Virus record (IMG/VR): IMGVR_UViG_3300032213_001885
Span: 1 to 36,975 of that record
Strand: one strand, 5' to 3'
Length of the DNA: 36,975 nucleotides
Origin: a virus
This document shows positions 1-36,975 of the stretch, in pieces; the stretch's first letter is position 1; each line of letters begins with the position of its first letter. The notes beneath the pieces were generated by a model. The model searched no databases. It saw only the letters and a list, made by a program, of their open reading frames with translations, and was not told the DNA's origin. The translations under genes and the position numbers were made by a program.

Positions 1-448
1 CCTGTGCAGTTGATGTGTCAATATTATTTATAGAGGTTTGGGCTGTTATAATTGTATTTTTTGCATCTTGAATTACTTGCGAACTTTGATCTATTGGTGT
101 GACGGCTAAATTTATGCCATTAATTGTAGCGGTGGCTGTGTCTACTAAGGCTACATTTGATTGTGCTGATGTTACTGTGGCTGTTACTGTATCTACCGCT
201 GCTTGGGCTTCTACTCTTTCAGCAACTGCTAATGTTATGGTAGCTGTGGCAGTATCCGTGGCTGCAACAGATTGTTGAACCTCTGTGGTTGCGGTAGCAA
301 GGGCTGAGTCAACTGCTTGTTGTGCAGGACTTACAACAACTTGTTCTTGTCCGCCATTATCTGTCGCCCACGCATAACTTGGTCCAATAAAAAATAGCCA
401 ACCTGTAACAAAAAGGCTAGCTAAAAAGTATTTTAACTTTCTACTCAA
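1..448 (-). CDS. Secreted Ala/Thr-rich protein, N-terminal part (runs off the window)
   Basis: This is a 149-codon open frame that continues past the window edge, so the C-terminus is missing. The start is TTG at 448, preceded by GGAG six bases upstream. The N-terminus is a clear Sec signal peptide: basic SRKLK, a hydrophobic stretch over about residues 7-23, and an AWA|TD signal-peptidase I site after residue 28. The visible mature part is rich in Ala, Thr, Val and Gln, lacks Cys, and has loosely repeated segments such as VDTATATI and VDTVTATV. This suggests a long helical or extended surface protein. It follows the FmdB-like gene but has its own extended -10 and a palindrome at the expected transcription start, so it is probably expressed independently. 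Function is unknown; candidates are a surface decoration, an exclusion protein or a late wall-associated protein. I see no lysis-enzyme motif in the visible part. Confidence 0.75.
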   Translation of the reverse strand, partial: MSRKLKYFLASLFVTGWLFFIGPSYAWATDNGGQEQVVVSPAQQAVDSALATATTEVQQSVAATDTATATITLAVAERVEAQAAVDTVTATVTSAQSNVALVDTATATINGINLAVTPIDQSSQVIQDAKNTIITAQTSINNIDTSTAQ

Positions 449-457
449 TTGGATCTC

Positions 458-484
458 CAATATAACAAAATTTTTGTTATATTG
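458..484. promoter_or_regulatory. 27-bp palindrome, probable operator
   Basis: Two perfect 13-base arms (CAATATAACAAAA and its complement) flank a single central base. The palindrome covers the transcription start expected from the -10 box at 487-492 and ends nine bases before the TTG start codon of the secreted-protein gene. The position suits a repressor site. As RNA it would form a very stable AT hairpin next to the ribosome site. Confidence 0.6.
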
Positions 485-486
485 AA

Positions 487-495
487 ATTATATCA
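487..495 (-). promoter_or_regulatory. Extended -10 promoter for the secreted-protein gene
   Basis: The minus strand reads TGATATAAT, a perfect extended -10 (TGnTATAAT). No good -35 box is seen at 16-18 bases, which is acceptable for an extended -10 promoter. The expected start, near 480, falls inside the palindrome. Confidence 0.5.
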
Positions 496-520
496 CAACT
501 AACTATTTAATTTATTTTAG

Positions 521-706
521 TTACTTAGGATTATCGGTTTTGTAAAACCCATTACCTTTAAACTGAACGCCAAATGATCCAAAATGTCTATCTAGTTCTT
601 TACCACATTTTTTACAACAATACTCAGGCTCATCTTCAAAAATACCACGCTCAAAAGATATTATGTCATCTTGAGAACATTTACATTTGTATTCGTATAC
701 TGGCAT
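521..706 (-). CDS. FmdB-like zinc-ribbon protein
   Basis: This 61-aa protein starts MPVYEYKC and carries cysteines in a CKC...CCKKCG pattern, followed by a GSFGVQFKGNGFYKTD tail. That layout is typical of the FmdB/CxxC regulatory zinc-ribbon family, whose members are small and often found in phages. The zinc ribbon spans about residues 8-35. The family's role is not settled; a DNA- or protein-binding accessory role is usual. The ATG at 706 has an AAGGGA ribosome site. The 54-base gap to the upstream hsp20 contains a short motif that is also found before the thermonuclease gene. Confidence 0.8.
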   Translation of the reverse strand: MPVYEYKCKCSQDDIISFERGIFEDEPEYCCKKCGKELDRHFGSFGVQFKGNGFYKTDNPK

Positions 707-760
707 TACTATCCCTTAATATTAGTGGGCAGTTTTAGGACATACCCAGGTCTCATTTTG

Positions 761-1177
761 TTACTTAATTTTTATAATTTTAGGCTGCTTTTCTTTTGGG
801 ATGTTTCTTACTACATTAATGTGCAGCATTCCATCCTTTAGCTCAACATTAGATACTTCCATGTATTCACTAAGCTCAAAAATTCTTGTAAACTTACGTG
901 CAGCTATTCCTTTATGAACAACTTCTGCGTCTATTGCCTCTTTGATTTCACCTGTAATCCATAGACTTCCGTCTTCAATAGATACAGTTAGATTATCTCT
1001 TGTGAATCCAGCAACTGCTAGTGACAGCTGATAGTTATCCTCGTCAAGCTTTAGCAAATCATACGGCGGGAATGCTGTATTGTTTACTTTACTTAGACTG
1101 TTAAATCGTTCCAACTCTCGGTTGAAACCAATAAAAAATGGATCCTTGAAAAGATCCATGGCGAATTGTGTTACCAT
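761..1177 (-). CDS. Small heat-shock protein, Hsp20/IbpA-like
   Basis: This 138-aa alpha-crystallin-type chaperone resembles the IbpA branch: an FPPYDLLKLDEDNY start to the crystallin domain (about residue 36), the AVAGF motif, and a C-terminal IPKEKQPKIIKIK tail with the IxI anchor. It would hold unfolding proteins in the cytoplasm during infection. Hsp20 genes are known in several aquatic phages. Length and domain order look complete. The ATG at 1177 has an AGGAG ribosome site eight bases upstream. It has its own promoter (1234-1263) and a CIRCE-like 9-9-9 inverted repeat across the expected transcription start, suggesting control by the host heat-shock repressor. Confidence 0.92.
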   Translation of the reverse strand: MVTQFAMDLFKDPFFIGFNRELERFNSLSKVNNTAFPPYDLLKLDEDNYQLSLAVAGFTRDNLTVSIEDGSLWITGEIKEAIDAEVVHKGIAARKFTRIFELSEYMEVSNVELKDGMLHINVVRNIPKEKQPKIIKIK

Positions 1178-1203
1178 TTTGTGCTCCTTTTAAGCGAGTT
1201 AAA

Positions 1204-1230
1204 TTAGTACCCCCATTTGGCAAGTACTAA
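1204..1230. promoter_or_regulatory. CIRCE-like operator of hsp20
   Basis: A 9-9-9 inverted repeat. The half-sites read inward are TTAGTACCC and TTAGTACTT around a 9-base spacer. The known HrcA site CIRCE is TTAGCACTC-N9-GAGTGCTAA, so each half matches 7 of 9 bases and the spacing is exact. It begins four bases after the hsp20 -10 box and covers the expected start near 1227, the position where HrcA sites commonly lie. Binding by HrcA is inferred. Confidence 0.6.
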
Positions 1231-1233
1231 TAT

Positions 1234-1263
1234 ATTATATCATTTGGGCAACTAAAATTGCAA
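1234..1263 (-). promoter_or_regulatory. Promoter of hsp20
   Basis: TTGCAA (-35, 1258-1263), an 18-base spacer and TATAAT (-10, 1234-1239) preceded by TGA, giving an extended -10. The 5' leader would be about 50 bases and begin inside the CIRCE-like repeat. Confidence 0.65.
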
Positions 1264-1264
1264 G

Positions 1265-1672
1265 TTATTTTTTAGATTTAGACCTAGCTTTAGCTAACGC
1301 CTCAAAATCTTTAACCTTGGTGTCTCCTAGGTACCCCCAGGCGTATCCATCGTTAATCATTTTTTGATTTATTGAAATTTCTGATCCATCTAAAAATACC
1401 CACCCAAGAATTCTTCCGTATTTTTCAGATGAGTCCATTTTTTCTGTTTTAATTACAACAGTTTTAGACGCATCAATTGCTTTCTTTAAATAATCTTTAG
1501 CCTCAAGCCCCAGTGCTTTTTCTATCTTGTCTGTGGTGCGACTTTCTGGAGTATCAATTCCAGCTAATCTTACTCGTGAGCTAAATGAAATATCAAAGCC
1601 AAGGTCTATATCTACGTCAATAGTATCTCCGTCTACAACCTTACTTACTTTCTTTACATAGTATTCAAACAT
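1265..1672 (-). CDS. Thermonuclease (staphylococcal nuclease family)
   Basis: This 135-aa SNase-fold protein would cleave DNA and RNA in a calcium-dependent way. The catalytic set is complete and, by chance, carries the classic numbering: D21, R35 and D40 (RLAGIDTPE), E43 and R87 (KYGR). There is no signal peptide, so it should act in the cytoplasm. Possible roles are host DNA or RNA breakdown for nucleotide recycling, which fits the GMP reductase-like gene just upstream. The ATG at 1672 has AGAGG nine bases upstream. Its leader (1673-1805) is unusually structured. The C-terminal ARSKSKK is basic. Confidence 0.9.
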   Translation of the reverse strand: MFEYYVKKVSKVVDGDTIDVDIDLGFDISFSSRVRLAGIDTPESRTTDKIEKALGLEAKDYLKKAIDASKTVVIKTEKMDSSEKYGRILGWVFLDGSEISINQKMINDGYAWGYLGDTKVKDFEALAKARSKSKK

Positions 1673-1681
1673 TTTGTGCCT

Positions 1682-1696
1682 CTCATTTATAATGAG
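1682..1696 (-). promoter_or_regulatory. Small hairpin at the thermonuclease ribosome site
   Basis: On the minus strand CTCATT-ATA-AATGAG forms a perfect 6-bp stem, and its 3' arm runs into the AGAGG ribosome site. It could limit translation initiation, as in simple thermosensor hairpins, but it is short and could be chance. Confidence 0.3.
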
Positions 1697-1722
1697 CAGT
1701 TTTTTAAGAAGTCATGCTCAGG

Positions 1723-1752
1723 ACTATACCAGGTATTTAACGTCGCTGTCTC
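1723..1752 (-). promoter_or_regulatory. Possible thermonuclease promoter
   Basis: GAGACA (1747-1752), an 18-base spacer and TATAGT (1723-1728) preceded by TGG, an extended -10. The -35 matches only four of six bases and lies inside a predicted hairpin, so this is a weak call. Confidence 0.35.
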
Positions 1753-1791
1753 CCCCGACAAATCTGCGACTCCCCGATGAAGGGGTGCAGA
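1742..1791 (-). ncRNA. Structured leader or 3' element between the GMP reductase-like gene and the nuclease gene
   Basis: The transcript strand can form two hairpins. The first, at 1791-1763, has an outer TCTGC/GCAGA stem and an inner CCCC/GGGG stem around a 6-base loop. The second, at 1770-1742, has GTCGC/GCGAC and TGTC/GACA stems with a GGGGGA loop and a 5-base one-sided bulge. The two share two bases, so they partly compete, and the G-rich loop of the second could instead pair with the CCCC of the first. It is much more GC-rich than its surroundings. I do not recognise a known riboswitch class. Confidence 0.45.
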
Positions 1792-1805
1792 ATACTATTA
1801 TACTA

Positions 1806-2846
1806 TTAAATCCTACTGCCAGACTCTTTGGCCGAAGCTGATGATACTTCTACGTACTCTGCTTCTTTTTGTAGCCCCAATATATCAATTGATCCAGCGT
1901 ACGAAAATGCACTTCTCATGCTGTTCAACATGTTTTCAAGGCTATTTTGAATTGGCCCCTTAGGCTGAACCTCACCGCTCACTCCTTCAAAACTTAAAAT
2001 TTTATTTCTTTTATCCCAGTCGTTTCTTGTTGTTATGTACTCTTGAGAAGCAAGCCCACTAAATATATGTTTATTATTTATCATTAAGCATTCATCATGG
2101 CCAGATAACAGAGACCCAAGCATCACCGCCCTAGCGCCTGCCGCAAATGCTTTTACCGCATCTCCAATATTTTTAATACCACCGTCTGCCACTAATCCAT
2201 TTACATGATCATCTTTTACATTTTCATAAATATTCATAATGGAAGATAGCGTAGGGGTTCCAAATCCAGTCATCAGCCTGGTAGTACAAGCGGCCCCGCC
2301 GCCAATACCAACCCTAACAGAATCGCACCCTGCGTCCATTAGCATTTTGTATGCTGGATAAGAAGAAACATTGCCGCACATAATGTGAACATAGTTAGGA
2401 ACAATTGATCTTAAGTGAGATATCATGTCAGCAGTTGCTTGCAGGTGACCATTGGCTACATCAACAAGAACAATCCTAATATCATTTGAAATAATTCTAT
2501 CTGTTATTTCTTTATTGTAAACATCTTGCCCGCTTATGGTTAAACCAATTTTATGCTTATTGATATTTAATACTTGTTGTATTTTTTCATCAATAGATTT
2601 AGACCTTTCGGTCATTCCAACACACCCCATGGACTGCAATCCGTGCAGCATTGCACTTGTTGAAATTGATTCCATCGGGGCTGAAATTATTGGCGAATGC
2701 AGTGTAAGTATGGCTTTTGGATTGTTTGGATTTCCTAATTTTGTTTCTAGCCTGATGCTTGCTCTAGTAGAAATTGGAGACTTGTCATGAGGAACAAGTA
2801 GAATGTCATCAAAACAAAGACCATTGATTGAAGTATTCTTTTTCAT
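1806..2846 (-). CDS. GMP reductase / IMP dehydrogenase family enzyme
   Basis: This 346-aa TIM-barrel enzyme of purine interconversion lacks CBS domains. GMP reductase turns GMP into IMP with NADPH; IMPDH turns IMP into XMP. The catalytic loop reads GIGGGAACTTR with Cys187 and the conserved TTR; the usual loop is GIGPGSxCTTR, so P-G-S is replaced by G-G-A. VDVANGH (128-134), the 346-aa length and the absence of CBS domains favour GMP reductase (IMPDH has DSAHGH). However, the FYGMSSE segment that holds the GMPR catalytic Glu reads FSGLASQ here. DGGIKNIGDAVKAFAAGA and VMLGSLLSG are the phosphate-binding elements. The gene starts one base after the previous stop, with AGGGA upstream. The family is certain; the reaction is not. 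Confidence 0.85.
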   Translation of the reverse strand: MKKNTSINGLCFDDILLVPHDKSPISTRASIRLETKLGNPNNPKAILTLHSPIISAPMESISTSAMLHGLQSMGCVGMTERSKSIDEKIQQVLNINKHKIGLTISGQDVYNKEITDRIISNDIRIVLVDVANGHLQATADMISHLRSIVPNYVHIMCGNVSSYPAYKMLMDAGCDSVRVGIGGGAACTTRLMTGFGTPTLSSIMNIYENVKDDHVNGLVADGGIKNIGDAVKAFAAGARAVMLGSLLSGHDECLMINNKHIFSGLASQEYITTRNDWDKRNKILSFEGVSGEVQPKGPIQNSLENMLNSMRSAFSYAGSIDILGLQKEAEYVEVSSASAKESGSRI

Positions 2847-2847
2847 T

Positions 2848-3081
2848 TTACTTTTTCCCTATAGTTCTTTCTACTAATTGCTGCACGTATTCCGAAAAAT
2901 GCTTTCTAACGCTGCCAGCTGGCTGAGAACCAATTTCAGTCCAAATTCTTTTATACTCAATTACATTATAATAGCTTGTTGGACATAGTGTATCGCCATC
3001 ATACTCTTTTAATGTTGAAGGTAATGGGACATGCTTGGTACAACATTTACATTTTTTTGCATTTTCTTGGTACATACTCAT
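2848..3081 (-). CDS. Small Cys-containing protein of unknown function
   Basis: 77 aa, not recognised. The N-terminal half has CKCC at about residues 11-14 and another Cys near 33, enough for a partial or shared zinc site. The C-terminal half (IWTEIGSQPAGSVRKHFSEY) is charged and probably helical. The ATG at 3081 overlaps the stop of terL by four bases (ATGA), so it is translated with the large terminase, and the GMP reductase-like gene follows one base later. No function is claimed; a DNA-packaging accessory or regulator is possible from position alone. Confidence 0.65.
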   Translation of the reverse strand: MSMYQENAKKCKCCTKHVPLPSTLKEYDGDTLCPTSYYNVIEYKRIWTEIGSQPAGSVRKHFSEYVQQLVERTIGKK

Positions 3082-4877
3082 ATTATTTCCATATTCTCTA
3101 GCGATGCAGATAAAGATTCGGGTATCCTGGGTGCTCGAATCATATTTTGAACATATTCTTTTTCTTTTGTTATTCCAAAATCATTATCATAGCTCATAGA
3201 TTCATAATTATGTATTTTAATTTCCTCATCACGCTTTATTCTAGTTCTACTAATTGAATTATATATAGCACCGCATACTGCATCTGATAAATCTTTTGAA
3301 CCTTTTCTTGGGTGGTCTACCTTATCTCTATTAATTTTAAGCTGAAGTAACTCATCAATTAAAAGCGGTATATGTGGTCCAGATACCCTCTCTTCTAATA
3401 CTACCATAGCCATATCATCATAGTGTTTTTTTCCAACAGACAGAATTTCTGTATTAATTCCATATGCTTTTAGCTGTTGCATCATGTCGTGAGAATTCCA
3501 CCTATCAAATGTGCACACTTTAATATTAAATCCTAATGTTCTCAGCAATAATATATAGTCTTTTACTTCAGTAAAATCTACAGATTTAGATGGGGTCGGA
3601 GTCCAAAATCTGACTGCGTCAATCTCTACAATTGGTGCTGGTTGGGAGTAAGTATCTGTTACTTTAATATCTACCCATTTATTTACATGTGCCATAGCAA
3701 CTGCGCAATGGTCATGCTTTTGCGCTAAGTCTACGTGCAAAAAATACTCTTTTTCTTCTTCTGGCTTAAACCAATTTTCTAATCTTCCAAACTGGTCTAC
3801 GGCTAAATTCATTTTATTAAATGCTTTTTCAATTTTTTCTCTTGACTTAAAGAATGCATCTACCGCTTCTGTTGGCATACAGGCAAATCTACCTAATGCA
3901 TCCGCTGGATTTTTATGAAACGCAACCGTAAAATCTGTTATATTCTTAGTAGGATTGACCTCCCATGTAGGTCTTTTCAATGCAAATACTTTTGGATACA
4001 CATAAGATAATATGTGATCTTCTTCCCAAGACACTTCAAACTCATTTCCCTCGGTATTATCTGGAAGATCTTGATTTAATTTTAATAACTGAGTTCTTAA
4101 TATTACTTCTTTATCTGCAATTACAGACTCATAGAATTTTTGGATTGGGTCATTTTTAAATCTAGGGAAAGACAGTAATATTACTTTACCAAAGTCTGGA
4201 AAACGAGAATCGACTGATGCTCTATACATATCATATATAGCATCTGCAGTTTTTGCTTGATCATGTCCAGAGGTATTTTCTGTAGCAAATCCAGATATTT
4301 CATCTAGGATTACAGCAATTACGTTATATCCCTCCCATGCCTCTCTTTCGGAGTGGCCAGAGTGTACTGTTACTGATTTATCAAATTTAATCTCAGAAGC
4401 TTTATCTGTATACTTACCAGCAAACCATGGAGAGTTTTCAATTCTCATTTTAAATCCTTTAAAAAATACATTGTTTGCCTGCTGAGCGTTGATAGCAATA
4501 TTTAAAATATCAATAGCATCTCTGGGTGGTTTACCATAGTATGCCGCTGGATCTCTTAAACAAAGAAGCAGATATACCATATACGCAACTGCAATAGTAG
4601 AACAATAATCTTTTCCAGAACCTTTACCGAGCTGGGCTATAACTTCTACACAGGTTTGCTTAAATATTTTTTTGCCTTGTTCTTCACCGTATAAGCTAAT
4701 AAGTGTTGATTCTTTATATATCTGTGAGCTTTTTTCAATTAGTAAGGATTGATACTCAGATAATGGCGGTAGTCCCAGGTATTGTGCATTAGTGACAAAT
4801 GTTTTTAAATCTACTGGCCTTTCTTCAAATTCATCGCCGTCTAATATTTCTATAAAGTCTGAAAAATCAAGAGACAT
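3078..4877 (-). CDS. terL: Terminase large subunit (TerL)
   Basis: This 599-aa packaging motor and nuclease pumps DNA into the prohead and cuts it. The ATPase has a Walker A-like GKGSGKD near residues 84-90 (ending in Asp rather than Ser/Thr) and a Walker B VILDE at 189-193. The RNase H-fold nuclease shows its acidic residues at D383 (HVDLAQ), D458 (CTFDRW) and D532 (KDLSDAV). I chose the ATG at 4877 because it follows AAGGA and gives an 11-base overlap with the upstream gene; an earlier frame extension to 4943 would lie wholly inside that gene. An oxygenase gene sits between it and terS, which is unusual. No portal gene follows within the window. Confidence 0.93.
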   Translation of the reverse strand: MSLDFSDFIEILDGDEFEERPVDLKTFVTNAQYLGLPPLSEYQSLLIEKSSQIYKESTLISLYGEEQGKKIFKQTCVEVIAQLGKGSGKDYCSTIAVAYMVYLLLCLRDPAAYYGKPPRDAIDILNIAINAQQANNVFFKGFKMRIENSPWFAGKYTDKASEIKFDKSVTVHSGHSEREAWEGYNVIAVILDEISGFATENTSGHDQAKTADAIYDMYRASVDSRFPDFGKVILLSFPRFKNDPIQKFYESVIADKEVILRTQLLKLNQDLPDNTEGNEFEVSWEEDHILSYVYPKVFALKRPTWEVNPTKNITDFTVAFHKNPADALGRFACMPTEAVDAFFKSREKIEKAFNKMNLAVDQFGRLENWFKPEEEKEYFLHVDLAQKHDHCAVAMAHVNKWVDIKVTDTYSQPAPIVEIDAVRFWTPTPSKSVDFTEVKDYILLLRTLGFNIKVCTFDRWNSHDMMQQLKAYGINTEILSVGKKHYDDMAMVVLEERVSGPHIPLLIDELLQLKINRDKVDHPRKGSKDLSDAVCGAIYNSISRTRIKRDEEIKIHNYESMSYDNDFGITKEKEYVQNMIRAPRIPESLSASLENMEII

Positions 4878-5451
4878 AGTTGAATTCCTTTGGCACTTTA
4901 ATATAATTAAAGAAATGATTTGAGTGGGAATATCTAAATTCACTTAGTACTTCATTTACCTGATGCATACAATGTTTTTCTGAACTATGTATTACAAGAT
5001 CTCCTCTTTTTGGTTTATATGATATACCCTGAGCTGCGTAATAAAGATCTCCACCTTCAAAATCATTAAAGTATAATATTAATGCGCTTATAATGTTTTC
5101 AACTAATTTAAAATCTTCTCCGTCTTTTAATCTAGCACTGGCCTCTCTCTGAGGTAAAAAATCATTACTATCTGAGTGCCTTTTACCAACTGCACCCTTT
5201 CTCATTCTCACTACACCTTTATCCGATCCTAAATACACTTCTTTGTCAAGTATGGATTTTATCCTGTCATGTATTGAGGTAACTTCTTCAATTTGCTCCA
5301 GAGATCTTTCTTGCCCAGCAATGCTGATCCACTTGTCATCTTCAATATTCTCTACAATTTTGCACATCGCATTACATTCATCATCAGACATAAAATTATT
5401 ATATACGTATATGTCTTCACCAAGTTTAACAAATCTTTCTGTATTAAACAT
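4867..5451 (-). CDS. 2-oxoglutarate/Fe(II) oxygenase between the terminase genes
   Basis: This 194-aa prolyl-4-hydroxylase-like oxygenase has a double-stranded beta-helix. The iron ligands are H92 and D94 (KRHSDS) and H163 (MHQV), with the 2OG-binding Arg at R173 (EFRYS). The typical FEGGDLYY and PKRGDLVIH strands lie between. Such enzymes hydroxylate protein residues or nucleobases using O2 and 2-oxoglutarate; the substrate here is unknown. It overlaps terS by 8 bases and terL by 11, so all three are translationally coupled. That invites the idea that it acts on a packaging or capsid protein, which is inference only. It is much shorter than the other three oxygenases in the window. Confidence 0.85.
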   Translation of the reverse strand: MFNTERFVKLGEDIYVYNNFMSDDECNAMCKIVENIEDDKWISIAGQERSLEQIEEVTSIHDRIKSILDKEVYLGSDKGVVRMRKGAVGKRHSDSNDFLPQREASARLKDGEDFKLVENIISALILYFNDFEGGDLYYAAQGISYKPKRGDLVIHSSEKHCMHQVNEVLSEFRYSHSNHFFNYIKVPKEFNYVS

Positions 5452-5989
5452 TCGATACCTGTTGTGACTCTATTATTTCAATTGGCTCCACTATACCAGT
5501 TATTTGAGAAAGCCTTTTCATTATTTCTCGCCTTACATCTGGGTAGTCTTTTGCAATATCCTTTAGAATTGAAACTAATAGTTCTTGTTTTCTTTCTGTT
5601 TCAAGAATTTGAGATGCAATCTCATTATTTTCAAGAAGGCCTACGGACTGCAACATGGCAATTCTTTTTGACTCTATGTCTGCAATAAGCTTTAGGGTTC
5701 CAGACTTAACATTCAGTTGGCCCGCCTGATCGGCATCCTCTACGGTTTTCCAAGCTTCTTTGATAAGCATTGCGTAGTGTTGATCTGCGCCCATCAGTGC
5801 TTCTTTAGCTCTGTCTCTAACGCTAGTATCGTTGTGTACTACGGCTTTCCATTCATCAATATACTCTAAAACTTCTTTTCTTGTAAATCCAGTAATAGTA
5901 GATATTTGGGTTGGGCTGTTACCTCTTAGAAGCTCTGAGACGACCTGATTCATTCTATCAAAATTCACTAATGGCTCTATTTCACTCAT
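5444..5989 (-). CDS. terS: Probable terminase small subunit (TerS)
   Basis: 181 aa. The N-terminal helix-turn-helix (about residues 12-45; SPTQISTITGFTRKEVLEYI) is followed by long helices, the layout of small terminases that recognise the packaging site and form a ring. It lies one gene upstream of terL in the same direction. It begins a transcription unit: a TTGACT-17-TATAAT promoter ends six bases before the ATG, so the mRNA would start on the start codon. I see no ribosome site, consistent with a leaderless message. The role is assigned mainly from position and fold type, as TerS sequences diverge widely. Confidence 0.75.
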   Translation of the reverse strand: MSEIEPLVNFDRMNQVVSELLRGNSPTQISTITGFTRKEVLEYIDEWKAVVHNDTSVRDRAKEALMGADQHYAMLIKEAWKTVEDADQAGQLNVKSGTLKLIADIESKRIAMLQSVGLLENNEIASQILETERKQELLVSILKDIAKDYPDVRREIMKRLSQITGIVEPIEIIESQQVSNV

Positions 5990-5995
5990 TTTATG

Positions 5996-6024
5996 ATTAT
6001 ACTTCTAGTCAACTAAAAAGTCAA
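5996..6024 (-). promoter_or_regulatory. Strong promoter of the terminase operon, leaderless start
   Basis: TTGACT (6019-6024), an exact 17-base spacer and TATAAT (5996-6001). The expected start falls on or next to the A of the terS ATG at 5989. A second TTGACT at 6007-6012 makes a direct repeat (12-base period) that could be an operator. Confidence 0.8.
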
Positions 6025-6171
6025 TCAACGCTTGACCTTTAATTTAAATTTGTCTATATATCTCTGTATGGTCATGGCGGATACTCCGCATTCGATCCCA
6101 ATTTCTACAATATTCTTTTTTTGAACCACATATCTGCTATACAGCCAATTCTTATCTTGATAAAGCTTCAT
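6025..6171 (-). CDS. Small helix-turn-helix protein
   Basis: 48 aa (MKLYQDKNWLYSRYVV...). It is almost entirely one resolvase/sigma-like helix-turn-helix: KNIVEIGIECGVSAMTIQRY matches the EIAxxxGVSxxTIxRyi pattern of the HTH_7/HTH_23 type, and it ends in a basic KLKVKR tail. The ATG at 6171 follows AGGTGG at good spacing. It lies directly upstream of the terminase promoter, and its stop codon overlaps the edge of the -35 region, so it may regulate that promoter. It is complete but very short, and I know no named homologue. Confidence 0.8.
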   Translation of the reverse strand: MKLYQDKNWLYSRYVVQKKNIVEIGIECGVSAMTIQRYIDKFKLKVKR

Positions 6172-6194
6172 TTTTCCACCTCATATCCACTGTA

Positions 6195-6761
6195 CTACCT
6201 TTTAGTAAGAACCTCATTAGAATAATATGCAATTCCAAATGAGTCCGCCACGTCAAAATCCGATAGGCTTAAATTATATTTTTTATTAAAATAATCTACA
6301 GTTCTTTGTTTCCTCATATTCCTTAACTGGTTTTTATACCAGGAATCCGCATAGCCTGGGTTGGCCAATCTTATTGCAGACTTTTCATCCTTTGTTGGAT
6401 TTTTGTTGCCAATGTACGCCTGCCACGAGGACGGACTAATAGTAATAACCTTAGCGCCAGTAGACATAAGCTCAGCAATAACAACTCCATAGACATAAGA
6501 CAATTTTATCACAGCATCAGGTGATCTCACAAGTATAGCCCCTTCTACCGCAATATAATCACTTTTTAGATCATCAAGCATCAAGCTCATTCTAACTTTA
6601 GCATTATATATTTTCTCATAAATATCTTGTCCGATTAGATCTATCTTTCCCCATTTTAATGGGACGTTGTTTTCCATTAAACAAAAAGCTATAGAGCTTG
6701 TCGAAGCATCTATTCCCAGGACCCTGGAAGCTTTTGTTTTTATTAAACTAGCCAATGTCAT
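6195..6761 (-). CDS. RuvC-like Holliday junction resolvase
   Basis: This 188-aa RNase H-fold nuclease resolves branched DNA before packaging. The acidic residues are in place: D18 (GIDAS), E73 (AVEGA), and D170 and D173 (FDVADSFG). RuvC-like resolvases are common in phages with headful or concatemer packaging. It overlaps the upstream zinc-protein gene by 14 bases, has no clear ribosome site, and is probably translated by coupling. It is followed by the small HTH gene and the terminase operon, which fits a role in clearing junctions ahead of the motor. Confidence 0.88.
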   Translation of the reverse strand: MTLASLIKTKASRVLGIDASTSSIAFCLMENNVPLKWGKIDLIGQDIYEKIYNAKVRMSLMLDDLKSDYIAVEGAILVRSPDAVIKLSYVYGVVIAELMSTGAKVITISPSSWQAYIGNKNPTKDEKSAIRLANPGYADSWYKNQLRNMRKQRTVDYFNKKYNLSLSDFDVADSFGIAYYSNEVLTKR

Positions 6762-7026
6762 TTATTATATCCATTAACCTAGAGTGGTGCTTTTTTTGAA
6801 TTTTTTTAATACATGAGGAGCAAGTTTTATTATCATTATACCTACTGAGATACTCTGAACAATTTTTACATTTTCTTTTTTCTCCAGCCCTTATTGCTTT
6901 TTTCTCATAATATTTTTCCATGATTCTTTTATTTGTTGCAACTCTACAACAATTATCACAACAATATTTTTGATTATGGGTTTGTGCCTCAAAATCTTTT
7001 TTGCATTCTGTATTAGCACATATCAT
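6748..7026 (-). CDS. Double zinc-finger protein
   Basis: 92 aa with two Cys-rich modules. The first (about residues 3-27) is CANTECKKDF followed by YCCDNCC, resembling the short zinc fingers found in HNH-type and other phage proteins. The second (about 53-73) is CKNCSEY...CSSC, a plain zinc ribbon. A basic linker joins them, and the C-terminal helix is rich in Lys and His. It is probably a nucleic-acid-binding accessory protein. It overlaps the Cas4-like gene by four bases (ATGA) and the RuvC gene by 14, so it may work with one of these nucleases. No catalytic residues are seen. Confidence 0.75.
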   Translation of the reverse strand: MICANTECKKDFEAQTHNQKYCCDNCCRVATNKRIMEKYYEKKAIRAGEKRKCKNCSEYLSRYNDNKTCSSCIKKIQKKHHSRLMDIINDIG

Positions 7027-7814
7027 ATATGGCTAACCTTCATTAACTCTATATCTACCGTCCCAGGGTCGGATGACTTATCCCAACAATCTTTTTTAAT
7101 TGGGCAATATGTGCATGGCAATTTATACTTTGTTGCACCTTCGGGCCTTGTGGGCATCTCATTATTATTAAAATTATCCCACACCAACTTCATCCATTCA
7201 AAAGTATCTTCAATGATTTTCTTGTTTTTATCATTCATTGAAACTGGTATAACTATGATTTCTTGTGTATTTTTATTTTCATACATAAAAAATCCTTCTT
7301 TCGCATTCTTTAATTTCATGTATGTTAATAGCTGAAGTAGATGATTGTCTGTTGGTTTCATTTCAGCCTGTCTAGCGTCCCACACTTCTTGCTTAGCTGT
7401 TTTTATTTCACCAATGACAGTTTCACCATCATATTCCATAACCAGATCAATAAAGCCTCTAACTGGTGGATACTCATTAGTAATTTCTTCTTCTTCCGCC
7501 CTCCACTCTGGCATAGTGGCAATTAATTTTTGAAGTCTTTCATGAGCTTGAGTTCCTTGTGCCATATTAGCAACTGCTACAGCATCATTATTGTCAATAA
7601 AAACTGCTCCCGAAAAAGCCATGTACCAATATCTTGGGCAAGTGCCATGACCGAACCCAAGAAGGCTTGGGCTAAATGATTTCTTTGTCATTTCTCCGTC
7701 TGCACGTTTTGTGTTTCGATACGACTCATCAAGCAAGCTGGCAAAAAGTTCTGGGTCAAAATACTTTCCAGTATGCTTTTTAAATTTAAGGTTTTTTACA
7801 ATGTCTCTTGCCAT
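7023..7814 (-). CDS. Cas4/RecB-like PD-(D/E)XK exonuclease with probable Fe-S cluster
   Basis: 263 aa. The nuclease core has H91, D123 (RGFIDLVM), E136-x-K138 (IGEIKTA) and a Q161 motif. Four cysteines, C59 (GTCPRY) and C234, C237 and C243 (CTYCPIKKDC), match the one-plus-three arrangement that holds a 4Fe-4S cluster in Cas4 and AddB-type nucleases. It would resect DNA ends for RecA-driven recombination, which suits the recA gene nearby. It begins directly after the stop of the upstream gene. No cas1/cas2 or CRISPR repeats are present, so a recombination role is the better guess. Confidence 0.85.
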   Translation of the reverse strand: MARDIVKNLKFKKHTGKYFDPELFASLLDESYRNTKRADGEMTKKSFSPSLLGFGHGTCPRYWYMAFSGAVFIDNNDAVAVANMAQGTQAHERLQKLIATMPEWRAEEEEITNEYPPVRGFIDLVMEYDGETVIGEIKTAKQEVWDARQAEMKPTDNHLLQLLTYMKLKNAKEGFFMYENKNTQEIIVIPVSMNDKNKKIIEDTFEWMKLVWDNFNNNEMPTRPEGATKYKLPCTYCPIKKDCWDKSSDPGTVDIELMKVSHI

Positions 7815-8153
7815 TTATGAGTTATACCTAACTACATACTTAAGTGCGTCTACAAGCTTGTCTATAGATTCTTTTACTGAATAGTAGATATTCTTTTTAT
7901 TATTGTTTACTGTTCCAGCTTTATCTTTAGCAATTGTAGAATACACAGAAGCCAGCACAGCAAACTTAGTAGACATTGCTTGAAGCTCCATAATTAAATG
8001 TGGGGCTTTTGCGGACGGAACATCTGGATTCATTAAAAGCTTTACCACAATAGCCAGTGCTTTGTCTAGGTGTTCATCTTTCATAAATTCATGAAGGTCA
8101 TTGAACTCCGTAATATCACTAATTAGCTCTAAGGTATTTTTATCATTTGTCAT
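7815..8153 (-). CDS. Helical protein of unknown function
   Basis: 112 aa, predicted nearly all helical, no Cys, acidic at the N-terminus (TLELISDITEFNDLHEFM) and more basic at the C-terminus. I do not recognise the family. The ATG at 8153 has AAGGA seven bases upstream and overlaps the oxygenase gene upstream by four bases; its stop abuts the Cas4-like gene. That tight coupling suggests it may be a partner of the exonuclease or of the oxygenase. No catalytic motif is seen. Confidence 0.7.
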   Translation of the reverse strand: MTNDKNTLELISDITEFNDLHEFMKDEHLDKALAIVVKLLMNPDVPSAKAPHLIMELQAMSTKFAVLASVYSTIAKDKAGTVNNNKKNIYYSVKESIDKLVDALKYVVRYNS

Positions 8154-8932
8154 TTTAAATCCTTTCCATTGATATAATTGACTTGTATTTTTTGGTCAAG
8201 ATATAAGTTATATTCATTTCTATCTACGTAATCTTCAAATTTTACTTGATTATTACCTAGCAGAGAATTTTCTATATTAGAATCAAAAGATGATCTTATT
8301 GCGTACCTATCTACACCTTCTGGCATAACGGGATTGTGATAAAAGGGATAAAAAGATGGAAATGTAATTACGTCTCCAGCTTCTGGCTTATAGTATAAAA
8401 ATCCATGCTCTTTGTCATAAAATTTTATTTCTCCATGACCGTACTCATCGTTTATATAAATCATTGTTGTAATAATATGATTTCTATCAAATTGATTTTT
8501 AGGGGAAGGTATTACATCTAAATGAAATTCGGGGTGTCTTACTATAGAACGAGACGGATTGTGAAAGGTTTTTATAATGGAGAAATCAGCATACCAATGC
8601 TCTTCTGCATTCTGATATTTATCTTTAAGATCTAATGGCCATATTTTTGAATTATAGTATTGGCTGACGTAATCATCTAACACATCTTTTCTGATTTTAA
8701 TTAATTCAGAAATAAAGTTACCGCCATTTTTATTTTCAATATCTTTATCTAGGCTGGTCACCATGTGTGTGTTCTGGGCCCAACCAGCACCTTCTCTGCG
8801 TTTAAAATCGTAAACTATATCCGAATCCTTATTTAATGTTTGAAAAAATTCATAGGTGCTTTGTATATTGCTAAATCTGTTTTTATAAACAACTATATAG
8901 GGAAGTATTTCTTTTTGAGTTAAATTTGTCAT
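8150..8932 (-). CDS. 2-oxoglutarate/Fe(II) oxygenase (paralogue A)
   Basis: 260 aa. Iron ligands are H137 and D139 (FHLDV) and H199 (FYHNP), with an Arg at R209 or R213 for 2-oxoglutarate. The strand IYINDEYGHGEIKFYD and the segment GDVITFPS are the beta-helix hallmarks. It is clearly related to the 273-aa oxygenase at 10847-11668 (LNDEYDGGEICAYD; FYHAV...EGADRY), so the two are paralogues split by three other genes. The substrate is unknown. A GGAGG site lies 12 bases before the ATG, inside the preceding gene. The N-terminal 100 residues share a YKNxF motif with the paralogue and may bind the substrate. Confidence 0.85.
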   Translation of the reverse strand: MTNLTQKEILPYIVVYKNRFSNIQSTYEFFQTLNKDSDIVYDFKRREGAGWAQNTHMVTSLDKDIENKNGGNFISELIKIRKDVLDDYVSQYYNSKIWPLDLKDKYQNAEEHWYADFSIIKTFHNPSRSIVRHPEFHLDVIPSPKNQFDRNHIITTMIYINDEYGHGEIKFYDKEHGFLYYKPEAGDVITFPSFYPFYHNPVMPEGVDRYAIRSSFDSNIENSLLGNNQVKFEDYVDRNEYNLYLDQKIQVNYINGKDLK

Positions 8933-9727
8933 TTAAAAAATTAACCTCCATACCCCATCGCATTTTATTCCAAATATCTGCATAGTAATTCTTCTATCTG
9001 TGTTAAGTGTATCGATTGAATATCCGACAGCATGATATACTTCTCCGTGCTGCCAGAAAATATATCCTGGTATATAGTCTATTACTTCTGGTATAGGATT
9101 TTTTATATACTTACTAAATTTATGTGCATTTTTTTCATTTTTATTAAAATCGAATAATTTAGATCTATTGGCGTATTCACTATTTGAGTACAGTCCAATG
9201 TCTGGCTGATCCCAAATTAAAATACCTGATCCATTTTTTGGTAGCTCAAGAGCCAATGTCATTCCAAATGAATCTGTGGCTCCTCCGTACTGATTCCATT
9301 TATAGTCTAACATATTGAATAAACCATCACGATGAATTTCTGTTTGTCCTTCAAAATCTCCGTATTCAGAACGTGTTGGAGTTTCATTTTTTTTCAGACC
9401 ACCGTATATATAAAATCCTGGAATTGGTACATCATCAACAATTTCGCATGGACCAAACAATTCGTTTACTTTAGAAATAATTATTTCATATAAATATTTA
9501 AAGTTGTCTTGTAAAATTTTATTATTTTTATTGAAAAAAGATATTTGCTCATTAGTCATAATATCATTTGGTAGTCTATCAATATGCGAAACTGCTCCTA
9601 AAGTGTGGTAACCATAGTCATCACTACCTCTGGGTATCCAGCTGTCAGACAATGACTCTATAATCTCCAAAGTCCTGTCAACTTCCGCTGGACTTAAAAG
9701 ATTGATATAGCCATAATTATTTGACAT
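8933..9727 (-). CDS. 2-oxoglutarate/Fe(II) oxygenase, divergent
   Basis: 264 aa. It has the HxD at H132-D134 (EIHRDG), a distal H232 (VYHAVG) and Arg at R245/R246 (TDRRITMQ), with PGYIFWQHG in the second half of the barrel. It differs in sequence from the other three oxygenases here, so it is probably an independent acquisition or an old duplicate. The distance between HxD and the distal His (about 100 residues) is longer than usual, with an inserted Asn/Lys-rich loop at about 180-210. It starts right after the 46-aa basic gene and abuts paralogue A, implying co-expression. The substrate is unknown. Confidence 0.75.
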   Translation of the reverse strand: MSNNYGYINLLSPAEVDRTLEIIESLSDSWIPRGSDDYGYHTLGAVSHIDRLPNDIMTNEQISFFNKNNKILQDNFKYLYEIIISKVNELFGPCEIVDDVPIPGFYIYGGLKKNETPTRSEYGDFEGQTEIHRDGLFNMLDYKWNQYGGATDSFGMTLALELPKNGSGILIWDQPDIGLYSNSEYANRSKLFDFNKNEKNAHKFSKYIKNPIPEVIDYIPGYIFWQHGEVYHAVGYSIDTLNTDRRITMQIFGIKCDGVWRLIF

Positions 9728-9868
9728 TTATACCTGCACACCCTTGGCTTTCTTTTTTTTACCATAGGCACCTAGATCAGCTTTTATTGTTCCATCTTTT
9801 CTGACCCTAACAATTCTTCCGTTTTTAATAACAGTAGGATTAAAAGGTATTTTATTATTCGATCCCAT
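9728..9868 (-). CDS. 46-aa basic protein
   Basis: MGSNNKIPFN...VQV, 46 aa. It has a charged beta-like middle (GRIVRVRKDGTIKADL) and a KKKKAK run near the C-terminus. It overlaps the DUF6065-like gene by 14 bases, and its stop is adjacent to the next ATG, so it fills the gap between two genes exactly and is very likely real. I do not recognise it. A small basic nucleic-acid-binding protein, or a peptide acted on by the oxygenases beside it, are both possible. Confidence 0.6.
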   Translation of the reverse strand: MGSNNKIPFNPTVIKNGRIVRVRKDGTIKADLGAYGKKKKAKGVQV

Positions 9869-10556
9869 CTTGACCCCTTACATATAGATTAAATTTGTCA
9901 ACTTGGTGCTGACCAATTTTATTTCCAAAAGCATCAGTACCAGCCTTATAAAACTTGGGCCTGATTCCTTCGGAATTTAATTTTTTTATTTCATTTACGT
10001 AATCTGGCTTGGCGTGATAATCATCTCCTACCAACGATTTGTCTTTAATATTAATAACAGAGTTATTGATATCAGATACATTTATTGGTAATATACAAGC
10101 AATGTCTGTTCCAGCGGTAATGGTGTACACATTGGTGTCATATAACTTTAAAACTATTGGAAACGGTGCTCTAAAAAAAGAAGATGTTAGTAGGGTTGTA
10201 ACAACATCATAGTCTTTTCTTTTGTCTGATAGATTATTAGGAACTTCCATTGTTAACAATGAAACATCTATGTCGGTTTCAAATATGAGATTGGTATTAA
10301 AACTTACAGTGCCCTCTCCCCTACCTTCCCAAACCATACCTGTTTCAGTTATTTCTTTTGCTGGCTCATGGATCTTTCCGCTCCAGGAAAAACTTATATC
10401 TTCATCGTGATAGATGCCATACCCGAAAGAATTAGCAGACACGATTGGATAGCAATTATATGTTTCGGAATTCATCCAACCACGTTGAGGCCTAATCTGC
10501 CTAATTTTAAAAGATTTTTGGTTAGGCATCTGCTTTCTGGCTATAATGTTATACAT
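9855..10556 (-). CDS. DUF6065-like protein
   Basis: 233 aa. Near the N-terminus, RPQRGWM...CYPIVSANSFGYGI...ISFSWSG follows the pattern I associate with DUF6065 proteins (RxWM, then a CLPLxxANxxGW-type segment and a Trp-Gly strand). The middle has GEGTVSFNTNLIF and further beta strands, so the fold is mostly beta. No function is established for the family that I can cite. It sits in the oxygenase cluster, overlapping the nuclease-like gene by 8 bases and the 46-aa gene by 14. GGGAAG seven bases before the ATG supports this start. The family call is from memory of the pattern. Confidence 0.65.
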   Translation of the reverse strand: MYNIIARKQMPNQKSFKIRQIRPQRGWMNSETYNCYPIVSANSFGYGIYHDEDISFSWSGKIHEPAKEITETGMVWEGRGEGTVSFNTNLIFETDIDVSLLTMEVPNNLSDKRKDYDVVTTLLTSSFFRAPFPIVLKLYDTNVYTITAGTDIACILPINVSDINNSVINIKDKSLVGDDYHAKPDYVNEIKKLNSEGIRPKFYKAGTDAFGNKIGQHQVDKFNLYVRGQDGIE

Positions 10557-10854
10557 TTTTTTCTTCCCAAAAAGTAATTAATTCTTCAAGAATTGTCCAT
10601 TCAATAATTCCAAGCCTGACTTTAGATTCATTTCCTATAATTATTTTTAATGCTGGGTGCATGTCTCTGTTTACCTTAAAGGTGTCTGTACAAATTTTTG
10701 CCCAATTATCTTTGTTAAGTGTAAATGAAGTACCAGCTTCTTTGTAATCAACAAGAAACTTTTTCCATTGAGCATCACCTTTTTGATAATCGCCTCTACC
10801 AGAATTCTTCTGGGCCTTAGCCCCATCTCTTTTTACTTCGGATCTTTCAGACAT
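10549..10854 (-). CDS. Small PD-(D/E)XK-like nuclease, possible junction resolvase
   Basis: 101 aa from MSERSEVKRDG. The segment AKAQKNSGRGDYQKGD followed by FLVDYKEA looks like the PD-(D/E)XK core of small Hjc/Vsr-like endonucleases, with KGD and DYK as candidate active-site elements. Size suits a dimeric resolvase or nicking enzyme. An upstream ATG at 10866 with AGAGG nine bases before it is an equally possible start. The ATG chosen here gives the 8-base overlap seen at several other junctions in this genome. It is encoded directly after an oxygenase gene. Moderate certainty on the fold, low on the role. Confidence 0.55.
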   Translation of the reverse strand: MSERSEVKRDGAKAQKNSGRGDYQKGDAQWKKFLVDYKEAGTSFTLNKDNWAKICTDTFKVNRDMHPALKIIIGNESKVRLGIIEWTILEELITFWEEKNV

Positions 10855-11668
10855 AATCAATCTCATTTACATTTACCTCTTGAGAAGATATTTTAATTGT
10901 CTGCAAATCCTTTTTGATATATTCTGATTCAACATTTTCAATTTCGGTAATTGGGTTATCTCCTTGAAGAGAATAATTTGCAACCCAATGCTCGTCTGGA
11001 TCACGCTTGTAGTCTACAAAAATTCTTAGGAAATATCTGTCTGCGCCTTCAAAACATTTTACCGCATGATAAAATGGCTCAGTCGATGGCATGACTACTG
11101 CATCACCAATTCCTGGCTTGTATCGGTAGCTTTTGTTTGAAATAGAATCATATGCACAAATTTCTCCACCATCGTATTCATCATTTAAATAAAAGTTGAC
11201 AGTTATTACATGTCTGCGAGTTTTAAAATCACTAATCATTGGAAACTCATCCACATGGTACTGCATTAACAATTCTTGTTTTATTTTGCTAACACTCTCT
11301 AGGTCATACTTAAAGTAATCAATTTCATATTCTGGTTTTTGTTCTTTTACTTTAGACCAGTCTTTTATAAATGAAGGCCATATCCCTTTTTCGTCACCAA
11401 ACTGTTCAAAATAATCTTTTTTTATAAATTCAAATGCGTCACAGATTTCAAGTAGATATTCTTGCTCACTATTATTGTATGTATATTTTCTATTAAAATC
11501 AGAAAATCTTCTTTGCCCTTGACCATACCAATCTTTCCAATCAAGGAAGCATGACTCTTTAGTATATGTTTTGAGAGACTCCATAAGAGCATTGCTATTT
11601 TTGAATAAATTTTTGTAAATAACAATTTGTGGAGCAACAACAATTTTTTCTATTTTATTATAATCCAT
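10847..11668 (-). CDS. 2-oxoglutarate/Fe(II) oxygenase (paralogue B)
   Basis: 273 aa. Ligands are H138 and D140 (QYHVDEF) and H201 (FYHAV), with Arg at R211 or R215. It shares NDEY(D/G)xGEI, the GD(A/V)-V-PS-PFYH block and the N-terminal I(V/I)YKNxF motif with the oxygenase at 8150-8932, showing duplication within the cluster. There is an extra C-terminal tail of about 50 residues (DEHWVANYSLQGD...). It starts immediately after the stop of a small zinc-protein gene. The substrate is unknown; targets proposed for phage enzymes of this fold include protein side chains and modified bases. Confidence 0.85.
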   Translation of the reverse strand: MDYNKIEKIVVAPQIVIYKNLFKNSNALMESLKTYTKESCFLDWKDWYGQGQRRFSDFNRKYTYNNSEQEYLLEICDAFEFIKKDYFEQFGDEKGIWPSFIKDWSKVKEQKPEYEIDYFKYDLESVSKIKQELLMQYHVDEFPMISDFKTRRHVITVNFYLNDEYDGGEICAYDSISNKSYRYKPGIGDAVVMPSTEPFYHAVKCFEGADRYFLRIFVDYKRDPDEHWVANYSLQGDNPITEIENVESEYIKKDLQTIKISSQEVNVNEIDYV

Positions 11669-11857
11669 TTATCCCATCCTATGAATAGTCTCATGACCTT
11701 GAGAACAAGTCCACTTCATTATTAAATTTTTAGGATCCCACAACCCACCATCTACATTTAGATCACATTCAGAGCACGGCTTCACCCCTGGAAGAGGTTC
11801 GAATGTAGAATCGGAATCCTCTTCTTTTTCTTTTAAAAATTCATTAAGATTTGGCAT
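11669..11857 (-). CDS. Small zinc-binding protein downstream of recA
   Basis: 62 aa (MPNLNEFLKEKEEDS...). The C-terminal half has CSECD and, about 20 residues on, CSQGHETIH, a CxxC plus C...H...H arrangement fit for one zinc. The N-terminus is acidic and probably helical. I took the ATG at 11857, which has GAGG six bases before it; a TTG four codons upstream is less likely. It overlaps the recA stop by 14 bases and is therefore coupled to it. No function is known. Confidence 0.75.
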   Translation of the reverse strand: MPNLNEFLKEKEEDSDSTFEPLPGVKPCSECDLNVDGGLWDPKNLIMKWTCSQGHETIHRMG

Positions 11858-12848
11858 CAATGTCCTCAATTAATTTGTCAACAACTTTTGGATTTTCTCG
11901 TAGATACGTTACTGCCTTTGCACGACCTTGAAACCTTTCACCGTTAACGGTATACCATGCTCCACCTTTTTCTACGGATCCTACCATTTCTGCAACATCA
12001 AGAGTTTCTCCAACTAGGTCTACTCCTATATTTTCTCCTTGATAATAGAAGTCATACTGTCCTGATAGATTAGGGGGGCCGAGCTTGTTGTAATCAATAA
12101 TCCAATTGACTGGTCTGCCAACTCTTTGTTCAATGATTTTATCGCCAACCTTAATGCCAGCTTTGATAGCATTAGCCTCAGCCTCGGAAGACCATAGCTT
12201 AATAACGGTGGAAGAGAAAAATTTGACTGCCATTCCTCCTGTCGGAATGTGGGAGGCATGCATAGATCCAAACTGATTTCTTTGTTGTGAGATGAGTACC
12301 AATAGTGTATTTTTGTTTGCATAGTTTAACATTTTGACTGCATGAGTCATATCCTTTGCTTCTGCTCCGATTTGCTTAGTGTCTTGCAAATCTTTCATTT
12401 CATTTCCATCTTTTTCAAAATAAATAGCAGGCAATAAGGCAGATATTGAATCTACAACAATTATGTCTACTCCAGCGTCCATCAATTTTGTTGCTACATC
12501 TACCATATCATTAACTGTTTTTGCTGGTGAATAAATAAGCGCAGATGAATCTACTCCAAGTGTCTCGGCCCACGTCTGATCAAAAGATGCTTCTGCATCA
12601 ATCCACGCACAAGTCTTTCCTTCTTTTTGTGCCATGGCAATCATCTGTAAACAAAATGAAGATTTTCCAGCAGACTTATTACCCCATACGAGGGCTTGTC
12701 TTCCAAAACCAAGACCACCTTTTAACGCCATGTTTAAACCAATACTTGGCGTTTTTTGTTTTTCAACTTTAATGTCTTGTGCTGATTGAACTCTTGCTCT
12801 TGTTTTTGGATCTAATTTTGCTAGTATATCATCTAGTTCGATAGTCAT
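11844..12848 (-). CDS. recA: RecA-family recombinase
   Basis: This 334-aa strand-exchange ATPase forms filaments on single-stranded DNA. Walker A is GNKSAGKS at 56-63 (bacterial RecA usually GPESSGKT) and Walker B IIVVDS near 129-134. SQQRNQFGSMHASHIPTGG in the middle corresponds to the L1/L2 DNA-binding loops. The C-terminus is short and acidic. It works with the nearby exonuclease, resolvase and SSB-like genes. The ATG at 12848 follows AAGGA. A promoter with an extended -10 lies just upstream, overlapping the mazG stop, so recA can be expressed separately. The sequence is diverged enough to be phage-type rather than a recent host copy. Confidence 0.93.
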   Translation of the reverse strand: MTIELDDILAKLDPKTRARVQSAQDIKVEKQKTPSIGLNMALKGGLGFGRQALVWGNKSAGKSSFCLQMIAMAQKEGKTCAWIDAEASFDQTWAETLGVDSSALIYSPAKTVNDMVDVATKLMDAGVDIIVVDSISALLPAIYFEKDGNEMKDLQDTKQIGAEAKDMTHAVKMLNYANKNTLLVLISQQRNQFGSMHASHIPTGGMAVKFFSSTVIKLWSSEAEANAIKAGIKVGDKIIEQRVGRPVNWIIDYNKLGPPNLSGQYDFYYQGENIGVDLVGETLDVAEMVGSVEKGGAWYTVNGERFQGRAKAVTYLRENPKVVDKLIEDIDAKS

Positions 12849-12868
12849 TATATTCCTTTGTTATACCT

Positions 12869-12898
12869 ATTATACCATTTAAAACAGGTTGTTGTGAA
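12869..12898 (-). promoter_or_regulatory. Promoter of recA
   Basis: TTCACA (12893-12898), an 18-base spacer and TATAAT (12869-12874) with TGG before it (extended -10). The expected leader is only about 14 bases, enough for the AAGGA site. The -35 lies inside the end of the mazG-like gene. No SOS-type palindrome is apparent. Confidence 0.6.
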
Positions 12899-13232
12899 GA
12901 GTCGGTCTATTTAAATTTATTTGCATTTTTTTTGCAAGTTGCTCATCTAGACTATCGGTAATTAATCCACCGTCCATCATTGCAGCATAAACGTCCATCA
13001 TTCTAATTAAAACATCTGCCATCTCTTCTACAATTTCTTGAGATCCTTTATTTTTTCGGATAGCTTCTAAAACCTCAGTAACTTCCGAATGGACCAAAGC
13101 AAGTTTATTGCCAATTTTATCATGACTGATTGGTCCCTTCCAAAATCCTTTTGAAATAGCAGTGTCATGCAATATAGCAGAAAGTGCGTCTAGGCCGTAG
13201 TCTGTAACCATAGTTACATCGTTATTGCTCAT
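12879..13232 (-). CDS. MazG-like nucleotide pyrophosphohydrolase
   Basis: 117 aa from MSNNDVTMV. The all-alpha NTP-PPase signature is visible: HSEVTEVLEAIRK, then EEMADVLIRMMD, i.e. the ExxE...ExxD metal-binding set. MazG-type enzymes hydrolyse NTPs to NMP and pyrophosphate. In phages they have been linked to cleaning the dNTP pool and to altering host alarmone levels. It overlaps the 76-aa gene by 11 bases. The start is uncertain: in-frame GTG at 13262 and ATGs at 13238 and 13211 also exist, and ribosome sites are weak. It works naturally alongside the polymerase and the GMP reductase-like gene. Confidence 0.85.
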   Translation of the reverse strand: MSNNDVTMVTDYGLDALSAILHDTAISKGFWKGPISHDKIGNKLALVHSEVTEVLEAIRKNKGSQEIVEEMADVLIRMMDVYAAMMDGGLITDSLDEQLAKKMQINLNRPTLHNNLF

Positions 13233-13452
13233 TAGCATTTTCTTTATTATCAGGTTGTGCACCGCTGCCTATCTTAAAGGTAAAGGTTTGATTATCAGAA
13301 TTATAATCAACTTGTAGGTCTTTATCCTCATTAACTGTATTTAAAAATTTTGTTACTGGGATTGATACCTCTCCTAAATGCTCTACCAAAGACACTAGAA
13401 TTCTAGTCACATTTAGCTTTGCAAAAATTTCTTCAACGCTTTCTTCTGCCAT
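13222..13452 (-). CDS. Small conserved-looking protein of unknown function
   Basis: 76 aa (MAEESVEEIF...). An N-terminal helical part (KLNVTRILVSLVEHLGEVSI) is followed by a beta-hairpin-like segment (LQVDYNSDNQTFTFKIG) and a polar tail. I do not recognise the family. The ATG at 13452 has GGAG eight bases upstream, clearly better than the GTG at 13494. It lies between the polymerase and mazG. The 47-base gap to the polymerase stop contains a 5-bp hairpin (CTTGG/CCAAG) without a T-run. A replication accessory role is only suggested by position. Confidence 0.7.
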   Translation of the reverse strand: MAEESVEEIFAKLNVTRILVSLVEHLGEVSIPVTKFLNTVNEDKDLQVDYNSDNQTFTFKIGSGAQPDNKENANEQ

Positions 13453-13499
13453 ACTCTTTCTCCTATTTCTATTATTTTTCTTGGAGTGCACCAAGATAT

Positions 13500-16400
13500 T
13501 TACTTTATTTCTTTAACCATGATTGTGCCGTCGTCTAATTCAGACAATACCACAGTACATTTCATTCCTTCACGCATTTTTGCTAACGATATTTTGTACA
13601 TGCTTGGAAATACAATTACTCTGGTAAGCTCTCTTTCTCTATTTGATAGAACTATGTGGCTCATTGTTTTACCAGCTTTAGTAATATACGGAGTAAAGTT
13701 AACTACAATATATTCATCTTTATTTAAATCATATTCTTTTCTATAGAGGTAATCCACGAACATGTCTTTGCTGTTTGGATCAATATCACTTATTTTTACA
13801 TACCTTGCAATACGATTATCTCCAACTAAAACAAAATACATTTGTCCAGTCTCTATCTGTGTTTGTTCGTTATGGAAAAGACCAACTGATCCCGTTTCAT
13901 CTACAAGTTCTACTCTTGCCCAGCCAGATCCTCTTTTAATAGATTTAACCATTCCAAACATAACAAACGAACCAAGATCATCAAATTCTGAAATTGGTCT
14001 GGCTTGAGACTTTATTCTGGGTGGAACCCCTTCAAGGTTAAACGTTGGTATTCCTAAGTACTCATAATAATTTTCTTTTTCTTTACCACTTCTTTCGTTA
14101 TCATCAAAAGCTGCGCCACCAATAGCATTCAGGGCAGCAACTGCTCGACTATTAATCCCGCTACCCTTTTCTGAAACTTTTTGTGAAAAATCAGAATAGC
14201 TGGCGTATGGTCTTTTTTCTATAATTTTATTCGCTATGCTATCAGATATAAATTTTACTTCAGCAAGACCAAAAACAATTTTGTCTTTTTGTAAAGAGAA
14301 ATTAACATCTGATTCATTAATGTGTGGCAAAGACACTCTAAGCCCTAGTCTTTTTGCTTCAATTAGATATTCGGTTCTTGCGTCCTTGTCATTTTCATTT
14401 TTAAGAATCGAAAACATAAATTCAAGTGGATAATAATTTTTGAGCCAAGCAGTGTAATAACTAAGCATAGAATATGCAACAGCGTGACTACGATTAAAAG
14501 AATAACCCGCATGAGCTTCAAAAGTTTGCCAGAGGGTCTCTGCTTGTTTTTTAGAAATGTGTTTTGAAGCCCCATCAATAAACTTATCCTTGAACTGGTC
14601 GAACTCTTTTGCATCTTTCTTCTTTCCAATAATCTTGCGGACCTTATCAGCCTCTGACCAAGTCATACCACCAAGGTGTACGCATGCCTGCATAACCTGC
14701 TCTTGATATATGATAACACCATATGTGTTCTCGGTGAAAGGCTTCATTATTGGGTGAATGTAGCTAACCGCTTCATTTCCATGTTTACGTTTAATGTAAG
14801 AAGATCCTACCGTATTCATTGCTCCTGGTCGAACTAGAGCATTGGAGGCCGCAAGTTCTTCAAATTTATCTACACCAACTTTAATCAATAGATTTGTGTA
14901 AGGAGTTGCTTCTGCCTGAAAAACACCTTTTGTATATCCATCGCTAAGCATCTTATAAACATTTTCGTCATCCATTGCCAGACTAGACAGATGAATTTCT
15001 TTTCCGCTTCTATCTTTGATAGACTTTAGGGTATCAGAAATTACAGACAAGGTCTTAAGTCCTAGTGCATCTAGTTTGATAAGACCTATATCTGCAACCG
15101 TATCCATATCGTATGCAACGACAGGAATTCTTCCTGATACTTTATCTTGTGCATCTTCACGAGATTCGACTGGCGCAAACTTTCTAATATCATCTTTTGC
15201 AACAACTACTCCAGCAGCATGTACTCCAACAGATCTAATTCTTCCACGTAGCTTTTCTGATAGCCATATAACTTCAGGGTATCTGGCTCTAAATTCTTTA
15301 GTATTGGGAGAGTCCATAAAATCTTCAAATGTATCAATTGATTTTAATGCACGATTTACTTCTTGAAGTGGAACCATGAATACACGTGCAGCATCCCTAA
15401 TAACACCTTTATCCTTAAAGTATGTATATGTAGAAATTGATGCTACGTGCTTAAACTTCTTTTTTAAATAATCCTTAACTTCTTTTCTTCGGCGATCTTC
15501 AAAATCCGTATCAATATCTGGAAAGTCGTTACGCTCTGGGTTAATAAATCGAAAAAACAATAGATCATATTCAATTGGATCTACATCTGTAATTCCTAAA
15601 ACGTAACACACCAAAGATCCTGCTGCGGAACCTCGGCCTGGACCAACCATAATACTATTTTCTTTAGCCCAATTAATCATATCTGCTACTACCAAGAAAT
15701 ATGATGCGAATGCCTTATCTCTAATAACCTCTAATTCTTCCATAAGCCTTTGCTCATATACGTCATTTCCTAGCCAAGCGTCCGTCAGACGTAGCTTTTC
15801 TAGGCCCTGGAAGGCCATTTCAGACAGTTTCTGGTCAGCATTGGTCTTCGGTACTGGGAGAAGGTCCAAGCCACTGTTAAAATCGTATTCTGAGACTTTA
15901 TTGGATATCTCTATAGTGTTTTCATATATATCTGTTCTAGTTATACCAATCTTATTAAAATCAAATTCAATTTCGGTTCTGCTCTGAATAAATAAATTAT
16001 ATTTTTGAAATGATATTTTTCTGTCTGGATATAAATAGTTTAGTCTATCCCCTATGTCTTTAATTTTTCTAGACGAATCGAAGTCTGCCTCTTTATCCAT
16101 TTTAGGAGATGTAGATAGAATCAGCATTGCTTCTTCTAATACCCTATCTTCTTCTTTGGCGTAATGGGAATCGCTGGTTGCCACCATCTTAATTCCTAAT
16201 TCATCTGACAAATCTATTAAACCTTTGTTTACTTCCGCTTCGTTGTGGGCCTGAATTTCTACATAAAAATCTTCTTTGAACTGATCTTTAAATTCTTGTA
16301 GTAAAAGCTTTGCTTCATCCATATTTCCTTTTGCAATACACTTTGCCATAATTCCGTTCATGCAGCCAGACAGGACAATTATTCCTTCTTTGTATAGAAA

Positions 16401-16787
16401 CAATATCTCTCTATCAATTCTTGGCTTATGATAAAAACCTTCATTCCAAGCAAGCTCTTGAAGAATATTTATATTCTCTAAACCCTTTTGGTTTTTTGCA
16501 AGAAGAATTATATGATTATATGCCTGAATTGATTTATCAGTTTTAGATGAACGGTCAAACCTATCTGTTGGTGATATATAAGCCTCAACTCCAAGGATTG
16601 GCTTTATTCCACTGTCCCTGCATGCTATTTGAAAATCTCTATGGGATGAAAGTGTTCCGTGATCTGTTATTGCTAAAGAAGTTTGTCCAGCCTCCTTAGC
16701 GGCATTAACAAGTTCAAGTGGTGAGTTTAACCCATCCATTAATGAATAGTATGAGTGAACGTGTAAGTGGGTAAAATTGTTATTCAA
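13500..16787 (-). CDS. dnaE: DNA polymerase III alpha subunit (DnaE type)
   Basis: This 1095-aa replicative polymerase is full length for the DnaE family. The PHP domain keeps all nine metal ligands I expect of an active one: H9, H11, D18, H43, E68, H92, C142, D206 and H208. The polymerase core has GPGRGSAAGS (383-391), the catalytic aspartates D424 and D426 (PDIDTDF) and D573 (KLDALGLK), then fingers, helix-hairpin-helix and an OB-fold (FVMFGMVKSIKR...). The intact PHP implies built-in 3'-5' proofreading; no separate epsilon-like exonuclease is visible. No clamp or loader gene is present, so host ones are likely used. The start is TTG with AGG upstream, overlapping the 47-aa gene by 8 bases. 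Confidence 0.95.
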   Translation of the reverse strand: MNNNFTHLHVHSYYSLMDGLNSPLELVNAAKEAGQTSLAITDHGTLSSHRDFQIACRDSGIKPILGVEAYISPTDRFDRSSKTDKSIQAYNHIILLAKNQKGLENINILQELAWNEGFYHKPRIDREILFLYKEGIIVLSGCMNGIMAKCIAKGNMDEAKLLLQEFKDQFKEDFYVEIQAHNEAEVNKGLIDLSDELGIKMVATSDSHYAKEEDRVLEEAMLILSTSPKMDKEADFDSSRKIKDIGDRLNYLYPDRKISFQKYNLFIQSRTEIEFDFNKIGITRTDIYENTIEISNKVSEYDFNSGLDLLPVPKTNADQKLSEMAFQGLEKLRLTDAWLGNDVYEQRLMEELEVIRDKAFASYFLVVADMINWAKENSIMVGPGRGSAAGSLVCYVLGITDVDPIEYDLLFFRFINPERNDFPDIDTDFEDRRRKEVKDYLKKKFKHVASISTYTYFKDKGVIRDAARVFMVPLQEVNRALKSIDTFEDFMDSPNTKEFRARYPEVIWLSEKLRGRIRSVGVHAAGVVVAKDDIRKFAPVESREDAQDKVSGRIPVVAYDMDTVADIGLIKLDALGLKTLSVISDTLKSIKDRSGKEIHLSSLAMDDENVYKMLSDGYTKGVFQAEATPYTNLLIKVGVDKFEELAASNALVRPGAMNTVGSSYIKRKHGNEAVSYIHPIMKPFTENTYGVIIYQEQVMQACVHLGGMTWSEADKVRKIIGKKKDAKEFDQFKDKFIDGASKHISKKQAETLWQTFEAHAGYSFNRSHAVAYSMLSYYTAWLKNYYPLEFMFSILKNENDKDARTEYLIEAKRLGLRVSLPHINESDVNFSLQKDKIVFGLAEVKFISDSIANKIIEKRPYASYSDFSQKVSEKGSGINSRAVAALNAIGGAAFDDNERSGKEKENYYEYLGIPTFNLEGVPPRIKSQARPISEFDDLGSFVMFGMVKSIKRGSGWARVELVDETGSVGLFHNEQTQIETGQMYFVLVGDNRIARYVKISDIDPNSKDMFVDYLYRKEYDLNKDEYIVVNFTPYITKAGKTMSHIVLSNRERELTRVIVFPSMYKISLAKMREGMKCTVVLSELDDGTIMVKEIK

Positions 16788-16923
16788 AATCTACCTGATT
16801 TTCAAAATGTTTTGTAGGTATTGTTTGCTTATCATCATCCATAGCACCGCAAGATACGCAAGTTACTTGGCCGTCAAGATCGAGCTCAAAGTTGCATCCT
16901 GTACTATTACATTCCATATTCAT
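16780..16923 (-). CDS. 47-aa zinc-ribbon protein
   Basis: MNMECNSTGC...QVDFE, 47 aa. C5 and C10 (x4 apart) plus CVSC at 22-25 make a four-Cys zinc ribbon; the C-terminus is acidic. Its ATG shares a TAATG with the stop of the 68-aa gene, and its last eight bases overlap the polymerase start, so it fills the gap exactly. It is likely a small binding protein made with the polymerase. No named homologue is recognised. Confidence 0.8.
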   Translation of the reverse strand: MNMECNSTGCNFELDLDGQVTCVSCGAMDDDKQTIPTKHFENQVDFE

Positions 16924-17129
16924 TAGTACCCGCCCATACATTTGTTTCTAGTGTGATATAGCCTAGTCTTAGTTAATGTCTTTTTATTTGGTGCATATAA
17001 GTCTTCTTTACAACATCCGCATTTCATATGCCACTCTTTAGCAAAAAAATTATAGAGCGCTCCTACATAGTTTTTATACTTGTTAGACACAAATATCTCA
17101 AATGGGTCTGGTATTTCGTATGAGGTCAT
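16923..17129 (-). CDS. Small Cys-rich protein of unknown function
   Basis: 68 aa. The first half (PDPFEIFVSNKYKNYVGALY) looks helical; then CGCC near residues 37-40 and a later H-x4-C (YHTRNKC) give one probable zinc site. The basic KKTLTKTRLYHTRNKC stretch suits nucleic-acid binding. It follows the hairpin terminator of the SSB-like gene, so it either depends on read-through or has an unseen promoter. There is no clear ribosome site before the ATG at 17129. Confidence 0.65.
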   Translation of the reverse strand: MTSYEIPDPFEIFVSNKYKNYVGALYNFFAKEWHMKCGCCKEDLYAPNKKTLTKTRLYHTRNKCMGGY

Positions 17130-17148
17130 AATAGCATTCTACTAAATA

Positions 17149-17180
17149 ATACAAGGCCAGTCAATAGACTGGCCTTGTAT
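17149..17180 (-). terminator. Hairpin terminator after the SSB-like gene
   Basis: A perfect 14-bp stem (ATACAAGGCCAGTC and complement) with a 4-base loop, starting eight bases after the SSB-like stop codon. The run that follows on the minus strand is TATTTAG, so the U-tract is imperfect and termination may be partial. It could also stabilise the upstream mRNA. Confidence 0.7.
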
Positions 17181-17187
17181 ATAGAAT

Positions 17188-17853
17188 TTACCAGTCTACG
17201 CTGCTTGATGAAGCGGACTCTTCTGGTCCTCCGCCTTCACCCATGTAGAAAGCTTCTTGTTCTGCATATGGAACATGTCGAACAGCAGTTTTTTCTAAAT
17301 CAAACAAAACTAAACTAGATGAATCAAATGGAGCTTCATCTTTTGCCAATGGAATAATTGTGTAGCTTGTATCTGTTTTAGATCCATTACGCTTAATTCT
17401 CCACATAAGATTTGTGATACTACCCATTTCTCCAGCATACTCTATGAGTGTTGGGGTAATAGTTTTTCCACTTGTACCCTGTGAAAGAATTGCAACATAC
17501 GGATCTGTTTTACCATCATCTACTAATACGTTTATGTAAAGACGAGTTCTTGCTTTCCATCCTGCTTTTGGATCTTTCCTGTGCTGTTCATTGGCCCAGT
17601 CACGTCCTTCTGAATCCATTGTGTCAAGAGCTTTGCGACGATAATCTTTTGGATTAGTATGTTCTAAAGCAATAAAACCACAACCTAGCTTATCGTTGTA
17701 GTGTGGCGAATCAGCATCTAATTCTTGAAGAAACCTAATCTTTATGCTTTCCCCATCTTCAACCTTTAGCCATCTACCTTTATTTTCATCACCACTATAA
17801 GTGGGTTTATCTAGTGCCTTATTAAGTTCTTTTAGTCCTTTTACTATACTCAT
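17188..17853 (-). CDS. Probable single-stranded DNA-binding protein
   Basis: 221 aa. The middle is beta-rich (GESIKIRFLQEL, RTRLYINVLV, DPYVAILSQG), compatible with an OB-fold. The C-terminus is a flexible Gly/Ser tail ending SSSSVDW, resembling the acidic-aromatic tip that SSB proteins use to recruit partners. It lies between the primase and polymerase genes, has the best ribosome site of the region (AAGGAG, five bases from ATG) and is followed by a strong hairpin, all fitting a highly made protein. Sequence alone does not prove the role; a gp32-like protein is my best reading. Confidence 0.65.
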   Translation of the reverse strand: MSIVKGLKELNKALDKPTYSGDENKGRWLKVEDGESIKIRFLQELDADSPHYNDKLGCGFIALEHTNPKDYRRKALDTMDSEGRDWANEQHRKDPKAGWKARTRLYINVLVDDGKTDPYVAILSQGTSGKTITPTLIEYAGEMGSITNLMWRIKRNGSKTDTSYTIIPLAKDEAPFDSSSLVLFDLEKTAVRHVPYAEQEAFYMGEGGGPEESASSSSVDW

Positions 17854-17872
17854 ATATTCTCCTTTTGTAGTT

Positions 17873-17889
17873 GATGGTATATATCCATC
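17873..17889 (-). promoter_or_regulatory. Small leader hairpin before the SSB-like gene
   Basis: A GATGG/CCATC 5-bp stem with a 7-base AT loop lies in the 49-base gap between the primase stop and the SSB-like ATG, just before the AAGGAG site. It may be an autoregulatory or stability element, or chance. Confidence 0.25.
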
Positions 17890-17902
17890 TTTATTTTTTT
17901 AT

Positions 17903-18901
17903 TTACGAGTTCCAGGATCTGTATTCTATATCAGATACTGCATTTACAACACAGGCCTTTATTTCCTCATCGGTCATATCGCCTGCATCTTTTGCATCAT
18001 GTGGGTATATCTTACCATAAGAGTGAGAAGCCCACAAGAGGTCTTTATTTTTTAATCTATTGGCTATGCTCAGGCCTAACTCCCTGCCAGCCAAATCTGC
18101 GTCTGTCATTACAGTTATCTTATTAAAATACCTGTTTAGTATTGCGTGTTGCTCCTTTGATAAAAATCCTCCAAGGGTGGCAACAACATTAGGGAATCCA
18201 GCTTGATGGACACGGATTGCATCGAAGCTGGACTCCACAACTATTACATGGCTACCAATTCTTTTGGCACGATGTACATTAAATAAAGTTTTGCTTTTTG
18301 GCAGACTTGTACTATTTTTAAAAGCCTTACCCTCAATAGATCTACCAACTATTCCTATGGGTATTCCATCTGGGCTATGAACTGGAACTGTTACCATATC
18401 TTGTTTTTCGGAATATCCTAAAGCAAAATATTTTATTGAAGACATGTCAATTCCCCTAGACTTAAAATATTCTTTTGCTCCATCATGTTCCACAAGCCCG
18501 TTATGTAAATCATTTAAAGTTTGCTCTGAAAACTCTTCAAAATCTGGCTTAGACTCAAACATCTCTGCCATTATTTCATCAAAATTATTTAAGACTTCTT
18601 TTTCTTGAGAAGAAATAAACCTCATAGCCTCAAAATCATTTTTGTGCAATACACGCTTTACTAATTCAATTAATGTTCCAGATTCTCCGCAGGAAGGATT
18701 AAAGCATAACCATGCACCAGAGCTTTTATTAATACAGCAGGATGCGGTATGTCTATTAGAATGAAATGGGCAATAGAACATAACCTCGTTTCCAGGTTCT
18801 GCTGTTACATCTAAGCCAAGGCTTTTTACAATTGACTTGATGTGGTTTGGTGCATATTGCGTGGAATTAGCTTCCCTTGCGTTATGCCCTCTGATAGCCA
18901 T
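17903..18901 (-). CDS. DnaG-type DNA primase
   Basis: 332 aa from MAIRGHNARE. The N-terminal CHC2 zinc domain has C44, H47, C66 and C71 (YCPFH...CFNPSC). The TOPRIM catalytic domain has E223 (VIVVESSFDA) and D267/D269 (MTDADLAG). It makes RNA primers for the phage polymerase next to the helicase encoded upstream. It is shorter than bacterial DnaG and lacks an obvious helicase-binding C-domain. I chose the ATG at 18901 because AGGAAG lies seven bases upstream; the frame is open to 18952, but that would deepen the overlap with the 100-aa gene. Even so, the overlap is 76 bases. Confidence 0.9.
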   Translation of the reverse strand: MAIRGHNAREANSTQYAPNHIKSIVKSLGLDVTAEPGNEVMFYCPFHSNRHTASCCINKSSGAWLCFNPSCGESGTLIELVKRVLHKNDFEAMRFISSQEKEVLNNFDEIMAEMFESKPDFEEFSEQTLNDLHNGLVEHDGAKEYFKSRGIDMSSIKYFALGYSEKQDMVTVPVHSPDGIPIGIVGRSIEGKAFKNSTSLPKSKTLFNVHRAKRIGSHVIVVESSFDAIRVHQAGFPNVVATLGGFLSKEQHAILNRYFNKITVMTDADLAGRELGLSIANRLKNKDLLWASHSYGKIYPHDAKDAGDMTDEEIKACVVNAVSDIEYRSWNS

Positions 18902-19128
18902 GCTTTCTTCTTTCCTATGTATACGCCATAGAGTGTCATTAGGAACACCCATGTTTCTCCTGAGAATTCTACCGAAAAGTTAGTATCTATGTCAAGAACT
19001 CTTGCATAGCCTTTGCTTCTCATATCCTGCATAAGTAAGTTTTCGTATTGAGCCCTTACTCTTATCATGTCCGAGTCATCCTTAAAATTAACTTGGATTT
19101 GAAATCTTTTTATCTGTTTGTGATTCAT
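18826..19128 (-). CDS. Unknown protein overlapping helicase and primase
   Basis: 100 aa from MNHKQIKRF. The body (VNFKDDSDMIRVRAQYENLL, RVLDIDTNFSVEF, VFLMTLYGVYIGKKKAW) reads as a folded alpha/beta protein, not a shadow frame. It begins 41 bases inside the helicase gene and ends 76 bases inside the primase gene, so both ends are shared coding sequence. I do not recognise the family. Being locked between helicase and primase, it may help couple them. The start is uncertain; there is no ribosome site at this ATG. Confidence 0.7.
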   Translation of the reverse strand: MNHKQIKRFQIQVNFKDDSDMIRVRAQYENLLMQDMRSKGYARVLDIDTNFSVEFSGETWVFLMTLYGVYIGKKKAWLSEGITQGKLIPRNMHQTTSSQL

Positions 19129-20353
19129 TTTGGAATGGATTCTCATATATTTCCTTGACGATACCACGGTTGATATCCCAGTCTAAATAGAAATTGAAGT
19201 CATGACCATGTCTGTTTTTTCTTGAAACAATTTCAATCATGTTTGTTTGAGGATACCTATGTACGGCAAGAGCCATATCTGCATCATACTCAATAGCTTT
19301 TGACCAAGCTACCTGACTCATCATTGGCGGATTGTCCTGATCTGAAACGTCATCTGCAGTTGCTGCCGTGATATCAATAATTGGAATATTGTTTGACACT
19401 GCAAGCATTTTAAATTCTCTAGAAACATTTCTATTTCTTTCTACTTCAGAGTTTGATCTTTTGTTATCATTAAACAATTGATGATAGTCTACGATTACAA
19501 GATCTGGTTTGTGCTGATCTATTTTACCTTGAATGGTTGCTGGTGTGACTTCAGACGAACCCTCGTTTGAAACTAAAACAAAACTATTTTTTCCTTCAAA
19601 CTTTTTATTTCCCCAATTTCTAAAGTCATCAATATTAATATCTCCTTTTGATAAATCGCTTGCCTTAAATATACCAGAACCTAGCATTGTAAAAATACGA
19701 TCACGCATATTCTCTGGAGACATTTCAAGAGAAACAATCATTGGCTTAAATCCTTGTTCCCAGGCTTTGCATGCTAGGTATGCTGTAAACCAAGTCTTAC
19801 CTTTACCTGGCCAACCGATGGCAACAATTAAATGTCCAGGAGCCATACCAGTTGGATAAGCTTTATCTATTGCATCAAATCCAGTTAGGATTCCTGGTGC
19901 GCCACCCATAATAGATGATCTTTCTTTTACGTTTTGATAGTGCCTTGCAGCATTTTCAACATCAACAATATCTAAGTCTCTTACGTTGTTTGTATATCTG
20001 CTTAAGCCTGCTAGGTCACTTTGCATTTGTGAAAGAACTCTTGATGCTGCATTTTCTTTAAGAGAAGATCCTCCACGCAAAATGATATTCTTTAGCTTAC
20101 TTGAAATAAATTCATTTTTTAGTTGGTCTAGGTAATAGCCAGTTTCTGCTTTTGCTTCTACTGCTTCAAAGTCTTTGTGTCTTTCGATAAGGATGCCAAT
20201 TTCAGGTACGGCTTTAAATTTATAATAATATGACTTCAGGCTTTCCCATATGTCTCTATGAGATGTAAACAGCTCATCAACATTATCGGCCAACAATGTG
20301 CTTATGTCTTTATTCTTGCAGACTGCCGATATTAGCGTTGCTTCTGTATTCAT
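19088..20353 (-). CDS. DnaB-like replicative helicase
   Basis: This 421-aa RecA-fold hexameric helicase unwinds DNA ahead of the polymerase. Walker A is GWPGKGKT at 180-187 and Walker B VIVDYHQ at 286-292. ILTGFDAIDKAYPTGMAPG and MIVSLEMSPENMRDRI are typical DnaB H1/H1a elements, and a diverged Arg-finger region follows near MALAVHRYP. The N-terminal 100 residues are helical and match the short DnaB N-domain only loosely. It overlaps the upstream probable loader gene by four bases (ATGA), suggesting stoichiometric synthesis. Confidence 0.92.
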   Translation of the reverse strand: MNTEATLISAVCKNKDISTLLADNVDELFTSHRDIWESLKSYYYKFKAVPEIGILIERHKDFEAVEAKAETGYYLDQLKNEFISSKLKNIILRGGSSLKENAASRVLSQMQSDLAGLSRYTNNVRDLDIVDVENAARHYQNVKERSSIMGGAPGILTGFDAIDKAYPTGMAPGHLIVAIGWPGKGKTWFTAYLACKAWEQGFKPMIVSLEMSPENMRDRIFTMLGSGIFKASDLSKGDINIDDFRNWGNKKFEGKNSFVLVSNEGSSEVTPATIQGKIDQHKPDLVIVDYHQLFNDNKRSNSEVERNRNVSREFKMLAVSNNIPIIDITAATADDVSDQDNPPMMSQVAWSKAIEYDADMALAVHRYPQTNMIEIVSRKNRHGHDFNFYLDWDINRGIVKEIYENPFQNESQTDKKISNPS

Positions 20354-20667
20354 TCTTGACCCTCCACCATCTTCTTAGTCTCATTCAATAGAATGCTACG
20401 GTTTAACTTATCTTTTTTAATCTCTTTATTTAAAACATCTATTCTGTCAAAATTATTATAAAAAAAGTTTAGCGGATGCCCAGTTTTATTAGTTTTAAAA
20501 TAATAATCTAATAGCTCTTTAGCCCTTTCAAATCCTATGCTTTCTATAACATCTTGCATTGCCCATTTTTCTCTAAACTTATTCAAAGAAGGCATTTTGC
20601 CATACCGATCTTTATATAGGTTTTGATAAATTGTCATAAGAATATATGGGTCCCTATTATTTGCCAC
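20350..20667 (-). CDS. Probable helicase loader or replication accessory
   Basis: 105 aa if the GTG at 20667 is used (GAG seven bases before it); a TTG at 20673 is also in frame. The protein is helical and charged, with MPSLNKFREKWAMQDVIES and a Lys-rich KEIKKDKLNRS tail. Its stop overlaps the helicase ATG by four bases. Small helical proteins encoded right before a phage helicase are often loaders or inhibitors of it, but nothing in the sequence proves this. No ATPase motif, so it is not a DnaC-type loader. Confidence 0.6.
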   Translation of the reverse strand: MANNRDPYILMTIYQNLYKDRYGKMPSLNKFREKWAMQDVIESIGFERAKELLDYYFKTNKTGHPLNFFYNNFDRIDVLNKEIKKDKLNRSILLNETKKMVEGQE

Positions 20668-20860
20668 TAGCAAGCTCTTTTTCTATTTCTGTTGTTTTGC
20701 TAATTAGTTTTTCTTCCACAAATTGATATACACGGTCTGTTGCAGACTCTACGTTTTCTCCAGGGCGAACGTCATCTTCAACGCCAATGCCAACCTTAAT
20801 GCTTTCATAATTTCCTAAATTTCTTGTAAATGATAAATCTACTTTAACTCTTGTTGTCAT
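20657..20860 (-). CDS. Small protein of unknown function
   Basis: 67 aa: a beta-rich first half (VKVDLSFTRNLGNYESIKVGIGVEDD) and a helical, charged second half (DRVYQFVEEKLISKTTEIEKEL). No Cys and no motif I recognise. It overlaps the upstream C2H2 gene by four bases and the downstream loader-like gene by about 11, so it is part of the helicase operon. The size and the beta-then-helix layout would suit a small structural partner of a replication protein. Confidence 0.7.
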   Translation of the reverse strand: MTTRVKVDLSFTRNLGNYESIKVGIGVEDDVRPGENVESATDRVYQFVEEKLISKTTEIEKELASGK

Positions 20861-20973
20861 TTATGCTCCGCCTTAATGTGTCTGGATAATGTGTCGCTTG
20901 CAAAAATTGCCCATCTAACCTCTATAGTTACATTACAAATAGGACAGACCATAACTCTTTTGTCTGTAGCCAT
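20857..20973 (-). CDS. 38-aa C2H2 zinc finger
   Basis: MATDKRVMVC..., 38 aa. It is one zinc finger: CPIC at 10-13, then a loop with a hydrophobic core, then H32 and H37 (RHIKAEH). The spacing C-x2-C-x18-H-x4-H is close to a classical C2H2 finger. Its ATG shares TAATG with the upstream stop, and its stop shares ATGA with the next start, so it fills the gap precisely. It is likely a DNA- or protein-binding microprotein. Confidence 0.8.
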   Translation of the reverse strand: MATDKRVMVCPICNVTIEVRWAIFASDTLSRHIKAEHK

Positions 20974-21455
20974 TATTCCGCCTTCCATACTGGGACGAAC
21001 CCTGAATCAGTCTTAGTATACAATATAAAGTCAGTTTTGAGAAGGGCTATTAGCTCTGATCTTGAAGGAACATTTTTAGAGTGTCCTGAATCTAATATAT
21101 ACTCGTGTAATGACAAAATATCTTTTTCGCTAAACATGTACTGGTACCACTTGCTTGTCTCGGCATTCCCTATAGGATATATTTTTTGAGGAGATAATAT
21201 TTTTTCTTTTAAAATATACTCCTGTATTGTAACCCTATGTTTATTCAATATAGATCCTACTTGTTTAATTGTATAGGCTTTATTCATATTCTTTTTTACA
21301 TCAACATATGAATATAGCACTCGTTTTTTGTCAGGATAGCACCACGAAATAACGCTGTCTTTAGATCTAGAAACACTGATTGCTTTATGTATTTTTTCGT
21401 TTAAGAAGAAATACTGTAGTTTTTTGAGTGTTGTCTGTCTGTTTTTTCTAGCCAT
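20973..21455 (-). CDS. MerR/excisionase-like helix-turn-helix protein
   Basis: 160 aa. The middle (about residues 60-115) reads YTIKQVGSILNKHRVTIQEY followed by KWYQYMFSEKDILSLHEY, the winged helix-turn-helix pattern of MerR/Xis-type DNA-binding domains. The N-terminus is basic (ARKNRQTTLKKLQYFF). The C-terminal 40 residues may be a second small domain. It could be an early-gene regulator or an origin-binding protein; its place at the head of the replication block fits either. It overlaps the upstream zinc-ribbon gene by 55 bases. Confidence 0.7.
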   Translation of the reverse strand: MARKNRQTTLKKLQYFFLNEKIHKAISVSRSKDSVISWCYPDKKRVLYSYVDVKKNMNKAYTIKQVGSILNKHRVTIQEYILKEKILSPQKIYPIGNAETSKWYQYMFSEKDILSLHEYILDSGHSKNVPSRSELIALLKTDFILYTKTDSGFVPVWKAE

Positions 21456-21586
21456 TTTCCGAATGCACTCGATTCTTTATTAATCATCCATCTTTTTCCA
21501 CACTGCATGCAAAACAATTCAACATGCAATTTTTGAGAAAAAACTCTATCTACAAAAACTCTACCTTTGCATTTTTGACACCACAT
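21401..21586 (-). CDS. Zinc-ribbon protein
   Basis: 61 aa. CQKC at residues 3-6 and CMQC at 26-29 make a four-Cys zinc ribbon, followed by GKRWMINKES and a basic tail. The ATG at 21586 shares TAATG with the metallophosphoesterase stop. Its last 18 codons overlap the HTH gene in another frame, an unusually long overlap that suggests the tail is not strongly constrained. Probably a nucleic-acid-binding accessory. Confidence 0.75.
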   Translation of the reverse strand: MWCQKCKGRVFVDRVFSQKLHVELFCMQCGKRWMINKESSAFGKWLEKTDRQHSKNYSISS

Positions 21587-22401
21587 TATAAGCTAAATAA
21601 CTTTCCATCAACAACACACGTATAATCTGGTGATACGTGAATCATGTTAACATGTGGATATTTTCCACCTTCAATGTGAGCAATAGCAAATCCTTTTTGC
21701 CAATCGTGGTGCTGGGTATATTTCATTCCTGGACCCTTTTCGTCACACATATGTCCAATTTCGTATCCACGCAAAGTTTCTCCCTTGCCCTTATTTCTAA
21801 GTTCATAGGTAACCATATGTGAAGCAATTCTATGTGAGTGTCCTCTAATTAAAGATACCTGCATGTCTTCCATGTCTTTTCTAGCAGATCCTGTTGCTGC
21901 AATAGACATTCCGTGGTGGACATGAATATCTCCAAAACGACGCTTAGGCAATTCGTTATAATAAATATAATCATATCCTAATGAATCTAAACTCCACAAT
22001 GCTTCTGGAGTAACATGCTTTGCATACTCAGGTATTTTCTTGTCTAAGTAATCAAAGATTCGAATATCATGGTTTCCTAGTGCTGAAAATAATTGTGCAT
22101 TTGGAAGCATCTTTCTTGTTCTTTCGTAAAACTCACGAGCACCGCTTGCTTCAATTTTCATATCTTTTAGCATTAATTCTAAATCATTAAGCACATCATC
22201 ATTCTTATATGCCTTTAAAAATTCTGTTGGCTTGCCGTCTGTGAATCTACTATAGCAAGCCTGATCGTCTGTATCACCAAGGTAATCTACGACATCGGGT
22301 TTAAACCACTTCATAACCTTAAACCAAAGCTCAATCATTTTATCGTCTTGATATGGAAACTGCTGATCAGATGAAAGCATCCATTTTAAATCGTTAGACA
22401 T
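21586..22401 (-). CDS. Calcineurin-like metallophosphoesterase
   Basis: 271 aa. The dinuclear-metal motifs are in order: D12 (SSDQQFP), GDTDD at 42-46, GNHD at 109-112, HVHHG at 160-164 and GHSH at 187-190. The first motif has Q where many have H (DxH). Such enzymes hydrolyse phosphodiesters; in phages they are often encoded beside replication genes and resemble DNA nucleases or phosphatases of the SbcD/Mre11 class, but the capping domain is missing, so the substrate is open. It is the first gene after the promoter at 22458-22485, so it is the first product of the replication block. Confidence 0.87.
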   Translation of the reverse strand: MSNDLKWMLSSDQQFPYQDDKMIELWFKVMKWFKPDVVDYLGDTDDQACYSRFTDGKPTEFLKAYKNDDVLNDLELMLKDMKIEASGAREFYERTRKMLPNAQLFSALGNHDIRIFDYLDKKIPEYAKHVTPEALWSLDSLGYDYIYYNELPKRRFGDIHVHHGMSIAATGSARKDMEDMQVSLIRGHSHRIASHMVTYELRNKGKGETLRGYEIGHMCDEKGPGMKYTQHHDWQKGFAIAHIEGGKYPHVNMIHVSPDYTCVVDGKLFSL

Positions 22402-22457
22402 TTATTACCCTTTTTTTATTTAAGACATAAAGATTTATGGCTTATTAACTACTTGAA

Positions 22458-22485
22458 ATTGTAGCATATGCTTTTATTTTGTCAA
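22458..22485 (-). promoter_or_regulatory. Promoter of the replication block
   Basis: TTGACA (22480-22485), a 16-base spacer and TACAAT (22458-22463), in the 91-base gap between the last tail gene and the metallophosphoesterase. The expected leader is about 50 bases. It marks the switch from structural to replication genes. Confidence 0.7.
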
Positions 22486-22492
22486 TACTATT

Positions 22493-22921
22493 TTATGAAC
22501 TGGCTGCTATCCACTCTACATAACAGCTACCACTTGCGGTAGCTCCTACTGGAAGCATTGATATAGTAAACCCAGTAGCACTGGGAGACGTGACAACTGG
22601 TTGATATTTTTGTTTTAAAAAGTTTGCTGAGCTTGCTTGCCATAAAGAACAAATTATGTTAGGGGTTGCAGAAAATGTTTTTTTAAATGTAACAGATATT
22701 GTGCCTGTTCCTGATGTAGTGCATGGCACCTTTAATCTTCCAGACTCAATTATTTGAGTAGAGGTAGATACCGTTCCAGAACCAGTTGAGGTTGCAGTTA
22801 CTTCTACTACGCTATTTGCCAAACTATTTATAATATTAATATTAGCAACTATACTAGCCATCAACTCTGAGGTAACTGGATCTCCAGGGTTGATTGACAT
22901 TGGTTTTAATTGTTCAGCCAT
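22493..22921 (-). CDS. Small virion fibre-like protein
   Basis: 142 aa. A short helical N-terminus (SELMASIVANINIINSLANS) is followed by a Ser/Thr/Gly-rich beta domain ending ATGFTISMLPVGATASGSCYVEWIA, which resembles the C-terminal beta-sandwich tips of tail fibres (gp53-like) that contact receptors. It is the last gene of the tail block. GGAG, overlapping the stop of the gene before, serves as its ribosome site. Likely a fibre tip, decoration or collar protein. Confidence 0.6.
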   Translation of the reverse strand: MAEQLKPMSINPGDPVTSELMASIVANINIINSLANSVVEVTATSTGSGTVSTSTQIIESGRLKVPCTTSGTGTISVTFKKTFSATPNIICSLWQASSANFLKQKYQPVVTSPSATGFTISMLPVGATASGSCYVEWIAASS

Positions 22922-22923
22922 TT

Positions 22924-23100
22924 TTACTCCTTAGAATCCGTATTGCTTTCATTTTCTTCTGCTATATTTGCCAAGTTAATCATACTTTGCATTTGAGTTA
23001 TTTCTGCACGTAGTATGGCTATATGTGTCTCATATTGTGAGACAATTTCACCAACACGCTGTTGAAGCGCTGCTATTACCAAATCTGCTTTATTTTCCAT
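22924..23100 (-). CDS. 58-aa coiled-coil protein
   Basis: MENKADLVIA...NTDSKE, 58 aa. Residues 5-45 show heptad-like spacing of hydrophobic residues (LVIAALQQRVGEIVSQY), giving a single long helix; the tail is acidic. It shares TAATG with the fibre stop and its final GGAG is the ribosome site of the next gene. Possible roles are a fibre-assembly chaperone or small virion component. There is no membrane segment, so it is not a holin. Confidence 0.8.
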   Translation of the reverse strand: MENKADLVIAALQQRVGEIVSQYETHIAILRAEITQMQSMINLANIAEENESNTDSKE

Positions 23101-25595
23101 TATATACCTTTCAGTGTATTTACTTCTTGTTGTAATGATTCTACCATATTTGACAATTCTTGTATAGCCTTTGCCATAGGGGCAATAAACTTATCATAAG
23201 ACAAAGATTGTTGTGATTCTGGATCTGAGATATCTGCAAGTGCCCAGCCAGAGAAATTGCTCCCAACTCCTACCTGATCTAATGCTTCTTTTACTTCCTG
23301 CGCTATAAACCCATAATGATTTCTTGTTCCATAGTAGTTTTTAGATGTATCAACAAGTCTTGAGCCGTCTTCATTAAGTATAGGCTGACCATCTTCATCT
23401 AAAAATGGCGCATTTGGCTCGTAGTATTTTTTGTATTTTACTGGCCTTAATAAATTAATAAAATTTAAACCTAAATCTGCGTCTAATATGTCTGTCTTTG
23501 CTCTTCTGTCTGACGTAACAATAGTTCCGTTTGTAGCTCTTATGTTTCTCCATATATAAGTATAAGGAGAACCTACTCCAATATCTGATTCTCCGCTTAT
23601 AAATGGATACCAGTGTGATACCACTCCAGAGGTATTTACGCTTACCATTGCTATTCCATTTACTCCAAGTACAGAGTATGGACCATATCCATTAGGACCA
23701 GTAGATCTAGAGTATGAAGTTTTAAATCTATTTGAGCTATTATCGTTTGCAATTTCAATATCTCTACCGCTCATCATTCCAGTAGTAATTTTAGCAGCAT
23801 CTATGTTAAATGCAGATATAAAATCTGATACAACAGCCCCAGCAGAAATAGTACCAGTAGTTAGTTTTCCACCATTAATTGTAGTGGTTGTAGAAGAACT
23901 ATTAATGCTGTTAACAATTGCATCTCTATTAAAACTTGTAGATGGAAGTGCTGCATCTGCAGTTGCTTTTGCAGCATTTGCTGCAGTTTTAGCAGTAAAC
24001 GCATCTGTTGCAGCGGTTTGTGCTGTAGTACTTGCAGTAGTAGCTTTTCCATCAACGGTAGTTAATTGTGAAGATGTTGCATATCCACCAATTACTGCGT
24101 TGCTAGCATACAGCGTTCCATCTGAAGCAACTCTAAATTTTGCATTTGCATCTGGAGTATTGTTTCCAGCCCACATCACGTAGTCTCCAGAAGACTTTAG
24201 GTAGACGCTGTTTGTTGCTGTAGCACCTATCTGTATTGATCCCGTGCTGTCTAAAGTAATATTGTTTTTATTTATTGTAGTATCGGCAATATTCCATCCG
24301 CCTATTGATCCTCCGTTTGCAGTAATGGTGCCAGTTGATGCGCTGATCGTTACTGATTTTGTTCCATTTGCTACTTTTAATCCTGTTGAGTTTAAAACAA
24401 ATCCATTACCAGAAAGGTTACTATTGGCATCGATGGTGCCATTATATATTGATGCTCCAGTAGTAGACATAAGTAAATTTCCACTAAACGTTCCACCTCT
24501 TGCCGTAACATTTCCATCTACTTCAAATGTAGATCCATCCCATAAAAGATAATTACTTGTTGCCCCGCCAACCTTAAGTCTAGCGCTGTTTGTGGCATTA
24601 ACATACCAATAGTTGCTGGCATCAAAATACAATCCCTTGTTTGTAGCAACTGATCCTACTCCTACTCCAAATTGAAATGGTCCACCCGATATGTAGCTTG
24701 ATACAGATGGTGTGCCAGTAACCGTAACATCTGTGCCAGAAATGTATGAAGATGATGTATTGTTGTACTCGTCATAAGTTGCAACTGCTATCTTATATGT
24801 TGATCCTATTGCTAGTCCACCAAGCCTATAAGTTGTGCCAGTGCCTGGGGAATTAACATAAGAGTAGGTTACTCCGTTGTCGTTACTAAATCTAATTCTA
24901 TATCCCCTTATACCTCCGCCTGTTACTGCTGGCCAAGATATGTCTGCATAAGCATTGAACCCTAAATATCCAGATGTGTCTATACCACTGCTGACGCTAA
25001 CTGATGTAACATTAGACGGACCAACTGTGTCTACGGTAATTGGATCTGATGCTTTAAACGGACCATACACAACACTTTTTTTATGATAATCTTGATCTCT
25101 TGTGTCTACACGAATCCACCTATTGTTTGTATTTGAAACTAAAATAGTAGCGGAATTTCCAGTTCCACTCCAAACTAAATACTCTTCTCCTGTAAATGAT
25201 CCTGTAAGGCTTTCATAAATTTGAGCGTCTATAAACCATTTATTAGTAGATAAACTTTTATCTAACGCATCCCATTTTACACCATATAATAAAAGCCCTG
25301 GGGTAACTGTTAAATTTGAAACCGCTACAGTGTAATCTGGTGCCTGTAAATTAACTACAAAGTTTGCAGATCGTGGGCCAGATATTAGTTGAGATGGATT
25401 ATTCGGGTCTTGATAATAGTAAGAAAATGCAAATTGATATTTACCATTTGCAATTACAGCTAACCCAGATCTTTCTACCTTAAATGCATTTGGATCGGTT
25501 TTCCCTGCAGCATTAGCGGCTTCTACATTTGTTGGGCTTAAATCTGCTGGAGAGACATACCTATTTCCATATTTGTCTAAACTATAATTTGTCAT
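23100..25595 (-). CDS. Tail fibre with FN3-like domain and S74 intramolecular chaperone
   Basis: 831 aa. About residues 40-180 are beta strands; residues 190-295 form a fibronectin-III-like domain (ISWPAVTGGGIRGYRIRF...LAIGSTYKIAVATYDEY). Then comes a long Gly/Thr/Ser-rich repetitive shaft and an Ala/Thr coil (TASTTAQTAATDAFTAKTAA). The C-terminal 138 residues are the peptidase S74 chaperone: TSDRRAKTDI with the self-cleavage Ser695, and YGFIAQEV, ending in a coiled coil. It trimerises the fibre and is then cut off. This is a receptor-binding candidate. Start and stop overlap neighbours by ATGA and TAATG. Confidence 0.88.
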   Translation of the reverse strand: MTNYSLDKYGNRYVSPADLSPTNVEAANAAGKTDPNAFKVERSGLAVIANGKYQFAFSYYYQDPNNPSQLISGPRSANFVVNLQAPDYTVAVSNLTVTPGLLLYGVKWDALDKSLSTNKWFIDAQIYESLTGSFTGEEYLVWSGTGNSATILVSNTNNRWIRVDTRDQDYHKKSVVYGPFKASDPITVDTVGPSNVTSVSVSSGIDTSGYLGFNAYADISWPAVTGGGIRGYRIRFSNDNGVTYSYVNSPGTGTTYRLGGLAIGSTYKIAVATYDEYNNTSSSYISGTDVTVTGTPSVSSYISGGPFQFGVGVGSVATNKGLYFDASNYWYVNATNSARLKVGGATSNYLLWDGSTFEVDGNVTARGGTFSGNLLMSTTGASIYNGTIDANSNLSGNGFVLNSTGLKVANGTKSVTISASTGTITANGGSIGGWNIADTTINKNNITLDSTGSIQIGATATNSVYLKSSGDYVMWAGNNTPDANAKFRVASDGTLYASNAVIGGYATSSQLTTVDGKATTASTTAQTAATDAFTAKTAANAAKATADAALPSTSFNRDAIVNSINSSSTTTTINGGKLTTGTISAGAVVSDFISAFNIDAAKITTGMMSGRDIEIANDNSSNRFKTSYSRSTGPNGYGPYSVLGVNGIAMVSVNTSGVVSHWYPFISGESDIGVGSPYTYIWRNIRATNGTIVTSDRRAKTDILDADLGLNFINLLRPVKYKKYYEPNAPFLDEDGQPILNEDGSRLVDTSKNYYGTRNHYGFIAQEVKEALDQVGVGSNFSGWALADISDPESQQSLSYDKFIAPMAKAIQELSNMVESLQQEVNTLKGI

Positions 25596-26476
25596 AAATA
25601 TCCAATATTTATTTTATATTCTATATCCATCTCTACCCCTAATTTTTTAATTATAGGAGTTGCCAAAACAGATCTGCTGATTAATCCATACTGAGTATTA
25701 TAGGAGTCGTCATCATTAACCCTCAGTCCGTCTAATAGAACGTTTGCTGTGCCGCTGGCCGCCTTAATTCCCACTTCAATTGTAGTGATTGCCGAGAAAT
25801 CTACGGCATCTGTAGACGAATATGTAGAGTTAAATAGGTTAGACATTGATGTTTTTAATATTTTATTACCTACTGAAGACTGTGCTGGAAATCTAATTTC
25901 TTTGTATGCGGTAGGAGAACTATACATCTTAATAAATATATAATTTAGATTTAAATCTCTTTGATTAAAAGCAATACTAATTGAATCATTTACTCCATAT
26001 CCAGAAATATCAAATAAAGTATCTAGTTTATATGACTTAGAGTTTCCAGATGTTGCTGACAAAGAAAATGATGTTGAACCGATTAATGGAGATGGGCTTG
26101 TTACCGTGGTTGGCTGATTACCACTTGAATCGTACCAAGGATAAACATTTTCAAATGAAGAGATATAGTTAGAAGAATAATCTGTATTCTTTATGTCTAC
26201 TGATGGGAATAGACCCATTTCATATATTACACCCTCGACATCAGTAGGCAGCGTTGTTTTATAAACAACAGAATATGTAGTAACTCCAGTGCCCGTATTG
26301 GTTTGAATATCGGAGCTTCCTAGGAATACTCCAGACCTGTAAAATTCAAACTCTAAATCTGTATCGTTAACAGAGGCAGTAGTAGACCCTATTCCTATTG
26401 CTATGTCCTTTTTATTAAAATTTAATCCATTAGCCAAATAAGACGTTATAAATCTTTTACCAAATTTTGTTATCAT
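25592..26476 (-). CDS. Minor tail protein
   Basis: 294 aa, beta-rich. It opens MITKFGKRFITSYLANGL and has DIAIGIGSTTASVNDTDLEFEFYR, a pattern seen in tail-tip or fibre-connector proteins that carry GIG-rich strands. The middle (NSKSYKLDTLFDISGYGVND...) may be a jelly-roll carbohydrate-binding domain. It sits between the 138-aa gene and the fibre and is coupled to both by four-base overlaps. The role is taken mainly from position. Confidence 0.65.
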   Translation of the reverse strand: MITKFGKRFITSYLANGLNFNKKDIAIGIGSTTASVNDTDLEFEFYRSGVFLGSSDIQTNTGTGVTTYSVVYKTTLPTDVEGVIYEMGLFPSVDIKNTDYSSNYISSFENVYPWYDSSGNQPTTVTSPSPLIGSTSFSLSATSGNSKSYKLDTLFDISGYGVNDSISIAFNQRDLNLNYIFIKMYSSPTAYKEIRFPAQSSVGNKILKTSMSNLFNSTYSSTDAVDFSAITTIEVGIKAASGTANVLLDGLRVNDDDSYNTQYGLISRSVLATPIIKKLGVEMDIEYKINIGYL

Positions 26477-26889
26477 GCTAAAAACACTCCCTTGACAATA
26501 TCTCCAACGCTATTTTTTACTTCAAAAGTAACTCTTAAAAATCTATTATTATTTTTATCATAGTATATGTCTGGATCAGTAATCACTTGTCCAGACGAAT
26601 ATCGTGTTCCATTTTTTCCTATTAAAGTTATGTCTTCTAGGTTTGGAGCAAGAAGCGAGGAGTCTGATGTGCCAACAATATCAAATAAATCTAAAATATC
26701 TTCTGGGTCATCGTCTTCAGATCCTGGGGTACTAGGAACGAATGTCTTTTCAACCTTGTTTGTATATATATTTAAAAGATCATATTGATCTTTTTTTATT
26801 GTATCAAGTAGTGGAGAGTCTAGTGGTAGTTGTGGCTTTACTCCACCAGCTACCTGGGATTTACCGACTTTTGGATTCTTTTTACTCAT
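26473..26889 (-). CDS. Small tail-associated protein
   Basis: 138 aa. The N-terminus is low-complexity and basic (MSKKNPKVGKSQVAGG), the centre is acidic (PGSEDDDPEDILDLFD), and the C-terminal 60 residues are beta-rich (RFLRVTFEVKNSVGDIVKGVF). It may connect the baseplate protein to the fibre. There is no recognisable family and no clear ribosome site. A 20-base gap separates it from the upstream gene. Confidence 0.6.
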   Translation of the reverse strand: MSKKNPKVGKSQVAGGVKPQLPLDSPLLDTIKKDQYDLLNIYTNKVEKTFVPSTPGSEDDDPEDILDLFDIVGTSDSSLLAPNLEDITLIGKNGTRYSSGQVITDPDIYYDKNNNRFLRVTFEVKNSVGDIVKGVFLA

Positions 26890-26909
26890 ATAAAGATTCT
26901 ACCATTTCT

Positions 26910-29900
26910 TTAAACATAAATCGACCTACATACAAGAGTTGTTGAGCTCATTTCCCCATACTCATTATTGGTATCTAAAACAATATATTTACCTGCTGTT
27001 TGTCCAGTGTCTTCGCTTGAGTATACTAGATTTTCTGGATAAGAAATTTCTACTACGTCTCCAATATCAATTAATGGGTTTGGGAACACGTCTATTGTTA
27101 AAACTGTTTGCTGCTTAGACCATTGAGTTTTCATCCAGTCTGAAAGATTTTTAGCCTCTGATTCTTTTTGTATCCAGACTGAGTCAAATGAGACCTGCTC
27201 TTCCGTGCTGGTGGCTGACATGGATGGATCTATGTACTCAAATGGATCAAGAGGGGAAATGCTTTCTCCAACGACAACAAAACTTTTTTCTCCGCCATCG
27301 GCAAAATCTATAAATGTTCCAGTATTATTTAATATATAAGCCTCTATGCCAAATGAGTTGGCGTCGTAGCCAAGTATAGATGCGTTTGGGTTTAAAATAA
27401 TTTGTGGATATTTTACAAAACCAGGTCGTGTAGCATACTTTGTAGATATCTTTTTAATTTCTCTTGCTACTGGTCCAAATTCTTTTATCCACGGAGATTT
27501 TGCTAAACTAGATGACCATCCGTTTGACAGGAAGTCTCCAAATACATTTTTAATTGCTCCTGTAGACTGCAAGTAAGATCCATAGTTATCTGTGGAGCTT
27601 GAATTGAAAAAATCATCTTTATTTAAAACACAAGAGTATACATAGTCAAACGCCACTTCACCAGATATGGCAATCAAACCAATTTTATTAGTAATAGATA
27701 TTGGCTCGTTATCTGTAGCTGTAATTATAGTATTGTTAAATTTAATTTTAAATACTCTACTTAATGGATTTGCTTGAGAAACCTTAATGTCTATCCTGTA
27801 TAACTCTCCACCCGACACCCCAGTAATTGAGTTGTCTTCAGTTTTTTGTGTATCGGAAACTGCAGTTTCAACTCCATTTATTAATTTAAACAATTGAACA
27901 TCTCTTGCCCCTAAACCTTTGTTAGCAACGTTTTGAGATGTTGCAATTTTTAAAATATACCCGTTGAGATTATTTGCAGATAGGCCAACTCCAATTGCTG
28001 CAGTAGACATTTGGTCACCAGTCGTTCTGCCTTGAGTAGTTGTTTTTAATTTAAAGAACATAGCTGATCCTACGGAAAAATATTTTTCAGTAGAGAAGGG
28101 ATCTGAGTTAATTGTAGCAAAATAGCTTGAGCCAGATGAGGGGGCTGTCATGGTTAATAGAGAAGAAGAAATAGATTTTCCAGCACTATCTGTGGACTGC
28201 AATGAAAATATAGAGTTATCTGCTGTATTTGTTTTTGATACAAAATTAACTATTGCTCCAGACCATTCATTTTTTAAAGACGCTAGATCAACCTGGTGCT
28301 GTGTTCCAACTCCAACTCCATTACCCGTGGCGTTAAAAGAATTTCTTTCTTTAATTCTATATCTTAATGTAGATTTAAAAGATCCAATTTTACTTTCACC
28401 CAAATACTTTGCAATATCTGCATCAGAAGTTATCCATCTTTTTGTAGTAGTATTAGGAGCACTAAGCGGCTCATATTGAAACTCTATTGCATCATACTCA
28501 ACAACTTCATTATTAACTAAAAAATATCCAGACTTGTTATAGAATTCGTTGTCGGCTAAACTTGAATAAACGGTTATTGGTGATAAAGATACGGTACCAA
28601 GTGGGCAATCTGTTTCTGCTGGCTGACTTGCATTTAGCGTAGATTGTAGGGCTGCTGCACCAAGCACTGACGGTGGAGACACATATAAAAAGTCTGAAGA
28701 GCCTTTATAGTTTGTACTTATTATCGGGGTATATATTACTTTCACTGATTTAGTTGACGGCACAACTTCTTTATTCAATGAAATAATATTAGGCAAATTT
28801 GTTAATTTTTTTGAATTTCTGAATTTAAAAACAGAAGATCTAGTTTTATCAAAAACATAATCTCTTGGATAAAACTGAAGAACATCATTATTGTCAAAAG
28901 TTGCAATCATCTGTGTATCTTTGCATAGCTCTTGAATATGCTGCCAGACTGTCTTTGACCCATCTGTGTACCAATAGAGTGGAACTATTGTTGCCGAGTC
29001 TGCTACTAAAGTATTATTTTTAGCATATGTATTAAAATTATAATTTGTGAACCCTATTGAGTCTAACAGTCTTCTAATGATTGCTTGTGAGGGAGCTGAC
29101 TGTATTACAATGTCTGGTGCCAAGATCTCTTGTAAGAATTTTCCTCCGTCTAGGCCCTGTATCTCCATAGCACCGAATTCATTAATGCTAAAAGAATCTA
29201 TGTAGAATGTTCCTTGCGGTACTTTTTCTGATTCAATAACGTTATATGGGATTACTTTTACATTTTTATATAGATTAATTTTATTTTTATTAAAAGAATA
29301 TGTTTTGTCATACTCTATTCCTGACCTATCAAACCCTTCCAGGGACAGGCTTAATGAATTAGAGGTAACCTGCCCAACGGGTACAATTCCATAGGAGTCG
29401 CTTGATGATGTTTTTGATGTTTTAAAATTAATTAGTTTGTCAGATACATCCTTTATATATCTAGCCCCTACCTCGATAACACCTAAAAATGAATTTGCTA
29501 CGCTTATTGTTTCTACGGATACAATTATCTTTTTTATATTAAATGGAGTTGAAGGAGAAGCAAATTTTGTAGTAGACCATGATGATCCGTTATAGTATAA
29601 ATTGAACACGCCATCATCTGGAACTACCCCATTTGTAGATATTGTAGACTCCGCTCCAGAATGATCCTGAATTTTTATAGACCAGTTTGCTGGCTTGGAG
29701 TATGCCGTTTCAAACTTTATAACTATTAAATTAGATACTGCAGTTTTTGCAACTGGGTACTCTACTGTAAAATTACAATTTGAAAGAGAGTAGTTTGCCG
29801 CTTGAGGAGATAGCCAAAACTTATATTGGTTTTTTGCACTAGAAAAGTATGTTCTTGTTTTTAAGTCTCCAGCAACATTATACTTTGGGATACTCGTAAT

Positions 29901-30167
29901 AACATTTGGGTTTAAAATAAAATACTGAATGCCTGAAACGCTAGGCCTTCTTGGATCAATAATGCTTGTAAGAGGGAAAAGCTTTTTGAATGGTTCATAA
30001 GACTTGTTAGTAGATGGGTCTATTTTTACTTGTGAAGCAACTGGAGAAGATATAGATACCCCACTAATTAAATCGTTCATATTGTACTCTAGCCAGCAAC
30101 CTCCAGACATTGAGTACGATGATGATTGATTTATTTTATCGAGTACCGTTTGGCTTACAGATTGCAT
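26910..30167 (-). CDS. Large minor tail/baseplate protein with a lectin-like insertion
   Basis: 1085 aa. The first half looks like a hub or tail-associated protein (GVISSP-type beta strands, then LAPDIVIQSAPSQAIIRRLL and WQHIQELCKDTQMIATFD, a pattern common in baseplate hubs). Around residues 620-870 there is an inserted LamG/concanavalin-like beta sandwich (YFATINSDPFSTEKYFSVG...GYILKIATS...YRIDIKVS...FDYVYSCVL). The end returns to hub-like sequence (LTIDVFPNPLIDIGDVVEIS). It probably sits at the tail tip and may bind glycans. It follows the 149-aa protein through a TAATG. Confidence 0.75.
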   Translation of the reverse strand: MQSVSQTVLDKINQSSSYSMSGGCWLEYNMNDLISGVSISSPVASQVKIDPSTNKSYEPFKKLFPLTSIIDPRRPSVSGIQYFILNPNVITSIPKYNVAGDLKTRTYFSSAKNQYKFWLSPQAANYSLSNCNFTVEYPVAKTAVSNLIVIKFETAYSKPANWSIKIQDHSGAESTISTNGVVPDDGVFNLYYNGSSWSTTKFASPSTPFNIKKIIVSVETISVANSFLGVIEVGARYIKDVSDKLINFKTSKTSSSDSYGIVPVGQVTSNSLSLSLEGFDRSGIEYDKTYSFNKNKINLYKNVKVIPYNVIESEKVPQGTFYIDSFSINEFGAMEIQGLDGGKFLQEILAPDIVIQSAPSQAIIRRLLDSIGFTNYNFNTYAKNNTLVADSATIVPLYWYTDGSKTVWQHIQELCKDTQMIATFDNNDVLQFYPRDYVFDKTRSSVFKFRNSKKLTNLPNIISLNKEVVPSTKSVKVIYTPIISTNYKGSSDFLYVSPPSVLGAAALQSTLNASQPAETDCPLGTVSLSPITVYSSLADNEFYNKSGYFLVNNEVVEYDAIEFQYEPLSAPNTTTKRWITSDADIAKYLGESKIGSFKSTLRYRIKERNSFNATGNGVGVGTQHQVDLASLKNEWSGAIVNFVSKTNTADNSIFSLQSTDSAGKSISSSLLTMTAPSSGSSYFATINSDPFSTEKYFSVGSAMFFKLKTTTQGRTTGDQMSTAAIGVGLSANNLNGYILKIATSQNVANKGLGARDVQLFKLINGVETAVSDTQKTEDNSITGVSGGELYRIDIKVSQANPLSRVFKIKFNNTIITATDNEPISITNKIGLIAISGEVAFDYVYSCVLNKDDFFNSSSTDNYGSYLQSTGAIKNVFGDFLSNGWSSSLAKSPWIKEFGPVAREIKKISTKYATRPGFVKYPQIILNPNASILGYDANSFGIEAYILNNTGTFIDFADGGEKSFVVVGESISPLDPFEYIDPSMSATSTEEQVSFDSVWIQKESEAKNLSDWMKTQWSKQQTVLTIDVFPNPLIDIGDVVEISYPENLVYSSEDTGQTAGKYIVLDTNNEYGEMSSTTLVCRSIYV

Positions 30168-30616
30168 TATACTTCTACCAGTGAAATACTAACGTCCCAA
30201 AAAGCCTGTGCCGCATCGCTTGTTTTCTCTTTTACATTTCTTTTTATTAATGAAAATGAGCAAGACTCAAATGATGCAAAAAATTCTTCTGTTCTTGATA
30301 AATTATATGCAATTTTTGCAGTAAATGTTGTTTGTCCAAGTGCGCTTGTGTAGAATGACTTTATGTCTTCGGCTCCCCATCCACCATCAACGGTCATGGT
30401 TGAATATGATGGGACCATGCTCCACGAAACAGATAATGATTTTTTATCTGCAATGAATAATTTTCTTAAAGTTCCATTTGCCATTCTTACAGACTGATCA
30501 ATTCTTTCTACATCAACCTGAATAGGAGATCTATTGTGTTCGGTTAATTTTTGAAATGTTCCAGTATCATCCTTAACAAATAAGGCTGATCCGACTGGTA
30601 AAATTAAAGCTGCCAT
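30167..30616 (-). CDS. Tail protein following the tape measure
   Basis: 149 aa, beta-rich (KSLSVSWSMVPSYSTMTVDGGWGAEDI; TTFTAKIAYNLSRTEEFFASF; FWDVSISLVEV). Its place directly after the tape measure and before the hub is that of the distal tail (Dit-like) or tail-tube adaptor protein, but the sequence is too short and diverged to decide. Both ends use TAATG coupling. Confidence 0.65.
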   Translation of the reverse strand: MAALILPVGSALFVKDDTGTFQKLTEHNRSPIQVDVERIDQSVRMANGTLRKLFIADKKSLSVSWSMVPSYSTMTVDGGWGAEDIKSFYTSALGQTTFTAKIAYNLSRTEEFFASFESCSFSLIKRNVKEKTSDAAQAFWDVSISLVEV

Positions 30617-33600
30617 TATATAGACTTACTCTCCCCGACCATTTTTATATTAACCTTAGCCTTGTTTCCAATAACTGCTTCGGCTTTTCTAACAATCATA
30701 TTTGCAAGAGCTGTTGTGTCCATTCCATCTGTTGCAGTTATGTATTGATTAAGTGTAACATATGAAGGACTATCCTGTCTAGACATTGCCTGTGTTCCAC
30801 TAATTTTTGATTGTGAAGGAACAGAGTATTGCATATTATTAATTTTTTCAAGTAATGGTAAGACTCCTGGCTGTCTAACAGCATTGGCATTTACAATAAA
30901 TTCTCCGTTAGAAACATATGCACCACTAGCATATTTACCCTTTGGAAGACTTGGCATATATATTGAATCAGATGTTCCAGTTCCAGGACCAGAAAGAAGT
31001 CCTCCATCTTTATAAGACTTAATTGATGTTCCGTCTGGAGTTGAAGCATACCAGGCTCCTATTGCTTTTTTACCTTCATAAACTAAACCATTCATCATAT
31101 ATGTATAGTCACCTTGAGCCCATTGAGTTTTATGTAACTTAGCAAATGCTCTTGCAGCCTGTCCTCTATCTAGCCATGTCTTTCCAGTTAATTTAGAATC
31201 TGGTATTACATAAGTTTCTGCCGCCCCAGCTGGGCCAGCAACTGGCATAGAGTTATAAGTCTTTTGATCAATTTCTTTACCTGCAGCATCATAATATTTA
31301 CCTTTAGAAGATTTTCCAGCTACCTTTGATTGGTCTGCTTTAGATAGTGAAGATGGCCCAGTGCCTGTCATATCTACTGTCTTACCGCTAATAGTAATAT
31401 TGCCATTAACAACTATTCCTTTTGCCAATAGGGAGGCTTCAATTGCATCTGGAGTACCTGCCATAATTTTAAGTGCCTTATCTGCTATTTGACTTTGAGT
31501 TAAATTAGTTGGAGTTTTTTCTCCAGCAGCCGCCGCAGATGTAGCAATTAATTTACCTGAGTCAATTTGACCATTTGGTGTTCTAGTATACTCAGCAAGA
31601 GTTTTTCCTGCTATTTTTGCATTTGTATACAAAGTAGTCATTGCAGAATTTACATTATTTACAGCTGTTTTTTGATCTTCTAGTTTCTTTTTAAATGAGT
31701 CTAGGCTTTCGGCAGCAATTGCAGCTTTATCAGCTAAATCCTGATTTTTGTTTGAAATATTTTCAATAGCTTTCTTTAATGGTTCATTAGCTTTTTCATT
31801 AGCAGTATCAATAGCTTTAGTCTGTGCATCTGTTTGTTGTTGAGAAGTTAAAGATTCTAAATCAATTCTTAATGACTGAGCAAGACCAGTATCTCCAGTT
31901 GCATTAGCATTCTGTATAGCAAGTCTAGTCTTTTCAATTTCTCTTCCCAAATCAGCATCTTTTTGTTTTTCAGCTAGGGCCTTTTTTCTAGATTCAGCTA
32001 ACTTATTGTTAGCTTCAATTTGTTTATTTAGAGAGGCAAGCATATCTCTGTCAGAAATTTGTTGTTTAGCTGTTTGTGTTTTTAAGCTTAAAACGTAACC
32101 CTTTACTTTTTTATCAAGGGCGTCGATAGCATCATATTGTTTTGACAGAATACCTTTTCTATTTGATGCTTCAACCTGTGTGCCAACTTCATTAAATACT
32201 TGAGCGAGTGCTCCCGCCTGCTCATTTGTAAGAGCATTAATATTTCCTCTAAATCCTTTTGCTGCAAGCTCAAGTTTAGCCCATACGGTAACTAGGCTTT
32301 CTGTACCGTTAAATAGCTGTGCCATTTCTTTATTAGACTTAGACAATTCTTTTACAACATCTTTTCCAATTTGTCCTCTAGCACCTTCTTTTGCATTTAT
32401 TTGATCAAGAACTGTTTTTGTGGCTTCTGATATGCTTAATGATTTTAATTTGCCAGAAGTATCTTTATTTACTAGCTTTTCTCTTTTTTCAATCAAATCA
32501 TTAATGGCAGTTTCTATTGCTTGTGTAGCAGTATTAAATGAAAGTGCCTGTTCTTTCTTACCTTCATTTTTTCTAGATGCTCCAAAATCAACAACTGCCT
32601 GAACTGCGTTTGTCTGTGGATCTTTTATTGAATTGAATAATGGATTTTGCATAGTAGCAGATCTTGCTTGATTTGCTTGATCTGATAGTTGCAAGGCAGC
32701 ATACAGTTTTTTAGTTGCTTCTTCTGCGGACATTCCCGCAGCAATAAACTGTTCTTTTATTCTACGGACAGCATCTGGAATTTTCTCGCTGGGCTGCTTG
32801 TTAAGAGAAGCAATAATATCTGGCATTGTTGTTTTTACTTCTTCTTTTAATTTTTTATACTCTGCAACAGTTAAAGAAAATGGAGTCCCAGCACTTAGCA
32901 TGCTATCGTAGATCAGCTTATTGGCTTCTGCCGTATCTTTTGCTGCTTGAACTGTTTCTTTTACTTTCTTTCCAAAATCTCTGAATTGTAGCCCAGCTTT
33001 TTTAGCTGCTTCTTCTGTTAGCCCAAACGAAACTTGATTTAATCTTTGTCCTTCTTTGTAGTTATTCCATGCCTTATATCCTGCAACTAAGGCTGTTGTA
33101 ACCCCAGCTAATATTAAATTTCCTCTTGAGAAAATCTTTAAGGTATTTCCTAATACACTACCTAGTCTAGCAAGTACTTGGCTGGATGCGTTTCCTTCTT
33201 TTGACATACTTGTTAAATGTGTAACTGTTTTTGCAAAGATAGGATCTTTTAGGTTTGGAGTATTAAATCCTCCACTTTTAAGTAGTGGGCCTTCCATTCC
33301 CTCTGGCCTTGGAAAGCTAGGTGGCCTCTTTGATAATTTAGCAGCTCCCATATTACCCATAAGTAAAAATGGTAATAGGCTTCCGAGTTGGCTTATTATA
33401 GATCCAGAGGTTCCACCAATTTTCCCACCAAGGAAATTGGCTCCCATGCCAACTCCACCAAGCATAGCCAGTGATCCAATCATTCCGCCCATTCCATACG
33501 CAGGAATTTTTCCACCAGAGTTCATACCTGGAATAATTTTTCCACTTTGGCTTGGACTAAATAATTCTGGTCCCTTTTCTCCAACTAAATAATTTTGCCC

Positions 33601-36600
33601 TGGAGATACTGGACCGCCCATTTCTCTTTGACCACTAATACCAAATATCTTCTTTTTAAGTTCTGCTGTCATTGGGGTGTTTTGTTTTGAATCCCAATTT
33701 AAATATTTGTTTTTTAATATGTCTTTGTCTATTGGCGAAAGTTGTTTTAATACATTTCTATCTCCAACCATGTCTGAAGCCGCTGATCTAATAATTGAAT
33801 CTAATACGTCTGGCTCAAGTCCGTGTTTTAGGGCACCAGTATTTGCATCCTTAACATATCCGTATGGCTTTTCTTTGGCCATGGCTGCTGCAAATTTATC
33901 ATAGAATAACTTTTGTGTATTTTTTCTTAAACCAGAATTTGCAAATAAAGTTTCTGCCATTTTAATTGATAAAGAATTAACTCCCCAGGGAGCTGATTCA
34001 TACATGCTTGGCTTGGGTGCTCCTGTTGGACCAAATCCTGCGCCGATCCTTCTCATTGCAAGTCCCTTAAGAACATTACCTATTGCTCCACCGCCCACGT
34101 AACCTGGAATTTCTCCTCCAGAGTTTGCGGCAATTTTATTTTTAAACATTGGCTTTCGACCTATAGTTAACAGGCTTCTCAATTGATTTAATATCAAGAC
34201 TGGTTTATTAGCCTGTATATTTTTTATTACTGAAGGCAATTGTTTTTCTAAGGTTGCAGCGTCTTTATATCCTAATTCTCTAGCAAGCATCTCTGCAGCT
34301 GCTTTAGCTTGTTTTGCGCTTAGCGGAACTCGATCCTCAAACATTCCACCACTCATGGTATTTAAATGATTTGTAAATTGATTAACAGTCTGGTCTCCAG
34401 CAATTGCTCGATAAATATTTCCTCTTGTAAGATTGGCTGTCTTTTTATCTTTAGATGCAGTGAACCATTCATTCCACCTATCGGTGTGCTCACTAGCAAA
34501 CTTTCTGCCACTTCTATAAATTCCCATAACTCTTTTTGTTGAAGATTTATCTATGTCAGACCTTTGTTCAAGAGCATGCACTAAATCTATCTCAGGTCTT
34601 TTTCCACCAATTTGCGGACGGCTACCACGTAGAATATCTTTAGTATCTTTTATTAAAATGTCTTTATATCGAACTACTTCTTCTTTTCCATCTGGCAAAG
34701 TTCTAGTAACTTTAGCACCTTGCATATTAATATATTGCTGCATTTGATTAGATTGAGCTATTCTAATTGATTTAAACTTCTGTCTATCAATATCACCATC
34801 TGGCATTCTTGCTCTTGTAAATGCGCTTTCAATATCTCTTTTTGCTAGACTGATAGACTCGTCTGGAGAAAATCCAACGTCTTGTAGGACTGCAGCATCA
34901 TGTAAAATAAATTGAAGCATAAGATCTTTTTCAAAATCTGGATTGTTTGCTCTATTCATATAGCCTTGTAATCCTTTTGCATGGTTAAGGGATAATGTTG
35001 GAGGCTTATTTCCATAAGCCCTTCTTCCGTCAATTTTTCCTCCGACCTGCATAAATGAAATTCGTTTTTTAGTTTTGTTAGCAACATCATATGCATCTTT
35101 ATTTTCAGCATAAACCTTTGGTGGAACTACTGTTTCGCCAGGGGTAACGACTGCATCAATCATTCCTCCAGACTGATAGCCTCTTTTGGCTTTAGCCACT
35201 AGAGGTGGGTTAACTTTAGATGCTTCTTGATTTAATACAAATCCGCCAATTGGCAGCTTAGCCATAGTGTTATCATAGTTAATACTTGTATCTCCTGGAA
35301 CAACGGCTCCGTCTTTTTGGGGATGATAAACATATCCACCTGAATTTAATTTTCTAGGCATTGTTGTTTGTATGCTGTATCCAGCACCAGAAGTTCTTAC
35401 TCCAAGGTTTTTAGCAATTGCATCTATTGTTGCAGCAGTTTCTGTTTTATGAAATAGCTCTTTCATATTAGATTGTCCAGTTTTAGATACTACCGACTGT
35501 CCAGTTAAAGGGACCATTCCAAAATTAATATTTCTAGCCTGAGCAGTTGCAATTCCTTGTGCAGTTTCAACCATTAATTTTTCAATTACTAGGTTTAACT
35601 CAGCTATTTTCATTCTTGCTTGTTCAGCTGTAATTTTTCCAGATTGTAATGACTTAACAATTAATTCCGTTTCGTCTGCGGCAAGGGAAGTAACTTTTGT
35701 CATTTCTGGTAAAAGCATTTGATAAGAGTCTGACAATGACTTAGTAATTGTTCCAGTTGCTGCGATTTCTTGTTTTAATAGGACAAGTTCTGCTTCTGAT
35801 TGCATTGCAATTGCTGCAGTCATAGAGTGCCACTTGGCTGCTTCTGATGCTACAACGCCAGTCGACACGTTGTTAATAGATGTGACTCCTGGAATTCTTG
35901 GCATATCAGCATTCATGTATGATTGTGGTGCATTTAATACTCTTTGATTTACTGGCTTTGGTCCTGGAACTGTTGAAAAAATAGTTTCTTGTGATCTTTG
36001 ATCTGGAGTTTTAGAACCAGTTGGTATCATGTGAGACATGTCTCTTGAATAAGGCTTTCCTACGTATGGGCTATTTTTATCTACAACTCTTGCACCATTC
36101 ATTAATACTGGGTTTCCAGCAACAGTAGACATACTGTTAGATGTGGCAATTGTTGATGACATTGCATTTTCTTTTAACTTAGCAAATGATGATGAAAGAG
36201 TTAATACTGCGTCTGAAAATGTTGCTGCTGCTTTTGTATCGCTATAAAAAGATTCCTCTACTGTTTTAGCAGCAGCTGAAGCAGCCATTAGCTCTGGAGT
36301 CAATAACTTAAATCCTGTCCCACCCTTGCCTATATTCTTTAAAGAGAATATTCCTTTTATAATGTATCCAAAGAAGTTTGCAAGGACACCAGTAAGCATA
36401 ATGATTGGTCCTGCAATAGCCGTTAGTGATCCAACTAATCCAAGGACTGCTTTAATTGGCCCTGGAAGATTTCCAATAAATTTAATAATTCCATCTACGG
36501 CATTTAATACGGTTGCTGCAACTTTTAAGAACTGCTCACCAACTGCTGACAAATCGGCTTTAATAGACTCTAGCGCTCTCTTGTATCGGCCAGATGCAGA

Positions 36601-36975
36601 CTCTGTCATCATTTTTAATTCTCGCTCAGAAATATTAGCTAAGTCTGTCGTGCTAGCTTTCATTAAATCTAAAACTTGAAGAGTTTGACTTCCTTGTTTT
36701 CCAAGGTTCTCAAATAATGCATTAATTCTTGCAAATTGAAATTTACCAAAAAGCTGCTCTATAGCTCTTGCTCTACTCAATGGATCTAGAGTATCTAGAG
36801 AATCTTTAAGTGCCATAATTGTGCCTGTTAAATTTCCAGCATTCTTTTCTACTATTCCTCCAAGATCTATGCCCATCTCCATGAACATTCCTCTTGCAAC
36901 TTTAGTTGGGTTGATAATAGATGCTAAAGCAGACTTTAATGCGTTAGCTCCTTCAGATGCATTAATTCCGCCTTC
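30616..36975 (-). CDS. Tail tape-measure protein (5' end outside the window)
   Basis: About 2119 visible codons, and the frame is open to the window edge; the upstream codons (EGGINASEGANALKSALAS...) already belong to a TP901-type tape-measure core. It sets tail length and is ejected with the DNA. Features by visible residue: TP901 core up to about 180, a hydrophobic segment near 180-215, Gly/Pro-rich loops of the type SGGxxPG around 560-620, two unrecognised globular inserts (about 650-945 and 990-1115), a second hydrophobic region near 1180, long coiled coils at 1400-1750, and a typical C-terminal GPGTGTSDS...SNGEFIVNA motif. No peptidase or lysozyme motif is seen. Confidence 0.92.
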   Translation of the reverse strand, partial: EGGINASEGANALKSALASIINPTKVARGMFMEMGIDLGGIVEKNAGNLTGTIMALKDSLDTLDPLSRARAIEQLFGKFQFARINALFENLGKQGSQTLQVLDLMKASTTDLANISERELKMMTESASGRYKRALESIKADLSAVGEQFLKVAATVLNAVDGIIKFIGNLPGPIKAVLGLVGSLTAIAGPIIMLTGVLANFFGYIIKGIFSLKNIGKGGTGFKLLTPELMAASAAAKTVEESFYSDTKAAATFSDAVLTLSSSFAKLKENAMSSTIATSNSMSTVAGNPVLMNGARVVDKNSPYVGKPYSRDMSHMIPTGSKTPDQRSQETIFSTVPGPKPVNQRVLNAPQSYMNADMPRIPGVTSINNVSTGVVASEAAKWHSMTAAIAMQSEAELVLLKQEIAATGTITKSLSDSYQMLLPEMTKVTSLAADETELIVKSLQSGKITAEQARMKIAELNLVIEKLMVETAQGIATAQARNINFGMVPLTGQSVVSKTGQSNMKELFHKTETAATIDAIAKNLGVRTSGAGYSIQTTMPRKLNSGGYVYHPQKDGAVVPGDTSINYDNTMAKLPIGGFVLNQEASKVNPPLVAKAKRGYQSGGMIDAVVTPGETVVPPKVYAENKDAYDVANKTKKRISFMQVGGKIDGRRAYGNKPPTLSLNHAKGLQGYMNRANNPDFEKDLMLQFILHDAAVLQDVGFSPDESISLAKRDIESAFTRARMPDGDIDRQKFKSIRIAQSNQMQQYINMQGAKVTRTLPDGKEEVVRYKDILIKDTKDILRGSRPQIGGKRPEIDLVHALEQRSDIDKSSTKRVMGIYRSGRKFASEHTDRWNEWFTASKDKKTANLTRGNIYRAIAGDQTVNQFTNHLNTMSGGMFEDRVPLSAKQAKAAAEMLARELGYKDAATLEKQLPSVIKNIQANKPVLILNQLRSLLTIGRKPMFKNKIAANSGGEIPGYVGGGAIGNVLKGLAMRRIGAGFGPTGAPKPSMYESAPWGVNSLSIKMAETLFANSGLRKNTQKLFYDKFAAAMAKEKPYGYVKDANTGALKHGLEPDVLDSIIRSAASDMVGDRNVLKQLSPIDKDILKNKYLNWDSKQNTPMTAELKKKIFGISGQREMGGPVSPGQNYLVGEKGPELFSPSQSGKIIPGMNSGGKIPAYGMGGMIGSLAMLGGVGMGANFLGGKIGGTSGSIISQLGSLLPFLLMGNMGAAKLSKRPPSFPRPEGMEGPLLKSGGFNTPNLKDPIFAKTVTHLTSMSKEGNASSQVLARLGSVLGNTLKIFSRGNLILAGVTTALVAGYKAWNNYKEGQRLNQVSFGLTEEAAKKAGLQFRDFGKKVKETVQAAKDTAEANKLIYDSMLSAGTPFSLTVAEYKKLKEEVKTTMPDIIASLNKQPSEKIPDAVRRIKEQFIAAGMSAEEATKKLYAALQLSDQANQARSATMQNPLFNSIKDPQTNAVQAVVDFGASRKNEGKKEQALSFNTATQAIETAINDLIEKREKLVNKDTSGKLKSLSISEATKTVLDQINAKEGARGQIGKDVVKELSKSNKEMAQLFNGTESLVTVWAKLELAAKGFRGNINALTNEQAGALAQVFNEVGTQVEASNRKGILSKQYDAIDALDKKVKGYVLSLKTQTAKQQISDRDMLASLNKQIEANNKLAESRKKALAEKQKDADLGREIEKTRLAIQNANATGDTGLAQSLRIDLESLTSQQQTDAQTKAIDTANEKANEPLKKAIENISNKNQDLADKAAIAAESLDSFKKKLEDQKTAVNNVNSAMTTLYTNAKIAGKTLAEYTRTPNGQIDSGKLIATSAAAAGEKTPTNLTQSQIADKALKIMAGTPDAIEASLLAKGIVVNGNITISGKTVDMTGTGPSSLSKADQSKVAGKSSKGKYYDAAGKEIDQKTYNSMPVAGPAGAAETYVIPDSKLTGKTWLDRGQAARAFAKLHKTQWAQGDYTYMMNGLVYEGKKAIGAWYASTPDGTSIKSYKDGGLLSGPGTGTSDSIYMPSLPKGKYASGAYVSNGEFIVNANAVRQPGVLPLLEKINNMQYSVPSQSKISGTQAMSRQDSPSYVTLNQYITATDGMDTTALANMIVRKAEAVIGNKAKVNIKMVGESKSI

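Follow-up and report, generated by a model that had tools for sequence, protein, structure and literature searches.

A 2-oxoglutarate oxygenase gene linked to a DUF6065 gene of predicted dUTPase fold in the replication operon of a freshwater phage

Few unexplained genes recur as often in aquatic phages as those of 2-oxoglutarate (2OG)-Fe(II) oxygenases, and no tested substrate was reported in the papers found. Cyanophage S-SCSM1 carries 24 copies of a 2OG-Fe(II) oxygenase gene, which were treated as auxiliary genes (PMC9602691). In the HTVC023P-type pelagiphages, 2OG-Fe(II) oxygenases are also regarded as auxiliary genes, and ferrochelatase is their co-located partner (PMC9599517). The phage described here resembles both in its aquatic origin, its many PF13640-type oxygenases and its co-located partner genes, but the constant partner of its oxygenases is a DUF6065 protein rather than a ferrochelatase. 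No paper mentioning DUF6065 was found in a literature search. A constant partner of recognisable fold, together with a fixed location among tail genes, provides a first concrete handle on phage 2OG oxygenases, since it indicates what to co-express or purify and in which proteins hydroxylation should be sought. The DUF6065 family itself gains a predicted fold.

The window, i.e., the whole stretch of 36,975 nucleotides that was analysed (IMG/VR record IMGVR_UViG_3300032213_001885), derives from a freshwater phage. The original prediction described three oxygenases (here OxyA, OxyB and OxyC), a small nuclease, a DUF6065-like protein and a 46-aa basic peptide as a single, tightly overlapped unit. 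All six ORFs exist, with short overlaps and at the predicted positions (Table 1), but they are not one system. The genes do not all co-occur, and the overlapped run continues on both sides of the cluster, into p66 and RecA at one end and into p112, a Cas4-like exonuclease and RuvC at the other, so tight packing is no marker of a cluster. The six genes lie in a cargo slot of variable content within a conserved, Stanwilliamsviridae-like replication-recombination operon, whose backbone comprises RuvC, the Cas4-like exonuclease, p112, a Holliday-junction resolvase (HJR), p66, RecA, MazG and DnaE. Even in distant relatives, p112 retains 96% identity. The likeness of the backbone to that of Streptomyces phages points tentatively to freshwater Actinobacteria as putative hosts. 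The cargo is highly variable and includes SSB, a DUF1427/XapX-like protein, a 34-aa membrane peptide, the 46-aa peptide, OxyC and OxyB. A fourth PF13640-like gene is located elsewhere in the window (4867-5451).

Table 1. Genes of the cargo slot and its edges, with profile or model matches (E values).
Feature	Coordinates	Strand	Assignment	Evidence
p112	7815..8153	-	112-aa backbone gene, downstream slot edge	phrog_9818, 3.8e-45
OxyB	8150..8932	-	Optional cargo; distant paralogue of OxyA (identity about 31%)	PF13640, 2.2e-5, slightly under the curated cut-off
OxyC	8933..9727	-	WelO5-like 2OG oxygenase, optional cargo	AlphaFold2 pLDDT 90; Foldseek WelO5, 1.8e-9
46-aa peptide	9728..9868	-	Basic small protein, independent optional slot gene	Homologues in other slots
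DUF6065	9855..10556	-	Core of linked pair; predicted dUTPase fold, divergent motif 3	PF19541, 3.3e-10, above the curated cut-off
HJR	10549..10866	-	PD-(D/E)XK-like backbone gene between the pair members, outside the module	phrog_2002 (Holliday junction resolvase), 1.8e-19
OxyA	10847..11668	-	P4H-like 2OG-Fe(II) oxygenase, core of linked pair	PF13640, 3.9e-9, above the curated cut-off
p66	11669..11869	-	66-aa backbone gene, upstream slot edge	Adjoins RecA, conserved across relatives

The nuclease was correctly recognised as a PD-(D/E)XK-like enzyme. Its motif is intact, and residues G30-D31, D40, K42 and E43 are invariant in nine homologues. It is, however, a housekeeping HJR of the backbone that is present regardless of the oxygenases. 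Homologues sharing 54% and 47% identity (phrog_2002) occupy the same place in a shared gene order in Samistivirus NootNoot and Annadreamyvirus, Streptomyces phages that have no oxygenases, whereas the HJR of the window has cargo genes alongside. It was found in all 68 scored slots, its presence being required for scoring, and 53 of these have neither OxyA nor DUF6065. Conversely, the OxyA-DUF6065 pair occurs without HJR in locus L113. On grounds of synteny and occurrence without oxygenases, the nuclease was rejected as a part of the system, and the suggestion that marked DNA is spared from cleavage is not supported. The 46-aa peptide is a genuine gene, with 93% identity in the nearest relative, a dN/dS of 0.09 and relatives in five further loci. 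It had been proposed as the substrate of the oxygenases, but close homologues are found in slots that lack any oxygenase (L276, L338 and L340; others are in L335, L339 and L267), and this was rejected as a general explanation. A Lys/Arg-rich protein adjoins an OxyC homologue in cyanophage P-HM1. A partnership of this kind was dropped from consideration, as other OxyC neighbourhoods contain no such protein.

Slots were sampled by means of p112, a marker chosen as independent of the oxygenases. OxyA and DUF6065 were both present in 15 of the 68 slots and both absent from 53, while neither was ever found alone; after dereplication the counts were 10/0/0/40 (Fisher 1e-10, ignoring kinship). The core is OxyA plus DUF6065, with OxyB and OxyC as optional genes and HJR and the peptide as passengers. 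OxyB is absent from the nearest relative (L004) and present in L033, L041 and L070, and OxyC occurs both with and without the pair. The co-occurrence check that had been suggested for the whole cluster supported a link between OxyA and DUF6065, but no link to any of the other four genes. Taken alone, the slot counts could also be caused by block transfer across HJR. The dS of the OxyA-HJR-DUF6065 segment is 0.9-1.7, against 0.15-0.29 in the flanks, which indicates that the segment was exchanged in one piece. Under one alternative, a recombination-prone slot simply gathers unrelated auxiliary genes, in which 2OG oxygenases act on the metabolism of the host or on the level of 2-oxoglutarate, and DUF6065 rides with OxyA through exchange of the OxyA-HJR-DUF6065 block. 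The dS profile and the highly variable slot content are consistent with this, as are the many 2OG oxygenases of unstudied function in aquatic phages (PMC9602691). It is nevertheless unlikely, because the association recurs where block exchange at the slot cannot account for it, namely in L113 and in arrays at tail genes. In L113 the two genes lie side by side with an 8-bp overlap in another genome background, with no HJR or RecA nearby. Gene order is HJR-DUF6065-OxyA in L181-L183, and in L140 and L154 DUF6065 is divergently oriented from a different 2OG oxygenase. Across 13 whole or near-whole phage contigs, DUF6065 lies within 400 bp of an oxygenase in 19 of 19 cases, compared with 167 of 1745 for other genes.

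OxyA shares the HxD…H…R motif and a weak profile likeness with prolyl-4-hydroxylase/PKHD-type hydroxylases (Pfam 2OG-FeII_Oxy_3). Its Fe- and 2OG-binding residues (H138, D140, H201 and R215) are invariant in an alignment of 32 OxyA/B-type homologues, and its dN/dS of 0.08 indicates strong purifying selection. Weak profile matches in the PDB were to P4H, PKHD and PiuC (best E 6e-4), with no TET/JBP or AlkB among them. OxyC, originally described as a divergent oxygenase, has no match in Pfam. It is nonetheless supported as a 2OG oxygenase by its AlphaFold2 model (m9af62efad576), which has the double-stranded beta-helix fold and retrieves WelO5 and other 2OG enzymes in Foldseek, and by the HxD…H triad and 2OG-binding arginine (H132, D134, H232 and R246), invariant across 22 homologues. 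Its closest structural match is of the WelO5 type. However, WelO5 has HxG, which leaves room for a halide such as chloride, whereas D134 is invariant in the OxyC homologues. A WelO5-type halogenase was accordingly rejected, and OxyC should hydroxylate rather than halogenate.

The DUF6065 protein is also under strong purifying selection (dN/dS 0.08). Its AlphaFold2 model (pLDDT 79, pTM 0.75) is predicted to have the trimeric-dUTPase fold, a new assignment for this family. All 50 of the PDB matches listed were dUTPases (best E 2e-4), and trimeric dUTPases were again retrieved from a viral structure library, while the same procedure applied to OxyC returned 2OG oxygenases and no dUTPases. Profile-profile comparison with dUTPases was not significant (E 0.04, probability 1.2%), so the assignment rests on the predicted model. 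The likeness to trimeric dUTPases has its limits: none of 28 DUF6065 members matched the PF00692 dUTPase profile, and in the phage copies serine replaces both acidic motif-3 residues of the bacterial members (I-S-T-S-F vs. V-E-T-D-W). DUF6065 is an unannotated family that also occurs in many alpha- and gammaproteobacteria. Direct searches found no relatives in isolated phages, and a search with the phage alignment found none in bacterial genomes. The bacterial DUF6065 genes have no oxygenase neighbour by the profiles used, and no widely conserved neighbour of any kind, which implies that DUF6065 can function without an oxygenase. A single DUF6065-Cupin_8 fusion was found in a Lysobacterales assembly; its cupin part has no obvious HxD, so the support it lends is weak.

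Related phages carry a paralogous, larger module, in which DUF6065 and about five tandem 2OG oxygenases are found amid tail-fibre and adhesin genes. These arrays came to light when the differential gene content of 13 contigs was searched for genes that accompany the slot pair. Among 50 tail-type loci chosen on DUF6065 alone, all have an oxygenase within 900 bp, and 49 have one within 50 bp; the 20 with full flanks have 5-7 oxygenases within 4.5 kb. Slot and tail copies form separate clades in both the DUF6065 and the OxyA-type protein trees. The literature search found no description of tandem arrays at tail genes or of a duplicate pair in the replication operon. The setting of this paralogous module makes protein modification the leading interpretation. 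The pair would constitute a two-gene module of a 2OG hydroxylase and a pseudo-dUTPase partner that modifies proteins, possibly virion adhesins; this reading as a whole is assigned a probability of roughly 45%. The oxygenases would hydroxylate protein residues, with virion adhesins as the probable targets of the tail copy; DUF6065, probably trimeric like dUTPases, may be a non-hydrolysing partner that binds the substrate or the enzyme; and the copy in the window would act early in infection. Of the modification system originally envisaged, the protein target is thus retained, without the basic peptide or the nuclease-sparing mark.

The location of the pair beside RecA, HJR, MazG and DnaE could point instead to nucleotides or DNA: OxyA would oxidise a nucleotide or base, and DUF6065 would bind or remove a particular dNTP, helped by MazG. 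The predicted fold is that of a nucleotide-binding enzyme family, and canonical dUTPase is absent from the 28 phage records searched, so that DUF6065 could stand in for it. On the other hand, the paralogous module lies amid tail genes rather than replication genes, the phage DUF6065s have serine at the acidic positions of motif 3, and the weak OxyA matches are to prolyl/PKHD enzymes. Thymidylate synthase (PF00303) was also not found in the 28 relatives' records, many of which are fragments, in agreement with the earlier remark that none lies nearby. A pyrimidine hypermodification system, with a TS-type hydroxymethylase, a dNMP kinase and DNA-level transferases, was rejected on this ground, as no TS-family hydroxymethylase occurs in these records, fragments included. 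Action on nucleotides or DNA is improbable on this evidence, and DNA-base modification is less likely than protein modification.

Alternatively, the adjoining oxygenases might hydroxylate DUF6065 itself, as their substrate or as a component of the virion. Proteins of the dUTPase fold are trimeric, as are tail fibres, and both this and the constant adjacency to oxygenases would fit, as would the invariant Cys, Pro and Asn residues (including C35, P37, N42 and N107). The same residues are, however, invariant in bacterial DUF6065s with no adjoining oxygenase, so that fold or function accounts for them and not a role as hydroxylation sites; moreover, the slot copy is not beside virion genes. This makes DUF6065 a very unlikely substrate. 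A bolder form of the protein-modification reading, in which DUF6065 is a catalytically repurposed dUTPase-fold protein on which phage 2OG oxygenases depend as an obligate partner, with one version in the replication operon acting early and another in the tail-fibre array acting late to hydroxylate phage or host proteins, would amount to a new modification machine and is considered rather doubtful.

Collagen-like tail proteins were rejected as the substrate of the slot pair, as they do not track it (about 5/11 with the pair, 7/14 without), and no Gly-X-Y run was found in the window. In the nearest relative of the window, the tail array is flanked by fn3-like and collagen-like tail genes. In contig G001, an Asp/Asn beta-hydroxylase gene (PF05118) and a sulfotransferase gene (PF03567) adjoin the array.

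In the window, an IMG/VR virus contig of 36,975 bases, the six minus-strand open reading frames of the original prediction have the right coordinates, and they overlap or abut. In a Pfam profile search, the 2OG-Fe(II) oxygenase OxyA and the DUF6065 protein scored above the curated cut-offs and OxyB just under, while OxyC had no match. OxyC is nonetheless a 2OG oxygenase, because its predicted fold is of this type and the HxD...H...R residues, also common to OxyA and OxyB, are invariant in the alignment. OxyA and DUF6065 are under purifying selection (dN/dS 0.08). A fourth oxygenase-like gene, which overlaps the start of a terminase-like gene, is 86% identical to the copy in L004, the nearest relative of the window, and is found in most relatives.

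By its sequence, the small nuclease is a Holliday-junction resolvase (HJR) and a backbone gene. It matches phrog_2002 (1.8e-19) and shares 54% and 47% identity with the HJRs of the Streptomyces phages NootNoot and Annadreamy (Stanwilliamsviridae), respectively. Both phages have the same backbone order of RuvC, 92-aa gene, Cas4-like exonuclease, 112-aa gene (p112), HJR, 66-aa gene (p66), RecA, MazG and DnaE, except that in Annadreamy a dUTPase takes the position of MazG. Neither has an oxygenase where the window has cargo, yet the nuclease keeps its backbone place in both, which argues against its proposed membership of the oxygenase cluster. The p112 gene is ~96% identical among otherwise diverged phages and is among the most conserved genes seen.

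Cargo occupies two slots in the window, p66-HJR (OxyA) and HJR-p112 (DUF6065, the 46-aa peptide, OxyC and OxyB). The L004 backbone is about 95-100% identical to that of the window, and its slots carry OxyA-HJR-DUF6065-peptide-OxyC without OxyB; the two OxyC proteins are only 37% identical in these otherwise near-identical phages. Among >100 relatives, some slots are empty and others contain an SSB, a 34-aa membrane peptide, a DUF1427/XapX-like protein or further oxygenases. The 46-aa peptide is a genuine protein whose homologues occur also in slots lacking any oxygenase. Where the OxyA/DUF6065 pair is missing, a single-strand DNA-binding protein often occupies the post-resolvase slot instead (L276, L270, L271). 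Some relatives have an extra DUF6065 copy downstream of RuvC, and in locus L066 three DUF6065 genes surround HJR and OxyA. A Lys/Arg-rich protein directly precedes an OxyC homologue in cyanophage P-HM1, and was not seen beside other OxyC genes outside the P-HM1 cyanophage group.

Slot linkage was scored in loci chosen by p112 alone (80 loci, of which 68 showed each of RecA, HJR and p112). OxyA in the first slot and DUF6065 in the second occurred together in 15 loci and singly in none, and 53 had neither; with identical HJRs removed, the counts were 10 both, 0 single and 40 neither (Fisher 1e-10, a statistic that ignores relatedness). Synonymous divergence between the window and L004 is 0.15-0.29 in the flanks and 0.9-1.7 across OxyA-HJR-DUF6065. 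This segment therefore recombines as a unit, resolvase included, and slot linkage alone is thus no proof of joint OxyA-DUF6065 function.

The pairing of oxygenase and DUF6065 is constant in two genomic settings. Of 13 complete or near-complete phage contigs, 11 have a further DUF6065 together with about five 2OG oxygenases in tandem between tail-fibre-like genes, upstream of a portal-like gene; the window's nearest relative has this array, and the window itself is too short to show either way. In these 13 contigs, every one of the 19 DUF6065 genes has an oxygenase no more than 400 bp away, compared with 167 of 1745 other genes. A separate sample, picked by tail-type DUF6065 only, had an oxygenase within 900 bp at each of its 50 distinct loci; those with both flanks present had 5-7 within 4.5 kb. 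Elsewhere, OxyA and DUF6065 share an 8-bp overlap in a different genome background with no HJR or RecA nearby (L113), DUF6065 is divergent from another 2OG oxygenase (L140, L154), and the order is HJR-DUF6065-OxyA (L181-L183). Slot and tail copies form separate clades in the DUF6065 and OxyA-type trees alike (moderate support; OxyA tree midpoint-rooted), a pattern that joint duplication or joint movement of the pair would produce. Tail-array proteins of L373 and L454-L461 resemble very divergent DUF6065 by eye (e.g., YKSCPAILDIFTTGYALLTPCDIEFY) and matched no Pfam family. 2OG oxygenases are a well-known but unexplained feature of aquatic phages (PMC9602691, PMC9599517). The open-licence papers searched yielded no mention of DUF6065 and no description of the pairing or tandem arrays; new here is an unrecognised constant partner of familiar enzymes.

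An AlphaFold2 model of DUF6065 built from 28 homologues (pLDDT 79, pTM 0.75; core residues 41-160 mostly 77-94) predicts a dUTPase fold: all 50 PDB matches listed were trimeric dUTPases (best E 2e-4, probability 1.00), and dUTPases dominated the named matches in a viral structure library. The same procedure applied to OxyC returned 2OG oxygenases. Profile-profile comparison with dUTPases was not significant, its best alignment spanning dUTPase motif 3 and the following stretch. Slot, tail and bacterial DUF6065 show little or no variation at residues R25, W27, Y33, C35, P37, N42, G45, W58, G60 and N107. At the motif-3 positions, bacterial DUF6065 has V-E-T-D-W and phage DUF6065 I-S-T-S-F, so the phage protein probably does not hydrolyse dUTP, judging from the predicted model and a weak alignment. 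In a bacterial ORF (L224, Lysobacterales assembly), DUF6065 is fused to a Cupin_8 (JmjC-like) domain with no obvious HxD motif.

The predicted fold and the location of the window copy in a replication operon keep a nucleic-acid target for OxyA/DUF6065 as the main rival, although thymidylate synthase was absent from the 28 records searched and the larger copy lies among tail genes. We infer instead that the oxygenases may act on proteins, given that tail-gene setting, the Asp/Asn beta-hydroxylase and sulfotransferase genes adjoining the array of contig G001, and the weak but consistent similarity of OxyA to P4H/PKHD; DUF6065 would then be a non-hydrolysing partner.

Features of the window and of related loci or contigs (L and G numbers); tail arrays comprise five to eight tandem 2OG oxygenases and a second DUF6065
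Record	Position	Strand	Feature	Match
Window	8150-11668	-	OxyA, small nuclease, DUF6065, 46-aa peptide, OxyC, OxyB	
Window	4867-5451	-	Fourth 2OG-Fe(II) oxygenase-like gene	PF13640, 1e-5, just under cut-off
Window	7815-8153	-	p112	phrog_9818, function not assigned
Window	761-1177, 1265-1672, 1806-2846	-	HSP20 chaperone, staphylococcal-nuclease-like protein, IMP dehydrogenase/GMP reductase	
L276	5195-5617		Single-strand DNA-binding protein	PF00436, 2.3e-17
L021	7466-8188		Extra DUF6065	
L024	8391-9113		Extra DUF6065	
L001 (P-HM1)	4288-5762		PHM1_169, OxyC homologue	
L453	9807-14159		Tail array	
G001	34240-38565		Tail array	
L454	5977-11935		Tail array	
L456	6047-12755		Tail array	
L373	8274-9023	-	DUF6065-like tail-array protein	
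L224	1-1542		DUF6065-Cupin_8 fusion
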